From Woeseiaceae bacterium (GTDB lineage Bacteria > Pseudomonadota > Gammaproteobacteria > Steroidobacterales > Woeseiaceae), in the NCBI GenBank assembly GCA_030066735.1, contig JASJBB010000062.1:1-64000 (forward strand): 64,000 nucleotides of DNA, in the 5' to 3' direction. Below, in pieces: positions 1 to 64,000 of the stretch. A program made the translations under genes and the position numbers. The first letter of the stretch is position 1, and each line of letters starts with the position of its first letter. The notes under the pieces were generated by a model, which saw nothing but the letters and a program-made list of their open reading frames with translations, was not told where the DNA came from and did not search any database.

Positions 1-267
1 ACGACCATGACGCTGAAGATGTACGCCGGCTTCAAGAACATCGATCTCGACGCGGTAACCGTGAAGGTCGTCCACAAGAAGATGCACGCCGAAGCCTGCG
101 CGGACTGCGAATCCGGCAATGGCAAAATCGATGAGTTTCGTCGCGAACTGACGATCGAGGGCGACGTTGACGAAGCACAGCGCCAGCGCATGCTGGAAAT
201 TGCCGATCGCTGCCCCGTGCACCAGACGCTGCACGGCGAGGTCAAGGTGCGGACGACGCTGACGTAG
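1..267 (+). CDS. OsmC/Ohr-family protein, C-terminal part (5' truncated by window edge)
   Basis: The reading frame is open from the first base, so the true start lies outside the window and only about 88 residues are seen. The C-terminal motif CPVHQTL matches the OsmC-like fold, where this second conserved cysteine works with a cysteine nearer the N-terminus to reduce peroxides. An earlier cysteine pair (CADC) is also visible, but the usual first catalytic cysteine is not in the visible part. The gene converges on yidC, with 27 bases between stops. The family is clear; whether this is OsmC, Ohr or a YhfA-like member cannot be said from a fragment. Confidence 0.75.
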
Positions 268-268
268 C

Positions 269-294
269 TGGCCGGCCTTTCGCTCGCCCGGCCG
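269..294. terminator. GC-rich hairpin between convergent genes
   Basis: GGCCGG at 270-275 pairs with CCGGCC at 288-293 across a 12-base loop, between the stops of the OsmC-like gene and yidC. There is no clear T run on either side, so a terminator role is only plausible. Confidence 0.3.
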
Positions 295-2004
295 TTAGTC
301 GCCCTTGTTCTTTTTGGGCTTCTTGGTGCCCTTGAGCTTCTCGGCCTTGGCTTCGGCCTCGACAACCTTGTTGATCTTCCACTGCTGCGCGATGGACAGC
401 ACCGTGTTCGTTACCCAGTACAGCACGAGGCCCGACGGGAAGAACGCGAAGAACACCGTGAAAATGACCGGCATGATCTGCATTACCCGCATCTGCACCG
501 GGTCGCCCACCTGCGGGTTGAGCTTCTGTTGCAAGAACATGGCCCCGCCCATGATCAGCGGCAGGATGAAATAGGGATCGCGCGATGACAGGTCGGTGAT
601 CCACAGCGCGAACGGCGCCTGGCGCATTTCCACGCTTTCGAGCAATACCCAGTAGAACGCCAGGAAAAACGGCATCTGTATGAGAATCGGCAGACAGCCC
701 GCGGCCGGGTTCACCTTCTCGCGCTTGTAAAGCTCCATCATGGCCTGGCTGAGCGCCTGGCGATCATCCTTGTAGCGGTCCTGCAGCGCCTTGAGGCGCG
801 GCTGCAGATTTCGCATCTTCGCCATCGAGCGGCCGCTGGACTCCGTGAGCTTGTAGAACAGCAGCTTGATCAGCACCGTGACGGCGATGATCGCGACGCC
901 CCAGTTACCGAAGATGTCGTAGGCCTTGCTCAGCAGCCAGAACAGCGGGTCGGACAGGATGGTCAGCCAGCCATAGTCGACGGTCAGCGTCAGCCGTTCG
1001 TGGATCTCGCCGAGCTGGTCCTGCAGTTTGGGGCCGACGAACAGCGTCGTCGTGAAGGTCTTCGCTGCGCCGGGCTCTACGATGACGGCCGGCCCGATCG
1101 AGTTCGCGGTCGCGACATTGCCGCGAACCGAGGCGCTGTAGCGCTGGCTCGTGCCCGTCTCCGGCACGACGGCGCTCACAAAGTGATGCTGGATGGCGCC
1201 GAACCAGCCATTGTCGCTGGACAGTGTGCGCGGCCCGTCATCGATCAGGTCGTCGCGGTCCAGCTTTTCCGATTTGTCGCCATCGTAGATGATGAGCCCG
1301 TCGAAGGAATACGAATCGACGTCGAACATCGACCGTTCCTGCGGGTATGAGCGCCGCTGCAGCTGCGCATATTCGGCGCCGCGCCAGGGTTCGGCGCCGT
1401 TATTGGTCACGGTCTGCTCAACCGTGACCCGGTAGCTGCCACGTGTAAACGTGTAGCGTTTCTCAACCGTCACGCCTGCGCCATCGCTCCACGTCAGTGG
1501 CACGGTAACCTGGTCTTCCGCACCGAGGTCGAAGCTCGTGCGGCTGCTCGTGAACAGCGCGCGATGGTTGGGCTCCGGGCCCTCGCCCGCCGTGCGCAGC
1601 CCGGTCTGCAACAGCCCGAGCCGGTTCGTGTCCGTGTCCAGCAACCTCACCAGGTCGTCAGGCCGATCCTTGGCGACCGGGTAGCCGAGCAGTGTCGCGC
1701 CCTGCAGCGTGCCGCCCTCGAGGCTGATCTCGACATCCAGGACATCGGTCGTGACGCTAATGGTCGGCGCGCCGGCAGCCGCGGGAGCTTCGGGCTGCCC
1801 TTCGACCGTCGGCATCACGTCCGGTGCGTCTACGCTGGTGTCGGTGAGTTCCGGCAGGTCGGTGACGTCCGGCTGGGGCGCTTCCAGCGCCTCGGTCGTC
1901 TGTTGCGGCGCCGGCCGCGGCGCATAGTCTTCGGTCCACTGCTGCCACGTAATCCACGCCAGCATCAGGAACAATGCCCAAATAAGCAGTCTCTGGTTAT
2001 CCAT
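295..2004 (-). CDS. yidC: Membrane protein insertase YidC
   Basis: Inserts and folds inner-membrane proteins, alone or with SecYEG. The chosen start (ATG at 2002-2004) gives 569 residues beginning MDNQRLLIWALFLML, the usual gammaproteobacterial YidC start with TM1 at about 5-20; a longer frame upstream only overlaps rnpA. A large periplasmic domain (roughly 45-340) is followed by the conserved helix cluster and by the cytoplasmic segment with YKLTESSGRSMAKM. The tail is lysine-rich (KKPKKNKGD). The first 8 bases overlap the end of rnpA, so the two are probably translationally coupled. yidD, which normally sits between rnpA and yidC, is absent. Confidence 0.97.
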   Translation of the reverse strand: MDNQRLLIWALFLMLAWITWQQWTEDYAPRPAPQQTTEALEAPQPDVTDLPELTDTSVDAPDVMPTVEGQPEAPAAAGAPTISVTTDVLDVEISLEGGTLQGATLLGYPVAKDRPDDLVRLLDTDTNRLGLLQTGLRTAGEGPEPNHRALFTSSRTSFDLGAEDQVTVPLTWSDGAGVTVEKRYTFTRGSYRVTVEQTVTNNGAEPWRGAEYAQLQRRSYPQERSMFDVDSYSFDGLIIYDGDKSEKLDRDDLIDDGPRTLSSDNGWFGAIQHHFVSAVVPETGTSQRYSASVRGNVATANSIGPAVIVEPGAAKTFTTTLFVGPKLQDQLGEIHERLTLTVDYGWLTILSDPLFWLLSKAYDIFGNWGVAIIAVTVLIKLLFYKLTESSGRSMAKMRNLQPRLKALQDRYKDDRQALSQAMMELYKREKVNPAAGCLPILIQMPFFLAFYWVLLESVEMRQAPFALWITDLSSRDPYFILPLIMGGAMFLQQKLNPQVGDPVQMRVMQIMPVIFTVFFAFFPSGLVLYWVTNTVLSIAQQWKINKVVEAEAKAEKLKGTKKPKKNKGD

Positions 2005-2389
2005 TCCTATCGTTTCCGCGATCACCGCCGTTGCGGCCGCGCCGGCATCGCTGCCAGTGCGCCGCCATGCTGTCAAACAACTGCCGGTTGGTGGCCGTGG
2101 CGGCCGCCGGCTGGTTGATGACAACTACGTCCATTCCGCTTAACTCCGCCTGGTGTTGTCGAAACGACTCCCTGACGATGCGTTTTATTCGATTTCTGCC
2201 GGTCGCCTGCCGGCAGTGTTTTTTCGATATCGCCAGGCCCAGCCGGGCGTTATCGAGGTCATTCTTCCGGGCCAGTACGGTAAACCATTTGTCACGGCTG
2301 CGCGTGGCTTTTTTGAACACGCGGCCGAACGCTGCGGCGTTGAGCAGCCGGTTCTCTTTCTGGAGCCTGTAAATGGAGCAGCCTGCCAA
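1997..2389 (-). CDS. rnpA: Ribonuclease P protein component
   Basis: Protein cofactor of RNase P, which removes 5' leaders from tRNA precursors. The family signature is visible as GRNRIKRIVRESFR near residues 63-76, preceded by LGLAISKKHCRQA. About 130 residues, normal for the family. No ATG or GTG is available in frame after rpmH, so TTG at 2387-2389 is used as the start; an ATT a few codons downstream (before YRLQKENRLL) is an alternative. It lies 27 bases downstream of rpmH and its 3' end overlaps yidC. Confidence 0.93.
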   Translation of the reverse strand: MAGCSIYRLQKENRLLNAAAFGRVFKKATRSRDKWFTVLARKNDLDNARLGLAISKKHCRQATGRNRIKRIVRESFRQHQAELSGMDVVVINQPAAATATNRQLFDSMAAHWQRCRRGRNGGDRGNDRNG

Positions 2390-2416
2390 CTGCGGGGCGC
2401 GGCCGGTAGCGGCGGG

Positions 2417-2554
2417 CTACTGGGGCGTGAGCTTGGCGCGGCCTTTGGCGCGACGGCGCTTCAACACGAGGCGCCCGGCTTTCGTCGCCATACGGGCACG
2501 GAAACCGTGTGTGCGTGCTCGCTTGATCTTGCTTGGCTGATACGTACGTTTCAT
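2417..2554 (-). CDS. rpmH: 50S ribosomal protein L34
   Basis: A 45-codon gene starting with ATG at 2552-2554 and ending with TAG at 2417-2419. The translation starts [18 protein letters not shown] and continues with [10 protein letters not shown], which is diagnostic of L34; the family is normally 44-46 residues and very basic. It is the first gene of the minus-strand rpmH-rnpA-yidC operon and is divergent from dnaA, the classic order at gammaproteobacterial origins. Confidence 0.96.
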
Positions 2555-2789
2555 CTGTCGGGTACCTGGTTTTTTCGCTTGCCGCTCAGCGGCCTGCGTT
2601 CCGGAAGGGCGGCAAGATTACGCACATGGCAAAACGCTGTCAATAGAGCGCTGGAAACACTTTCGGGCCGCCGCCAGGCACGATATGGGCTTACCCATAT
2701 GGCGGCGCTCAGGCAGACGTTATAGACTGCCCGGTCTTCCACCGAATAACTAGAATCGACACGTTTTGGGGACTCAATTGGCAGCTGGC
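2555..2789. promoter_or_regulatory. Divergent rpmH/dnaA control region
   Basis: This 235-base gap must hold the promoters for rpmH (leftward) and dnaA (rightward). I see no TTATCCACA-type DnaA box here, unlike origins placed at this position. A perfect 7-base inverted repeat, ATATGGG (2683-2689) and CCCATAT (2694-2700) around a 4-base loop, lies about 90 bases before dnaA and could be an operator. No convincing -35/-10 pair could be assigned. Confidence 0.5.
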
Positions 2790-4115
2790 ATGACGCTCTG
2801 GAACCGGTGCGTCCGCGACCTTCAGGCGGAGCTGCCCGAGCAGGATTTCAACACCTGGATCCGGCCGCTGCAGGCGGTCGAGGATGGCGAGGTCCTGCGG
2901 CTCCTGGCGCCCAATCGCTTTGTCGTCGACTGGCTGCAGGAGCATTACATCGCCCGCATCCTCGAGATCGTCGCCGCGCACGGCTACCAGACCGAGGTCG
3001 TGGTGGAGGTCGGCTCACGCCAGGTGGTCCAGCCGGCGCCGGCGCGGCCGCGCCCCAAAGCCGTCGCATCCACGCAGCCAGCTCCCATGGCGATCGAGTC
3101 GCACCTGAATCCCGCGTTCACGTTCGACGCCTTCGTCGAGGGCAAGAGCAACCAGCTCGCCAAGGCCGCCGCTTCACAGGTTGGTGAGAACCCCGGCAAG
3201 TCCTATAACCCGCTGTTCATTTACGGTGGGGTCGGCCTCGGCAAGACGCACCTGATGCAGGCCGTTGGCAACTCGATGTTGCAGCAGAACCCCAAGGCTC
3301 GCGTTGCGTACGTGCATTCGGAGCGCTTCGTCGGCGACATGGTCCGGGGCCTGCAGCACAACACGATTTCGGAATTCAAGCGCAGCTACCGGTCGCTTGA
3401 CGCGCTGCTGATCGACGACATCCAGTTTTTCGCGGGCAAGGAGCGTTCCCAGGAAGAGTTCTTCCACACATTCAATGCCTTGCTCGAGGGGCAGCGGCAG
3501 ATCGTGCTGACCTGCGATCGCTACCCGAAGGAGGTCAACGGCCTCGAAGAACGGCTGAAGTCGCGGTTCGGGTGGGGCCTGACCGTCGCCATAGAGCCGC
3601 CCGAACTCGAAACGTCGGTCGCGATCCTGATGAGCAAGGCTGCCGCCGAGAACATCGAGTTGCCCGAAGAGGTCGCGTTTTTTATCGCGAAGCGGATTCG
3701 GTCAAACGTGCGCGAACTCGAGGGCGCGCTGCGGCGGGTCATTGCCAACTCGCGTTTCACCGACCGGCCGATTGACCTGGATTTCGCCAAAGAAGCCTTG
3801 CGGGACCTGCTGGCGATGCAGGCCCGGCTCGTCTCGATCGAGAACATCCAGAAGACCGTCGCCGAGTATTTCAAGATTCGCGTGGCCGACCTGCTTTCCA
3901 AGCGCCGCAGCCGTTCCATTGCGCGGCCGAGGCAGGTCGCGATGGCGCTGTCGAAAGAGCTCACCAACCACAGCCTTCCGGAAATCGGTGATGCATTTGG
4001 CGGCCGCGACCACACGACGGTGCTGCACGGCTGTCGCCGGGTACAGGCGCTGCGCGAGACGGACAAGCGCGTTGACGACGACTATATGAATCTGTTGAGA
4101 ACCCTGACAGGATGA
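2790..4115 (+). CDS. dnaA: Chromosomal replication initiator protein DnaA
   Basis: AAA+ initiator that binds DnaA boxes at oriC and melts the origin. The ATG at 2790 gives 441 residues starting [17 protein letters not shown], which aligns with family starts; in-frame TTG codons at 2766 and 2778 would only add an unsupported tail. Domain I (1-80) binds helicase partners. A short linker follows, then the AAA+ domain with Walker A GGVGLGKT near 146-153 and Walker B LLIDDIQF near 207. The C-terminal helix-turn-helix contains the DnaA-box signature DHTTVLHGC near 407. It is immediately followed by oriC and dnaN. Confidence 0.97.
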
Positions 4116-4323
4116 TGTGGATAACCCGTGGACAAGTCGGCAAGCCGATTTTATCCACAAGCTGCCCACAGGTACCCGGCAGGGCGCTCACTCGAAACAC
4201 AGGCCAGTTTTAGCATTTAACTTGTTGTTTTTTAAGGCAAAATATTTTTTATCCACAGGATCAATTGAGCCTAATAATAACAACAATAGATTGATGTCCA
4301 ATATTTATTAACAGGTGGAATCT
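4116..4323. other. oriC: Replication origin oriC (dnaA-dnaN intergenic)
   Basis: Three perfect TTATCCACA DnaA boxes are present: 4116-4124 (minus strand, abutting the dnaA stop codon), 4151-4159 (plus) and 4249-4257 (plus). A weaker box (TTGTCCACG, minus strand) is at 4127-4135. From about 4198 to 4320 the sequence becomes strongly AT-rich in an otherwise GC-rich window, as expected for a DNA unwinding element. The last box is embedded in this stretch. The position between dnaA and dnaN, and the strand switch of gene orientation nearby, support an origin. The dnaN promoter presumably also lies here. Confidence 0.88.
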
Positions 4324-5418
4324 ATGAAATTCAGTGCAGCTCGGGACGTGCTGTTGAAACCTCTTCAGGCCGTCATAGGCGTCGTGGAACGGCGGCAGAC
4401 GATGCCGATACTCTCGAACGTACTCCTGGTCGTCAAAGGTAACGAACTCGCCGTTACGGCAACCGACCTGGAAGTCGAACTGGTTGCCCAGGCCGAGGTG
4501 GCCGTGGAGGCCGGGGGTGAAATCACGGTATCCGGGCGCAAGCTCCTGGATATTTGCCGCGCGCTGCCGGAAGGCTCCGAGGTGGACATCGGGCTCAGCG
4601 GCGAGAAGGTGGTTGTAAAGTCCGGGCGCAGCAAATTCAGCCTGGCAACCTTGCCGGCTGCGGAGTTTCCTACAGTCGAGGACATCAAGGCCGGGCAGAC
4701 CGTGTCGGTCGATCAGGCGGTTCTGGGCCGCCTGATCGAAAAGACGCATTTTTCGATGGCGCAACAGGACGTGCGCTATTACCTGAATGGCATGTTGCTC
4801 GAGACCGGCGGCAAGCACCTGCGGGCCGTGGCGACAGATGGGCACCGGCTGGCGCTTTGTGAGGCCGAGGTGGACTCGGCCGTGAACGAGCAGCAGGTCA
4901 TCGTGCCGCGCAAGGGTGTGCTGGAATTGCAGCGGTTGCTCAGTGGGGAAGGGTCGGTGGACGTCGAGTTGGGCGAAAACCACGTTCGGATTCAGCTGGA
5001 AGGAATCCGCTTCACGTCCAAACTCATCGACGGCCGATTCCCGGAGTACGAGCGCGTCATACCCGCGGACTCCAGCAACGAACTGACGGCCGACCGCGAG
5101 CTGCTGCGCAGCGCATTGCAGCGAACCGCGATCCTGTCAAATGAGAAGTACCGCGGCATCCGGTTGATTATCCGGGATAGTGGCGTTGTGATGCAGGCCC
5201 ACAACCCGGAGCAGGAAGAGGCCGAAGAGGAACTCGAGGTAGCGTACAGCGGTGAGGACATTGAAATTGGCTTCAACGTCAATTACCTGCTGGATGCGCT
5301 GGGCGGTGTCGATGGTGAGCAGGTGAGCATCTCGGTACAGGATGGCAATTCGAGCTGCCTGATTCGCGTGCCGTCCAGCGACGAGTGCAAATTCGTCGTC
5401 ATGCCAATGCGGCTCTAG
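4324..5418 (+). CDS. dnaN: DNA polymerase III subunit beta (sliding clamp)
   Basis: Ring-shaped processivity clamp that tethers DNA polymerase III and other factors to DNA. ATG at 4324, preceded by AGGTGG at 4313-4318, gives 364 residues beginning MKFSAARDVLLKPLQAVIG, near the usual 366. A GTG at 4315 would add three residues but would destroy the ribosome binding site. The C-terminus ends with the typical FVVMPMRL. Three repeated clamp domains span the full length. It lies between oriC and recF, 21 bases before recF. Confidence 0.98.
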   Translation: MKFSAARDVLLKPLQAVIGVVERRQTMPILSNVLLVVKGNELAVTATDLEVELVAQAEVAVEAGGEITVSGRKLLDICRALPEGSEVDIGLSGEKVVVKSGRSKFSLATLPAAEFPTVEDIKAGQTVSVDQAVLGRLIEKTHFSMAQQDVRYYLNGMLLETGGKHLRAVATDGHRLALCEAEVDSAVNEQQVIVPRKGVLELQRLLSGEGSVDVELGENHVRIQLEGIRFTSKLIDGRFPEYERVIPADSSNELTADRELLRSALQRTAILSNEKYRGIRLIIRDSGVVMQAHNPEQEEAEEELEVAYSGEDIEIGFNVNYLLDALGGVDGEQVSISVQDGNSSCLIRVPSSDECKFVVMPMRL

Positions 5419-5439
5419 GGGCTCGCGGACCCGGGCGAC

Positions 5440-6507
5440 GTGCCTATCCTGGAATTCTCGGCGCAGGGCTTTCGATGTCTTGCGAGCGTCGAGCTGGAGG
5501 CGGACCCGGGCTTTAACCTTATCTGCGGCCCGAATGCGTCGGGCAAAACCAGCATCCTGGAGGCGATAGCGTACCTGGGCCGGGGCAAGTCGTTTCGCGG
5601 CGCGCCGGTGACGAGCCTGGTCCGGCATGGCGACAAGGCATTCGTGCTCTTTGGGCAGGTCGAGGACGGTGGCCGGGTCGCGAAAGTCGGCGTACGCAAT
5701 AGCGCCGACGGCCTCGAGGTCAAAATCGACGGCAGGTCCGGCGGTGGTGCGGCGGAGCTTGCCGCGGCGCTGCCTTTGCAAATCATCGACCCCGATGTTC
5801 ATGACCTCGTTGCGGGCGCGCCGGATCAGCGCCGGCGGTATCTCGACTGGATCGCGTTTCACGTGGAACATGGCTACCTGGAGACCTGGCGCCGGTTTCG
5901 TCGTGCGCTGAAGCAGCGCAATGCAGCGCTGCGGTCCGGGCAGGCGGCCGCCACCATCAGCGGCTGGAATGCGGAGTTCGTGGAACTGGCAGGGCGCGTC
6001 GACGCGGCGCGGAGGCTGGCGCTGGAGGTGGCCAGGGAGGAGCTCGAAGAAACCGGCGCGGCGATGCTCGGCGCTGAAATCCGTTTCGAATACCGGCCCG
6101 GCTGGAAGGAGGGCGTCGACTTGCTGGACGCGCTCGAGTCGGGCCTGGAGCGCGACCGGCAGCAAGGCAGCACGCAGTCAGGTCCCCACCGGGCGGATCT
6201 GCGGCTGATCTACGACGAGCGGCAGGCCCGCAAGCTGGTTTCGCGGGGCCAGCAGAAGCTGCTGGCCTGTGCGATGGTCATCGCGGCGGCGCAGACGGCG
6301 CAGTCCGCACTCGAACGACCGCTGCTGATGCTGCTCGACGATCCGGCGGCGGAGCTTGACGACCAGTCGCTGGCACGGCTGATGGCCGGGGTGCGCAACC
6401 TGGGCTGCCAGGTGATCGCGACGAGCCTGGCGCCCGATACGGCGATATTCGACGGTGAGGGCGCTGTGTTTCACGTGGAACACGGGGAATTGAGCAGGGT
6501 GAACTGA
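5440..6507 (+). CDS. recF: DNA replication and repair protein RecF
   Basis: SMC-like ATPase that loads RecA on gapped DNA together with RecO and RecR. It starts with GTG at 5440 and has 355 residues. Walker A is GPNASGKTS near residues 31-39, the ABC signature lies in LVSRGQQKLLACAM, and Walker B is LLMLLDDPAAELD. The pentapeptide HVEHG occurs twice (about residues 142 and 345), and both copies are encoded by a parS-like 16-mer. The position after dnaN and before gyrB is the canonical one. Confidence 0.97.
   Translation: MPILEFSAQGFRCLASVELEADPGFNLICGPNASGKTSILEAIAYLGRGKSFRGAPVTSLVRHGDKAFVLFGQVEDGGRVAKVGVRNSADGLEVKIDGRSGGGAAELAAALPLQIIDPDVHDLVAGAPDQRRRYLDWIAFHVEHGYLETWRRFRRALKQRNAALRSGQAAATISGWNAEFVELAGRVDAARRLALEVAREELEETGAAMLGAEIRFEYRPGWKEGVDLLDALESGLERDRQQGSTQSGPHRADLRLIYDERQARKLVSRGQQKLLACAMVIAAAQTAQSALERPLLMLLDDPAAELDDQSLARLMAGVRNLGCQVIATSLAPDTAIFDGEGAVFHVEHGELSRVN
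5855..5870. promoter_or_regulatory. parS: parS-like centromere site 1 (inside recF)
   Basis: CGTTTCACGTGGAACA differs from the hybrid palindrome TGTTTCACGTGGAACA only at its first base. The known parS consensus forms are TGTTTCACGTGAAACA and TGTTCCACGTGGAACA, and the site lies about 1.7 kb from oriC, where ParB-parS sites cluster. It encodes FHVEH of RecF. parA and parB are not in this window. Confidence 0.6.
6467..6482. promoter_or_regulatory. parS: parS-like centromere site 2 (3' end of recF)
   Basis: TGTTTCACGTGGAACA has one half-site of each common parS form and only one mismatch to either 16-base consensus. It sits about 2.2 kb from oriC within the last codons of recF, again encoding FHVEH. 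Together with the copy at 5855 it looks like a ParB loading cluster at the origin. Confidence 0.65.
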
Positions 6508-6582
6508 CGTCATTGCGAGGCTCCGGGGCGAAACGATCTGAAGGCGGTTGCCGCGGGGCCTTCGGGCCTTGGCAATGACGTC
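6506..6582. repeat. REP-like palindromic intergenic element
   Basis: Perfect 11-base inverted ends, GACGTCATTGC (6506-6516) and GCAATGACGTC (6572-6582), enclose a GC-rich stretch between recF and gyrB. The GTCATTGCGAGG opening resembles a widespread family of bacterial palindromic repeats that begin this way. Only one copy was noticed in the window. It could also act as a terminator or an mRNA-stabilising hairpin for recF. Confidence 0.55.
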
Positions 6583-6646
6583 GCGGAAACGCCTAAAACC
6601 CTATAAAAAATAAGTATTTGAAGGGGCTTGATGGCGCCCTTTTTGA

Positions 6647-9118
<2,472 letters not shown>

Positions 9119-9139
9119 CTCGCCACAGTCCTGACAAAC

Positions 9140-10090
9140 ATGGCTCGAACGCGCCTGCTGATCCACTCGGTCTTCCTGTTCCTGCTGCCACTCGTGGTGG
9201 CCTGGTCTGGCCTGAGCGTAGCGACCACGGCGCTGCTCGTCGTGCTCATGCTGCTGTGGCGCTGGCTCGTCGTCATCAGCGGCTTCGTCATTCCCGACAA
9301 GACGCCGCAGGTCGTGCTCGAGACCATAGCCGTTAGCCACTTCGTCGAAAAAGTGCGCTGGTGCATGGATCGCCTCGGCATCGACTACGAAGAGCGCCAG
9401 AGTGGCGGGACGCTCGGCGCTTTTTTCACGGGCCGCAGCGTGCCGCAGCTGCGCGTTCGCACCGGCATGGTCCAGAGCGTTATTGGCAACTCACCTGAAA
9501 TCCTGCGCTTTCTCTGGGGCAACTACTCGGCTGCCCACGGCGAAAGGGCGGAGTTCCTGGCCCCGACGCTCGAGCGCATCGAATTCGAGAAGCGGCTGGA
9601 TCGATACGCCCGCTTCCAGCAAGTCTGGGTTTACTACCATATCCTCGATGACCGGGCGCTGACGCTACACCTCTGGGGCGTCGACAGCCCTGGCACCCGG
9701 GCGTGGCACAAGCCACTGCTCAAGGTGCTGTTCCCGCTGTTGCGCCTGCTGATGCGCCGCAGTTTCCGCATCACCGACGCCCACTATGCGAAAGCCGTCG
9801 AGTTCATCGAGGAGACGCTGTCGGACGTCGATACCCGCCTGGCCGACGGCCGCGGCTCGATTCTCGGCGGTGACGCCATCAACTACACGGATATTGCCTT
9901 CGCCGCGCTATCGGGCCCCTGGCTGATGCCGGCCGGCTACGGTGGAGGGGCCGCCGAGGGCTGTCGCATAGAGCGCGATGAGGCGTCGGAACCGATGCGG
10001 GCGGACGCGGCGCGCTGGATTGAGGATTTCCCGAGAGCCACGGGCTTCGTCGAGCGCCTTTACGCCGAGGAACGCCAGGCCAACAATTGA
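9140..10090 (+). CDS. Membrane-anchored glutathione S-transferase-like protein
   Basis: 316 residues. Two hydrophobic segments at about 10-24 and 28-49 precede a thioredoxin/GST-like N-terminal domain (ETIAVSHFVEKVRWCMDRLGI, with the helix after the active-site turn recognisable). An all-helical GST-C-like region extends to the end. A second hydrophobic stretch (KVLFPLLRLLMRR) lies near 200. The substrate is unknown, and GST folds fused to an N-terminal membrane hairpin are uncommon. The gene starts 21 bases after gyrB and is followed within 16 bases by a lipoprotein gene, so the two may be co-transcribed. Confidence 0.6.
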   Translation: MARTRLLIHSVFLFLLPLVVAWSGLSVATTALLVVLMLLWRWLVVISGFVIPDKTPQVVLETIAVSHFVEKVRWCMDRLGIDYEERQSGGTLGAFFTGRSVPQLRVRTGMVQSVIGNSPEILRFLWGNYSAAHGERAEFLAPTLERIEFEKRLDRYARFQQVWVYYHILDDRALTLHLWGVDSPGTRAWHKPLLKVLFPLLRLLMRRSFRITDAHYAKAVEFIEETLSDVDTRLADGRGSILGGDAINYTDIAFAALSGPWLMPAGYGGGAAEGCRIERDEASEPMRADAARWIEDFPRATGFVERLYAEERQANN

Positions 10091-10106
10091 GTCAAAACGC
10101 ATTGCT

Positions 10107-10526
10107 ATGAACAAAATCATCTACCTGCTTGGATTTATCGTGCTCGCCGGTTGCGCGTCGCAGGACGAACAGGGCGACCCGTCAACCCAGGATATCGCAC
10201 AGGCCGTCAAGGATTTCATCGAGCTTCGTGAACTGGAGGAACAGCCCTCGATGCGCAGCGGGACGAACGACGGCTGGACCCAGATTGACGATACTTTCAT
10301 CGTGTATACCGCACGCAAGAAGCCCTTCCTCGTCGAATTTGCCAGGCCCTGCTGGGAGCTGCGCGACAACACGCGCATCACACCGGACAGACGCTGGGAT
10401 GCCAACACCATTCGTTCGCGTTTCGACACGATTCGCGGGTGCCGGATCCACAGGATCTATGGCCTGACCGAGGCGGAAGCCGCTGAGCTCAAGAACATCG
10501 GTGAGGCGCCGGGAAGCCGCAACTAA
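10107..10526 (+). CDS. Small lipoprotein of unknown function (DUF6491-like)
   Basis: 139 residues from the ATG at 10107. The signal peptide MNKIIYLLGFIVLAGC ends in a clear lipobox (LAGC), so the mature protein should be lipid-anchored. The mature part has a conserved-looking FIVYTARKKPFLVEF strand and one Cys pair (FARPCWELRD and IRGCRIHRIYGL) that may form a disulfide. The pattern resembles the DUF6491 family, recognised from memory. No catalytic motif is seen. Confidence 0.6.
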   Translation: MNKIIYLLGFIVLAGCASQDEQGDPSTQDIAQAVKDFIELRELEEQPSMRSGTNDGWTQIDDTFIVYTARKKPFLVEFARPCWELRDNTRITPDRRWDANTIRSRFDTIRGCRIHRIYGLTEAEAAELKNIGEAPGSRN

Positions 10527-10584
10527 CGCGACCGGCGACTGATCTCAAACAACCAACGCGGCATCGACCGCAAGGGGAACCATT

Positions 10585-12630
10585 GTGAAAAAAACCATTA
10601 CGAGCGCGGCAGCGCTGGTCCTGCTCGCCGGGTGCGGGCAATCATCCACGCCGGATTCGGCGGCGGGCGCAGACGCGGCGCCGGTTTCGGGCATCGACCT
10701 GTCATACATCGACTCGAACGTTCGGCCGGGCGATGACTTCTTTGCCCACGTCAACGGCAGGTGGGTCGAGGAATTCGAAATTCCGGCCGACAAGTCCAAC
10801 TACGGGACGTTCGCCAAACTCACCGAAGCGGCCGAAGAGGACGTCAAGGCCATCATCGAGATGTCGGCGACGGGCGATTTCGCCAAGGGCTCCGACGAGC
10901 AGAAGGTCGGCGACCTGTACAAGTCTTATCTCGACATGGAAACGCGCGACGCGCTGGGCATCGCCCCGCTACAGCCGGAGCTCGATCGCATTGCCGCCAT
11001 TTCCAGTCACGACGAGCTGCCGGCGTACTTCGCGGACGCTACCAGGCGTGGTTACGGCATGCCTTTCGGCCTGGCCCAGTTTCCGGACATGAAGAACCCG
11101 GGATTCTATGGCGTCTACGCTTTCCAGGGCGGCCTGGGTTTGCCCGAGCGCGAGTACTATTTCAACGACGACGACAAGTCCGTGGCGCTGCGTGAGCAGT
11201 ACGTCGCCCACATCGAGACGATGTATGGGCTCGCCGGGCTCGAGAACGGCGCGGAAGCTGCGCAGACGATCATGGCGCTCGAAACGCGCCTGGCCGGGCA
11301 GCACATGCGCAAGGAAGACGCGCGCGACTGGCAGGCCAACTACAACAAAGTGCCCGTCGGCGAGCTGGGCACGGTCATGCCGCAGTTCGACTGGGACGGC
11401 TACCTGGAAACGCTCGGGCTGACCGAGCTCGACGGCCTGATCGTGCTGATGACGGATTACATGGGCGAGCTCGATGCCATCATCCGCGACACCGACCTCG
11501 AGACCTGGAAGACCTACCTGACGTGGGGCGCCCTCAACGCCAAGGCCGGGCTGCTGGACGAGGCGCTCGACAAGCAGAACTTCGCTTTCTACGGGACGGC
11601 GCTGAGCGGCACGCCCGAGCAGGAAGAGCCGTGGCGCCGCGCCGTCGGAACCGTCAACGGTTTGCTGGGCGAGGTCGTCGGCAAGGTGTACGTCAAGAAT
11701 CATTTCCCGCCCGAGGCCAAGGAGCGCATGCTCGAGCTGGTTGGCAACCTGATTGCTGCCTACGAAGTCAGCATCCGGGACCTCGAATGGATGGGCGAAG
11801 ACACCCGGGCCGAGGCGCTCGACAAACTGTCGAAGTTCACGCCCAAGATCGGTTACCCGGACGAATGGCGCGACTACTCGGCGCTGACCATCGAGCCTGG
11901 CGACCTGTTCGGCAACGTCGAACGCGCGACGCTGGCCGAGTACCAGCGGCAACTCGATCGCCAGGGCGGCCCCGTGGACCGGGGCGAGTGGGGCATGAAT
12001 CCGCAGCGGGTTAATGCCTACTACAACCCGACGCTCAACGAGATCGTCTTCCCGGCCGCCATCCTGCAGCCGCCGTTCTTTAACCTGGCCGCGGACGACG
12101 CGGTCAACTATGGCGCCATCGGCGCCGTGATCGGCCATGAAATCGGCCACGGCTTCGATGACAAGGGCAGCACCTTCGACGGCGATGGGGCGTTACGCAA
12201 CTGGTGGACCGACGATGATCGGGCCGAGTTCGAGCGGCGGACCGGCGCGCTGGTCGATCAGTACGACAGCTACAAGGTGTTCGACGACCTGCACGTGAAT
12301 GGCACATTCACGCTCGGCGAGAACATTGGTGACCTGGGCGGCCTCAGCATTGCCCTGAAGGCATACCAGATGTCGCTGAACGGCGATGCGTCGCCGGAGA
12401 TCGACGGCTACGTCGGCGAACAGCGCGTCTTGCTGGGCTGGGCACAGGTCTGGCGCCGCAAGTACCGCGACGAAGAGCTGCGCCGCCGCATAGCAGTCGA
12501 TCCGCACTCGCCGGCCGAGTTTCGCGTGAACGGCATCGTCCGCAACATGCCGGAGTTCTATACGGCGTTCGACGTTACGGAAGGCGATGCGCTGTACCTG
12601 CCGCCCGAAGAGCGCGTCAAGATCTGGTAA
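10585..12630 (+). CDS. M13-family zinc metallopeptidase, lipoprotein
   Basis: 681 residues from a GTG start at 10585, with AAGGGG eight to ten bases upstream. The signal peptide ends in LLAGC, so this is an exported lipoprotein. The N-terminal neprilysin/PepO domain begins with the family phrase IDSNVRPGDDFFAHVNG. The gluzincin site HEIGH is at 518-522, followed by FDDKGSTFDGDG and the third-ligand motif ENIGDLGG. The C-terminus (PEERVKIW) is typical of the M13 family. It should cleave oligopeptides in the periplasm or at the cell surface. A GC-rich hairpin follows the stop codon. Confidence 0.93.
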   Translation: MKKTITSAAALVLLAGCGQSSTPDSAAGADAAPVSGIDLSYIDSNVRPGDDFFAHVNGRWVEEFEIPADKSNYGTFAKLTEAAEEDVKAIIEMSATGDFAKGSDEQKVGDLYKSYLDMETRDALGIAPLQPELDRIAAISSHDELPAYFADATRRGYGMPFGLAQFPDMKNPGFYGVYAFQGGLGLPEREYYFNDDDKSVALREQYVAHIETMYGLAGLENGAEAAQTIMALETRLAGQHMRKEDARDWQANYNKVPVGELGTVMPQFDWDGYLETLGLTELDGLIVLMTDYMGELDAIIRDTDLETWKTYLTWGALNAKAGLLDEALDKQNFAFYGTALSGTPEQEEPWRRAVGTVNGLLGEVVGKVYVKNHFPPEAKERMLELVGNLIAAYEVSIRDLEWMGEDTRAEALDKLSKFTPKIGYPDEWRDYSALTIEPGDLFGNVERATLAEYQRQLDRQGGPVDRGEWGMNPQRVNAYYNPTLNEIVFPAAILQPPFFNLAADDAVNYGAIGAVIGHEIGHGFDDKGSTFDGDGALRNWWTDDDRAEFERRTGALVDQYDSYKVFDDLHVNGTFTLGENIGDLGGLSIALKAYQMSLNGDASPEIDGYVGEQRVLLGWAQVWRRKYRDEELRRRIAVDPHSPAEFRVNGIVRNMPEFYTAFDVTEGDALYLPPEERVKIW

Positions 12631-12633
12631 CGC

Positions 12634-12676
12634 ATGACCAGGCGGCCGCCTGTTCGAGGGCGGCCGCTCTGTCATC
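12634..12676. terminator. Bidirectional terminator hairpin between M13 and PfkB genes
   Basis: GCGGCCGCC (12642-12650) pairs with GGCGGCCGC (12659-12667), and the outer ATGAC (12634-12638) can pair with GTCAT (12671-12675). The two flanking genes converge here. There is no poly-T, so termination may need Rho or rely on stem strength. Confidence 0.5.
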
Positions 12677-12687
12677 GTCAATGGTCT

Positions 12688-13608
12688 CTAGCCGCCCGGT
12701 GCGCGGGCGGCGATGAATGCCTCGACCTCGGCGAGCGACGGGCTGTTCAGCACGCCGGGGAACCGGGTGCAGTTGAGCGCGGCGACCGCGGCGGCAAAGC
12801 GCACGGTGCGATCATCGTCCCAGGCGTTTAGAAACCCGTAGACGATACCCGCGCGGAAAGAATCGCCGCCGCCCGTCGTATCGACAGGGTCGATCTCGAA
12901 CGGCGGCAGGAATCGTGGATCCTCGTCGTTGCGTCCGTACCAGGCGGGCCTGCCGCCAAAGGTAAAAATGACGAGACCGGCGGTTGCCGCCCGGTATTGC
13001 CGAAACAGGTCGTCGATCTCCCGATCCGGATAATTTTCGCGCAGGAACGACTCCGCGATTACCACGGCGGATATGTGACCGAGCAACGGGCTGTCATGGG
13101 TGCAGTCCACGGTAACGACCGGGATGCCGGCCTCGTGCGCAATCCTGGCGGCCCGCCGCGCCGGCGCCGCGAAGAACGGGTCGAGACAAACCACTTTCGC
13201 GGCGGCGATATCGTCTTCGCGCGGTGAGTTCCATTCTTCGTTGTCCTGCAGGGCGCCGTAGGTGCCGAAAATGGTCCGGGTTTCGCCGGCGGCGAACACG
13301 ACTTCCTGTGCGCCGCGATAGTTTTCGCGAAGAGCGAGCCGCGACGTGTCGACACCGTGCTCCGACAACAAGTCCCTGGTGCGCCGGCCACTGTCGTCAT
13401 CGCCGATCCAGCTGCCGTCAAGCTTCACGCCCGCGCCAAGCCGCGCCAGCACGATCGCGGAGTTGGCGGCCTCGCCGCCCGTCATGTGCAGGACGTCGTC
13501 GATCTCGGCATAACCCTCGGGCGCCGGGAATGCGCCGCGGACCCGGTACAACGTGCTCGACGAGACCACGCCATAGGCGTAGACGTCCGGCGCCGTGCTA
13601 GCGGCCAA
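12688..13608 (-). CDS. PfkB-family carbohydrate kinase
   Basis: Ribokinase-fold sugar or nucleoside kinase of about 306 residues. The C-terminal signature reads DTTGGGDSFRAG, with Gly replacing the usual Ala of GAGD but the catalytic Asp kept. The N-terminal sugar-binding loop is TGGEAANSAIVLARLG. The substrate is not identifiable. Start choice: the frame upstream lacks ATG; TTG at 13606-13608 overlaps the end of the M28 gene by 11 bases, gives a normal length and follows GGCGAGAAG. A GTG about 13 codons further in is possible. It is probably translationally coupled to the upstream M28 peptidase gene. Confidence 0.8.
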   Translation of the reverse strand: MAASTAPDVYAYGVVSSSTLYRVRGAFPAPEGYAEIDDVLHMTGGEAANSAIVLARLGAGVKLDGSWIGDDDSGRRTRDLLSEHGVDTSRLALRENYRGAQEVVFAAGETRTIFGTYGALQDNEEWNSPREDDIAAAKVVCLDPFFAAPARRAARIAHEAGIPVVTVDCTHDSPLLGHISAVVIAESFLRENYPDREIDDLFRQYRAATAGLVIFTFGGRPAWYGRNDEDPRFLPPFEIDPVDTTGGGDSFRAGIVYGFLNAWDDDRTVRFAAAVAALNCTRFPGVLNSPSLAEVEAFIAARAPGG

Positions 13609-15268
13609 ACTTCTCGCCGAAGAAGTCACCCTCGTTCCACGTGGGCCGGCCGGCCTCGTTGGCGATCGCAAAACCGATGCGCGCGTTGGCCCGGGCAAAA
13701 CGGACCGCGGAATCCCAGTCAACGGGGCGCGATAAATCGTCGGACGGTTGGTGGTAGTGGTTCTTGCGGTGCTCGTCTTGCACGGCCTTGCCGTCGATCG
13801 ACGGGTCCGTGGAGGTGAAGCCGGGTTTCAGGTAGACAGACGGCACGCCGCGGCGCACGAACGAGTACTGGTCCGAGCGGCGGAACAGATTCTCCTCGGG
13901 CATCGGATCGGGCGTCAGCGTGAAGCCCTCGGCCACGATCGCCGCCCCCACCGTATCTTCGAGCGACGAATGTTGCGCACCGAATGCGATGATGTCCGCC
14001 ACGGGGTAGAGGAACAGCGGCATGTCCAGGTTGACGTTTGCGATGATCGCATCCGACGGCACGGTCGGGTAATGCGCGAAATAGTCGGAGCCCAACAGGC
14101 CCCGCTCCTCGGCCGTCAGCGCGATGAAAATCATCGAGCGCTGCGCGGGCGAATTCACGACGGCCCGAGCTGTCTCGATGAGCAGCGACGTTCCCATCGC
14201 GTTGTCGTACATGCCGTTATAGATCGAATCGCCGTCAACCGGTGCGCCGATGCCGTTGTGATCCAGGTGCGCCGTGAAGACGATGTACTCGTTCTTCAGT
14301 TCGGGGTCCGTGCCGGGGACGATGCCGACGACGTTGGGGCTCGTGATGACCTCGTGCGCCGTCTTCTTGCCCAACGTCACCTCGAAGCCGAGCGGGATCG
14401 ACGCCGGCGTCGACGCTGCCGTTGCATCACGCGCTTCCGCAAACGAAATGGGCGTCCCCGCGAACAGCTCATGCGCCACTTCGGTGCTGATCGATGCGCT
14501 GCCCAGGATCTCGGGGTAGTAGTCGGCGGGCTCGCCCGTCAGCGTGATCCAGGCCATGCCCGGGCGGGAGCCGGCCTGCGCCTTGACGCGCTCCCAGGGG
14601 ACGAACTCGTCGATGCGCCTCGAGCGCAGGCCGATTATGCCGATCGCGCCGCGGCGCACGGCTTCGGCGGCCTTGGTCCGGCTCGACGAATAATAGGCGC
14701 GCTCCTCGCTGGGCAGCGTGGCCGGCGCGTTGCCGAACAGCGCGATGATCTTCCCCTCGACGTCGATGCCGTCGTAATCGGAGTAACCGACCTCGGGCGC
14801 GTGCACGCCGAACCCGACGTAGACGACTTCGGCGCGCACACTGGCTTCTTCGCGCACCTTGTCGCCACCCATCACGTAATGCTCTTTGTACCGCAACTCC
14901 GTGTCCTCGCCGTCCCGATGGGCGATCAGCGTCGTGCTCTCTTCGTCGATGCGGTACGAGATCAACGGCACCTGCTGGTACCAGCCGTCGTCGCCGCCGG
15001 GCGTCAGGCCCATCTCGGCGAAGCGCTCGGCGACATACTGCGCGGCCTCGTCGTACCCCTTCTCGCCGGCCATGCGTCCTTCGCGCGCATCGTCGGCGAG
15101 GTAGGCGATGTGATCGGCGAGCGCCTCCCGCGTGATCGTGTCGACGGCGGTATTCTCGTCAACGGCTGGCGCCGGCGCATCATCGGACGAGCAGGCCGAC
15201 AGCAGGGCGACAGCCACCACCAAATTGCTGCGCCGCTTCGCTGCTCGCAAAGACCGGCTATTCCTCAC
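13598..15268 (-). CDS. M28-family aminopeptidase, lipoprotein, with PA-type insert
   Basis: Zinc exopeptidase of 556 residues. GTG at 15266-15268 overlaps the last codons of plsC and is followed by a signal peptide ending in the lipobox LLSACS. A protease-associated domain appears to occupy the first half (a region around EGKIIALFGNAP). The M28 ligands are visible in order: AHLDHNG, the Asp of YDNAMGTS, EERGLLGS, and a C-terminal His in NHYHQPSDD. It should release N-terminal residues from peptides outside the cytoplasm. It is the second gene of the run plsC - M28 - PfkB on the minus strand. Confidence 0.9.
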   Translation of the reverse strand: MRNSRSLRAAKRRSNLVVAVALLSACSSDDAPAPAVDENTAVDTITREALADHIAYLADDAREGRMAGEKGYDEAAQYVAERFAEMGLTPGGDDGWYQQVPLISYRIDEESTTLIAHRDGEDTELRYKEHYVMGGDKVREEASVRAEVVYVGFGVHAPEVGYSDYDGIDVEGKIIALFGNAPATLPSEERAYYSSSRTKAAEAVRRGAIGIIGLRSRRIDEFVPWERVKAQAGSRPGMAWITLTGEPADYYPEILGSASISTEVAHELFAGTPISFAEARDATAASTPASIPLGFEVTLGKKTAHEVITSPNVVGIVPGTDPELKNEYIVFTAHLDHNGIGAPVDGDSIYNGMYDNAMGTSLLIETARAVVNSPAQRSMIFIALTAEERGLLGSDYFAHYPTVPSDAIIANVNLDMPLFLYPVADIIAFGAQHSSLEDTVGAAIVAEGFTLTPDPMPEENLFRRSDQYSFVRRGVPSVYLKPGFTSTDPSIDGKAVQDEHRKNHYHQPSDDLSRPVDWDSAVRFARANARIGFAIANEAGRPTWNEGDFFGEKFGR

Positions 15269-15995
15269 GCGCTTTCTCCTTATACAACGAGCTGATCTCG
15301 TGCATCTTGTTCTCGACCCATTCCTGGGCGATGAGGTTCGTTTCCTTGGGCTTGCGATCGCCGGGCGCGATCGGCGGCCCGATGCAGAAACGGATCTTTC
15401 CCGGCGTTTTTGCCATGCCGCGCTTGGGCCAGTGGTCGCCCGCGTTGTGTGCGACAGGCACGATCTTGCACCCGGTCTCGGCCGCGAGCGCTGCCCCGCT
15501 GACACCGTAACGGCGGGTCTCGCCCGGCGGCATGCGCGTGCCCTCGGGGAAAATGCAGACAGACATGCCGCTGGCGAGGCGCTCCTTGCCTTGCTCGATG
15601 ACCTGTTTGACCGCCGAGCCGCCGGACCGGCGGTCGATCGCGATGGACTTCATGACGAGGCCCAGCGCCCAGCCGAACACCGGCAGGTACAGAAGCTCCT
15701 TCTTCAACACCCACGCCGAGGCCGGCAGCGCGGCTATCTGCCAGTAAGTCTCGAGCGCCGTAGTGTGCTTGATCAGGAAAACGCAGGGCTCATCGGGAAT
15801 GTTCCCGGCGCCTTCGGTCGAAACGTCGAGCCCGCAGATCACCCGTCCCGCCCAGAGACACACCCTGGCCCACGCCACGGCAACGGCCCAGCGCCAGCTG
15901 TGCGGGGCCCAGAACAGAATGAGCACGGTCGCCGACAGCACCAGGGCCGCCCCGTACATGACGATCGTGAACAGCAGGCCGCGGAACCAGAGCAT
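15258..15995 (-). CDS. plsC: 1-acyl-sn-glycerol-3-phosphate acyltransferase
   Basis: Transfers an acyl chain to lysophosphatidic acid to make phosphatidic acid at the inner membrane. 245 residues with an N-terminal membrane segment. Motif I is HTTALE, i.e. HX4E in place of the classical HX4D, a variant common in one proteobacterial PlsC branch. Motif III is FPEGTR near residue 150, and the region KSIAIDRR corresponds to motif II. The ATG directly follows the glyS stop codon with no gap, so it is read with glyQS. Confidence 0.9.
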   Translation of the reverse strand: MLWFRGLLFTIVMYGAALVLSATVLILFWAPHSWRWAVAVAWARVCLWAGRVICGLDVSTEGAGNIPDEPCVFLIKHTTALETYWQIAALPASAWVLKKELLYLPVFGWALGLVMKSIAIDRRSGGSAVKQVIEQGKERLASGMSVCIFPEGTRMPPGETRRYGVSGAALAAETGCKIVPVAHNAGDHWPKRGMAKTPGKIRFCIGPPIAPGDRKPKETNLIAQEWVENKMHEISSLYKEKAREE

Positions 15996-18080
15996 CTAGA
16001 TCGACAGGCGGGAAATATCCGCGACGTCGAGGAACAGTGCGCGCAGCTGGCTCAACAGCGCCAGCCGGTTCGCGCGCGTTGCCTTGTCGTCGACATTGAC
16101 CATGACATCGTCGAAGAAGGTGTCGACCGGCTCGCGCAGCTCGGCCAGCGCTTGCAGAACCTCCGTGTAGCGGCGCTTCTCGAGCAGCGGCGTGACCTCC
16201 GCGGTGGCGCTCTCGAGCGCGCTGGCCAGCGCCTTCTCGGCCGCCTCGGTGAGCAGCTTTGCCTTGACCTCGTCGACGCCGTCGACGTCGGCCTGGCGCA
16301 GGATGTTGGCAATACGCTTGTTGGCCGCAGCGAGGCTGGCGGCGGGCTCGAGCCCGATAAAGGCCTGCACGGCGGCGAGCCGGCGGTCGAAATCGACGAG
16401 CGACGAGGGCCTGCGCGCAAGGACTGCGTCGAACGTCTCGGCCGCAAGCGATTCGTCCCGATCGAGGAAGTAGCGGCGCAGCCTTTCCGTGATAAACGTA
16501 TAGAGCTCGCCCTCGAGATCCGCGCCCTCTTCGGGCTTCTTGGGCTGCGCCACAACGGCCGTGGCAATCAGCGCATTCAGGTCAAGGTCGAGCTCGCACT
16601 CGATGAGCACGCGAATGATGCCGAGCGCGGCGCGCCGCAGTCCGAACGGGTCGCGGTTGCCCGAGGGTTTCTTGCCGAGGGCGAACACGCCGGCGAGCGT
16701 GTCGAGGCGGTCGGCGACGGCGAGCGCCTGGCCGTTGACCGACGCCGGCAGCTCGTCGCCGGCAAAGCGCGGCAGGTAATGCTCGGCAATCGGGTCGGCG
16801 ACCTCGGCCGGCTCCTTGTCCGACAGCGCGTAGTAGCGGCCCATGATGCCCTGCAGCTCGGGAAACTCACCGACCATGCCGGTTACGAGGTCGCACTTCG
16901 CCAGGAGCGCCGACTGGCGTAACGGGGCGACGTCCAGCTGCAGCGACTCGCCGATGTTTTCGGCCAGGCCGGCGACACGCATGGCCTTGTCATACAGGCT
17001 GCCCAGGCCGCGCTGGTAAACGACGTCGCGCAAGGAATCTGCGCGTGCCGACAACGGAATGCGCCGGTCCGACTCCCAGAAGAACGCGGCGTCCGCCAGG
17101 CGCGGGCGAATGACACGCTCGTTGCCGTCGCGGACCTGGTCCGGGTCCTTGCTTTCGAGGTTGGCGACCGTAATGAACTTCGCGAGCAGCTTGCCGTCGG
17201 TATCGGCAACCGGGAAATAACGCTGATGGCTGGTCAGGGTGGAAACGACGGCCTCACGGGGCAACTCGAGATACTGCTCGTCGAAAGAGCCGACAATGGG
17301 CACAGGCCACTCGACCAGCGCCGTGACCTCGTCGTAGAGGTCGTCGCCGCCAATCGCCGTGCCGCCCGCGGTATCGGCGGCTGCCGTAACGCCTTCGCGG
17401 ACCATGGCGAGGCGGCGCTCGAAGTCGGCGATAACGCGCCCCTCCTGCTCGAGGGTTCCCAGGTAGTCAGCCGGCGAGGCAATTGTTACCGGCCCGCGCG
17501 TGTGAAACCGGTGGCCTCGGGACTCGTTGCCCGCGGCCACGCCCATGATCGGCGCCTCGATGGTGTTCTCGCCGTGCAGTAACACGACCCAGTGCACGGG
17601 GCGCACAAACTCCGCGTCGCCGGCGCCCCAGCGCATGCGTCGCGGAATAGGCAGGGCGGCCAGCGCGCGTTCGATCAGTTCGGGCACCAGCTCCTCGGCC
17701 TTGCGGCCCTTTTCGACGACTTCGCTGATCAGCCACTCGCCCTTGTCGGTTTGCTCGCGGCCGAGCGCATCGACCTCGACGCCGCACTTCTTCGCGAATG
17801 CGGTCGCGGCCGGCGTCGGGTTACCGTCATCGTCGAAGGCGACCTTGACCGGTGGGCCTTTCTGCGTGCTCTTGCGATCCTGCTGGGCCAGGTCGAGACC
17901 CTCGATCAGTACGGCGAGACGTCGCGGGCTGGCATAAGCATGTACGGCGCCGTGGCCGAGCCGCGCATCGTCGACGCCCTGCTCGAGGCCGCTCGCAAAC
18001 GCGCCCATCAACGAACGCAGCGCCTTCGGGGGCAGCTCCTCGGTCCCGAGCTCGACCAGGAAGTCCGCCGCCTTACTCAT
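15996..18080 (-). CDS. glyS: Glycyl-tRNA synthetase beta subunit
   Basis: 694 residues from ATG at 18078-18080, beginning [21 protein letters not shown], the family start; a longer frame upstream only overlaps glyQ. It is the beta subunit of the alpha2beta2 bacterial enzyme and carries tRNA-recognition and HD-like domains. The C-terminal anticodon-binding region ends with [13 protein letters not shown]. The ATGAGTAA junction means the start overlaps the glyQ stop by 8 bases, ensuring matched synthesis of both subunits. Confidence 0.97.
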
Positions 18081-18999
18081 CGCCGCCTCCCACCGACTCG
18101 ACCATCGGGAAACCGAGCGCTTCGCGACTGGCGTAATAAGCCTCGGCCACGGCACGCGCCATCGTGCGCACCCGCAGGATGAAGCGCTGCCGCTCGCTGA
18201 CCGAAATGGCCTGGCGCGCGTCGAGCAGGTTGAACGTGTGTGAAGCCAGCAGCATCTGCTCGTACGCCGGCAGCGCGAGCCCGAGCTCGATCAGGCGCAC
18301 GGCTTCGTGTTCCGCATGGTCGAAGCCGTGGAACAGCTCGTCGACGTCGGCGACCTCGAAATTGTATTTCGACTGTTCGACCTCGTTCTGGTGATAGACG
18401 TCGCCGTAGGTTATGCGCCCCAGCGGTCCGTCGGTCCACACGAGGTCGAAGATGCTCTCGACGCCCTGCAGATACATCGCGAGGCGCTCGATGCCGTAAG
18501 TGATCTCCCCGGTAACCGGCCGGCATTCGAGTCCGCCGACCTGCTGGAAGTAGGTGAACTGCGTAATCTCCATGCCGTTGAGCCACACTTCCCAGCCGAG
18601 CCCCCAGGCGCCCAGCGTCGGCGACTCCCAGTTGTCCTCGACGAAGCGGATGTCGTGCACTTCGGGGTCAATGCCTATCGCGCGCAGCGAATCGAGGTAC
18701 AGCTCCTGGATGTCGTGGGGTGACGGCTTGATGACCACCTGGTACTGGTAATAATGCTGCAGCCGAAACGGGTTGTCGCCGTAACGGCCGTCCGTCGGCC
18801 GCCGCGACGGCTGCACGTAGGCGGCCGACCACGGCTCGGGACCGATCGCGCGCAGGAACGTCGCCGGATGAAACGTCCCCGCCCCCATTTCCTTGTCATA
18901 CGGCTGCATGACGACGCAGCCGCGCTCCGCCCAGAATTGCTGCAGCTTGAGGATCAGGTCCTGGAAGCTCAGTACGGACGACGGTTCTTGTTTAGCCAT
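18073..18999 (-). CDS. glyQ: Glycyl-tRNA synthetase alpha subunit
   Basis: Catalytic class II subunit of 308 residues, near the E. coli 303. The ATG at 18997-18999 ([16 protein letters not shown]) is preferred over an in-frame ATG 21 bases upstream because the family begins just before SFQDLI. Highly conserved stretches include [19 protein letters not shown] and [14 protein letters not shown]. It is first in the operon glyQ-glyS-plsC-M28-PfkB and is divergent from glnA; the 354-base gap holds a palindromic repeat and the glnA control region. Confidence 0.98.
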
Positions 19000-19079
19000 G
19001 AAAGATCGGTGGGGCCCCAAACCCGCGCAGTATATAGGTTTTCGGGCAATGTGCGAGGGGCTTGGCCGCAGGGCTTGAG

Positions 19080-19160
19080 AGGGCCGGCGGAGACGTTGCT
19101 CACCGGAAGTAAAGCGCAGCGCAGCGAGCCATGAAGGTGAGTGACGTCGCAGCCGGCCTG
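19080..19160 (+). repeat. 81-nt palindromic element, copy 1 (conserved 31-nt loop, variable arms)
   Basis: A 25-base left arm (19080-19104) is complementary to a 25-base right arm (19136-19160) at 19 of 25 positions. The arms enclose a 31-base core at 19105-19135 that starts GGAAGTAAAGCGC and ends GAGCCATGAA. The same core, with one difference, occurs on the opposite strand at 62831-62861, again inside 25-base complementary arms whose sequence is different. It lies in the glyQ-glnA gap. Nature unknown: structured RNA, miniature mobile element or protein-binding site are all possible. Confidence 0.75.
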
Positions 19161-19193
19161 GCGCACCATTGTAGAGCAGCCACTAGACAGGCC

Positions 19194-19208
19194 GCACTGA
19201 TATGGTGC
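19194..19208. promoter_or_regulatory. Putative NtrC-binding enhancer upstream of glnA
   Basis: GCACTGATATGGTGC fits the NtrC dyad pattern GCAC-(7)-GGTGC with the normal 15-base length. It lies about 63 bases upstream of the sigma-54 -24 element. A shorter overlapping half (GCACTATTGGTGC, 19207-19219) and a partial site at 19263-19277 suggest more than one dimer. ntrB and ntrC are encoded 2-3 kb downstream. Confidence 0.65.
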
Positions 19209-19271
19209 ACTATTGGTGCGGATGGGCGGCGGGCCGCTATTAAAATCAATGACTTACGAGTCGCACCAATT

Positions 19272-19287
19272 TGGCACGCTTTCTGCA
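19272..19287 (+). promoter_or_regulatory. Sigma-54 promoter of glnA
   Basis: TGGCACGCTTTCTGCA matches TGGCAC-N5-TTGCA with a single mismatch and exact -24/-12 spacing. It is placed 67 bases before the glnA ATG, downstream of the NtrC-type dyad, which is the classical arrangement for nitrogen-limited induction. Confidence 0.8.
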
Positions 19288-19304
19288 ATACCAAGGACAA
19301 CCTG

Positions 19305-19332
19305 GCCCGGATGAGCCGGGCATTTTTATGGT
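19305..19332 (+). terminator. Terminator-like hairpin in the glnA leader
   Basis: GCCCGG (19305-19310) and CCGGGC (19316-19321) form a tight stem with a 5-base loop, followed directly by ATTTTTATGGTTTTT. Because it lies between the sigma-54 promoter and the glnA start, it would act inside the leader as an attenuator or mRNA 5' stabiliser rather than as an end-of-gene terminator. Confidence 0.5.
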
Positions 19333-19353
19333 TTTTAACTGGAGGAAAGATTC

Positions 19354-20763
19354 ATGAAGCCCAAGGACGTTCTCGGCCTTCTAAAAGACGCCGAGGCAAA
19401 GTTTGTCGACTTTCGTTTCACGGACACGAAAGGCAAAGAACAACACGTAACGGTGCCCGCACACACGGTCGACGAAGACCTGTTTGAGGACGGCAAGATG
19501 TTCGACGGTTCGTCGATCTCCGGCTGGAAGGGCATCAATGAATCCGACATGATCCTGCTGCCGGATCCGTCGTCAGCGGTCGTTGACGTGTTCTCGGACG
19601 AGACCACGGTCAACCTGCGCTGCAACGTCATTGAGCCCGCAACCATGCAGGGCTACGATCGCTGCCCGCGCTCGCTGGCCGACCGCGCCGAGGCGTACCT
19701 GAAATCGACGGGTATCGCCGACGCCGCATACTTCGGCCCGGAAAACGAGTTCTTCGTTTTCGACAGTGTTTCCTGGGACGACACCATGCAGGGAGCGTTC
19801 TACAAGATCGACTCCGACGAGGGCGCCTGGAACACGGACCGCAGCCTGGAGGACGGCAACACGGGTCACCGGCCCACGGTCAAGGGCGGCTACTTCCCCG
19901 TACCCCCGGTCGACTCGCTGCACGACATCCGGTCCGCCATGTGCCTCGCGCTCGAGGACATGGGCGTTGTGACCGAAGTGCATCATCACGAGGTCGCGAC
20001 GGCCGGCCAGTGTGAAATCGGCGCGATGTTCAATACGTTGGTGCGCAAGGCGGACGAGGTGCAGATCCTCAAGTACGTCGTGCACAATGTTGCGCACGCC
20101 TACGGCAAGACGGCCACGTTCATGCCCAAGCCGCTCGTCAATGACAACGGCAATGGCATGCACGTCCACCAGTCGCTGTTCAAGGACGGCGAGAACCTGT
20201 TCGCCGGCGACGGCTACGGTGGCCTGTCCGAGACCGCGCTGTTTTACATCGGCGGCATCATCAAGCACGCCAAGGCCCTCAACGCCTTCGCCAATCCGTC
20301 GACGAACAGCTACAAGCGTCTCGTCCCGGGCTTCGAAGCGCCGACGATCCTCGCGTACTCGGCCCGCAACCGCTCGGCGTCGATTCGCATTCCGTACATC
20401 TCGAATCCGAAGGGCCGCCGCATCGAGGTTCGCTTCGGTGACTCGATGGCCAACCCGTACCTGTGTTTCGCCGCAATGATGATGGCGGGCCTCGACGGCA
20501 TCGCGAACAAGATCCATCCGGGCGATGCCGCGGACAAGGACCTGTACGACCTGCCGCCCGAGGAAGAGAAGCAGCTGGACCTGGTGGCGTTCTCGCTCGA
20601 GGAGGCGCTGGCCGCCCTCGATGAGGACCGCGGCTTCCTCAAGGCGGGCGACGTGTTCTCCGACGACCTGATCGATGCCTACATCGACCTCAAGATGGAG
20701 AACGTGACGAGGCTGCGGATGACGACCCACCCGGTCGAATTCGACATGTACTACAGCCTGTAA
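19354..20763 (+). CDS. glnA: Glutamine synthetase, type I
   Basis: Makes glutamine from glutamate, ammonia and ATP; the main ammonia-assimilating enzyme. 469 residues, starting at ATG 19354 after GGAGGAAAG. Catalytic signatures include [10 protein letters not shown] near 49-58, the latch loop, and [16 protein letters not shown]. The adenylylation site is Tyr 398 in [10 protein letters not shown], so this is the GSI-beta form controlled by GlnE. Upstream are a sigma-54 promoter and an NtrC-type site; downstream a hairpin and then DUF4124-ntrB-ntrC. Confidence 0.98.
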
Positions 20764-20779
20764 TTGCCAAAACTGTGAA

Positions 20780-20802
20780 CCGGGCGGCATTTTGCCGCCC
20801 GG
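20780..20802 (+). terminator. Hairpin after glnA
   Basis: CCGGGCGGCA (20780-20789) and TGCCGCCCGG (20793-20802) form a perfect 10-base stem with a TTT loop, 17 bases after the glnA stop codon. There is no T run behind it, so it may be a partial terminator that sets glnA above the downstream ntrBC genes. Confidence 0.65.
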
Positions 20803-20843
20803 CGATCAGCCCAAACCGGCCTCAAAATTGATATGCTAAGTCC

Positions 20844-21377
20844 ATGGAAACCCGCGCGATTCTTGCCCTGCTGGGCATTTTTGTCGCCGCTGTTGCCACA
20901 GCGGATGTCTGGCGCTGGGTCGACGAAGACGGCGTTGTCCATTTCTCCGATACGCCGGTCGAGGGCGCAGAGCGCATCGACGTCTCCGAATCGAGCCGCA
21001 CAACCGGCGCGCGCGTGTTCACGCCGCCGCCGCGCGTCGCCTCTGACGGCCAGGCCACCCCGGAGGCTGAGGAAGAGTTCCGCTACGAGAGCCTCACGGT
21101 CGTATCACCTGCTGCCGAAGAAACGCTATGGAACATAGAAGGCCTCCTGAGCGTTTCGCTGGCGGTGACGCCGGGGCTGCAGACCGGGCACCAGGTGCGG
21201 GTGTACTTCAACGGGGAGCCGCGCATGGTGAACAGCACGAGCTTCACGATCGACGAGGTCTGGCGTGGCGTGCACAACATCCAGGCGGAAGTTCTCGACG
21301 AGACGGGCAAGCTCATGATCCGGAGTCAGCCGAACCGGTTCTATGTGCAGCAGACGACGATACTGGGCGTCCGGTAG
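20844..21377 (+). CDS. DUF4124 domain-containing periplasmic protein
   Basis: 177 residues with a signal peptide (METRAILALLGIFVAAVATA) followed by the DUF4124 core WRWVDEDGVVHFSDTPV. A disordered linker rich in Pro and Thr follows, then a beta-rich C-terminal domain (about 85-175). Function unknown. Its place between glnA and ntrBC is common in related gammaproteobacteria, yet nothing in the sequence ties it to nitrogen sensing. Confidence 0.85.
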   Translation: METRAILALLGIFVAAVATADVWRWVDEDGVVHFSDTPVEGAERIDVSESSRTTGARVFTPPPRVASDGQATPEAEEEFRYESLTVVSPAAEETLWNIEGLLSVSLAVTPGLQTGHQVRVYFNGEPRMVNSTSFTIDEVWRGVHNIQAEVLDETGKLMIRSQPNRFYVQQTTILGVR

Positions 21378-21398
21378 CGGGCCCATCGCGGCCGGCCG

Positions 21399-22474
21399 AT
21401 GACGACGGCCCGACAGCACACGATCCCAGGCGCGTTCTCGACAGCCTGAGCGCGGGCGTCATTCTCGTCGACGACAACTTGCTGATCGTCGACCTCAATC
21501 CCTCGGCAGAGAACATCCTCGGCATCAGCCTGCAGCGCGCGCGCGGCAAGTCGCTGTTGCGGCTCGTCGACGACGAGCCAGAGATGCGGGACATCCTCGG
21601 CCGCGTACTGCAGACCGGCGACAACTATGCCAACGAGATGCGGCTGAGTCCCACCGAGGTGCATGCCGACGAGCGCATCGTCGATTGCCGCGTCGCGCCG
21701 ATCGACATGCGCGGCGCAGCGCTGATCGTCGAGATCACCGACGTCACGCGACGCAACAAGATCAGCCGCGAGAACGCACTCCTGATCCAGCACGGCGCCG
21801 GCCGGCAGATGATTCGCCAGCTTGCGCACGAGATCAAGAACCCGCTCGGTGGCATCCGCGGCGCGGCGCAGCTGCTGGCCAAACAGCTCGATGACGAAGA
21901 GCTGTCCGAGTACACCGACGTCGTGATCAGCGAGACCGACCGCCTGGCCGGCCTCGTCGACCAGCTGCTCGGCCCGGGCGGACCGCCCAACAAGCAACCC
22001 GTCAACGTCCACGAACTGCTCGAGTACGTCGTGCGCCTGATCGAGGCCGAGGGTTCCGAGCACGTCAGGTTCGAGCGCCACTACGATCCCGGCCTGCCGC
22101 TGATCGACCTGGACCGTGACCAGATCGTGCAGGCGCTGCTCAACCTTGTCCGTAATGCCGTCACCGCGCTCGAAGGCCTCGGCAAGATCAAGCTGCGCAG
22201 TCGCGCCGTCACCAACTTCACGATCGGCGATACGCGCCACAGCGTGATCGCGTCGATCGAGATCGAGGACGACGGGCCCGGCATACCGTTCGACATGCAG
22301 GACTCCGTTTTCTACCCGCTGGTGACGAGCCGACCGGAAGGCACCGGCCTCGGTCTGCCCGCGGCGCAGGAGCTGCTGAGCCGGCACGGCGGCCTCATCG
22401 AGTTCGAAAGCCGTCCCGGCCGCACGACGTTCTTCGTGCGCATTCCGCTCGACCAGTCGGGGGCGACATCATGA
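21399..22474 (+). CDS. glnL: Nitrogen regulation sensor histidine kinase NtrB (start unresolved, possible frameshift)
   Basis: PAS sensor (VILVDDNLLIVDLNPSAENI), then the H-box LAHEIKNPLGGIRGAAQLL, identical in style to NtrB, N-box NLVRNAVTAL, and the ATP lid GTGLGLPAAQELL. NtrB phosphorylates and dephosphorylates NtrC under PII control. The kinase frame has no ATG, GTG or TTG between 21131 and 21478. An ATG at 21399 opens MTTARQHTIPG in a neighbouring frame and would join the kinase frame after a single-base shift near 21421-21435. The likely explanation is a one-base indel (real or a sequencing error), or a rare start codon. The end overlaps ntrC by 4 bases (ATGA). Confidence 0.85.
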
Positions 22475-23871
22475 ACGACCAGCCCCTGAACGTCTGGGTC
22501 GTGGATGACGACCAGTCGGTGCGCTGGGTGCTCGAGAAGGCGCTGCGCCAGGCGGGGATGAATGCGCGCACGTTCGAGCGCGCGGAGCATCTGCTCGAGG
22601 CTATCGCGCACGGCGAACCAGACGTGTTGATTACCGACGTGCGCATGCCCGGCATGAGCGGCATTACACTGCTCGAGCGGCTGCACGCGACCAGCCCGGA
22701 CCTGCCGATCATTGTCATCACCGCGCACTCGGACCTCGAAAACGCCGTTGCGGCGTACAAGGGCGGCGCCTTCGAGTACCTGCCGAAACCGTTCGACATC
22801 GACGAGGCCATGGAACTCGTGCGCAAGGCCGCGCGCCGCAGTGGCGGTAGCGACATGGACGATGCCGAGGGCGCCCACGGTATTTCTTCGATCATCGGCC
22901 AGGCGCCGGCCATGCAGGAGGTGTTTCGTTCCATAGGGCGCCTGTCCGGCTCGAGCATGACCGTGCTGATTACCGGCGAGTCCGGCACCGGCAAGGAGCT
23001 GATCGCCCGCGCACTGCACGAACACAGCCCGCGCGCGGGCAAGCCGTTCGTGGCCCTGAATACCTCGGCCATTGCAGCCGACCTGCTCGAGTCCGAGCTG
23101 TTCGGGCACGAGAAAGGCTCGTTTACGGGCGCCGACTCGCGCCGCATCGGGCGCTTCGAACAGGCGGACGGCGGTACGCTGTTTCTCGATGAGATCGGCG
23201 ACATGTCGCCGGCGCTGCAGACCCGCCTGCTGCGTGTGCTGGCCGAGAGCGAGTTCTACCGCGTCGGCGGTCAGCAATCGATCAAGGTAAACGTGCGCGT
23301 CATTGCGGCGACCAACCAGGACCTGGCGCGAGCGGTCAAGGAGTCGCGTTTCCGCGAGGATCTTTACCACCGCCTGAACGTCATTCGCATCAACTCGCCG
23401 CCGCTGCGGCAACGGCGCGCCGACATACCGCTGTTGCTGAACCACTACCTGGCCGCGGCGGCGCAGGAACTCGAAGCGCCCTCCAAGACGATCGACGCTG
23501 ACGCGGTCGACATGCTGCAAAGCTACGACTGGCCGGGCAACGTCCGCCAGCTCGTGAACGCGACCCGGCGCCTTACCGTGACCGCGCCCGGAACGGTCAT
23601 CACGACGGAGGACATCCCGACCGAGCTGGGGGGCGGCGAGACGTCACCGCGCGCGGCGCAGGAGTGGACCCGAAGCCTGGCCAGCTGGGCCGAAAGACAG
23701 CTGAGCGCCAAGAGCGGGCCGTTGCTGGACACGGCCTTGCCGGAGTTCGAGAAGACGCTGATCCAGACGGCGATGAGCCAGACGGGCGGTCACCGGCAGG
23801 AAGCGGCAAAGCTGCTCGGCTGGGGGCGCAACACGCTAACCCGCAAGATGAAGTCGCTGCAGCTGGACTGA
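22471..23871 (+). CDS. glnG: Nitrogen regulation response regulator NtrC
   Basis: 466 residues. The receiver domain has DDD at 12-14 and the phospho-acceptor Asp 56 (LITDVRMPG). The AAA+ sigma-54 activator domain has Walker A GESGTGKE at 169-176 and GSFTGA near 217, a mild variant of the GAFTGA loop that touches sigma-54. The C-terminal Fis-type helix-turn-helix ends GWGRNTLTRKMKSLQLD. It activates sigma-54 promoters such as the one before glnA. The ATGA overlap with ntrB indicates coupled translation. Confidence 0.96.
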   Translation: MNDQPLNVWVVDDDQSVRWVLEKALRQAGMNARTFERAEHLLEAIAHGEPDVLITDVRMPGMSGITLLERLHATSPDLPIIVITAHSDLENAVAAYKGGAFEYLPKPFDIDEAMELVRKAARRSGGSDMDDAEGAHGISSIIGQAPAMQEVFRSIGRLSGSSMTVLITGESGTGKELIARALHEHSPRAGKPFVALNTSAIAADLLESELFGHEKGSFTGADSRRIGRFEQADGGTLFLDEIGDMSPALQTRLLRVLAESEFYRVGGQQSIKVNVRVIAATNQDLARAVKESRFREDLYHRLNVIRINSPPLRQRRADIPLLLNHYLAAAAQELEAPSKTIDADAVDMLQSYDWPGNVRQLVNATRRLTVTAPGTVITTEDIPTELGGGETSPRAAQEWTRSLASWAERQLSAKSGPLLDTALPEFEKTLIQTAMSQTGGHRQEAAKLLGWGRNTLTRKMKSLQLD

Positions 23872-23875
23872 GCGA

Positions 23876-24385
23876 TCACCAGTGCCCGGTGCCGGGCTCG
23901 CCCTTGAACGGCCCGACGACTTCCGACGTAATCCAGCCGCCGTAAAAGCCGCCGGCCTGCGCGGTCACGCGCTCGCCGTCGACGTAGCATTCGATGCGGC
24001 CGGGATAAAACGCAATGGTGTCCCGGATCTTCTCGAACCGGGCTCGCGGGCGCGGATAGCTCCACGCGACGGGAGCGTCGGGCGCCCGATCCAGAGCCCA
24101 GTAGACTGCTCGTCCCTTCCATTCACAGACGGATGTCCCGGTTGCTTCGACCAGCCGATCCATGTCGACGTCGTTCCCGGGGAGATAGAACGTCGGCGGA
24201 CTGGCCGTTTCCAGGATCCGGAGCGCCGCGCTCGTGCTGGCGATGACGATATCGCCGTCCTTGACCTCTACGAGACGGCTGTCGTGCTGCAACGCGGGCG
24301 GGCGCGGATAGTCCCAGACCGACTCCTGGCCCGGGCCGGGTGCTACGGCGTTTTCGGGGCGTGAAGCGCCCGTGTTCTTCCACAT
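23876..24385 (-). CDS. DUF427 domain-containing protein
   Basis: 169 residues from ATG at 24383-24385 (MWKNTGASRPENA); a longer form starting 30 bases upstream would run into pyrD. The DUF427 fold is suggested by tandem half-repeats: SRLVEVKDGDIVIASTSAAL and CEWKGRAVYW in the first half, YPGRIECYVDGERV in the second. Function unknown; the family is small and cytoplasmic. It lies 7 bases after pyrD on the same strand and converges on ntrC with 4 bases between stops. Confidence 0.75.
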   Translation of the reverse strand: MWKNTGASRPENAVAPGPGQESVWDYPRPPALQHDSRLVEVKDGDIVIASTSAALRILETASPPTFYLPGNDVDMDRLVEATGTSVCEWKGRAVYWALDRAPDAPVAWSYPRPRARFEKIRDTIAFYPGRIECYVDGERVTAQAGGFYGGWITSEVVGPFKGEPGTGHW

Positions 24386-24392
24386 GGAAAGA

Positions 24393-25331
24393 TCAGAGCT
24401 GCAGGGAGCCGACAAGTTCCTCGATCGAGGCCATCTCGTGGCGCTCGAGATAGTCGAGGATGCCGGCGTTGATCTTCGGGCAGATCAGCGGGTCGTAGAA
24501 CAGCGCAGTCCCAACACCGACGGCCGACGCACCCGCTATCAGGAATTCGATCGCGTCTTTGGGAGTGGTGATACCGCCCTGGCCAATGATCGGCACGTTG
24601 TGCGGTTGCGCGACTTCGTACACCTGCTGGGTCTTGAGCAGCGCGATCGGCTTGATGGCCGGCCCGGACAGGCCGCCGCGGACGTTGCCGATGACCGGCT
24701 TGCGTTGCTCGACGTCGATGGCCATGCCCATGACCGTGTTGATGACCGAAAAGCCGTCCGTGCCCGCCTCGATGCACAGGCGCGCGTTCTCCTGGATGTC
24801 GGTCTGGTTGGGCGACATCTTGGTGATGATCGGTTTGCTGGTTTCCGCGCGGCAAGCCGCCACGACGCGCGCCGACATCTCCGGCACGTTGCCGAACTGA
24901 ACGCCGCCTTCCTTGACGTTCGGACAGGAGATGTTGATCTCGATGGCGTCGATGGCCGAGTCGTCGAAGCGCCGCGTCACGTCGACGTATTCGTCGATCG
25001 TCGAGCCGCTGACGTTGGCGATAAAGCGCGTTTCCTCGAAGTCCAGGCCGGGAAGGATATCGTCGACGACAGTTTCGACCCCCGGGTTCTGCAGGCCGAT
25101 CGCGTTGAGCATGCCCATTGGCGTTTCGCACACGCGGTGCGGCTTGTTGCCGAGGCGCGCGTCACCGGTCGTACCCTTGAGCACCACGGCGCCGACGTCG
25201 CGGTTCGAGAAGCCTTCGACTCGCGTGTACTCCTCGCCGAAGCCGACACAGCCCGACAGCAACACGACGGGCGAGTCGAACGACAGGCCGCAGAAGTCGG
25301 TGTGGAGGGGATTGGAGTTTGACGCGCTCAT
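24393..25331 (-). CDS. pyrD: Dihydroorotate dehydrogenase, class 1B type
   Basis: Oxidises dihydroorotate to orotate in pyrimidine synthesis. 312 residues from ATG at 25329-25331; an in-frame ATG 12 bases upstream is possible. The catalytic base is the Cys of NISCPNVKEGG, which marks class 1 enzymes, and the close match to Gram-positive PyrD (TPMGMLNAIGLQNPG, GGLSGPAIKPIAL, GASAVGVGTALF) marks class 1B. Class 1B enzymes normally need the PyrK electron-transfer subunit, and none is adjacent. It is divergent from trmL. Confidence 0.85.
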   Translation of the reverse strand: MSASNSNPLHTDFCGLSFDSPVVLLSGCVGFGEEYTRVEGFSNRDVGAVVLKGTTGDARLGNKPHRVCETPMGMLNAIGLQNPGVETVVDDILPGLDFEETRFIANVSGSTIDEYVDVTRRFDDSAIDAIEINISCPNVKEGGVQFGNVPEMSARVVAACRAETSKPIITKMSPNQTDIQENARLCIEAGTDGFSVINTVMGMAIDVEQRKPVIGNVRGGLSGPAIKPIALLKTQQVYEVAQPHNVPIIGQGGITTPKDAIEFLIAGASAVGVGTALFYDPLICPKINAGILDYLERHEMASIEELVGSLQL

Positions 25332-25352
25332 CCGATGCGGCATTCTACGTCA

Positions 25353-25817
25353 ATGTTCCACCTGATTCTCTACCAACCCGAGATTCCGCCGAATACCGGT
25401 AACGTCATCCGGCTGTGCGCGAATACCGGGGTTGCGCTGCACCTCGTCGAGCCGCTCGGGTTCGACCTCGAGGAAAGAAAGCTGCGCCGCGCCGGGCTCG
25501 ACTACCGCGAATTTGCGACCGTGCAGACGCACGGCTCGCTGGAGGCTTGTCTCGACGCGCTCGGCCAGCCCAGGGTCTTTGCGCTGAGCACCCGTGGCAC
25601 GACCCGCTACGACACGCCGAGCTACACCGGGGGCGACGCCTTTCTGCTCGGCCCCGAGACGCGCGGCTTGCCGCAGGCCGTTCTGGATGCCCTGCCCGAC
25701 GAACAGTGCCTGCGCCTGCCAATGCGGCCCGACAACCGCAGCCTGAACCTGTCGAACACGGCTGCGATTATCGTCTACGAGGCGTGGCGGCAGCTCGGGT
25801 TCGACGGCGGCGCCTGA
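25353..25817 (+). CDS. trmL: tRNA (cytidine(34)-2'-O)-methyltransferase TrmL
   Basis: SPOUT-fold methyltransferase that 2'-O-methylates the wobble base of tRNA-Leu. 154 residues from ATG at 25353 (MFHLILYQPEIPPNTGN), the family start. SPOUT knot motifs FLLGPETRGLP near 97 and LRLPMRPDNRSLNLSNTAA near 125 bind S-adenosylmethionine. It is divergent from pyrD with about 21 bases between starts, so their promoters must overlap. It converges on the SDR gene. Confidence 0.95.
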   Translation: MFHLILYQPEIPPNTGNVIRLCANTGVALHLVEPLGFDLEERKLRRAGLDYREFATVQTHGSLEACLDALGQPRVFALSTRGTTRYDTPSYTGGDAFLLGPETRGLPQAVLDALPDEQCLRLPMRPDNRSLNLSNTAAIIVYEAWRQLGFDGGA

Positions 25818-25827
25818 GCCGCCGGGA

Positions 25828-26832
25828 TTACTGCCGCGGCCGTTGCATGGCGCGCTCGAAGCCGTCGCCGGTCTCGAGCTCGTCGTCGAGCATCTCCACG
25901 AGTTCGTCCCGCGTGAAGCTGTGCTCGTGGCCCCGGTTGAGCTCGACGACCTCTTCGATCGCCTTGTAGATGGTCCACTCTGCTTCCGAGCGTACGGGCA
26001 CGACCATGTAATGCTCCTTGGGGTTCTCGGCAAACATGGCGTGCAGCGCCGCGTCTGCTACGTCATCGGGCTCCGGATATTCGCTACGGCTGGCGTCCTT
26101 GCAGCGCTCCACCATGCGCGCGTTGTACGCGGGCCAGCGCGATTCGTTGTCGAGCTGCCCGGACTCGAGCACACGCTTGCAAGCAGACTCTGCGATCCTG
26201 GACTTGTAGTTGCCAGGCGCGATGGAGCTGACCTTCACGGGGCTGCCTACCATCATCATCTCGGCCGCGAGGGAGTCGGTGTAGGCCTCCATCGCGTGCT
26301 TGCTCATGCTGTAAGCGCCGGAGCCGGGACCGGACAGCGTGCCCGATATCGAGCTGATCACATTGAAGCGTCCGCCCGACTCCAGGATCAGGTCGGCGAA
26401 GGCCTTGTTAACGCGATACGGGCCGAAAATGTTCACGTCGAGCTGGAACCGCAGGTCGTCCTCGCTCATCTCAAGCATCGGGCCGCCGGCATATACGCCG
26501 GCGTTGTTGATGATGCCCCACAGGCCGCGGCCCTCATTGCGGACGAGCTCCACCGCCGCGTCGATTTCCTTCTGGATCGTCACGTCAAGACGAATGCCCA
26601 TGACGTTGTCCATCGCGCTGAGCCGCTCGATGTCTTCCGGCTTGCGCGCGCCCGCATAGACGAAATGGCCTTCTGCGGCCAAGCGTTCTGTGATCTTCAG
26701 GCCAATGCCCGAACTGGCGCCCGTAACAAGCACGGCTCTCTGCGGGTGCTCGTCGGCCGTCGCGACGGGCGGTGCAACAGCGGTTGCCAGCAGGCACAGG
26801 AACACTGCGGTCAGGGTAATGACGGTCTTCAT
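25828..26832 (-). CDS. Short-chain dehydrogenase/reductase with an N-terminal signal peptide
   Basis: 334 residues. Residues 1-26 form a clear Sec-type signal (hydrophobic core, then ATA before DEHPQ). A classical SDR domain follows: cofactor motif TGASSGIG at 37-44, NNAG at 109-112, and catalytic YSMSK with Tyr 174 and Lys 178. Soluble NAD(P)-dependent enzymes are rarely exported, so either the N-terminus is a membrane anchor or the enzyme carries a tightly bound cofactor. AAGGGGAAACC precedes the ATG. It follows gpsA by 20 bases and is the last gene of the rhodanese-secB-gpsA run. Substrate unknown. Confidence 0.8.
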   Translation of the reverse strand: MKTVITLTAVFLCLLATAVAPPVATADEHPQRAVLVTGASSGIGLKITERLAAEGHFVYAGARKPEDIERLSAMDNVMGIRLDVTIQKEIDAAVELVRNEGRGLWGIINNAGVYAGGPMLEMSEDDLRFQLDVNIFGPYRVNKAFADLILESGGRFNVISSISGTLSGPGSGAYSMSKHAMEAYTDSLAAEMMMVGSPVKVSSIAPGNYKSRIAESACKRVLESGQLDNESRWPAYNARMVERCKDASRSEYPEPDDVADAALHAMFAENPKEHYMVVPVRSEAEWTIYKAIEEVVELNRGHEHSFTRDELVEMLDDELETGDGFERAMQRPRQ

Positions 26833-26852
26833 GGTTTCCCCTTGTATTGTTG

Positions 26853-27872
26853 TTAGTGGTTCTCGGGTTTGAGAGCGCGGGACATCAGGGCCTGCACCGC
26901 ATCGCGGGGCGATTTGCCCTCGTAGAGAATCTGGTAGACCTGCTCGCAGATCGGCATCTCGATGCCGAGCTCGTCGGCGACTTCCTTGACGGCCTCGGCG
27001 GCAAGTACGCCTTCGACGACCTGCTGGATTTCTTCCTGGGCCTCCTCGACGGTCTTGCCGCCGGCAAGCGCCAGGCCCATGCGCCGGTTTCGGGACAGGT
27101 TGTCGGTGCAGGTCAGGACGAGGTCGCCCATGCAGGCGAGCCCCATGAAGGTTTCCTTTTTCGCGCCGAGCGCGGCGCCCAGCCGGCTGAGCTCGACGAG
27201 CCCGCGGGTGATCAGGGCGATCCGCGTGTTGGCGCCGAAACCCAGCCCGTCCGACATGCCCGCCGCGATGGCCAGCACGTTCTTGATTGCACCGCCAACC
27301 TCCACGCCAATCATGTCGTCCGACGTGTAGGCGCGGAAGTTGTGGCCCGACAGGGCCTGCGCAAGATCCCCGGCAAACTCCGAGTCATTCGCGGCAATGG
27401 TCATGGCCGTGGGCAGGCCCTCGCCAACCTCCTTGGCAAACGTCGGCCCGCTGAGCACCGCCATCGGCCGCTCTTTGCCGAGCACCTCCCCGGCCACCGT
27501 GTGCGGCAATTTGCCCGAATGCAGCTCGAAGCCCTTGGTTGCCCAGCAGATGCGGGAGTCCTCGCGCAGCAGCGGCTTGATGCGCGTCAGGGTGTCGCGG
27601 AGACCGTGACTCGGCACAACGACGAGCACATCGCGGACGCCGTCGAGGCAGGCCTCGAGGTCCGGGCTGGCAACCAGGTTGGGAGGAAAGGCTATGCCGG
27701 GCAGGTAACGCGCGTTCTCGCCCGTGGCCGCCATGTCTTCGAGCAGGTCGAGTTCGAGGATGCCGCCCAACCGGACGTCACTGCCGCAGCGCGCAAGCTG
27801 CAGGGCCAGCGCCGTGCCCCAGGAGCCGGCGCCGATGACTGCGATCGACTTGTCGGGCGCTGCGCCTATCAG
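26853..27872 (-). CDS. gpsA: Glycerol-3-phosphate dehydrogenase [NAD(P)+], CTG start
   Basis: Makes glycerol-3-phosphate from dihydroxyacetone phosphate for phospholipids. The NAD-binding motif VIGAGSWGTALA is encoded upstream of every in-frame ATG, GTG or TTG. The only start giving a complete protein is CTG at 27870-27872: it overlaps the secB stop (CTGA), follows GGAG by five bases and yields 339 residues, exactly the E. coli length. Other family motifs are VVPSHG, ATKGFE, SGPTFAKE, and the catalytic Lys in GGAIKNVLAIAAG. A TTG at 27768-27770 would delete the cofactor site. Translation is probably coupled to secB. Confidence 0.9.
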   Translation of the reverse strand: MIGAAPDKSIAVIGAGSWGTALALQLARCGSDVRLGGILELDLLEDMAATGENARYLPGIAFPPNLVASPDLEACLDGVRDVLVVVPSHGLRDTLTRIKPLLREDSRICWATKGFELHSGKLPHTVAGEVLGKERPMAVLSGPTFAKEVGEGLPTAMTIAANDSEFAGDLAQALSGHNFRAYTSDDMIGVEVGGAIKNVLAIAAGMSDGLGFGANTRIALITRGLVELSRLGAALGAKKETFMGLACMGDLVLTCTDNLSRNRRMGLALAGGKTVEEAQEEIQQVVEGVLAAEAVKEVADELGIEMPICEQVYQILYEGKSPRDAVQALMSRALKPENH

Positions 27873-28348
27873 TGTTTCTCCGCCGTCTCCGCCTGCTGCT
27901 GCGCAGCGGCCTGCCGCGACTGCATGTACAGCGCGTCGAAGTTAATCGGCTGCAGCACGAACTCGGGGAAGCCGCCACGCTGCACCGTGCTCGCAATCGC
28001 CTCGCGCGCATACGGAAACAGGATGTTGGGGCAGAAGCTACCAACGATGGCCCGGAACTCTTCGTCGTCATAGCCGTCGATCTGGAACAGGCCGGCCTGC
28101 TGTACCTCGGCGAGGAACATCGTCTGGTCTTCCTGCTTCGCCTCGACCGTTATTGTCAAAACCACTTCGTGCATCGTTTCGTCGCCCTCGACGGGCTTGT
28201 GGCTGCTGCGCAGGTTCAGGTCGGTCTGCGGGCTCCATTCGTTCGAACGGAACACGTCGGGCGCCTTGGGTGATTCGAACGAAAAATCCTTGACGTAAAT
28301 CTTGGAGATGCCGATCTGCTTGGTGTCGCTACTGGTTTCTTCTGCCAT
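27869..28348 (-). CDS. secB: Protein-export chaperone SecB
   Basis: Tetrameric cytosolic chaperone that keeps preproteins unfolded for SecA. 159 residues with the family blocks ISKIYVKDFSFESPKAPDVF at the N-terminus and FCPNILFPYAREAI near 110-123. The tail is Gln/Ala-rich. It lies between the rhodanese gene (12 bases) and gpsA (overlapping). In E. coli grxC sits between these genes; it is missing here. Confidence 0.96.
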   Translation of the reverse strand: MAEETSSDTKQIGISKIYVKDFSFESPKAPDVFRSNEWSPQTDLNLRSSHKPVEGDETMHEVVLTITVEAKQEDQTMFLAEVQQAGLFQIDGYDDEEFRAIVGSFCPNILFPYAREAIASTVQRGGFPEFVLQPINFDALYMQSRQAAAQQQAETAEKH

Positions 28349-28360
28349 TGCTGATTCCTG

Positions 28361-28807
28361 TTATGACTTCTTGCCTTTGCTCTTGGTCTTTTTGCCACTG
28401 ACGACCGGAAGACCGGCCTGGCCCCAGGCGTTCATTCCGCCCTTGAGCGAATAAGCGCTCTCGATGCCCGACTGCCGCAACATGGCGACCGCTTTGTTGG
28501 AGGTGATGCCGGCGTCGCAAACGGCGATGACCGGTTTGGCCTTGCCCAGCGTGTCTTTCTTCGCCGCAAACTCGTCAAACGGGATGTTTTTCGCGTTGAC
28601 GATGTGGCCGCGCATGAAAGACTCGGAGCTGCGCAGATCGATAACCTGCGCATCGTTGTTGATCAGCCCTACGGCGTCGGCCGGCGATACGGCGACAAGG
28701 CCCGAAGCCTTGCGGCGCAGTTCGGAAAAGATCAGCACGAAAAAGCTGATCATGAGGGCCGTCACCAGCAAGGGGTGATTGCCGGTGAACTCGAAAACTT
28801 GTTCCAT
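28361..28807 (-). CDS. Membrane-anchored rhodanese-like protein (YibN type)
   Basis: 148 residues: one transmembrane helix at about 12-29, then a single rhodanese domain with the active-site loop VCDAGITSNKA, nucleophile Cys 97, and CH2-type blocks IDLRSSESFMRGHI. The tail is Lys-rich. It probably binds persulfide sulfur at the inner membrane; the substrate is unknown. Synteny with secB and gpsA matches YibN of enterobacteria. It is divergent from envC, with 71 bases for both promoters. Confidence 0.88.
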   Translation of the reverse strand: MEQVFEFTGNHPLLVTALMISFFVLIFSELRRKASGLVAVSPADAVGLINNDAQVIDLRSSESFMRGHIVNAKNIPFDEFAAKKDTLGKAKPVIAVCDAGITSNKAVAMLRQSGIESAYSLKGGMNAWGQAGLPVVSGKKTKSKGKKS

Positions 28808-28878
28808 CGATATTTCGTGGGACGCGAGGCGCTGCGCCCGGCTTGTGGCAAAGGACGCATTATACCAAACTGCCTGTC

Positions 28879-30036
28879 ATGAAAGCGCTCCGGGCCCTCC
28901 TCTTCGTTACGCTATTGGCGACGTCCGCCCAGGCCCAGGAAACCGGCGGCGAGCTCGCCAAGATCAAGGAGCAGGAACTCGAGGAGGTGCGCGAGCGTAT
29001 CTCCGACCTCAAGCAGAGCATGGACAAGAGCGCCGCCGCGCGGGACCGATTGACCGGCGAGCTGCAGGAGGCAGAGATCGATATCGCCGAGAAGCGCGCC
29101 CGGCTGAAGGACCTCGAGCGCGAGCGCGATTTTGCAACCCGGCGCAAGGCAGAGCTGGACGCTCAGCTCGCCGACCGCGAGTCCGAACTCGACGAGGAGT
29201 CGGGGCAACTGGCGGAGCAGGTGCGTGCCGCGTACATGAGCGGCAGCCAGGAACGCATGAAGCTGCTGCTGAATCAGCGCGACCCCGCCACACTCGGCCG
29301 CCTCATGGCCTATTACGGCTATCTCAACGATTATCGCGGCGCGAACATCGAGAGCGTCACGGCGGCGATTCGTGAGCTGGCGCAGCTGCGCAGCGAGGTC
29401 GCCGCCGAGGAAGCGCGCATCGCCGAGCTGGCGCGGCAACGCTATGCCGAATTGACGCGCCTCAACGAGGCGCAGGACCGCCGCCAGCAGCTGCTGGCGG
29501 GACTGCGCGAACGGCTCGCCGACGAAGGGCGCGAAGTCGAACGGTTGGCGGCCCAGGAGAAAGACCTGACCCGTCTCATCGCCGAGTTGACGACGATCCT
29601 GTCGGATTACCCGATCAATTCGGAGGACCCGTTCCGGGAGCACAAGGGGCGGCTGACATGGCCCGTTGCCGGCACCTTGCTGCATGACTTTGGCCAGCCG
29701 CGCGCAAGCAACCAGCTCAAGTGGAATGGCGTCGTGCTGGCCGCGCCGCGAGGCCGCGAGGTGCGTAGCGTGTATCACGGCCGCGTCGCCTTTGCGGACT
29801 GGCTCGCCGGGCTCGGCCTGCTGGTCATCGTTGACCATGGCGAGGGTTACATGACCCTCTATGGCTACAACGAGACGATTCTCAAGAACGCGGGGGACTG
29901 GGTGGCGCCGGGCGACGTGATCGCAACGGTGGGCGAGAGCGGCGGCCGGAGTCAGTCGAGCCTCTACTTCGAACTCCGGCGCGGGACGCAGCCGCTGAAC
30001 CCGCGCGACTGGGTAACGCGGCGCCCCGGCCAGTAA
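28879..30036 (+). CDS. envC: EnvC-like murein hydrolase activator (degenerate M23 domain)
   Basis: 385 residues from ATG at 28879. Signal peptide to about residue 19 (SAQAQ), a long coiled coil at about 20-250 rich in Glu, Arg and Leu, then a LytM/M23 domain from about 265. The zinc ligands are lost: positions that should be HxxxD and HxH read QLKWNGVV and LYFELRR, exactly as in E. coli EnvC. It therefore should not cut murein itself but activate amidases at the septum. First gene of the envC-ctpA-yibQ group. Confidence 0.92.
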   Translation: MKALRALLFVTLLATSAQAQETGGELAKIKEQELEEVRERISDLKQSMDKSAAARDRLTGELQEAEIDIAEKRARLKDLERERDFATRRKAELDAQLADRESELDEESGQLAEQVRAAYMSGSQERMKLLLNQRDPATLGRLMAYYGYLNDYRGANIESVTAAIRELAQLRSEVAAEEARIAELARQRYAELTRLNEAQDRRQQLLAGLRERLADEGREVERLAAQEKDLTRLIAELTTILSDYPINSEDPFREHKGRLTWPVAGTLLHDFGQPRASNQLKWNGVVLAAPRGREVRSVYHGRVAFADWLAGLGLLVIVDHGEGYMTLYGYNETILKNAGDWVAPGDVIATVGESGGRSQSSLYFELRRGTQPLNPRDWVTRRPGQ

Positions 30037-30132
30037 AACGTGACACCGGCATATAGGAGCGGCTCCGGCCGTGTGCTAAGGTCAGAAATCCTGTCCAGGC
30101 GGAAAACCGTGGCACGGACGCAGGAGATTTGT

Positions 30133-31353
30133 ATGTTGTTGAAAACCAGGGCGATTCTGGTTGTAGTGGTCGGCACGGTGATGGGCGTCAGCCTGTCGGT
30201 CAGTGGCGGGCTGCTCGAGTACCGGCCGCCGGTTGACGACCACGACCGCGCCATGGAACAGGCCCGGCTGTTTGCCGAAGTCATGCAACGGGTCAAGCGG
30301 GAATATGTCGAACCGCTCGACGACGAGGAGCTGCTCGACGCGGCCATCCGCGGCATGGTCGCCGACCTGGACGCGCACTCCGAATTTCTCGACGCGAGCG
30401 AGTATCGCGACATCCGCATCAGCACGACGGGCACCTATACGGGTATCGGCGTCGAGGTCAGCGAGCAGGAAGGCGTGATCACCGTCATCACGCCGATGAT
30501 AGGATCCCCGGCCGCCCGCTCGGGCATTCGCAGCGGCGACAGGATCATCGCGGTGGATGGGGAAGGCATCGACAAGGTCAATGTCCACGACACCATGGGC
30601 CGAATGCGCGGTCGCGCCGGCTCGAAAATCACGGTCACCGTCGACCGGGAAGGCGAAGCCATTCTTCACGAGATGCGTCGCGAGGTCATTCGTGTCGCGA
30701 GCGTCAGTAGTGAACTGCTCGGGCCTGCGCAGGGTTACGTACGCGTGAGCCAGTTCAGCGAGACGACGGCGCGCGAGCTCAGCCGCGCAATCGACGATTT
30801 GCAGGACGAGAATGGCGGCATGCTGTCGGGCTTCGTGCTGGACCTGCGCAACAACCCGGGTGGCGTGCTCGACGCCGCGGTCGACGTCTCCGACCTGTTC
30901 CTCGATTCCGGGGTCATCGTATCGGCCGAGGGGCGCACGCACGACTCGCGCTTTCGCCGCTCCGCACACCGTGGCGACATTCTCGACGGCGCCGACCTGA
31001 TCGTGCTCGTTAACGAAGGTTCGGCGTCAGCGTCGGAGATCGTCGCCGGCGCGCTGCAGGATCACGGCCGGGCGACTATCGTCGGCACGCCCACCTTCGG
31101 CAAAGGGCTGGTGCAGACGGTCATGCCCCTGTCGCAGGGCCGCGCCATCAAGCTCACGACGTCTCGTTACTACACGCCGTCGGGCGACTCGATTCACGAG
31201 ACGGGCATAACGCCTGACGTGTTCGTCGAGAACACGCCCGGGTTTCCGGACCTGAGCCTCGCCGCGGCAGTCGACGCGAGCCAGGACTCACAGCTGGTCG
31301 AGGCGGTCGAGCGGCTGCAACGCCGCCGGGTGATGCACAGCAAGGCGCAATGA
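30133..31353 (+). CDS. ctpA: S41-family carboxy-terminal processing protease
   Basis: 406 residues from ATG at 30133, behind CAGGAG. An N-terminal signal or anchor helix, then an alpha-helical cap, a PDZ domain (YTGIGVEVSEQEGVITVITP to DRIIAVDG) and the peptidase core. The catalytic Ser lies in NEGSASASE (297-301) and the Lys in FGKGLVQT (about 324), 25 residues apart as the family requires. It trims C-termini of envelope proteins. It shares its last 4 bases (ATGA) with the next gene. Confidence 0.93.
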   Translation: MLLKTRAILVVVVGTVMGVSLSVSGGLLEYRPPVDDHDRAMEQARLFAEVMQRVKREYVEPLDDEELLDAAIRGMVADLDAHSEFLDASEYRDIRISTTGTYTGIGVEVSEQEGVITVITPMIGSPAARSGIRSGDRIIAVDGEGIDKVNVHDTMGRMRGRAGSKITVTVDREGEAILHEMRREVIRVASVSSELLGPAQGYVRVSQFSETTARELSRAIDDLQDENGGMLSGFVLDLRNNPGGVLDAAVDVSDLFLDSGVIVSAEGRTHDSRFRRSAHRGDILDGADLIVLVNEGSASASEIVAGALQDHGRATIVGTPTFGKGLVQTVMPLSQGRAIKLTTSRYYTPSGDSIHETGITPDVFVENTPGFPDLSLAAAVDASQDSQLVEAVERLQRRRVMHSKAQ

Positions 31354-32099
31354 ACCGGCGCCGGTTCGTGCTAACGGCAGCCGGTACGCTGCTGACCGCA
31401 AACGTTTACGCCGCTTCCCGGCCCCGCATCGCCATCATTATTGACGACCTTGGCTACCAGCTGGCCGCGGGCCGCCGCGCGCTCGCATTGCCGGGGCCCA
31501 TAGCCTTCGCCGTGTTGCCGGAAACGCCGCATGGCCGCCGGCTGGCCATGCTCGCCAACGACGCCGGACGCGAGGTGCTCCTGCACCTGCCGCTGCAGGC
31601 GGCCAATCACGAGGGACCCGCCGAGCCGGGCGGCATTACGCTGGACATGACGCGGGGCGCCTTCAGGACGACGTTTGCCGCGGCCATGGAAACGGTCCCG
31701 TTCGCGGTAGGTGTCAGCAGCCACCGCGGCAGCCTGCTGACCCGGCACCCCGGTCACATGGCGTGGCTGATGCAGGAGATTCGCGCCCGCGAGGACCTGT
31801 TCTTCATCGACAGTTTCACGACGCACGAGAGCGTTGCCCTGCAGGTGGCGCGCGAGGAAGGCGTCTGGGCGGCCAGGCGCGACGTGTTCCTCGACCACGA
31901 GCGCACGACCGATGCGGTGGCCCGGGAGTTCGAGCGGCTCAAGCACAAGGCGCGCCGCCAGGGGCACGCCGTGGCGATCGGTCACCCGTTTCCCGAGACG
32001 CTCGAGGTGCTCGAAGAGCGGCTGCCACGGCTCGGGGACCAGGGTTTCGATCTCGTCACCGTTGGCGAGTTGATTCGCGATGAACGGAACCGCATCTGA
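31350..32099 (+). CDS. yibQ: Divergent polysaccharide deacetylase-family protein (YibQ)
   Basis: 249 residues. The N-terminus NRRRFVLTAAGTLL looks like a Tat signal. The mature domain begins RPRIAIIIDDLGYQ, with the paired Asp typical of this divergent deacetylase group, and contains LLHLPLQ, HRGSLLTRH and FIDSFTT. The exact substrate is not known; partners envC and ctpA point to the cell wall. It overlaps ctpA by 4 bases and ends the operon. Confidence 0.88.
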   Translation: MNRRRFVLTAAGTLLTANVYAASRPRIAIIIDDLGYQLAAGRRALALPGPIAFAVLPETPHGRRLAMLANDAGREVLLHLPLQAANHEGPAEPGGITLDMTRGAFRTTFAAAMETVPFAVGVSSHRGSLLTRHPGHMAWLMQEIRAREDLFFIDSFTTHESVALQVAREEGVWAARRDVFLDHERTTDAVAREFERLKHKARRQGHAVAIGHPFPETLEVLEERLPRLGDQGFDLVTVGELIRDERNRI

Positions 32100-32143
32100 T
32101 CAAAGTGTTCTAAACTAACCGGGGTACAAGACAGCTGTTCTCG

Positions 32144-32959
32144 ATGAATAAAATCTTCTGCGCGATTGCGCTCGCGGCGCTCACTCCCGGTTTGTTGTTC
32201 GCCCAGGACCAGGATGCCGAGAAATCGGACGGGTCGGGCGACGTCGCCTGCACGATGCAGTGGGACCCCGTTTGCGGCAGCGACGGGCAGACCTACAGCA
32301 ACGACTGCGTGGCGCGCGTCGCGGGCGTGGATGTTGCGAGCCGCGGCATGTGTCCGACGACCGAATCCGGCTGCAGCGAGGAGTACGACCCCGTCTGCGG
32401 CATCAATGGCACGACGTATGTCAACGAATGTTTCGCGCGGTTGTCGGGTGTGCAGGTGGCGGGACTGGGCGAATGCACGGCAAATGGCTGCCCCAGCGTC
32501 GAGGATCCGGTCTGCGGCATGAACGGCCGCACCTACATCAATCGCTGTGAGGCGGACGCCGAGCGCGTTCCGGTGCAGCGCATCGGTTTGTGCGATCTCG
32601 ACAATTGCCCGAAGGTCTTCGCGCCGGTGTGTGCCGACGGAGTTACCTATGACAATGCCTGTCGCGCCGAAAAAGAAGGCGTGCTGGCCTTCACCATGGG
32701 CATCTGCAACGTGCGGTCGTGCCCGTCTATCTTCGTTCCGGTTTGCGGCGCCGACGGCACGACCTACAGCAACGCGTGCCAGGCGGAGCGCCGCGGCGTT
32801 CGCATCGACTATGCCGGCGTCTGCGACGGCCAGGGGCGGAACTGCCCGCGCGATTACGCGCCGGTCTGTGGCATCGACGGCGTCACTTACGAGAACGAGT
32901 GCCAGATAGAAAACGCCGGCGTGACCAAGGCCTACGCCGGCGCGTGCGTCGGGGACTGA
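32144..32959 (+). CDS. Secreted protein with six tandem Kazal-type inhibitor domains
   Basis: 271 residues: signal peptide to about 20 (GLLFA before QDQDAE), then six consecutive Kazal-like repeats from residue 36, each of the form Cx7C(G)xDGxTYxNxC followed by a final Cys. Each repeat has four Cys rather than six, so the disulfide joining C1 and C5 of classical Kazal domains is missing. By alignment with ovomucoid, the P1 residues (second after the first Cys) are Met, Glu, Ser, Lys, Ser, Arg. A multi-headed serine-protease inhibitor is inferred. It stands alone, with its own short upstream gap. Confidence 0.88.
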   Translation: MNKIFCAIALAALTPGLLFAQDQDAEKSDGSGDVACTMQWDPVCGSDGQTYSNDCVARVAGVDVASRGMCPTTESGCSEEYDPVCGINGTTYVNECFARLSGVQVAGLGECTANGCPSVEDPVCGMNGRTYINRCEADAERVPVQRIGLCDLDNCPKVFAPVCADGVTYDNACRAEKEGVLAFTMGICNVRSCPSIFVPVCGADGTTYSNACQAERRGVRIDYAGVCDGQGRNCPRDYAPVCGIDGVTYENECQIENAGVTKAYAGACVGD

Positions 32960-33022
32960 TTACCACGCCAGTCGCAACCAGTCGCTTCTTTGTCGAGTTC
33001 AGCGCGGCTGCATGTCTCCCGG

Positions 33023-34582
33023 CTACGTCGGCGGGTAGGTGTAGCTCGAACCGAAGCCGAGCGGCAACCCGATGAAGTAGTAGATCAGCAGGAAGATCGT
33101 CCAGGTCAGCAGGAACCACATCGAATACGGCAGCATCATCGCCGTCAGCGTGCCGATGCCGGTACTTTTCACGTAGCGCTGGCAGTAGACGACAACCAGC
33201 GGGAAATACGGCATCAGCGGCGTGATGATATTGGTGCTCGAGTCACCGACGCGATAGGCGGCCTGCGTCAGGTCGGGTGAGATACCCAACGACATCAGCA
33301 TCGGCACGAAGATCGGCGCGAGCAGCCCCCACTTGCCGCTTGCCGAGCCGACGAAGATATTGACGAAGGCCGTCAGCAGGACGATGCCGACGATTGTGAC
33401 GTAGGCGTTCGCATTCATCGCCTTGAGGAAATTCGCACCCTCGAGCGCCAGCAGGACGCCCAGGTTCGACTGCCCGAAGGCGTACACGAACTGCGCGATA
33501 AAGAACATGATGACGAGGTAGTACGCCATGCCGTGCATGGAGTGCGTCATGCCCTCGATCATGTCCTTGGAGCTCTTCATCGTGCCGGCCACGATCCCGT
33601 ACACCACGCCCGGCACCAGGAACAGCAGGAAAATCAGCGACACGATCGAGCGCATGATCGGCGCATTGAAGCTCTTCCAGTCGCCCGCCGAGTCGCGCCA
33701 CGCGCTGCTCTCGGGGATGACGCTGGCGATGAGCGCAACGATGCCCACCACCATGACGACCAGCGCCCAGCGCAGGCCCTTGCGCTCGTTGTCCTGCAGG
33801 TCGTGCATCTCCGGCAGGTCTTCGGCGTCGCCGTCGATCTCGGTCTTCGAAATACGCGGCTCGACGATCTTGTCGGTGATGTACCAGCCGAGACTGATGA
33901 TCAGCAACGACGAGGCCGTCGTGAAGAAGTAGTTGTTGAGCGGGTTGATTTCGATCGTCGGGTCGAGAATCTGGGCGCCCGCCTGCGTGAGGCCCTGCAA
34001 CAGCGGGTCGAGCGAGCTTGGCACGAAGTTCGCCGAAAAGCCGCCCGACACGCCCGCGAACGCGGCCGCGATGCCCGCGAGCGGGTGCCGCCCGGCCGCA
34101 TAGAAGATGACGCCGCCGAGCGGAATCACCAGGACGTAGCCGGCGTCCACGGCCGAGTGCGAGACGATGCCGACCAGGATCACCATTGGCGTCAACAGCG
34201 ATGGCGGCGTCACGTTCAGCAGCGAACGAATGGCCGAGTTTATGAACCCGGTGTGCTCCGCAACGCCGATGCCCAGCATTGCCACGAGCACGACGCCCAC
34301 CGGGTGGAAGTGCGAGAAGTTGGTGACCATGACCGACAGGAACTCGGTCAGCGCCGACGCCGTCAGCAGGTTGTTGATGACCAGCGGCTCGCTCGTCCGC
34401 GGGTCGATGACGCTGAACGAGATGTAGGACAGCAGCCACGACAGCACCCAGACGATGAACAGCAGCGCGATGAACAACACCGCCGGGTCGGGCAGTGCGT
34501 TGCCGACGCGCTCGACCGTGCCGAGAAAGCCGCCGTTGTTCGTGCTTTTTTTCGCGACCTGTTCTTGTTTTTCTTCCGACAT
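33023..34582 (-). CDS. AbgT-family transporter
   Basis: 519 residues with about 11-13 membrane helices. AbgT proteins take up p-aminobenzoyl-glutamate or, in some members, export sulfonamides. Diagnostic regions are SHSAVDAGYVLVIPLGGVIF, GVSGGFSANF, and the helix-break motif VGSASGKWGLLAPIFVPML near the C-terminal half, followed by YRVGDSSTNIITPLMPYFPL. A soluble loop (about 240-275) is Asp/Glu-rich. It lies 11 bases downstream of the M2 peptidase gene and is presumably co-transcribed with it. Confidence 0.93.
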   Translation of the reverse strand: MSEEKQEQVAKKSTNNGGFLGTVERVGNALPDPAVLFIALLFIVWVLSWLLSYISFSVIDPRTSEPLVINNLLTASALTEFLSVMVTNFSHFHPVGVVLVAMLGIGVAEHTGFINSAIRSLLNVTPPSLLTPMVILVGIVSHSAVDAGYVLVIPLGGVIFYAAGRHPLAGIAAAFAGVSGGFSANFVPSSLDPLLQGLTQAGAQILDPTIEINPLNNYFFTTASSLLIISLGWYITDKIVEPRISKTEIDGDAEDLPEMHDLQDNERKGLRWALVVMVVGIVALIASVIPESSAWRDSAGDWKSFNAPIMRSIVSLIFLLFLVPGVVYGIVAGTMKSSKDMIEGMTHSMHGMAYYLVIMFFIAQFVYAFGQSNLGVLLALEGANFLKAMNANAYVTIVGIVLLTAFVNIFVGSASGKWGLLAPIFVPMLMSLGISPDLTQAAYRVGDSSTNIITPLMPYFPLVVVYCQRYVKSTGIGTLTAMMLPYSMWFLLTWTIFLLIYYFIGLPLGFGSSYTYPPT

Positions 34583-34593
34583 GTGAGTTCCCC

Positions 34594-36411
34594 TTACCAG
34601 CCGCAGGTGCGGCCCGCGTTCTGTTCCTTCAGGTAGGCCATTAGCGGCGCGAAGTAATCGATGATGGCCGACGCGTCCATCTCGCGCGTACCGGTCAGCT
34701 TCTCGAGCGTGTCCTGCCAGGGCTCACTCTGGCCGGTCTCGAGCATCGCGTAGAATCTTGCGCCAGCGTCCTCGTTGCCGAATATCGAGCAGGCGTGCAG
34801 TTCACCTTCGTGGCCTGCGAGTTCGCACAGCGAACGATGGAACTGAAACTGCAGGATGCGCGCGAGAAAGTAGCGCGTGTACGAGACGTTACCTGGCACG
34901 TGGTACTTGGCGCCCGGATCGAAATCTGCTTCGGTACGATCGACGGCCGGCGCGATGCCCTGGTAACGCGTGCGCATCTCCCACCAGCTCTTGTTGTAGT
35001 CCTCGGGCGCCACCTCGCCGGCGAATACGGCCCAGCGCCACTCGTCGATCAGCTTGCCGAACGGCAGGAACGCGATCGAGTCGAGGGCCATCTGCATCTG
35101 CCGGTTGATCACCGCCTGGTCGTTCTGCCCGGCCTCGCCGATCAGCCCGATCTCGGCGAGATAGCCGGGCGTCATCGACAGCACGACGGTGTCGCCGATG
35201 GCCTCGTGGAAACCGCCATGCGCCCCGCCCTGGAACAGCGGCGGCTGGTCCTTGTAGGCGCCCTGGTAATAGTTGTGCCCGAGCTCGTGATAAATCACGC
35301 GCAGCTCGTCATAGGTCTGGTTGATGCACATCTTGATACGCAGGTCGTTGCCGCCGTCCAGGCCCCACGCGCTGGCATGGCACACGACCTCGCGATCTTG
35401 CGGCTTGCTGAACTGGGAGCGCTCCCAGAAGGTGTCGGGCAGCCGCGGCATGCCGAGCGAAACATAGAAGCTCTCCGCCGACCGAACCATCTCCTGCGGC
35501 GAGTAGTTCTTGGTCCTGAGCGTGCTGTCGACGTCGAGGTCGGAGACGCCCGGGTAGGGTTCGAGCAGGTCGTAAAGCGAGGCCCATTCCTGCGCCCACA
35601 TGTTGCCGAGGATATGTGCCGGTATCGGGCCGTCCTGTGGCACCTTGTCGGTACCGTAAATCTCGCCGAGCTGTCCGCGCACGTGGCAATGCAGCTCGTC
35701 ATAGAGCGGCTTGACCTGGTCCCAAAGGCGGTTGGTTTCCGTCCGGAACTCGGCGGGACTCATGTCGAAGCCGGCGCGCCACATCTCGCCGAGATTGTCA
35801 TAACCGAGCGTTGCGGCGCCCTCGTTGGCAAGCTCGACGTAGCGCTCGAACTTGTCACGCATCGGCACGGAAATCTCGCGCCAGCCCGTCCAGAGCTCGA
35901 GCAGCGAATCGTAGTCGCGCACGTCGCGCATCATCTGCTCAAGCTCGGGTCCGGAAATACAATCATTGTCGCTACGGCAGTACTTGCCCGCACCGTAGAT
36001 GCCGGTCATTTCGGTCGCAATCTGGGTCAGTTCGCGGCGTTTGGCGGCGTCTTTCGGCGCAGGCAGCGACGTGCCGAGTTTGAGCAAGTCGATGGCGCGA
36101 CGCGTCTCGGGCGCCAGGTCCATGTCGTCATAGGCTAGCGCCTGCTCGACCGTCTCGCCGTGCCACTTGGCGTAGCGCTCGTTCGCCAGCGAACTGAGGA
36201 TGGCGGTGTCCCCGATGATGTAGGTCGCGCGGACCCAGCCGGCGGCGCCACGCTCACGATTGAGCTCCTTGAGCTCTTCATTGACCCGGGCAACAAATGC
36301 TTCCGGCGACTCGGCCGGCGCCGCCTCGACGGCCGGCGATTCCTCGGGCGCCTGTTCCGAACAGGCGACGATAAACATCAATGCAAAGCATCCGATAAGC
36401 AGTTTCTTCAT
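34594..36411 (-). CDS. M2-family (ACE-like) peptidyl-dipeptidase, lipoprotein
   Basis: 605 residues. The signal peptide ends with the lipobox MFIVACS. The gluzincin site HELGH is at 375-379 and the downstream Glu ligand is in GGFHEAIGD, the arrangement of angiotensin-converting-enzyme homologues. It should remove C-terminal dipeptides outside the cytoplasm. It is flanked by a POT dipeptide symporter upstream and an AbgT transporter downstream on the same strand, suggesting cleavage followed by uptake. Confidence 0.93.
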   Translation of the reverse strand: MKKLLIGCFALMFIVACSEQAPEESPAVEAAPAESPEAFVARVNEELKELNRERGAAGWVRATYIIGDTAILSSLANERYAKWHGETVEQALAYDDMDLAPETRRAIDLLKLGTSLPAPKDAAKRRELTQIATEMTGIYGAGKYCRSDNDCISGPELEQMMRDVRDYDSLLELWTGWREISVPMRDKFERYVELANEGAATLGYDNLGEMWRAGFDMSPAEFRTETNRLWDQVKPLYDELHCHVRGQLGEIYGTDKVPQDGPIPAHILGNMWAQEWASLYDLLEPYPGVSDLDVDSTLRTKNYSPQEMVRSAESFYVSLGMPRLPDTFWERSQFSKPQDREVVCHASAWGLDGGNDLRIKMCINQTYDELRVIYHELGHNYYQGAYKDQPPLFQGGAHGGFHEAIGDTVVLSMTPGYLAEIGLIGEAGQNDQAVINRQMQMALDSIAFLPFGKLIDEWRWAVFAGEVAPEDYNKSWWEMRTRYQGIAPAVDRTEADFDPGAKYHVPGNVSYTRYFLARILQFQFHRSLCELAGHEGELHACSIFGNEDAGARFYAMLETGQSEPWQDTLEKLTGTREMDASAIIDYFAPLMAYLKEQNAGRTCGW

Positions 36412-36434
36412 GGTCTCAATCAGTCTTCAGAGTA

Positions 36435-37961
<1,527 letters not shown>

Positions 37962-38076
37962 TATTGTTTCCCCCGGCTGGCGGCTGAAACCGCTCTTTCC
38001 TCTCAGGATGGGCTAGGCATTAAACACCATTTCACGTGTAACTGGCTACTTGACAGTTGCCCTTCCCGGCGTGCTT

Positions 38077-38844
38077 TTACGAGCTTTCTGTCGAGACCGC
38101 TTCAGCCTCTTCGGGTTTCCCCTGGAACAGGCGGGACATGAGGATCCCGAGCTCGTAAAGCAGGTACACCGGCACGGCGAGCAGGGTCTGGCTGATGACG
38201 TCGGGCGGCGTGAGCAGCATGCCCACTACGAACGCGCCGAGAAAGACATACGGGCGGGCCTTGCCGAGCTTCTCGACGCTGGTTATGCCGGTCGAAACCA
38301 GCAGCACGGTCGCAATGGGCGTTTCGAAGGCCAGGCCGAAAACCAGCACCACCATCATGACGAAACTGACGTATTGCGTCATGTCGGGCTGGTAGTTGAC
38401 GGAGTCGGGCGTGAAGGTCGACACGAACGCGAAGATCAGCGGGAACAGCACGAAATAAGCAAACGCCATGCCCACATAGAACAGGACGATGCTCGTCCCG
38501 AGCATCGGGAACGCGAAGCGCTTTTCCTTCCTGTACAGCCCGGGCGCCACGAACGCCCACAGCTGGTAGAGAATCACGGGCATCGAGATGAAGATCGCGA
38601 TGTAAAAACTCAGCGCGATGGTCGCGGTCAGCGGCGACACGGGGCTAAGGGCGATCAGCTCGCCATTGGGCACGACACTGATGAGCGGCGCCGCGACGAA
38701 ATTGAATATCTCGCGCGCGAACGGCAACAGGCCCAGGAACACGACAAACACCGCTGCAAGCATCTTGAACAGCCGGCTGCGCAGTTCGACGAGATGCGAC
38801 AGCAGCGTTCCCTCGGCGAGCTTCTCCTGTTGCTCGTCAGCCAT
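38077..38844 (-). CDS. tatC: Twin-arginine translocase subunit TatC
   Basis: Polytopic receptor that recognises the twin-arginine signal. 255 residues with six helices. Motifs include LLSHLVELRSRLFK at the N-terminus, PVILYQLWAFVAPGLYRKEK near 95 and FGLAFETPIATVLL near 165. Its ATG overlaps the tatB stop by one base. At least two neighbours (the TRAP receptor and yibQ) have Tat-like signals. Confidence 0.97.
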   Translation of the reverse strand: MADEQQEKLAEGTLLSHLVELRSRLFKMLAAVFVVFLGLLPFAREIFNFVAAPLISVVPNGELIALSPVSPLTATIALSFYIAIFISMPVILYQLWAFVAPGLYRKEKRFAFPMLGTSIVLFYVGMAFAYFVLFPLIFAFVSTFTPDSVNYQPDMTQYVSFVMMVVLVFGLAFETPIATVLLVSTGITSVEKLGKARPYVFLGAFVVGMLLTPPDVISQTLLAVPVYLLYELGILMSRLFQGKPEEAEAVSTESS

Positions 38845-39179
38845 CAGGATTTCGCCGGGTCTTCTTCGACGGGTTTGGGTGGCGGGGCGACGTCGCTTTC
38901 TTCCTCGCCATCGTGCAGCGGGGAGTAGGTGTCGTCGTCACGCGGGGTCATCATCTGGCTGGGGTCGAGCTGGTTCTTGAGCTCTTTGGGGTCGAACCCG
39001 AGGTTCTTCTCCGTGTCCAGCTCCTCTTCGAGCTGGCGCTTCATCGAGCGCGTCATCTGCCGGGCCTTGCCGACCCAGCTGCCGATCTGGCTGGCCACGC
39101 GCGGCAGCCGCTCGGGCCCGAGGATCAGGAGCCCGATCAGGCACAGCAACAGGAATTCGGATCCGCCCATTCCGGACAT
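38844..39179 (-). CDS. tatB: Sec-independent protein translocase TatB
   Basis: 111 residues: a short N-terminal membrane helix (FLLLCLIGLLILGPERLPRV) with the LGPERLP hinge that marks TatB, then a charged amphipathic helix and an acidic, Pro-rich tail (APPPKPVEEDP). It forms the signal-recognition complex with TatC. It follows tatA by 15 bases and overlaps tatC by one base. Confidence 0.95.
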   Translation of the reverse strand: MSGMGGSEFLLLCLIGLLILGPERLPRVASQIGSWVGKARQMTRSMKRQLEEELDTEKNLGFDPKELKNQLDPSQMMTPRDDDTYSPLHDGEEESDVAPPPKPVEEDPAKS

Positions 39180-39194
39180 GGTCAGCCCCGGCTG

Positions 39195-39428
39195 TTAAGC
39201 GTCTTTCTTCTCGGTGGGTTCTTCGACGGGGGTGTTTTCGAAGTTGGCGTCCTTCGACTCGTCGCTGATCTGTTCAGTCGTCTGCTCGGCCTCGTTCATT
39301 GCGGAACGAAATCCCTTCACGGCGCCGCCAAGGTCAGAGCCCAGGTTGCGCAGCTTCTTGGTGCCGAAAATGGCCAGCACAATGACCAGGATGATCAATA
39401 GCTGCCACGGACCAATGTTGGAAAACAT
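39195..39428 (-). CDS. tatA: Sec-independent protein translocase TatA
   Basis: 77 residues from ATG at 39426-39428 ([17 protein letters not shown]), with the [20 protein letters not shown] hinge and amphipathic helix of TatA. The longer upstream frame has no membrane logic. It forms the pore or membrane-thinning assembly of the Tat system. First gene of tatABC. Confidence 0.95.
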
Positions 39429-39524
39429 CTCTTTCTCCCGGGGCCAGGCCCCAATTCCTCTCTGTACGTCATGATAACGCCAAAGGCGGCACAATACCGT
39501 GCCGGTGTCACACCCCGCGGGCCC

Positions 39525-39962
39525 TCAGGATTCGAGCCAGAAAGTGACGGGACCGTCGTTCGTCAACGACACCTGCATATTGGCGCCGAAACGCCCGGTC
39601 TCAACGGTCTGGAGCCGTTCGGAGCAGCTGGCGACCAGCCGTTTGAAGAACGCCGCGCCCTTATCCGGTGTGGCGGCCCTGGTAAAGCTGGCGCGAGTGC
39701 CCTTTTTGGTGTCGGCGGCCAGCGTGAACTGCGGGACCAGCAGCAGGCCCAGGCCCTCGTCCAGCAGGCTCCGGTTCATGCGGCCTTCGGCATCGGGGAA
39801 TACGCGGTAGGTGAGGATGCGCTCCGCGAGCCGCGCCACGTCGCGGTCTTCGTCATCACGATGCACCGCGACCAGCACCAGCAGCCCCCGGTCGATACGC
39901 CCGATGGTCTCGCCGTCGACAACGACCGAGGCGCCCGAAACTCGCTGAAGCAGGCCAATCAT
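39525..39962 (-). CDS. dtd: D-aminoacyl-tRNA deacylase
   Basis: Removes D-amino acids wrongly attached to tRNA. 145 residues from ATG at 39960-39962 (MIGLLQRVSGASVVVDG). The C-terminal NDGPVTFWLES motif is intact. The other active-site motif, normally SQFTL, reads PQFTLAADTKKG, so the Ser is replaced by Pro while Gln-Phe-Thr is kept. It lies 96 bases upstream of tatA on the same strand. Confidence 0.93.
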   Translation of the reverse strand: MIGLLQRVSGASVVVDGETIGRIDRGLLVLVAVHRDDEDRDVARLAERILTYRVFPDAEGRMNRSLLDEGLGLLLVPQFTLAADTKKGTRASFTRAATPDKGAAFFKRLVASCSERLQTVETGRFGANMQVSLTNDGPVTFWLES

Positions 39963-40274
39963 GGCCTTTATTAATGCATCAACGAGATTCAATAGCCATA
40001 GTCTGCGAGCCCGAATGTGAGAATCGGGGGCGCCATGGACGGCGGGCCGCGACAGGCGCAATGCGCGGTGGACCAGGAAGGTCACGGGCCCCGGTCGCCA
40101 GATCGGGGCCATTCCTGACAATTATTCCCACTGCGCGCACATTTCTCTTTGTTGTGGGAAATATAGTTAATTTTCGACAACTTACTGTCGCTCGGTGGGA
40201 AAACGACGCCTCGTTGGCTTCGCGCCCCGGTGCCCATACACTTGGGCGCTTGTCTGGGTCGGTCAGGTCACAAA
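39963..40274. other. 312-base gap between divergent dtd and TRAP receptor genes
   Basis: The left half is GC-rich with no gene-like frame. From about 40118 to 40190 the sequence becomes AT-rich, with a TATAGT hexamer at 40162-40167 that could be a -10 element for the rightward TRAP receptor gene, although no matching -35 is evident. Nothing else was recognised. Confidence 0.35.
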
Positions 40275-41369
40275 ATGAAAAGAAGAGAATTCGTAGGGGG
40301 GCTCGCAGCAGCAGCGGGCGTGGCGGCTTGTTCCGCGCCGGATCAGGGAAGCCAGGCCGGGGCGGACCGCAGCGCCGAGACGTTCGAGTGGTCCTGCGTC
40401 ACGTCGTGGCCGCCGAAGTACCCGGGCCTGGGCATCGCGGTAGATAACCTGGCCGAGCGGGTGGAAAAGGCATCGAACGGGCGCCTGAAGATCAAGGTTT
40501 ACGGCGGCGGCGAGCTGGTGCCGGCGTTCGAGGCGTTCGACGCCGTGAGCCGTGGCGCCGTCGAAATGGGTCACGACGCGTCCTACTACCACAAGGGCAA
40601 GATCGCGGCCGCCCAGTTCTTTTGTTCGATTCCGTTCGGCATGAACGCCGCGGAGCTCGACGGCTGGCTGTACTACGGCGGTGGCCTCGAGCTCTGGCGC
40701 GAACTGTATGCGCCGTTCAATATCGTGCCGTTTCCCTGCGGCAACACGGGCGTGCAGATGGGCGGCTGGTTCAATCGCGAGATTAACTCGCCGGCCGACC
40801 TCGAAGGCCTGAAGATGCGCATTCCCGGCCTCGGCGGCGAAGTTATCCAGCGCGCAGGGGCCACGCCGGTCACCCTGCCGGGCTCCGAGATTTTCACGTC
40901 GCTGCAGACCGGGGCGATCGATGCGACCGAGTGGGTCGGCGCGTACAACGACGTGGCGTTCGGCCTGCACAAGGCCGCGCGGTATTACTACTACCCGGGT
41001 TGGCAGGAACCCGGCGCGGGCCTCGAGCTTATCGTCAATGCTGACGCCTGGGCGTCGCTGCCGCCAGACCTGCAGGCGCTGGTCGAGCTTGCCTGCCAGG
41101 CGATAACGACGGACATGCTCGCCGAGTACACGCACGGCAATGCGCAGGCGCTGCAACAGCTGATCGACGATCCGGACATCGAGGTGCGGCCGTTCCCCGA
41201 TGACGTGCTGCGCATTCTCAAAGGCCATACCCGGGACATCGTGGACGAACTGTCTGCGAAGGACCCGACGTGGCAGAAGATCGCCGACTCCTATTACGCC
41301 TTCATCGAGAAATCGACGCCAAATCAGCTGGCCACCGAAGTCGCCAACCTCACGACGCGGAGTCTTTGA
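40275..41369 (+). CDS. TRAP transporter substrate-binding protein (DctP type), Tat lipoprotein
   Basis: 364 residues from ATG at 40275. The start KRREFVGGLAAAAGVAAC combines a twin-arginine signal with a lipobox Cys. The binding domain has family blocks such as LAERVEKASNGRLKIKVYGG, GVQMGGWFNREINS and LEGLKMRIPGLGGEV. Related TRAP receptors of this Tat-exported group bind 2-oxo or carboxylic acids, but the ligand cannot be predicted. The DctQM genes at 47.9-49.8 kb are on the other strand and 6.5 kb away, so whether they form one system is open. The next gene starts 2 bases later. Confidence 0.9.
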   Translation: MKRREFVGGLAAAAGVAACSAPDQGSQAGADRSAETFEWSCVTSWPPKYPGLGIAVDNLAERVEKASNGRLKIKVYGGGELVPAFEAFDAVSRGAVEMGHDASYYHKGKIAAAQFFCSIPFGMNAAELDGWLYYGGGLELWRELYAPFNIVPFPCGNTGVQMGGWFNREINSPADLEGLKMRIPGLGGEVIQRAGATPVTLPGSEIFTSLQTGAIDATEWVGAYNDVAFGLHKAARYYYYPGWQEPGAGLELIVNADAWASLPPDLQALVELACQAITTDMLAEYTHGNAQALQQLIDDPDIEVRPFPDDVLRILKGHTRDIVDELSAKDPTWQKIADSYYAFIEKSTPNQLATEVANLTTRSL

Positions 41370-41370
41370 A

Positions 41371-43251
41371 GTGAGCCTGCCCGAACGCCTGCGCAGCATA
41401 TTGCTGCTGCTGGGATTGCTCGCGTTCGCCGGCGCCGTGGCGCAGGACGAAGACGAAGCCATTGTCCCGGAGACGATCGACGAACTGCTCGCGGCCATCA
41501 ACGACGTTCTCGAAGACACCAATACGCCCGCTGTCGCCATCGCCATTGTCAACGAGGACGGTCCCGAATACATCGGCGCGCTCGGCAAGGCGAATATCGA
41601 AAACGACATCGACGCGGACGCCGACACGCTGTTCCGGATCGGGTCGACGTCGAAGATGTTCGTGGCGCTGTCGGTACTGCAGCTCGTCGAGGAAGGCCGT
41701 CTCTCGCTGGACGACAAGCTGGCGGACCTCGCGCCCGAGATCGAGTTCGAAAATCGCTGGGAACAGAATCACCCGATTCGGGTGGTGCACCTGCTCGAAC
41801 ACACGACCGGCTGGGACGACATCCACCTGCCCGAGTACGCGCACAACGACCCCACGCCGGCAACCCTCAAAGAAGGCCTCGACTTCCATCCGCATTCGCG
41901 GACTTCGCGCTGGCAGCCGGGCACGCGCATGTCCTATTGCAATGCGGGGCCGCCGGTTGCCGCCTACATCATCCAGAAGATCACGGGCCAGGATTTCGAG
42001 GACTACGTGCACGAGAATTTCTTTGCGCCTCTGCAGATGGCAGGCGCCACGTATGTTCGCAGCGAGGGCGTGCAGGAGCGCGGCGCGACCTTGTACACCA
42101 ACGGCAAGCCGGAGGAATACTGGCACATCCTGATGCGCCCGTCGGGCTCCATTAACGCCTCTGCCGCTGACATGGCGCGCTTCCTGCTGTTGTTCCTGGG
42201 GCGCGGCACGCACGACGAGGTGCAGTACGTATCGCCGGCGTCGCTGGAGCGGATGGAAGCAGCCATGACCACGGACGGCGCAAAGGCCGGTCTCGAAGTC
42301 GGCTACGGCCTCAACAACTACTCGTTTCGCCACGAGAACTGGACTTACCGCGCGCACAATGGCGGCGTTAACGGCGGCCTGACCGAATTTGCGTACCTGC
42401 CCGAGGCAGAGCGCGGTTACGCGTTCATGATCAACTCGGGCTCGGGCGCCGCGTTCGGTGACATCAGCGAACTGATCCGAAATTACCAGACGCAGGACCT
42501 CGAGGGACCCGAGATACCCGAAGCCGTGGCAGTTTCTGGCGACGAGCGGGAGATCGAAGGGCTGTATCATCCGATCAATTCGCGCCAGCAGCTGAGCTAC
42601 TTCCTCGATCGGGCGCTGGGTGTCGACCGCCTCTGGCTGGAAGACGGCAAACTGAAGCGCCGGCCGCTACTTGGTGGCGAGGACACCGAATACGTGCCCG
42701 CAGGTGACGGCAAGTTCCTGTCGCCGCATACGGGCAGGGTCGTGCTCGTGCAGACCGAGGACCCGCTGGCAGGACCTGTCGTGCACCTGGGGACGGTCGT
42801 GCTGAGGCCCGTGTCGCCCCTGGTTGTCTACGGCCAGCTTGCCATCGGCGCCCTGTGGCTCGTGTCCATCGGCACGTCTTTCCTCTACCTGCTCGTGTGG
42901 GGCGTTCGCAAGAGGCTCGGCAAAGTGCCGGCAGGACCGAGCACGATGATACGCGTCTGGCCGCTGCTTGCCGGCGCATCGATAGCCGTCTTCGTCGTCC
43001 TGTTTACGGTCGGCATGAACGATGTGTTTGAGCGCCTGGGCAAGCCGACCGGGATTTCCATTGCGCTCATGCTGGCAAGCCTTGCATTCGCGGTATTCGC
43101 AGTGCTCGGCGCATGGACGGCCGTCCGGGAACGCAACGCCGAGATGAATCGCTTCAATTACTGGTACAGCGCCATCAGTTCCGGCCTGCACCTGCTCATG
43201 GCGCTTTACCTGGGGTGGTTTGGCATCATCGGCATACAGACGTGGGCGTAA
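41371..43251 (+). CDS. Beta-lactamase-fold serine hydrolase with C-terminal membrane domain
   Basis: 626 residues from GTG at 41371. Signal peptide to about 25, then a class C-like serine hydrolase domain: SxxK as STSK at 92-95, YxN as YCN at 189-191, and HNGG at 329-332 in the KTG position. After a beta-rich segment (about 380-470) come four membrane helices, roughly from residue 480. Such proteins act on D-amino-acid peptides, esters or lactams; antibiotic resistance should not be assumed. It starts 2 bases after the TRAP receptor stop and ends 5 bases before sstT. Confidence 0.87.
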
Positions 43252-43256
43252 GAGAC

Positions 43257-44462
43257 ATGGCAAAAAAACTCATCGAAAGAATCATGTCAGGCAGCCTCGT
43301 GCTGCAGATCGGCATCGGCATCATCGCCGGCATCGTGCTGTCGCAACTCTCACCGAGCGCGGCCGGGTCGGCCATGCTGCTCGGCAATCTCTTTGTGTCG
43401 GCGCTCAAGGCCGTTGCGCCTGTGCTGGTCCTCGTGCTTGTCGCGTCGGCGATTGCGAACCGCCGTGTCAGCCACACGGCGCAGATGCGGCCGATCATCG
43501 GGATGTACCTGGTCGGCACGGTTGCCGCCGCGTTGCTGGCCGTGATCATGAGCAAACTGTTTCCGACAGAGCTGATTCTGCAGACGGCCGGTAACGACGC
43601 GTCGCCGCCACAGGGCATCACCGAGGTGCTGGGCGGTCTGCTGCTCCGAATCGTCGACAACCCGGTCAGTGCGATCATGAACGGGAACTATATCGGCATC
43701 CTGGTCTGGGGTGTCCTGCTCGGAGTGTTCCTGCATCACGCGGTGGATACGACCCGGCAGATGCTGGCTGACCTGGCCGACGCAGTTACGAACATCGTCC
43801 GAATCGTGATCCGGCTTGCGCCGATCGGCATCTTCGGGCTCGTGGCGGGCAACCTCGCTGATGCCGGGCTGGAGGCCCTGGGCGGTTATGTGCGGATCCT
43901 GACCGTGCTGCTCAGCAGCATGGCCATCATGGCGCTCGTCATCAATCCGCTGATCGTCTGGGTGAAGACGCGGCGCAATCCCTACCCGATCGTGCTCACA
44001 GCGCTACGTGAAAGCGGCGTGACGGCGTTCTTCACGCGCAGCTCGGCGGCCAACATACCGGTCAACATGGCGCTGTGCGAGCGGCTTGATCTCGAAAAAG
44101 ACACCTACTCGGTCTCGATACCGCTGGGCGCCACGATCAACATGGGCGGTGCGGCGATCACGATCACGACGCTGACGCTCGCGGCGACGAATACCCTGGG
44201 TATCGAGGTCGACATCCCGACGGCCTTGCTGCTCAGCGTGGTTGCTGCGCTCTCGGCCTGCGGCGCATCGGGGGTTGCCGGCGGCTCGCTGTTGCTGATT
44301 CCGCTGGCATGCTCGCTGTTCGGCATCCCGAACGATATCGCGATGCAGGTGGTCGCCGTCGGGTTCGTCATCGCCGTCCTGCAGGATTCGGCCGAAACGG
44401 CGCTGAACAGCTCGACCGACGTCGTGTTTACGGCCGCGGTGGCGCAGAAGGACCCGTCATAG
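43257..44462 (+). CDS. sstT: Serine/threonine:sodium symporter SstT
   Basis: 401 residues from ATG at 43257; the frame continues upstream inside the hydrolase gene but family starts fit this ATG ([19 protein letters not shown]). It is a member of the dicarboxylate/amino acid:cation symporter family, with reentrant-loop blocks [32 protein letters not shown] and [16 protein letters not shown]. It should import serine and threonine with sodium. It converges on the EamA gene with 15 bases between stops. Confidence 0.93.
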
Positions 44463-44477
44463 CGTGGCAAGGCGGCC

Positions 44478-45419
44478 TCATGGCGAGGGCGCCTGGGGCC
44501 GGCGACGCAGTCGCTGCCACAGCCGGCCGTCGATGACCGACAGGCCGAGCCCGATCACGATCATGCCCAGGAAGTGGCCCCACTGCAGCCGCTCACCGAG
44601 AAGGATCGTGCCGAGCAGAACCGCGGTTACCGGAATCAGCAAGGTTACGAGAATCGCGTTGGTGGCGCCGGCCGTGGCCAGCAGCCGGAAATACAGGATG
44701 TACGCAAGCGCCGTCGAGAATACGGCCATGCATACCACCGCGATCCAGACCCTGGCGCTCGAATCGAGTATCTGACTCGGCACCTCGAACACCATTGCCA
44801 GGGCGATCAGTAGCAGCGATGACATGAGAAGCTGCCCGGCCGCGGCAACGATCGGGTCGATATTCATCCGTGGGAACCGTCGCGCGTAAACCCCGGCAAA
44901 CGCGTAGGCCAGGGCAGCGCCCAGCACCGCAAGCTGTGCCAGCAGATTGGCGTCGAGGCCGGCCAGTGCGCTCGGGCCAATGAGAACGGCCACGCCGATG
45001 AGGCCGAGCGCCGCGCCCAGCAGCCTGGCGCGTGTTACGGGTTCGTCCTTCAGCCAGATGCCGGCGACGATGACGGAGAATATCGGCGCTGCAGCGTTGA
45101 GTATGGCGGCCAGACCCGATTCGATTTCCTGCTGGCCCCAGACGATGAGCAGAAAGGGGATGACATTGTTGAGTAATCCCATCCACAGAAACGCCGACCA
45201 CGCGGCCCGCGATCGCGGAATCGGCAGGCCGGCGGCCAGCACGATGCCCCAGATGACCACCGTTGCGATGGCTACGCGAACGGCGACGATCAGCAGCGGC
45301 GACCACTCCAACAGGGCGATTTCCACGAAGAAGTAGGAGCCGCCCCAGACAATCGACAGCAGCAACAGCATCGACCACTGGGCAAGCCCCATGCGCGAAC
45401 TGATGGCGGTCGAATTCAT
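44478..45419 (-). CDS. EamA/DMT-family transporter
   Basis: 313 residues from ATG at 45417-45419, ten predicted helices in two EamA repeats. The first repeat contains SIVWGGSYFFVEIALLEWSP and the second GAALAYAFAGVYARRF and LVTLLIPVTAVLLGTILLGE. The family exports metabolites and amino acids; the substrate is unknown. Upstream frame extension lacks helices and is rejected. Confidence 0.9.
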   Translation of the reverse strand: MNSTAISSRMGLAQWSMLLLLSIVWGGSYFFVEIALLEWSPLLIVAVRVAIATVVIWGIVLAAGLPIPRSRAAWSAFLWMGLLNNVIPFLLIVWGQQEIESGLAAILNAAAPIFSVIVAGIWLKDEPVTRARLLGAALGLIGVAVLIGPSALAGLDANLLAQLAVLGAALAYAFAGVYARRFPRMNIDPIVAAAGQLLMSSLLLIALAMVFEVPSQILDSSARVWIAVVCMAVFSTALAYILYFRLLATAGATNAILVTLLIPVTAVLLGTILLGERLQWGHFLGMIVIGLGLSVIDGRLWQRLRRRPQAPSP

Positions 45420-45542
45420 GGCCGCAAGCATACCGGTTTGCGGGTGCCGGAATCGCCAAAATCGGACGGCAAGTAAAATCTCGCTGAGACCCGCGTCGCC
45501 TGATGATCGGTCTCCCATGGGGTGCTAGCATGACCATCATTG

Positions 45543-46106
45543 ATGTTCCCAACGGGTAATGCTGTGTCGTATCGCCGCGCAAAAATTCTGATCGCTGCTT
45601 GTTGCTCTCTGTTTGTCGCTGCTTGCGTGACCAAACCGCTCGCGACGGACGGTAGCGCGGTAGTCGCTGCGAACGAAGGTCTCCTGGCAGTCCGGTTCGT
45701 CTCCGACTGGAAAGGCAACGAAAGCGCATTGTTCGAGGAGTTGGCATTCGGCGTGATTCGCGACGGCGCCTCGACGAACGAGGTGCTGGAGATGCGTAGC
45801 AACGACGACGCCCAACTGATCGCGCTCGAGGCGGGGGAGTACACCTGGATACAGGCCACGATCGGCTCCAGCTATATTCGGTTCGATCCCGGCGTCACGT
45901 TCACGATCAAGCCGGGCGAGATTACGTACGTGGGCGACATTACCCTGCTAGTCAGATCAGAGCCGTTTATCCTGATCACCCATGGACTGAGTGTTGTCGA
46001 TAACCAGGAAGAAACGCTCTCGCGGCTGCGCTCCGAATATGGCGCGTTGCTGGACGGCTACTCGCTATCGGTACAGATAGCGGACCTGGTGCTCTCGGAT
46101 CTGTGA
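45543..46106 (+). CDS. Predicted lipoprotein of unknown function
   Basis: About 187 residues from ATG at 45543; a GTG at 45564 (MSYRRAKILIAACC) would give a more typical lipoprotein signal. The lipobox is LFVAACVT. The mature domain is beta-rich (LLAVRFVSDWKG, YTWIQATIGSSYIRFD, FTIKPGEITYVGDITL), the last phrase being typical of small periplasmic beta-sandwich proteins. No homologue recognised. It stands alone between two minus-strand genes. Confidence 0.7.
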   Translation: MFPTGNAVSYRRAKILIAACCSLFVAACVTKPLATDGSAVVAANEGLLAVRFVSDWKGNESALFEELAFGVIRDGASTNEVLEMRSNDDAQLIALEAGEYTWIQATIGSSYIRFDPGVTFTIKPGEITYVGDITLLVRSEPFILITHGLSVVDNQEETLSRLRSEYGALLDGYSLSVQIADLVLSDL

Positions 46107-46127
46107 TTGCACGCGGCGACTTGCCGG

Positions 46128-47099
46128 CTACGCCAGCGCGACGACAATCTTGCCGTTAGCACGATTGCTGTCCATCAGCTCGTGCGCGTCCTGCAGCTGG
46201 TCAAATGCAAACCTGGGCCCGGTCTTCAGGCTCAGCTCTCCCGACTCGACCAGGGACACGTAGCGTTGCAGCTGGTCGGCCGAGATATCCGAAGCTTCCC
46301 CGCTGTATGAGGTGAGCTTCACGCCGGTAGGCACGTCGCCCATCGGTTGAAACTCCGAGAGCGTCCACTGCCCGCCGAGTATTCCGGTCATGCAGACGAT
46401 GCCGCCGCGCCGCGTGGCGCGCAGCGAATCCAGCAGCGTCGTTGTACCGACCAGTTCGAGCACTCGATCGATACCATCCGGGTATATCGCTCGAACGGCG
46501 TCTGCTATCGATCCGGAGTCAACCACCACATGCGTTGCGCCGGCGGCAACCAGTTCGTCCGACTTGTCGGGATTCCGGGTGGTAGCCGTGATTTCGAGAC
46601 CCGCCGATCGCGCCAAAGCCATAGCGGCGAAGCCGATCGATGAGGTCGCTCCGCGCACCAACAGGGTTTCTGCACGATCGATTTCCAGTCCTGTGTAGAG
46701 CGATCCGTGCACCGTCTGCAGCATTTCCGGCAGGGCGCCCAGGACACTCCAGTCGAGCGCCGTCTGCAGCGGGAAAACATTGGCGCTCGGAACCAGGACG
46801 AACTCGGCATAAGACCCGTCAAACTGACGGCCCATGCCGCCCATCATCGCCGCTACCGTCTGACCGGGCTCGAGTTCACCGCCCGGCGCTTCAACAACCT
46901 GCCCGACACACTCGATGCCGAGGACGCGAGGGAAAGATACGGACGGAGAATCACCCCGGCGCGTGAACCACTCCGACCGGTTGAGCCCGAACGCCCGATT
47001 CCTGATAAGCACCCATCCGGACGTAGCGGTGGGCGTTGCTATTTCCTTGAGCTCCAGCTTCTGTGGCCCGCCCGGCTCTGAAATTACGTATGCACGCAT
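46128..47099 (-). CDS. Medium-chain dehydrogenase/quinone oxidoreductase-like protein
   Basis: 323 residues. GroES-like N-terminal half (AYVISEPGGPQKLELKE, GIECVGQVVEAPG) and a Rossmann half with LVRGATSSIGFAAMALARSAG. The structural-zinc cysteines of alcohol dehydrogenases are absent, which places it with the zinc-free quinone oxidoreductases that use NADPH. Substrate unknown. A perfect inverted repeat lies about 113 bases upstream and could serve a local repressor, though no regulator gene is adjacent. Confidence 0.9.
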   Translation of the reverse strand: MRAYVISEPGGPQKLELKEIATPTATSGWVLIRNRAFGLNRSEWFTRRGDSPSVSFPRVLGIECVGQVVEAPGGELEPGQTVAAMMGGMGRQFDGSYAEFVLVPSANVFPLQTALDWSVLGALPEMLQTVHGSLYTGLEIDRAETLLVRGATSSIGFAAMALARSAGLEITATTRNPDKSDELVAAGATHVVVDSGSIADAVRAIYPDGIDRVLELVGTTTLLDSLRATRRGGIVCMTGILGGQWTLSEFQPMGDVPTGVKLTSYSGEASDISADQLQRYVSLVESGELSLKTGPRFAFDQLQDAHELMDSNRANGKIVVALA

Positions 47100-47211
47100 G
47101 GCGTTCGAGTCCTTTTGATTCAGCCGCGCCCGGCTGGCCGTTATGCGCAGAGGGTGCGTAGCACACGCCGGACCCGCTCAGAAGCCCAGGTCCTTTCGGG
47201 AGCCGCTGTTA

Positions 47212-47229
47212 TGCAGACATTATGGTCTG
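47212..47229. promoter_or_regulatory. Inverted repeat upstream of the oxidoreductase gene
   Basis: GCAGAC (47212-47217) and GTCTGC (47224-47229) flank ATTATG, a perfect dyad of 6-base arms. A second small palindrome, GTCAACTGAC-like, follows at 47237-47245 and on the minus strand contains TTGACT, a possible -35. The region lies between the 3' end of the SYLF gene and the oxidoreductase start, both leftward, so it may be an operator or part of a terminator. Confidence 0.35.
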
Positions 47230-47259
47230 CTGGTCCAGTCAACTGACATTCTCACCGCA

Positions 47260-47832
47260 TCACAACGGGCGGAAGCTGAACTTCGCTCCGCCGATGCTGG
47301 CTTCGTACATCAGACCGCCGCGAGCAACGGTGAAGGTGGCCAGGCCGCGGTGAAAACCGCCAACGGTCGTGGCGTCGCGCTGACCGCCGCTTGCTCCTGC
47401 CGAATTGCCCGTGGACGAAGCCGTGGCCGACGCGCCGGCCGTGATGGCGACAGCCGCGGCCTGGGCGCTGAAGGCAAAATTACCGCTGGTGAATTCATTG
47501 AACGCGCGCTCGTCCTCGAAGAACACGATCATTCTGTAACCCTGCGCGCCAAGCTGCAGGCCAACGGTCAGCTGCGTCATGGTGCTGTCGCCTACGGGCT
47601 CACCGTTAACAAAGACACGGCCGGTGCCGCGCGCGCCGCCCACACCAATCCCGGCCCTGGCAATTTTGGGGAATACCGCGTAGCCATAGCTGACATCGAA
47701 CAAGCCGCCGCTCTCGCCCGCCTCTTTGAAGATTTCGATTGTCGTTTCAAAAGGATCCTGCTGGGCAAAGGCGCCCGCCAATGGCGCGGTGATCAAAAGA
47801 AGAGCGGTGAAAGCGGCGAAGAATCTCTGCAC
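47260..47832 (-). CDS. SYLF/YSC84-domain lipid-binding protein, exported
   Basis: 190 residues from GTG at 47830-47832, which has a strong AGGAGG eight bases upstream; an ATG 45 bases earlier lacks one. A signal peptide (FFAAFTALLLITAPLAGAFA) is followed by the YSC84 pattern: LFDVSYGYAVFPKIARAG, GRVFVNGEPVGDSTMTQLTV, GLQLGAQGYRMIVFFEDE, ending in FHRGLATFTVARGGLMYEAS. SYLF domains bind phosphoinositides or other lipids in eukaryotes; bacterial roles are unclear. Confidence 0.88.
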   Translation of the reverse strand: MQRFFAAFTALLLITAPLAGAFAQQDPFETTIEIFKEAGESGGLFDVSYGYAVFPKIARAGIGVGGARGTGRVFVNGEPVGDSTMTQLTVGLQLGAQGYRMIVFFEDERAFNEFTSGNFAFSAQAAAVAITAGASATASSTGNSAGASGGQRDATTVGGFHRGLATFTVARGGLMYEASIGGAKFSFRPL

Positions 47833-47921
47833 GGCTTTGTCCTCCTGGAATTTTCTACCGAAAAATGAAGCGATCAATATAGCTTCATGGGAGCCCGAAA
47901 AGCGAGTTTGTCCGCGGCGGG

Positions 47922-49295
47922 CTAATTTCCGTAGATCTGGCCCGGCAACCAGGTGACGAGACCGGGGAAAACCGCGAGCAGCAAAAGGGCGAACAGCTGA
48001 ATGGCGACGAACGGGATCACGCCGCGGTAGATCTGCGGGGTCGTGACTTCGGGGGGCGCGACCCCGCGCAGGTAGAACAATGCGAAACCGAAAGGCGGGG
48101 TCAGGAACGACGTCTGCAGATTGATGGCGATCATGATGCCGAGCCAGACCGGGTCAAGCCCCATGGCGAGGAGCACCGGGCCGACGATCGGCACGACCAC
48201 GAACGTGATTTCGATGAAGTCGAGGACGAAGCCGAGCAGGAACATCACGAGCATGACGACGATCACCGCGCCCACGACTCCGCCCGGCAGGCTTTCGAGA
48301 ATGCTGCGAACCGCATCGTCGCCGCCGTAGCCACGAAAGACGAGCGAGAAGACCGACGCGCCAATCAGGATCAGGAACACCATGCTGCTGATGCGCAGCG
48401 TGCTCTGCATGACTTCCTTCAGACGGGGCACCGTGAGCTCGCGCCGGCCGATGGCCAGCGCCAGGGCGCCCATCGCGCCCACGCCGGCAGCCTCGGTTGG
48501 CGTCGCCATGCCGGCGAGAACGGAGCCGAGGACGGCGAAAATCAGGATCAGCGGCGGCAATAGCGCACGCATGACTCGCACGAAGCCAATGCGGTCGTCC
48601 GGAGAGCGCTGATGCGCCGGCATCGCGGCCGGCCGGAAAATAGCGACAGCGATGATGTAGAGCACATAGAGCCCGACGAGCATGAGGCCGGGAATCAGCG
48701 CGCCGGCAAACAGGTCGCCAACCGAGACGGTCTTCGGTGAGAAAATGCCCATCTCGAGCTGGGCCTGCTGGTAGGCCGAGGTCATCACGTCGCCCAGCAT
48801 CACGAGGATGATCGACGGCGGAATAATCTGCCCGAGGGTTCCGGATGCGCAGATCGTGCCCGTCGAGATCTCGGCGGAATAGCCGCGGCGCAGCATCGTC
48901 GGTAGTGACAGCAAGCCCATCGTGACGACCGTCGCGCCGACAATGCCCGTGCTCGCCGCGAGCAGCATGCCGACGAGCGTTACCGAAATCCCGAGACCTC
49001 CGCGCAGCGAACCGAACAGGGCGCTCAGCGTCTCGAGCAACTCTTCCGCTATCCGCGCGCGCTCGAGCGTGACGCCCATGAAGACGAACAGCGGTACGGC
49101 GACCAGTGTTTCGTTGCTCATGATGCCGAAGACGCGATTCGGCAGGCCGGTCAGCAACGCCTCGTTGAATCCGCCGGCGGCGACGCCTATTGCCGCGAAG
49201 GCCAGTGCGACACCGCCCAGGGTGAACGCCACGGGAAAGCCGGCCAGCAGCACGACGATGACCGTGGCGAACAGCAGTAAGGCGATCCACTCGAT
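47922..49295 (-). CDS. dctM: TRAP transporter large permease DctM, ATC start likely
   Basis: 457 residues, about 12 helices, ion/substrate-coupling permease of a TRAP system. Family blocks: GFPVAFTLGGVALAFA at the start, GIVGATVVTMGLLSLPTML, ASGTLGQIIPPSI, and FLDFIE-like VLDFIEITFVVVPI. DctM proteins begin MEWIALLLF; here the equivalent codons read ATC GAG TGG ATC, and no ATG, GTG or TTG is available, so ATC at 49293-49295 (AGGAG nine bases upstream) is the likely initiator. The start lies 2 bases after the dctQ stop, so reinitiation after dctQ is plausible. Confidence 0.88.
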   Translation of the reverse strand: MEWIALLLFATVIVVLLAGFPVAFTLGGVALAFAAIGVAAGGFNEALLTGLPNRVFGIMSNETLVAVPLFVFMGVTLERARIAEELLETLSALFGSLRGGLGISVTLVGMLLAASTGIVGATVVTMGLLSLPTMLRRGYSAEISTGTICASGTLGQIIPPSIILVMLGDVMTSAYQQAQLEMGIFSPKTVSVGDLFAGALIPGLMLVGLYVLYIIAVAIFRPAAMPAHQRSPDDRIGFVRVMRALLPPLILIFAVLGSVLAGMATPTEAAGVGAMGALALAIGRRELTVPRLKEVMQSTLRISSMVFLILIGASVFSLVFRGYGGDDAVRSILESLPGGVVGAVIVVMLVMFLLGFVLDFIEITFVVVPIVGPVLLAMGLDPVWLGIMIAINLQTSFLTPPFGFALFYLRGVAPPEVTTPQIYRGVIPFVAIQLFALLLLAVFPGLVTWLPGQIYGN

Positions 49296-49297
49296 GG

Positions 49298-49813
49298 TTA
49301 TCCGCTCCTGATGATCCTGAGCGAGCGCAACAGCAGCGACGCGCCCTGCAAGGCAACGAGCGCCGGCATGAGGACAACCATGGATTTCAGCAACGGGATC
49401 ATCGGGTACGGCAGGCCGCCCGGTTCCCGCGAAGACTCCCTGATCGACCAGGACACCGCCGCGAAATCCCAGGCCATCCACGCCAGGAAACCGCACAGCG
49501 GCAACAGGAACAGCAACACGCCGAGGAAGTCGACAAGGGCGCGTCCCCGCGCGCCCATGCTGCGGTAGAAGATATCGACGCGCACATGCTCCTCGTGCAG
49601 CAGCGTGTATGCCGCGCCGATCATGAACACGGCCGCGTGCATCCAGGTCACCGACTCCTGCATCCAGATCTGACCGGCATCGAAGACATAGCGCATGACG
49701 ACGATGATCGTCGTCAGCAACACCATGGCCAGCGTCAACCAGGCTGTGACGCGCCCGGCGACGTTACTGATGCGGTCGAGCAGGTTTTGCGGAGTCGCCG
49801 GGCCGTCGCTCAC
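49298..49813 (-). CDS. dctQ: TRAP transporter small permease DctQ
   Basis: 171 residues with four membrane helices; the small TRAP subunit needed for permease stability. Typical features are VVMRYVFDAGQIWMQE, a WxxE-type motif, and HEEHVRVDIFYRSM in the central loop. It is directly upstream of dctM and 9 bases downstream of trkH on the same strand. No DctP gene is adjacent. Confidence 0.87.
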   Translation of the reverse strand: MSDGPATPQNLLDRISNVAGRVTAWLTLAMVLLTTIIVVMRYVFDAGQIWMQESVTWMHAAVFMIGAAYTLLHEEHVRVDIFYRSMGARGRALVDFLGVLLFLLPLCGFLAWMAWDFAAVSWSIRESSREPGGLPYPMIPLLKSMVVLMPALVALQGASLLLRSLRIIRSG

Positions 49814-49822
49814 GACAGGGCC

Positions 49823-51274
49823 TCAGCGCCGCCAGAACATCGGCGTGATCAGAACCAGCAACGTGAAGATCTCCAGCCGGCCGAGCAGCATGCCGGCGAC
49901 CGCTATCCACTTGCCGGTATCGCTCAGCGTCATGAATCCGGACGAGACGTCGCCGAGGCCGGGACCGAGGTTGTTGAGCGTCGCGGCAACCGCCGAGAAC
50001 GCCGTAACCTGGTCGAGACCGGTCGCCATCATCGACAGCATCAGCACCACAAAAACGACGATGTAGACCGAGAAGAAGCCCCACACGGCGTCTACGACCC
50101 GGAACTGGACGGCCTTGTTGCCGAGCTTCACCGGTATCTCGGCGCTTGGATGCACGAGTCGAGCGATCTCGCGCACGCCCTGCTTGTAAATGAGCAGGCA
50201 ACGGACGACCTTGATGCCGCCCGCGGTCGAACCGGCCGAGCCGCCGACGAAGCTCGCGAAGATCAGCGCCACCGGGAGAAATGCCGGCCAGGCGGCGTAG
50301 TCGGCGGTCGTAAAGCCGGTGGTTGTCGCAATCGACACGGCCTGGAAGACGCCCTTGATGATCGTATCCCCGGGTTTGCCGTAGCTCTGGTGGTAGAACA
50401 ACCCGGCAACGACGAGCAGAGACAGCACGACGAGCATCATCGCGTATGCCCGAAACTCCGGATCCTGCGAATAGTGCTTGACCGACACGTAGCGCCAGGC
50501 AAAGAAATGCAGCGAGAAGTTGATGCCGGCCAGGAACATGAAACCGATGGCGACGATGTCGATCGCGGGACTGTTGAAGTAACCGATACTGGCGTCGTGG
50601 GTCGAAAAGCCGCCGATGGCGACCGTGGAAAACGCGTGGCACAAGGCGTCGAACCAGCCCATGCCCGCAATGATGTAGCTGATGGCGCAGGCGATCGTAA
50701 ACGCCAGGTAGACATACCAGAGCGCCTTGGCGGTCTCGGTAATACGGGGCGTCAGCTTGGTGTCCTTGACCGGCCCGGGCGTTTCGGCGCGATAGAGCTG
50801 CATGCCGCCGACGCCAAGCATCGGCAGTACCGCGACGGCGAGGACGATGATGCCCATGCCACCGAGCCACTGCAGCTGCTGGCGGTAATAGAGTATCGAT
50901 TTCGGCAGGTCGTCGAGACCGGTCAGGATCGTTGCGCCGGTGGTCGTCAGTCCGGACATCGACTCGAATACGGCGTCGGTCCAGGTGAGCGACGGCGCGT
51001 CCGCGAGATACAGGGGTGCGGCCCCGGCCGTACCCAGCACCGTCCAGAAGGCGGCAACGATCAGGAATCCGTCGCGTAGCCGCAGGTCCTTGCGGACGCC
51101 GCGCACGGGCAGCCAGATCAGCAGCCCGGCGGCGAGCGTGATGCCGAAACCCTCGACGAACGGCAACCAGGTCTGCTCGTTGAACAGCATCGCGATCAGC
51201 ACGGGTGGCAGCATCGTCAGGCTGAACACCATGAGCAGCAGCCCGAGGATTTTCTGTACGACCGTCCAGTTCAT
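49823..51274 (-). CDS. trkH: Potassium uptake protein TrkH
   Basis: 483 residues, the potassium-translocating subunit of the Trk system. Four MPM repeats are recognisable by selectivity loops such as GLTTTGATILTG near 110, FSTVAIGGFSTHDASIGYF, TTTGFTTADYAAWP and NNLGPGLGDVSSGF. It needs TrkA, encoded just upstream (15 bases), for gating. Confidence 0.95.
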   Translation of the reverse strand: MNWTVVQKILGLLLMVFSLTMLPPVLIAMLFNEQTWLPFVEGFGITLAAGLLIWLPVRGVRKDLRLRDGFLIVAAFWTVLGTAGAAPLYLADAPSLTWTDAVFESMSGLTTTGATILTGLDDLPKSILYYRQQLQWLGGMGIIVLAVAVLPMLGVGGMQLYRAETPGPVKDTKLTPRITETAKALWYVYLAFTIACAISYIIAGMGWFDALCHAFSTVAIGGFSTHDASIGYFNSPAIDIVAIGFMFLAGINFSLHFFAWRYVSVKHYSQDPEFRAYAMMLVVLSLLVVAGLFYHQSYGKPGDTIIKGVFQAVSIATTTGFTTADYAAWPAFLPVALIFASFVGGSAGSTAGGIKVVRCLLIYKQGVREIARLVHPSAEIPVKLGNKAVQFRVVDAVWGFFSVYIVVFVVLMLSMMATGLDQVTAFSAVAATLNNLGPGLGDVSSGFMTLSDTGKWIAVAGMLLGRLEIFTLLVLITPMFWRR

Positions 51275-51289
51275 GAAAAGTGTGGCTGG

Positions 51290-52666
51290 CTAGACGAACG
51301 ACACGCCCACCTGGAACAGGTTCTCCAGGTTTTCGATCTTGCGTCGGTCGGTCAGGAACAGGATGACATGGTCATCCGTCTCGATGACCGTGTCGTGATG
51401 GGCGATGATGACCTGGCCGTCGCGCACCAGCGCGACGATCGCCGCGCCCTTGGGCAGCGCGATGTCTTCGATCTTGCGGCCGACGACCTTCGACTCGTCT
51501 TCCGTACCGTGGGCGATAGCCTCCATCGCTTCGGCCGCGCCGCGCCGCAGGGAATGAACCTTGACGACGTCGCCGCGGCGGACGTGGGACAGCAGCGAAC
51601 CGATGGTCACCTGCTGCGGCGATATCGCAATATCGATACTGCCCGCTTCGACGAGGTCGACGTACGACGCGCGATTGATCAGCGCCATGACCTTGTGCGC
51701 ACCGAGACGCTTGGAGAGCATCGAGCTCAGGATGTTGGCTTCCTCGGAGTTCGTCAGCGCACAGAAGACGTCGACGTTGTCGATGTTCTCCTCGAGCAGG
51801 AGCTCTTCGTCAGCCGCATCGCCGACGAGCACGATGGCCTTGTTGAGTTGCTCGGAAATATGGCGAGCGCGCTTCTGGTCGCGCTCGATAATCTTGACCT
51901 GGTTGGTCTGCTCGAGCGCCTTTGCCAGTCTCAGGCCGATGTTGCCGCCGCCGGCGATCACGACGCGCCGAACCGGATCCTCGAGCCGGCGCATCTCGCT
52001 CATGAATACCCGGATGTCCTTGCGGTCGGCGATGAAGAACACCTCGTCGCCTTCCTGGATGACCGTGTCGCCCTCGGGCAGCATGGCTTTGCCTTGCCGG
52101 TAGATCGCGGCGATGCGCCCTTCCGTGTTCGGGACGTGTTCCTTGAGTGTCGCGATGCGCTGGCCGACGAGCAGGCCGTCGCGATCGGCCTTGGCGCCGA
52201 CGAGCCGTACCCGGCCGTCCGCGAAGTCGAGTACCTGCGACGCGCCCGGGTAGAGGATCAGCTGCTCAATGTATTCACAGACCAGCTGTTCCGGGCTGAT
52301 GCGCACGTCGACCGGTATCGCGTCCTGGGTAAACAGGGTTTTGGCCGACATGTATTCGGCCGCGCGAATGCGGGCAATCTTCGTCGGCGTGTGAAACAGC
52401 GTGTAAGACACCTGGCAGGCGACCATGTTGGTCTCGTCGGTGTCCGTCAGGGCGACGACGATGTCCGCGTCATTGGCGCCGGCACGCTCGAGCACTTCAG
52501 GGTGCGCTGCGTGGCCGACGACGGTGCGAATGTCGAGCCGGTCCTGCAACTCGCGCAGGACGTCGGAGCGCATGTCGACGACGGTGACCTCGTTGGCCTC
52601 TTCGCGAGACAGGTGATATGCAGCCGACGAGCCAACCTGGCCTGCACCGAGAATCAGAATCTTCAT
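51290..52666 (-). CDS. trkA: Trk system potassium uptake regulator TrkA
   Basis: 458 residues with two RCK modules. Rossmann motifs are GAGQVGSSAAYHL at 6-18 and GGGNIGLRLAKAL near 238, each followed by a TrkA-C domain. It binds NAD(H) or ATP on the cytoplasmic face of TrkH and gates potassium uptake. Same operon as trkH. Confidence 0.96.
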   Translation of the reverse strand: MKILILGAGQVGSSAAYHLSREEANEVTVVDMRSDVLRELQDRLDIRTVVGHAAHPEVLERAGANDADIVVALTDTDETNMVACQVSYTLFHTPTKIARIRAAEYMSAKTLFTQDAIPVDVRISPEQLVCEYIEQLILYPGASQVLDFADGRVRLVGAKADRDGLLVGQRIATLKEHVPNTEGRIAAIYRQGKAMLPEGDTVIQEGDEVFFIADRKDIRVFMSEMRRLEDPVRRVVIAGGGNIGLRLAKALEQTNQVKIIERDQKRARHISEQLNKAIVLVGDAADEELLLEENIDNVDVFCALTNSEEANILSSMLSKRLGAHKVMALINRASYVDLVEAGSIDIAISPQQVTIGSLLSHVRRGDVVKVHSLRRGAAEAMEAIAHGTEDESKVVGRKIEDIALPKGAAIVALVRDGQVIIAHHDTVIETDDHVILFLTDRRKIENLENLFQVGVSFV

Positions 52667-52717
52667 TGTTCTTTTAAGCTGTCCGAGCCGCGAACTGCGC
52701 CGCTACCGGTCGCAAGT

Positions 52718-54889
52718 TTACATCAGATCGAGATTGGCATAGCTCAGAACGAGCCATTTTGTGCCGGCCGTCTCGAAATTGACCTCGACCCTCGCGTGCG
52801 CCCCCTGCCCCTCGCAATTCAGGATAACGCCGTCGCCGAACTTGCCGTGGCGTACGCGCTGTCCCAGGCGTATGCCGAGTTCCGAGCCCGGCGCGGTCGA
52901 CGACTTGCCGGCTGCACTGCGGCGCGGCGAGTGCATTGGCCGCGAGACCTGTACGCGCGGGCGCACCTCTTCGACATACTCGTCCGGAATCTCGGCGATG
53001 AAGCGCGACGGCTGCGAGAAGTTGTCCATGCCGTGCAGGCGCCGCTGCTCGGCATAGGTGACGTAGAGCGTTTGCATGGCGCGCGTTATGCCGACGTAGC
53101 AAAGCCTTCGCTCCTCCTCCAGGCCGTTCGGGTCGGCGATCGAGCGCTGGTGCGGGAACAGCCCGTCCTCCATGCCGGCCAGGAAGACCAGCGGAAACTC
53201 GAGCCCCTTGGCTGAGTGCATGGTCATCAGCTGCACGCAGTCCTCCCAGGCATCGGCCTGCCCCTCGCCGGCCTCCAGCGCGGCGTGCGACAGGAATTCA
53301 TCGAGCGGCGACATTTCGCTTGCCGGGTCGGGCTCGAAACTGCGCGCCGCACTCACGAGTTCGAGCAGGTTCTCCACGCGCGTCTCGCCTTTTTCGCCCT
53401 TGTCCTTCTTGAAGAAATCGACCAGGCCGCTCGCATGGATGACGTGATCGACCTGTTCCTGCAGGTCCAGTCCGGCAACGTCGTGCGCCATGCGTTCGAT
53501 CATCTGCATGAAAGCGCGCACGGCATTGGCCGCGCGTCCCGCCAGTTCGTCGCTGGCAACGGCGCCGGCGGCGCGCCACAGCGTGCAGCTGTTGGCGCGG
53601 GCATAGGTGCGCATGATGTCGATCGTGCGCGCGCCGATGCCGCGGGTCGGCTTGTTGACGATGCGCTCGAACGACGAATCGTCGTCGCGATGCGAGATCA
53701 GCCGCAGGTAGGCAAGCGCGTCCTTGATCTCGGCGCGCTCGAAGAATCGCAGGCCGCCGTAAACGCGGTACGGGATGCCCGCGTTGATGAGGCCTTCTTC
53801 GAGCACCCGTGACTGCGCGTTGGACCGGTACAGCACCGCGGAATCGGCGCGCAGGTTGCCGTGGTCAATCCAGTCGCGCAGCCGCGCAATGATGAAATCG
53901 GCCTCGTCGCGCTCGTTGTACGCGGCGTAGACCCTGATTGACTCGCCCTCGGCGCCTTCGGTCCAGAGGTTCTTGCCCATGCGGGCGTTGTTGTTGGCTA
54001 TGACGGCGTTCGCGGCGTTCAGGATCGTCGCGGTCGAGCGGTAGTTCTGCTCGAGCTTGACGACCCTCGCCGACGGAAAGTCTTTCTGGAACCGGTAGAT
54101 GTGCTCGACCCTGGCGCCGCGCCAGCGATAGATCGACTGATCGTCGTCGCCCACGACAAACGGGATGCCCGTGTCGCCGGCGAGCAGCCGCAGCCAGGCG
54201 TACTGGATGGAGTTCGTGTCCTGGAACTCGTCGACGAGCAGATGGCTAAAACGCCGCCGATAATGCTCGAGCAACTCGGCGTTGTCGCGCCACAGTTCGT
54301 GGGCGCGCAGCAGCAACTCGGCAAAATCGACGAGGCCGCCGCGCTGGCAGACCTCTTCGTAGGCCTGGTAGAGCGCAATCATCTGGCGCCGGTTGGGGTC
54401 GCCCTCGTCGTCGAGGTGTTGCGGCCGCAGCCCCTCGTCCTTCTGGCCATTGATGAAGTACTGGATTTCGCGCGGCACCCAGCGGCTGTCATCGATCTCG
54501 AGATTGCGCAACAGCCGCTTTATCAGGCGCAGCTGGTCATCCGAGTCGATGATCTGGAAGTTCTGCGGCAGGTCGGCCTCGCGCCAGTGGCGGCGTAACA
54601 GCCTGTGAGCAAGCCCGTGGAACGTTCCGATCCAGAGGTGGCTGACCGGCATGTCGAGCAGCGCCTCGATGCGGCCGCGCATTTCTGCCGCAGCCTTGTT
54701 CGTGAAGGTCACGGCCAGCAGGCTTTGCGGCGACAGGCCTTCGACGTCGATCAGCCACGCGGCGCGGTGAACCAGCACGCGGGTCTTGCCACTACCGGCC
54801 CCCGCGATGACGAGCGTCGGCTCCGCAGGCGCCGTAACGGCCTCGCGCTGGGCGTCGTTGAGGTTTTCGAGGATAGGGGTAACGTCCAC
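52718..54889 (-). CDS. uvrD: DNA helicase II UvrD
   Basis: 723 residues from GTG at 54887-54889 (MDVTPILENLNDAQREAV), which aligns with E. coli UvrD; an ATG 36 bases earlier is less likely. Superfamily 1 motifs: Walker A AGAGSGKT at 29-36, LLVDEFQDTN, GDDDQSIYRWRGA, LEQNYRS, and TMHSAKGLEFPLVFLAG. The C-terminal Tudor-like tail (GQRVRHGKFGDGVILNCEGQG) is present. It unwinds DNA in nucleotide-excision and mismatch repair. It lies 51 bases upstream of trkA's partner gap only by strand sense and is not clearly co-transcribed. Confidence 0.96.
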   Translation of the reverse strand: MDVTPILENLNDAQREAVTAPAEPTLVIAGAGSGKTRVLVHRAAWLIDVEGLSPQSLLAVTFTNKAAAEMRGRIEALLDMPVSHLWIGTFHGLAHRLLRRHWREADLPQNFQIIDSDDQLRLIKRLLRNLEIDDSRWVPREIQYFINGQKDEGLRPQHLDDEGDPNRRQMIALYQAYEEVCQRGGLVDFAELLLRAHELWRDNAELLEHYRRRFSHLLVDEFQDTNSIQYAWLRLLAGDTGIPFVVGDDDQSIYRWRGARVEHIYRFQKDFPSARVVKLEQNYRSTATILNAANAVIANNNARMGKNLWTEGAEGESIRVYAAYNERDEADFIIARLRDWIDHGNLRADSAVLYRSNAQSRVLEEGLINAGIPYRVYGGLRFFERAEIKDALAYLRLISHRDDDSSFERIVNKPTRGIGARTIDIMRTYARANSCTLWRAAGAVASDELAGRAANAVRAFMQMIERMAHDVAGLDLQEQVDHVIHASGLVDFFKKDKGEKGETRVENLLELVSAARSFEPDPASEMSPLDEFLSHAALEAGEGQADAWEDCVQLMTMHSAKGLEFPLVFLAGMEDGLFPHQRSIADPNGLEEERRLCYVGITRAMQTLYVTYAEQRRLHGMDNFSQPSRFIAEIPDEYVEEVRPRVQVSRPMHSPRRSAAGKSSTAPGSELGIRLGQRVRHGKFGDGVILNCEGQGAHARVEVNFETAGTKWLVLSYANLDLM

Positions 54890-55020
54890 GAGGTGCTGCA
54901 AAGTCGAACCGGGGAAGCGCGGCATCTTAGCACGCCGGCGCAGGGCTATCGGGATTCGTTGTCCGGCGGCAACGGCACGGCGAGGCGCAACACGAAGCGC
55001 TCGAAAAGTCCTTTCGCGGT

Positions 55021-56646
55021 CTAGAAATCCCAGATCAGGCTTAGCGAATACCGCATGCGATCGTACTCGATGCGGGTGTCGGTGGACGCCGTTTCACGGT
55101 AGTCGACGTCGGCAATCAGGCTGAAGCGGCGGCTGAGGCGCCAGGTGCCGAGAATTTCCGCATCCAGCGTCTCGAGCGTCTTGGGACCCGCGATCGGCTC
55201 GTGGAATGCGAACGCATTGGGGTAGTCGTAATCGCGGTAAGCGGCTTCAATCTCGAGATCGAAGCGGCGCCCGGCATCCCAGTGGAACTCGAAGTTGTAG
55301 GTGCTTCTTGTGAAGTCGTTATAACCTAGGTAGCGGTCTTCGCGGTCCATCAGCTCGTAGCCGAAACCGAACCAGATGTCGTCGGTGAGGCGCTGCCGCG
55401 CGGTCAGGCCGTACTCGAGGTAGTCATAGCGCAGGGCCGGGTTGGTGATGAGCTGGTTGCCGTTCAGGTCGAACGACGGCCGGCTGTTATAGCGGCGGCT
55501 CGACTTCTCGACCGTCAGGCGCGCCAGCGTCGAGGAGCCGAACTTGTACTGCACGTTGCCGCCGAACAGGAAGTACTCGTGGTCGTACTCGGGGACGACA
55601 CCGGTCTCCTCGTAGTCCCAGAGTTCGCCTTTCATGCGCAGCGCGAACGAGAAATTGCCGAATCTCTGTACCGTGGTCAGCCGCGGACCGTAGCGGACGT
55701 AGTTCATGCGGTCCGAGATGTCCACGCCGTTCGATATGCGAGGGTTGCCGGTATCCGGGTCGATGTACTGCTCGTTGTGCTTCGCAATGACGAACGCGCT
55801 GTAAACCCGTCGGCGGCGATCTTCGGTACGGCGGTCGAACTCGCTGCCGAAGCGCAGTTCGTGGACGTATTCGTCGGCATTGCTCTCGATTTCGCCGTCG
55901 TAGAAGCGTCCGGACAGCCGGTAGGCGCCGAAGAAGTTCTCCCACTTGAGACTATTGACCTGGTACTTGGCGCGAAAATCGACAGGGACAAAGGTGGCGG
56001 AGTATTTCTCCGGCGTCACGATCGGCAGCGTCGGGTCGGAGAAGTCGACATACGGCTGGCCTGGAGCGCGAAAGATATTGTCGTCCGAGCCGGCGCCGAC
56101 TCGTGCCGCGATCTCGAAAGCGCCCATCGGCTTTTCTTTTTCACGGCGGTCGGCCCGCAGCTGGACCACGGGGTCGGCTTCGCGCTGCAGGGCCTGCAGC
56201 CGCGCAAGCGCCACAATCGCGTATTCGCGAATCTTCTCGTTTTCCTGCTGGTCGCGCGCGCGGCGGAACCAGTCAACGGCTTCCTCTTCGTTGCCGGCGG
56301 CCCATGCGTTCAACCCGAGGTTGTAATGCGAGATGACCCGGAGCTCTGGGGTTTCGGCAGCCCGGATCAGGGAGTCACGGGCGCGGATGTGCTGCTGAGC
56401 CTTGTAATGAGCGACGCCGGTGTTGAAGTGCAGCAGCGGTGTGTCCAGGCCGGCATCCGCCGCCTCACGATAGCGTAGCAGTGCCGCCCAGTAGAGGTCG
56501 TCGCGAAACAGCCGGTTGCCGTCTTCGAATGACGCGACTGCGCCAGACTGAGCGGACGCCGCTTGCGGCAGGCACGCGAGGACGAGCAGCAGCGCCAGAG
56601 CGCCGCGGTTTCGCCCACATTTAGTCGTTTCACGCCTCACGAGCAT
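55021..56646 (-). CDS. Outer-membrane beta-barrel protein with N-terminal TPR domain
   Basis: 541 residues. Signal peptide to about 33, then three or more TPR-like helical repeats (about 38-160; HFNTGVAHYKAQQHIRARDS and SHYNLGLNAWAAGNEEEAVD are clear), then a domain full of alternating strands ending in SLSLIWDF, with the C-terminal Phe that BamA recognises. The architecture resembles surface-assembly-modifier (Slam-like) or TPR-porin proteins; the cargo is unknown. It sits just downstream of the ECF sigma operon, beyond a strong terminator, so it probably has its own promoter in 56647-56728. Confidence 0.75.
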   Translation of the reverse strand: MLVRRETTKCGRNRGALALLLVLACLPQAASAQSGAVASFEDGNRLFRDDLYWAALLRYREAADAGLDTPLLHFNTGVAHYKAQQHIRARDSLIRAAETPELRVISHYNLGLNAWAAGNEEEAVDWFRRARDQQENEKIREYAIVALARLQALQREADPVVQLRADRREKEKPMGAFEIAARVGAGSDDNIFRAPGQPYVDFSDPTLPIVTPEKYSATFVPVDFRAKYQVNSLKWENFFGAYRLSGRFYDGEIESNADEYVHELRFGSEFDRRTEDRRRRVYSAFVIAKHNEQYIDPDTGNPRISNGVDISDRMNYVRYGPRLTTVQRFGNFSFALRMKGELWDYEETGVVPEYDHEYFLFGGNVQYKFGSSTLARLTVEKSSRRYNSRPSFDLNGNQLITNPALRYDYLEYGLTARQRLTDDIWFGFGYELMDREDRYLGYNDFTRSTYNFEFHWDAGRRFDLEIEAAYRDYDYPNAFAFHEPIAGPKTLETLDAEILGTWRLSRRFSLIADVDYRETASTDTRIEYDRMRYSLSLIWDF

Positions 56647-56726
56647 TGCCCAAGCTCCTGGTGTTCGCGTTATGTAGCACAGAAAGACTACCGGTATTGC
56701 GCCCCCAAAACTTTGACGTGGCGCAT

Positions 56727-56753
56727 AAAAATCCCCCCAAAAAGGGGGGATTT
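56727..56753 (-). terminator. Strong Rho-independent terminator after the acidic-protein gene
   Basis: Read on the minus strand, AAATCCCCCC, a TTTTT loop and GGGGGGATTT form a 10-base stem followed by ATTTTTATG. It lies 24 bases past the acidic-protein stop and should end the sigma operon transcript before the TPR/barrel gene. Confidence 0.85.
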
Positions 56754-56776
56754 CGATGGTTTAGCTGAGGTGGCGC

Positions 56777-57373
56777 TTACATGGAGTCTTCTTCGGACTC
56801 ATCGGCAGAGTCTTCTTCCTCTTCCATGTCGTCCATCTCGTCGTCCATTTCGTCTTCTTCTTCCTCGTCGAACTCGTCGTCGTCGACATCTTCGCCTTCG
56901 TCGCCTTCGAAGTCGTCTTCTTCGTCGAGGTCGCTCTCGTCCTCGAAGTCGTCGTCGCCCTCGAACTCGTCCTCAAACTCGCCTTCGTCCTCGTCTTCCT
57001 CGTCACGCATGTCTTCGTCCGACTCGCGCTCGTCTTCCTCATCGCGCTCGTCTTCCTCGTCACGCATGTCTTCCTCGTCACGCATGTCTTCGTCCGACTC
57101 ACGCTCGTCTTCTTCGTCGCGTACGTCCTCATCCGATTCGTGATCTTCTTCGTCGGACTCGCGCTCGTCTTCCATGTCGTCCTCGGCGTCGTCCAGTTCG
57201 CCGTCGTCCGGACCTTCCATCATGGCGACTTCGCCACTGATGCTCGCGACATCGTCAAAGACGTCCATGGTGACATCGAGGTCGTCCATGTCGTCAGCGT
57301 GTGCTACGGCCGGTACCAGCGAAAAACACGTCAGCACCACGGTAGCGATAAAGATACTCAGCTGTTTCATCAT
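56777..57373 (-). CDS. Exported, extremely acidic low-complexity protein
   Basis: 198 residues. Residues 1-26 form a clean signal peptide ending VAHA. The rest is well over half Asp and Glu, with recurrent units DEEDERESD, RESDEDMRDEED and RDEEDERDEED between about 68 and 130, then longer Glu/Asp/Phe blocks. There are no Cys. A calcium or other cation sponge, a spacer or an inhibitor of basic proteins are possible; none is proven. Third gene of the ECF sigma / membrane anti-sigma-like operon, 40 bases after the second gene, and closed by a strong terminator. Confidence 0.85.
   Translation of the reverse strand: MMKQLSIFIATVVLTCFSLVPAVAHADDMDDLDVTMDVFDDVASISGEVAMMEGPDDGELDDAEDDMEDERESDEEDHESDEDVRDEEDERESDEDMRDEEDMRDEEDERDEEDERESDEDMRDEEDEDEGEFEDEFEGDDDFEDESDLDEEDDFEGDEGEDVDDDEFDEEEEDEMDDEMDDMEEEEDSADESEEDSM
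56990..57125. repeat. Tandem coding repeats in the acidic-protein gene
   Basis: Plus-strand units such as GTCTTCCTCGTCACGCATGT recur with small changes several times across this stretch and encode the DMRDEED / RESDEED blocks. Such repeats are prone to slippage, so copy number may differ between strains. Confidence 0.7.
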
Positions 57374-57413
57374 CCTACTCCGTTCGTTTCACCAGCATCC
57401 CTCGCCGGTGCTC

Positions 57414-57950
57414 TTATCCAACTTCCACCTGCAACCGGAAGGTCCGGTCGCGATCTTCGTGCTCCAGGCGGGCCAGCAGTTCGCCACCGGTCGGCGTGAC
57501 TGCCACGAGTGTCAACGGCAACAGGTTCCTGCCCTCGCTGAGGCTCGTCTCCCACGTAATTTCACGCTGTCCCGGGAAGCCGTCGAGCTCGATCCCGTCG
57601 GGAAGCGTTACGGTCAGGGTGGCAGAGTCGAGCGCTTTGGCCGAGGCGAAGACCAGGTTGACGGTCCGCGGCTCGGCCAGTGCGATCGTGACGCCAGGAA
57701 TCGTGGAGGCGGCCTCGGGCAGCTGCGGCTCATTGAGCAACATCCCGCCAATCACCCAGGCCGCGATCGTCGCCGCGATGGCGGCGCCGAAGCCGGTCAT
57801 CATCCAGCGATTGCGCTGCCGCTTCGAGCCCTCATGAGTCGCGCGCACGAGCGCTCGCTCATAAAAGCCCCTGTCGGGGGCCGGCGCCGGGTAGTCCTGC
57901 AAGAGTTCGAGGACTTCCCGTTCCTGTTTGTCTGCGTCTGATTTCTGCAT
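57414..57950 (-). CDS. Single-pass membrane protein, probable anti-sigma factor
   Basis: 178 residues: a cytoplasmic N-terminal part (1-48) starting MQKSDADKQEREVLELLQDY, one transmembrane helix at about 50-72, and a beta-rich extracytoplasmic domain (VTIALAEPRTVNLVF, LTVTLPDGIELDGFPG). The zinc HxxxCxxC motif of ZAS anti-sigma factors is absent. The call rests on its position 35 bases after an ECF sigma gene and on the one-helix topology. The outer domain could sense an envelope signal. In operon with the acidic protein. Confidence 0.65.
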   Translation of the reverse strand: MQKSDADKQEREVLELLQDYPAPAPDRGFYERALVRATHEGSKRQRNRWMMTGFGAAIAATIAAWVIGGMLLNEPQLPEAASTIPGVTIALAEPRTVNLVFASAKALDSATLTVTLPDGIELDGFPGQREITWETSLSEGRNLLPLTLVAVTPTGGELLARLEHEDRDRTFRLQVEVG

Positions 57951-57985
57951 GTTTCTGACCTTTCTGCCCCCTTACACGAGTGGAT

Positions 57986-58531
57986 TCAGGAAATGGTTCC
58001 ATCGGCGACGAGAATTTCACGTAATCTGGTTCGCGCCCGGTGCAGCCGGGACTTCACGGTGCCGACCGGGACGCCGGTAAGCTCCTCAATTTCAACAAGT
58101 TTGTAGCCCTCCGTGTCGTGCAGCAGCACGACGATGCGGTGCTCGTCACTGAGCTGCCCGAGGGCGGCGTCCAGGCGCCTCAAGCGCTCCAGGCGTTCAT
58201 TGCCGGTGGCCGGGTTATCGCGCTCGTCTCCCGCGAAGCCCTGCAGGCCGTCGCCCGCGAGCTGGCCTTCTTCGACCAGGTGCATGCGGCGGCGCGCGAA
58301 GCGCCGCTGCTCGTCGATAAAGAGGTTGTACATCACGCGGCTCAGCCAGGAACCCGGCTCGTCGATCTCGACGAGATCATCGAGTTTCTGGTAGGCCTTG
58401 ATGAGCAGCTCCTGGAACAGGTCCTCGGCCTCGGCCTTGCTGCCCGTAAGCCGCCACGCAAGACGGTACAGCCGGTCCAGGTGCGGCTGTACGAGTCGCT
58501 CGAAGGTCGCGCTGTGCTGGGCAGAGCTCAT
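57986..58531 (-). CDS. ECF-family RNA polymerase sigma factor
   Basis: 181 residues from ATG at 58529-58531 (MSSAQHSATFERLVQPHLD). Region 2 is visible as RLYRLAWRLTGSKAEAEDLFQELLIKAYQ with the DLFQE core, and region 4 as GYKLVEIEELTGVPVGTVKSRLHRARTRL. Regions 1 and 3 are missing, as in all ECF sigma factors. First gene of a three-gene operon with the membrane protein and the acidic protein. No obvious ECF-type AAC/CGT promoter motif was found upstream. It is divergent from the TolB/TPR gene. Confidence 0.93.
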   Translation of the reverse strand: MSSAQHSATFERLVQPHLDRLYRLAWRLTGSKAEAEDLFQELLIKAYQKLDDLVEIDEPGSWLSRVMYNLFIDEQRRFARRRMHLVEEGQLAGDGLQGFAGDERDNPATGNERLERLRRLDAALGQLSDEHRIVVLLHDTEGYKLVEIEELTGVPVGTVKSRLHRARTRLREILVADGTIS

Positions 58532-58603
58532 GGAGTCGCCGAGTGTACCTGCGGGCCGTGCCCCCGCAAGGATCGGGTTGGCAGTTCTTGCTATTCTCGT
58601 CCG

Positions 58604-60382
58604 ATGAACCTGATGGGCGAGCTGCGCCGCCGCCGCGTATTCGGCACGGTGGCGCTGTATATCGTCGCGGCCTGGGTCGGCATCCAGGCCGCATCGCTGT
58701 TGTTCCCGGCTCTCGACATACCGGATCGGGCCATTCGCTACGTGTGGCTGGCTGCAATACTGGGGTTTCCCGTCGCCGTGCTGTTCGCCTGGCGCTTCCA
58801 GGTCACGAGTGACGGCATTGTCAGAACGCCGCCGGCGTCGGCCGGTGAGGGCGCTGCCAACGAGCCGCTGCAAAAAGGAGACTTTCTGCTACTGGCCGGC
58901 CTGGTGCTAATGGTGGTCGTAATTTTTCTGCGCGCCGTGCAGGACATTCGTTCGATGGACGACGTCGTCGGGTTCAGCGCATTCGGTCGCGAGATCCACC
59001 CCAATGCGATCGCCGTCCTGCCGCTCGACAACCTGACCGGGAACGAGGAGCAGGACTTTCTCGTCGAGGGCATTCACGAGGCAATGACCTCGACGTTATC
59101 CGGGATCGGCGCGCTGCGGGTCAGGTCGCGCACGTCGACGGCGAGTTACAAGGGCTCGGACCTCAGGCTGACCGAGATCGCCCACGAGCTGGGTGTGTCC
59201 AGGGTGGTTACGGGCTCGGTACTTCGTAACGGTGCGGCCGTCCGGGTCAACGTGCAGCTCGTTGACGCTGCGACCGACGAATACCTGTGGACCGAGAGCT
59301 ACGAACGCGAGGTCCGTGACCTGCTGGCCCTGCAGTCGGAGATCGCACGGGAGATCGCCCGCGAGATAAGCGTCGAGCTTACACCGGCGGAACAGGCCCG
59401 CCTGCGCGATACGCGCAGGGTCGACCCGGAAGTCTACGAGACGTACCTGAAAGGCATGTTCTTTGTGAAGCAGCTCAATCCAATGGCAATCATGCAGGGC
59501 ATGCAGTACCTGCAGGACACGATTGCCATGGACCCGGCCGAGCCCCTCGCCTATGCGGGCCTCGCGCTCGGGTATAACACCATTGGTCACGGTCTCAGCG
59601 CGCACGAGGCATTTCCGAAGGCGATAGCCGCCGCCGAGAAAGCGCTGACGCTGGACGAGCTGTCCGGCGAGGCGTGGGCCGCCCTGGCAGAGGCGCAGCT
59701 CTACTACGAGTGGGATTGGCAGGCGGCCGAAAAGACCTTCAAGCGCGCGATGCAGTTGAGTCCCAGCCTCGACCACAGCTACGCGCACTACGCCTACCTG
59801 CTCATGCTGCTCGGGCGCTCCGAGGAAGCCATCGAGATCAGCGAGAAAGCCCGTGATCTCAGCCCCGTCGATCCACTCTGGGCCGGTTTCACGGCCTGGA
59901 TCTACCTGCTCCACGAAGACCGCTGGGACGACGCGATAGCGACCGCGGAGGAGTGCCTGCTATTCGAGAGCAGCCTGGACCTGTGCCGCTATGCGCTGGG
60001 GCAGGTCTACTCCGCGCGCGGCGATTACGGCCGGGCGATCGAGATTCACGAACAGATCCCGCCGGGCGATCCTTTCCGCAACTGGGCTCTCGGCATCAGC
60101 TACGGTCTCGCCGGCAAGCGCGACCAGGCGCAGTCAGTCATCGACGCAATGAGCATCAACGCGACGCCGCGCGACCAGTTCCATATCGCGCTGGCGTACG
60201 CGGCAATGGGTGACGAAGAGAACGCCGTAACGTGGATGAATACCGCCTACGAGAGTCGTGCCGACTGGTTGCCGTGGGTCGTGCATTCCCATGCGTATGG
60301 CGGGGCCATCGAGTCGCTGCGAGAGCATCCGGGATTCCAGGCCATCGTCGACGAGATGAACATCCCGGCCGCGCGGCGCTGA
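58604..60382 (+). CDS. TolB-like/TPR membrane protein
   Basis: 592 residues from ATG at 58604. Three hydrophobic helices (about 12-36, 44-63, 94-109) are followed by the FlgO/TolB-like segment AIAVLPLDNLTGNEEQDFLV at about 134-153, an SxTSTASYKGS stretch, and then TPR repeats to the end (LAYAGLALGYNTIGHG, AWAALAEAQLYYEWDW, SYAHYAYLLMLLGRSEEA). In related proteins this module is joined to an adenylate cyclase or winged-helix domain; neither is present here. Function unknown. It shares a 72-base divergent gap with the ECF sigma gene. Confidence 0.82.
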   Translation: MNLMGELRRRRVFGTVALYIVAAWVGIQAASLLFPALDIPDRAIRYVWLAAILGFPVAVLFAWRFQVTSDGIVRTPPASAGEGAANEPLQKGDFLLLAGLVLMVVVIFLRAVQDIRSMDDVVGFSAFGREIHPNAIAVLPLDNLTGNEEQDFLVEGIHEAMTSTLSGIGALRVRSRTSTASYKGSDLRLTEIAHELGVSRVVTGSVLRNGAAVRVNVQLVDAATDEYLWTESYEREVRDLLALQSEIAREIAREISVELTPAEQARLRDTRRVDPEVYETYLKGMFFVKQLNPMAIMQGMQYLQDTIAMDPAEPLAYAGLALGYNTIGHGLSAHEAFPKAIAAAEKALTLDELSGEAWAALAEAQLYYEWDWQAAEKTFKRAMQLSPSLDHSYAHYAYLLMLLGRSEEAIEISEKARDLSPVDPLWAGFTAWIYLLHEDRWDDAIATAEECLLFESSLDLCRYALGQVYSARGDYGRAIEIHEQIPPGDPFRNWALGISYGLAGKRDQAQSVIDAMSINATPRDQFHIALAYAAMGDEENAVTWMNTAYESRADWLPWVVHSHAYGGAIESLREHPGFQAIVDEMNIPAARR

Positions 60383-60386
60383 GCCG

Positions 60387-61295
60387 CTAGAGATTCAGCT
60401 GGAACAGGAAATAGTGGTCGACGAGTAGCGCCGCGAACAGGATGCCGAGGTAGGTGATCGAATACTTGAAGGTCTTCATCGGCAGTTCCAGGTCTTCCGG
60501 CACCCGGCGCATGCGGATGGCGTGGCGCAGGAAAATGGCGCCGAGCACGAGGGCCGCGGCCAGGTAGATCAGACCGCTCATCCCGGTCAGGTACGGGATG
60601 ATCGAGATGATGACCAGCAGGATCGTGTACAGGAGAATATTGAGGCGCGTGTACTCCTCGCCATGCGTCACCGGCAGCATGGGTATGCCGACCTTTTCGT
60701 AATCTTCCTTGCGAGCGATCGCCAGCGCCCAGAAGTGCGGCGGCGTCCAGACGAAGATGATCAGGAAAAGCAGCAGCGCGCTGCTCGTGACCTCATTGGT
60801 CATCGCCGTCCAGCCAAGTACCGGCGGTGCGGCGCCGGCCGCGCCGCCGATCACGATGTTCTGCGGTGTGGCGCGCTTGAGAAACACCGTGTAGACGACG
60901 GCGTAACCGATCAACGAGATAAACGTCAGCACCGCGGTCAGCGGGTTGACGAGGAACCACAGGACAATCATCGAGATGATGCCCAGCACCGACGCGAACG
61001 TCAGCGCCGATCTCTCGGTCAGCTTGCCCTGTGGCAGGGGCCGGCCCATGGTGCGCATCATCAGGATGTCGGTGCGATGATCGAGCACGTGGTTGAACAC
61101 GGCCGCCGACGATGAGGCGAGGCCGATGCCGAGGGTGCCGAACAGCAGCGCGAGCGGGTCCGGCCAGCCCGGCACGGCCAGGAACATGCCGACAATCGCA
61201 GTGAACACGATCAGCATGACGACCCTGGGCTTCGTCAGCTCATAGTAATCGCGCCAATCGGTGTAGATCTCTGCGTTTGTATTCACGGTGCTCAT
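60387..61295 (-). CDS. cyoE: Heme o synthase (protoheme IX farnesyltransferase)
   Basis: 302 residues, nine helices of the UbiA superfamily. The first Asp-rich site is [20 protein letters not shown], and the second region is [23 protein letters not shown]. It farnesylates heme b to heme o for heme-copper oxidases. The start overlaps the upstream SCO-like stop by one base. The gene for heme A synthase (ctaA), often placed here, is missing from the cluster. Confidence 0.96.
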
Positions 61296-61870
61296 TAGCC
61301 GATCCTGGATATCCGCAGCAGGTGCTTGATGTCGTCGACCATGTCGGCCGGGTCCAGATCGGGATGGAAATACATGACGAGATTGCCATGCGGGTCGATC
61401 AGGAAATAGCCACCTGCCGGGACATCCGCGGGCCGCTTATTATTCAGCAGGCTTGCAAGGCCGCTGTCCTCTATCGTCGTCAGGCCGGGGTGTTCCTCAG
61501 CGAGAAACACTGTATCCGGCGGGATATCGCCATGCAAGAAAACCCGCGAGACCCGGTCCATTTCCCTGCCCAGCATCAGGCGCGCCTGGCGGGCGGTGTA
61601 CAGGGCATCGCGGCAGGTCTCGTCGCACTCCGACGTATTCATGTAGATCAGGATCCAGGCGCGCTCGAACTGCGCGGCGACCGTTGATTCGGGAACCGCG
61701 TCCGCCAGGTTGACGAACGGTTCCAGCAGCGCGCCATGATTGCTGCGGCCGGTGGGTTGCAGCTCACTGCCGCCGGAATAGAGCCAGGCGGCGACGACCA
61801 GCGGACCGATGAACACGGCCGCGATCAGCAGCAGCTGAAACCGGCCGGACTTGCGTGGTGTGTCGCTCAT
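61295..61870 (-). CDS. SCO1/SenC-like membrane-anchored thioredoxin-fold protein
   Basis: 191 residues from ATG at 61868-61870 ([11 protein letters not shown]); the upstream frame extension is rejected. One N-terminal helix at about 12-32, then a thioredoxin-like fold with CDETC, the CxxxC copper-binding motif of SCO proteins, in the phrase [11 protein letters not shown]. The usual distal SCO His may be the one in VMYFHPD. It probably helps copper delivery to cytochrome oxidase. ATGA overlap with SURF1 and one-base overlap with cyoE. Confidence 0.75.
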
Positions 61871-62580
61871 GACTCCAGGCCCCGCTTGCGATAATTCCAT
61901 ATGAGCAGACCGGCCAGCACGAGCCCCATGGCAAACCACTGCAGCGCATAGGCGTAGTGCCGTCCGGGCCCCATTTCTTCGGGCACCCAGTGCCGGTAAA
62001 AGCCGTGGTCGTCCTCGGGGTCCAGCAGCAGTACAAACGGTTGCACCGGTTCCCCGAGCGCGGCGGCCACGTCTTCAAAGGTCGGGTAGACAGCCCGCTT
62101 TGGCCAGTCAGCCGTGGCGGGGATGGACTCACCCATCTTGTACCCGGCCCGCGGCAGCGAACCGGCGCGTCCCCGCACCGTAAGCCGCGTGTCCTTGACG
62201 TCGATCGCGGCGGGATCGACGTCCGGCCCCGACCGCGGGAACCAGCCGCGGTTGACCAGCAGGAGAGCCGAGTCGCCGGCAACCCGCAGCGGGGTCACGA
62301 CGTAGTAGCCCAGCTGGCTGTTGACGATAATGTTCTCGAGCAGGACCTGGCGGTCGGCGACGAACCGGCCGGTGACCTTGAGCTTCTGGAACGAGCGAAT
62401 GTTCATGCCGTCCGACCACGACGAAAACCCGGACTGGGAATCAAAGGCTTCCTGCTCGGCGCGCTTGTCCTGTGCGCGACTGATCTGCCACACGCCCAGG
62501 CCCACGAACTGCACGACGAGGATTGCGCCAATTACATAGGGAATCCAGCCGATAAACTGCGCTTTTATTGATTCGGTCAC
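61867..62580 (-). CDS. SURF1-family cytochrome oxidase biogenesis protein
   Basis: 237 residues from GTG at 62578-62580 (MTESIKAQFIGWIPYVIG). Two helices, near 12-32 and at the C-terminus (YALQWFAMGLVLAGLLIWNY), bracket a periplasmic domain with VTGRFVADRQVLLEN, LLVNRGWFPR and DHGFYRHWVP, all SURF1 hallmarks. It aids heme a insertion or oxidase assembly. It is divergent from the DUF2909 gene with only 15 bases between starts. Confidence 0.92.
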   Translation of the reverse strand: MTESIKAQFIGWIPYVIGAILVVQFVGLGVWQISRAQDKRAEQEAFDSQSGFSSWSDGMNIRSFQKLKVTGRFVADRQVLLENIIVNSQLGYYVVTPLRVAGDSALLLVNRGWFPRSGPDVDPAAIDVKDTRLTVRGRAGSLPRAGYKMGESIPATADWPKRAVYPTFEDVAAALGEPVQPFVLLLDPEDDHGFYRHWVPEEMGPGRHYAYALQWFAMGLVLAGLLIWNYRKRGLES

Positions 62581-62595
62581 GATATACTCAACCGC

Positions 62596-62796
62596 ATGAA
62601 AATTATCGTATTGATTCTGCTCGCGGCAATTGTCATTGCCCTGTTTTCCGGCCTCTTCTTCCTGGCCAAGGACAAGGACCACCCGCCGTCGCCACGTCTG
62701 CTCACGGCCCTGAAAGTCCGCGTCACCTTATCGATACTACTCGTGGTGCTGCTCGTCGTCTCGTACAAGATGGGCTGGCTTACCGGATTCGAATAA
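62596..62796 (+). CDS. DUF2909 twin-transmembrane protein
   Basis: 66 residues with two helices (about 2-24 and 44-60) and a short charged loop (AKDKDHPPSP). Such proteins are found beside cytochrome oxidase genes in gammaproteobacteria, often on the opposite strand between coxIII and SURF1 as here. Function unknown. Followed by the second 81-nt palindromic element. Confidence 0.85.
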   Translation: MKIIVLILLAAIVIALFSGLFFLAKDKDHPPSPRLLTALKVRVTLSILLVVLLVVSYKMGWLTGFE

Positions 62797-62805
62797 ACCG
62801 ACAGA

Positions 62806-62886
62806 GGCCGCACTCCGGCAGGCCTTTACCTTCATGGCTCGCTGCGCCGCGCTTTACTTCCGGGAAAGGCCTGCCGGAGCGTGGCC
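62806..62886 (-). repeat. 81-nt palindromic element, copy 2
   Basis: Arms 62806-62830 and 62862-62886 are complementary at 22 of 25 positions (perfect for 15 bases, CTCCGGCAGGCCTTT). They enclose 62831-62861, the reverse complement of the copy-1 core with one base changed. The arms are unrelated in sequence to those at 19080-19160 but have the same length. It fills the gap between convergent DUF2909 and coxIII, where it may also act as a bidirectional terminator. Confidence 0.78.
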
Positions 62887-62904
62887 GCTAGCGTGCACGC
62901 TTCG

Positions 62905-63771
62905 TCACATCCAATAGACGAAGACGTACAGACCAACCCAGACAGCGTCAACGAAGTGCCAATACCAGGCGGTCGCCTCGAACGCGAAGTGATTGTCGGG
63001 CGTGAAGTGCCCCCTGATGACGCGCAGCCAGATGATCGTCAGCATGATGGCGCCGATCGTCACGTGCATGCCGTGGAAGCCCGTCAGCATGAAGAACGTC
63101 GAGCCGTAGATGCCGGAGTCGAGCCTGAGATTCAGGTCCTGGTAGGCATGGACGTACTCGACGGCCTGCATGTAAACGAAGATGAAGCCGAGGATGAACG
63201 TCAGCGCGAGGAACGTCGACAGGATGCCGCGTTTGCCGGCAATCAGTGCGTGGTGCGCGATCGTGATCGTGACACTACTGGTCAGCAGGATGGCGGTGTT
63301 GATCAGCGGCAGGCCGAGCGGGCCCATCGTCTGAAACTCGCCGCCCACCTCGCCAGGGCCGCCTGTCGGCCAGGTCGCCTCGTAGCCTTCCCAGAGCAGC
63401 AGGTTGGTAAAGAAGTTGTTGCTCTCTCCCCCGAGCCAGGGCACGGACATGTTGCGGGCATAGAACAGTGCGCCGAAGAATGCCGCGAAGAACATCACCT
63501 CGGAGAAAATGAACCAGAACATGCCCATGCGGAACGACTTGTCCACCTGCGGGTTGTACAGGCCTCCCTCGCTCTCGTTAATGACGGTGCCGAACCAGCC
63601 GGTCAGCATGAAGATCATGATGGCGACGCCGGCCATCATTACCCAGAAGCCGAAGTCGGCGCCGTTGAGCCAGGTGGATACCCCCAGCATCAGGAACAGC
63701 AGGCCGATCGACCCGACGATGGGCCAGTGGCTGCCGTGAGGGACGTAATACTTATCTTGCGCGTGAGACAT
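62905..63771 (-). CDS. coxC: Cytochrome c oxidase subunit III
   Basis: 288 residues, seven helices. Family blocks: SHWPIVGSIGLLFLMLG at the start, FRMGMFWFIFSEVMFFAAFF, GFHGMHVTIGAIMLT, and the ending WYWHFVDAVWVGLYVFVYWM. It is a structural subunit of the aa3-type oxidase core. The start overlaps the end of ctaG by 20 bases. Confidence 0.97.
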   Translation of the reverse strand: MSHAQDKYYVPHGSHWPIVGSIGLLFLMLGVSTWLNGADFGFWVMMAGVAIMIFMLTGWFGTVINESEGGLYNPQVDKSFRMGMFWFIFSEVMFFAAFFGALFYARNMSVPWLGGESNNFFTNLLLWEGYEATWPTGGPGEVGGEFQTMGPLGLPLINTAILLTSSVTITIAHHALIAGKRGILSTFLALTFILGFIFVYMQAVEYVHAYQDLNLRLDSGIYGSTFFMLTGFHGMHVTIGAIMLTIIWLRVIRGHFTPDNHFAFEATAWYWHFVDAVWVGLYVFVYWM

Positions 63772-64000
63772 AGTTGTTCTCGGTCTTGAACAGGGTATAG
63801 GACAACGTAATCGTGTCCACGTAATCGGGTAGGTCAGGGTCTACGATGAACTGCAGCGGCAGCGATCGCGTTTCGCCGGCGGCGAACTCCTGGCTCGTGA
63901 AACAGAAGCACTCGATCTTCTTGAAGTGCTGGTTGGCCGCAACCGGCGAGACGCTCGGCACGGCTTGCGCTACCAGCGTTTCGGCGGCGCGGCTGGTGGC
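63752..64000 (-). CDS. ctaG: Cytochrome c oxidase assembly protein CtaG/Cox11 (N-terminus beyond window)
   Basis: Only the last 82 or so residues are present; the frame is open to the window edge. The copper-binding CFCF motif is visible in IECFCFTSQEF, preceded by AQAVPSVSPVAA and followed by LPLQFIVDPDLP, all typical of CtaG. It delivers copper to the CuB site of subunit I. It overlaps coxIII by 20 bases. Confidence 0.93.
   Translation of the reverse strand, partial: ATSRAAETLVAQAVPSVSPVAANQHFKKIECFCFTSQEFAAGETRSLPLQFIVDPDLPDYVDTITLSYTLFKTENNYVSRAR

Follow-up and report, generated by a model that had tools for sequence, protein, structure and literature searches.

A palindromic element with a conserved loop and covarying arms is dispersed through marine-sediment bacteria

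Introduction

Which part of a palindrome is under selection when its loop stays nearly the same from copy to copy and its arms do not? This question is raised by two elements in the window, i.e., the stretch of 64,000 nucleotides of Woeseiaceae DNA that was analyzed here. A sequence-only reading had described them as two 81-nt elements on opposite strands, built of 25 + 31 + 25 bases, with a core that differs at one position and with arms that share no evident sequence yet remain self-complementary, and it had concluded that selection keeps structure in the arms and sequence in the loop. Three interpretations had been offered, namely a structured RNA family, a miniature mobile element, or a site for a loop-recognizing protein. 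We followed this up in the genome of the window, in its genus, and in its order.

Results

Anatomy of the two copies

Copy 1 lies at 19080-19160 on the plus strand and copy 2 at 62806-62886 on the minus strand, separated by about 43.7 kb, and each has a 31-base loop between two arms of 25 bases (Table 1). A single base differs between the two loops, in agreement with the initial description. The 19 and 22 complementary positions of 25 that had been counted turned out to be the Watson-Crick pairs: when the three G.T pairs of copy 1 and the single one of copy 2 are added, with positions numbered outwards from the loop, the arms pair at 22 and 23 of 25 positions, respectively. The statement about the arms needs qualification, as they differ without being entirely unrelated: on average, two copies have 48% of their arm bases in common, and the likeness is found mainly close to the loop.

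Table 1. Features of the two copies and of their neighboring genes in the window.
Feature	Position	Strand	Remarks
Copy 1, 5' arm	19080..19104	+	pairs with 19136-19160 at 22/25, 3 of them G.T
Copy 1, conserved 31-base loop	19105..19135	+	commonest loop form, 27/95 copies including copy 1
Copy 1, loop-tip mini-hairpin GC-GNA-GC	19119..19125	+	loop bases 15-21
Copy 1, 3' arm	19136..19160	+	pairs with 5' arm
Copy 2, 5' arm	62862..62886	-	pairs with 62806-62830 at 23/25, 1 of them G.T
Copy 2, conserved loop	62831..62861	-	one base different from copy 1 loop
Copy 2, 3' arm	62806..62830	-	pairs with 5' arm
Glycyl-tRNA synthetase alpha subunit gene	18073..19020	-	Pfam PF02091, E 3.4e-149; 5' end towards copy 1; limits are those of the ORF, not a determined start
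Glutamine synthetase gene	19354..20763	+	Pfam PF00120 and PF03951; copy 1 upstream
DUF2909 gene	62596..62796	+	Pfam PF11137; 9 nt from stop codon to copy 2
Cytochrome c oxidase subunit III gene	62905..63771	-	Pfam PF00510; convergent; 18 nt from stop codon to copy 2

Copy 1 is placed between the divergent glycyl-tRNA synthetase alpha and glutamine synthetase genes, which is rare for the family (4/94), and copy 2 between the convergent DUF2909 and cytochrome c oxidase subunit III genes. As single-stranded DNA, the loop strand of copy 1 folds with -23.8 kcal/mol and the opposite strand with -19.5 kcal/mol; for copy 2, the values are -26.2 and -28.1 kcal/mol, the opposite strand folding slightly better. 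Next to copy 1, between 19160 and 19280 and in the orthologous stretches across the genus, repeated TGCACTATAATGGTGC-like motifs recur upstream of glutamine synthetase, which we take to resemble NtrC-type sites.

Distribution of the element

In the genome of the window (3.34 Mb in 173 contigs, 85% complete), blastn found 23 places for the element, which is well beyond chance. The 33-base core was present at 17 places with at most three mismatches, and its reversed control at none. Exact core matches in the genome collection were found in seven stretches, with two Woeseiaceae MAGs accounting for six of them and a gammaproteobacterial MAG for the seventh, and the loop pattern was detected in 14 of 60 genomes including the window's own, 14/14 in one genus. 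We built a covariance model on 19 copies of the window's genome, and at E <=0.001 it matched 60 of the 73 genomes in the genus, several of them with one weak match each; its E-values are rough because the calibration was short. With about 61 candidates scored per genome at most, the highest counts per genome were at least 59, at least 58, and at least 52. An even draw across the order, limited to 18 scored candidates for each genome, gave matches at E <=1e-5 in 11 of 66 genera (51 of 246 genomes). The element spans several families of one order. The search for further copies proposed with the sequence-only reading was thus successful in the genome as well as in relatives, and the arms of these copies are complementary.

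Rfam gave no match at gathering score across the window and none up to E 1 at copy 1; viral contigs contained no exact match to one form of the loop, and plasmids no match for copy 1. In the literature searched, with subscription journals mostly outside, the 15-base core string was absent, and we recognized no description of this family.

Covariation of the arms and strand specificity of the fold

Of the 23 copies in the genome, 19 were used for the pairing analysis; two were cut by a contig end, one lacked the right half, and one had a shifted loop edge. In these 19 copies, 91.4% of the stem cells were paired as compared to 64.1% in shuffles, 22 of the 25 pairs changed on both sides, and none of 500 shuffles reached any of the five measures. 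The covariation score was 0.740, whereas shuffles gave 0.238 and slid pairings no more than 0.158, which bears out the view that the arms are kept for structure and the loop for sequence. A second set comprised 36 matches of the model, located in 20 further stretches of which several come from other genera; here the score was 0.880 versus 0.208, and 25 of 25 pairs changed on both sides. The alignment of this set had been fitted to the model, and it leans in the model's favor. Among the 36 matches, five correspond to the reverse strand of a copy already listed, and two are cut by a contig end.

Since a G.T cell turns into A.C when the opposite strand is read, an excess of G.T means that a single strand is held to the fold. 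In 109 unique copies, which are related and therefore not independent, the inner 22 pairs contained 209 G.T and 32 A.C cells in a fixed register and without filtering, and the 56 copies in which 18 or more of the 22 pairs are Watson-Crick contained 70 and 4. The counts of 186 versus 18 (97 of the 109 copies) and 274 versus 22 (142 copies) lean towards G.T, because these copies were chosen, and in the larger set also aligned, by a pairing that accepts G.T and not A.C. This asymmetry bears on the idea that hairpin-templated repair, i.e., quasi-palindrome correction, keeps the arms complementary while the structure is not selected. Such repair could account for the fact that arms are often almost fully replaced between orthologous sites and still complementary, but it predicts G.T and A.C to be equally frequent, and in view of the unfiltered counts we consider it scarcely credible.

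The unfiltered counts were also sorted by the neighboring genes: G.T versus A.C was 100 versus 15 with convergent neighbors (53 copies), 36 versus 4 in the sense co-directional class (19 copies), 45 versus 4 in the antisense co-directional class, in which only the antisense gene reads in (21 copies; 36 versus 2 in the 16 filtered ones), and 12 versus 4 with divergent neighbors (7 copies). One folded strand is what counts.

The loop tip

Loop bases 15 to 21 have the form GC-GNA-GC, with all four bases occurring at N. According to a hand tally, a GNA or GNNA tip is kept in 110 of 124 copies and absent in 14. In six copies, the closing pair of the tip is swapped to C-G (CC-GNA-GG), in three the loop is one base longer and has GNNA, and one copy has a longer hairpin that retains a GCA tip. 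Longer loop variants were seen at L157, L161, and L223, with an extra small hairpin within the conserved loop or with a replaced middle. The tip corresponds to the d(GCGNAGC) mini-hairpin, as it combines GC-GNA-GC and a free N with GNNA in longer forms; in the part of the source consulted, loops of the GNA or GNNA type with at least two closing G-C pairs are extraordinarily stable DNA mini-hairpins, known there as a structural motif, whereas the element is a repeat family (PMC4686876). The tip therefore suggests DNA, though RNA is also able to form this hairpin.

Is the element an RNA?

The conserved loop, the covarying stem, and the tolerance of G.U pairs are classical signs of RNA, and G.T pairs in the stems of REP elements were read as a hint of RNA by the authors of a survey, in its consulted part (PMC3733652). 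If the element were a structured RNA family, the loop strand would be transcribed, and a protein or RNA would read the loop in a 3' UTR or small RNA. Of the 109 copies in the placement set, which relies on a simple codon-usage gene caller, nine overlap a predicted ORF and six have no neighbor; the 94 placed copies comprise 52 in convergent, 38 in co-directional (17 sense, 21 antisense), and 4 in divergent junctions. In 69 of the 94, a sense upstream gene points into the element (52 convergent and 17 co-directional), in agreement with this reading. However, the wobble bias is equally strong where the antisense gene alone reads in, and this speaks for single-stranded DNA over 3'-UTR RNA. In addition, sense and antisense placement are similar among co-directional copies, and the upstream flanks are unlike among copies beyond the arms, making a shared promoter hard to accommodate. 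As the G.T bias is independent of the transcribed strand, the tip is of the GNA/GNNA type, and Rfam has no match, the RNA reading is weakened, and we regard it as unlikely.

Placement between facing genes

The element is dispersed through marine-sediment bacteria, mostly between the ends of facing genes. We analyzed the placement in the copy-rich relative G026, using 775 kb taken around its copies. Convergent junctions held 33 of the 49 intergenic copies, two further copies overlapping ORFs, although convergent junctions account for only 97 of the 615 junctions (16%) and 18% of the intergenic bases in these stretches. The median gap from a copy to each stop codon was 7 nt. For convergent junctions with spacers of up to 250 nt, the median spacer was 9 nt without a copy (47 junctions) and 95 nt with a copy (31 junctions), so the element sits wedged in otherwise nearly closed junctions.

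This position between convergent stop codons would also be expected of a host-selected bidirectional terminator or 3'-end stabilizer, in which the common loop is incidental and spread occurs by recombination without a transposition enzyme, and the different palindromes at the same orthologous junction in other species (see below) fit this as well. T-runs do not: of the 109 copies, one has a T4 within 15 nt of the stem on the loop strand and two have one on the other strand, with 4 and 3 in controls farther out, so that an intrinsic terminator T-run after the hairpin is not above control stretches in the 109 copies, the hairpin itself being present. Moreover, the 47 convergent junctions of the same stretches do without the element, and the near-invariant loop and the single-strand constraint are left unexplained. 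A terminator or stabilizer function as the origin of the family is therefore improbable in our view.

A preference for one replication strand was not seen by GC skew: element orientation showed no relation to it in 51 copies (22 positive, p 0.38), which counts against a mechanism bound to the replication strand, as such a mechanism predicts a relation.

Orthologous sites

We traced one convergent junction across 30 loci in the genus, namely the best 30 of a search that matched 73 of 73 genomes. By the model, the element is present in 10 of the 30, in either orientation (e.g., L199 and L200), one of the ten being a weak match (L222). Four spacers without the element measure 6, 7, 11, and 16 nt. 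By eye, five loci contain other palindromes (L205, L206, L210, L211, and L213) and L216 a partial copy, and the remaining loci have other sequence. No target-site duplication was noticed by eye at this junction.

The palindromes at L205, L210, L211, and L213 belong to a different family (GGTGTCAGTCACCTTATTT-like and GGTACCGGACACC-like), and the model finds no loop element in the genomes G070, G077, G035, and G092 (the last 62% complete), which carry palindromes of these kinds. The palindrome at L206 has arms of about 25 bases and an unrelated loop and is possibly a sister family with another loop.

At the site upstream of glutamine synthetase, L149 and L152 carry the element in one orientation, and L150 and L151 carry it in the opposite one; in L151, the arm mismatch is reversed too, as judged by eye. 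Both orientations are common among orthologous pairs, and the arms of such pairs are often no more alike than those of other copies, with arm identities above 90% in L060/L101 and L067/L117. This pattern is compatible with both inheritance and renewed arrival, and as some sites are occupied in several species, part of it is inheritance with retention and not movement.

Most copies are single. In inverted doublets, the loop-reverse copy precedes the loop-forward copy in 11 of 11 cases from eight genomes (8/8 by genome). A single tandem pair entered the count; another, at L064, escaped the pattern.

Comparison with REP elements and other palindromes

REP elements are extragenic palindromes that lie mostly in convergent or unidirectional spacers close to stop codons, as the consulted parts of three papers describe them (PMC3733652, PMC3116915, PMC8266576). 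The element shares with REPs and REPINs, as characterized there, the dispersed extragenic location near stop codons, the G.T pairs, the occurrence of inverted doublets, and probably the fold as single-stranded DNA, and REP-like placement was indeed found. In the GTAG REP families surveyed, however, the stem has 5-13 bp and the loop 2-20 nt in the consulted part (PMC3733652), whereas the element combines a stem of about 25 bp that is nearly free in sequence with a fixed loop of 31 nt. REPINs have conserved ends and a variable middle, and the element is the reverse. No conserved tag was found at either foot in 109 copies: GTAG occurred in 11 copies on the left and 2 on the right (4 and 3 in control stretches), and CGTC in 1 and 3 (8 and 5 in control stretches). 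As the tag, the stem and loop size, and the link to RAYT all deviate, we class the element as REP-like and not as REP. Hairpins of the GTAGGAGCGCGC...-type that resemble classical GTAG REPs adjoin the element in genome G034 (L226 spacer, flanks of L137 and L162).

NEMIS/Correia and ERIC elements are short intergenic MITE-like palindromes that possibly act in RNA and whose terminal repeats are conserved between copies. In contrast, the repeats of the element vary and its center is fixed. Strand-specific single-stranded hairpins recognized by structure are also found at the ends of IS200/IS605 and in integron attC sites, as mentioned in the consulted part of PMC8266576.

Search for a mobilizing gene

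The transposase search covered the Y1 family. A RAYT-type transposase is absent from the genome of the window, and Y1_Tnp genes are present in 5 of 7 genomes and, in the larger set, in 48 of the 73 genomes of the genus. Their presence is not correlated with copy number (Spearman -0.12, p 0.32, 73 genomes), though a gene may have been missed where assemblies are incomplete; 10 of the 13 genomes without a copy have a RAYT-type transposase, and the model detects no element in five RAYT loci of about 3 kb. RAYT was therefore rejected as the mover. That the element is a true REP/REPIN family moved by RAYT (TnpA-REP) is, accordingly, very improbable: the shared niche at stop codons and convergent junctions, the oriented doublets, and the single-strand fold agree with what the consulted parts of the REP literature report (PMC3733652, PMC3116915, PMC8266576), but the GTAG/CGTC tag is not conserved, stem and loop are larger, and the RAYT association is lacking.

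An autonomous composite was also rejected, since a 5.4-kb contig bounded by two copies contains ordinary genes by eye, an Ada/AlkA-like one included, and no transposase was recognized by eye in its translations. At L188 (1390-2880), a 1.5-kb insert lies between two copies and two convergent genes and contains a 375-aa ORF without Pfam match; this insert is flanked by an imperfect direct repeat (gcggccggtggtgg...ccctctgcc).

Discussion

Of the initial three readings, the mobile element and the site for a loop-recognizing protein fit best, and they do so as one, with the structured RNA family weakened. We propose that the element represents a family of small non-autonomous mobile palindromes that is analogous to REP, recognized by its loop, and without GTAG tag or RAYT association, and we would give this proposal about an even chance of being correct. 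It is based on the dispersal, the covariation, the strand bias, the presence and absence at orthologous sites, the location, the oriented doublets, and the loop tip. Against it stand the lack of a mobilizing gene in our search, the absent tracking with RAYT, the target-site duplication that was not noticed, and the negative result with GC skew, and further the better fold of the opposite strand in copy 2 and the 14 of 124 copies that have no GNA or GNNA tip.

In such a mobile family, the loop strand would fold as single-stranded DNA, and an enzyme supplied in trans would bind the loop together with the tip hairpin and copy or excise the unit. The long stem would serve as a holder, and its sequence would be irrelevant. 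Insertions would persist between facing genes, where they would be harmless, and the long hairpin may there in addition form a 3'-end barrier to transcripts from both directions. Taking this further, the family could be a class of mobile palindromes separate from REP/RAYT, in which a single-stranded DNA hairpin is addressed through its loop, the stem needs only length and shape, an undescribed enzyme moves the unit, and the element flips at a fixed site and settles between convergent stop codons; this extension is possible, and we put it forward only tentatively.

In the element, recognition of the loop is set apart from stem sequence more clearly than in the REP families compared, as far as the consulted parts of their descriptions extend, and the element raises the question of which protein reads the conserved loop. 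Unrelated palindromes occupy the same convergent junction in different species, and the empty, filled, and inverted orthologous sites offer a way to follow how bacterial palindromes arrive, flip, and persist.
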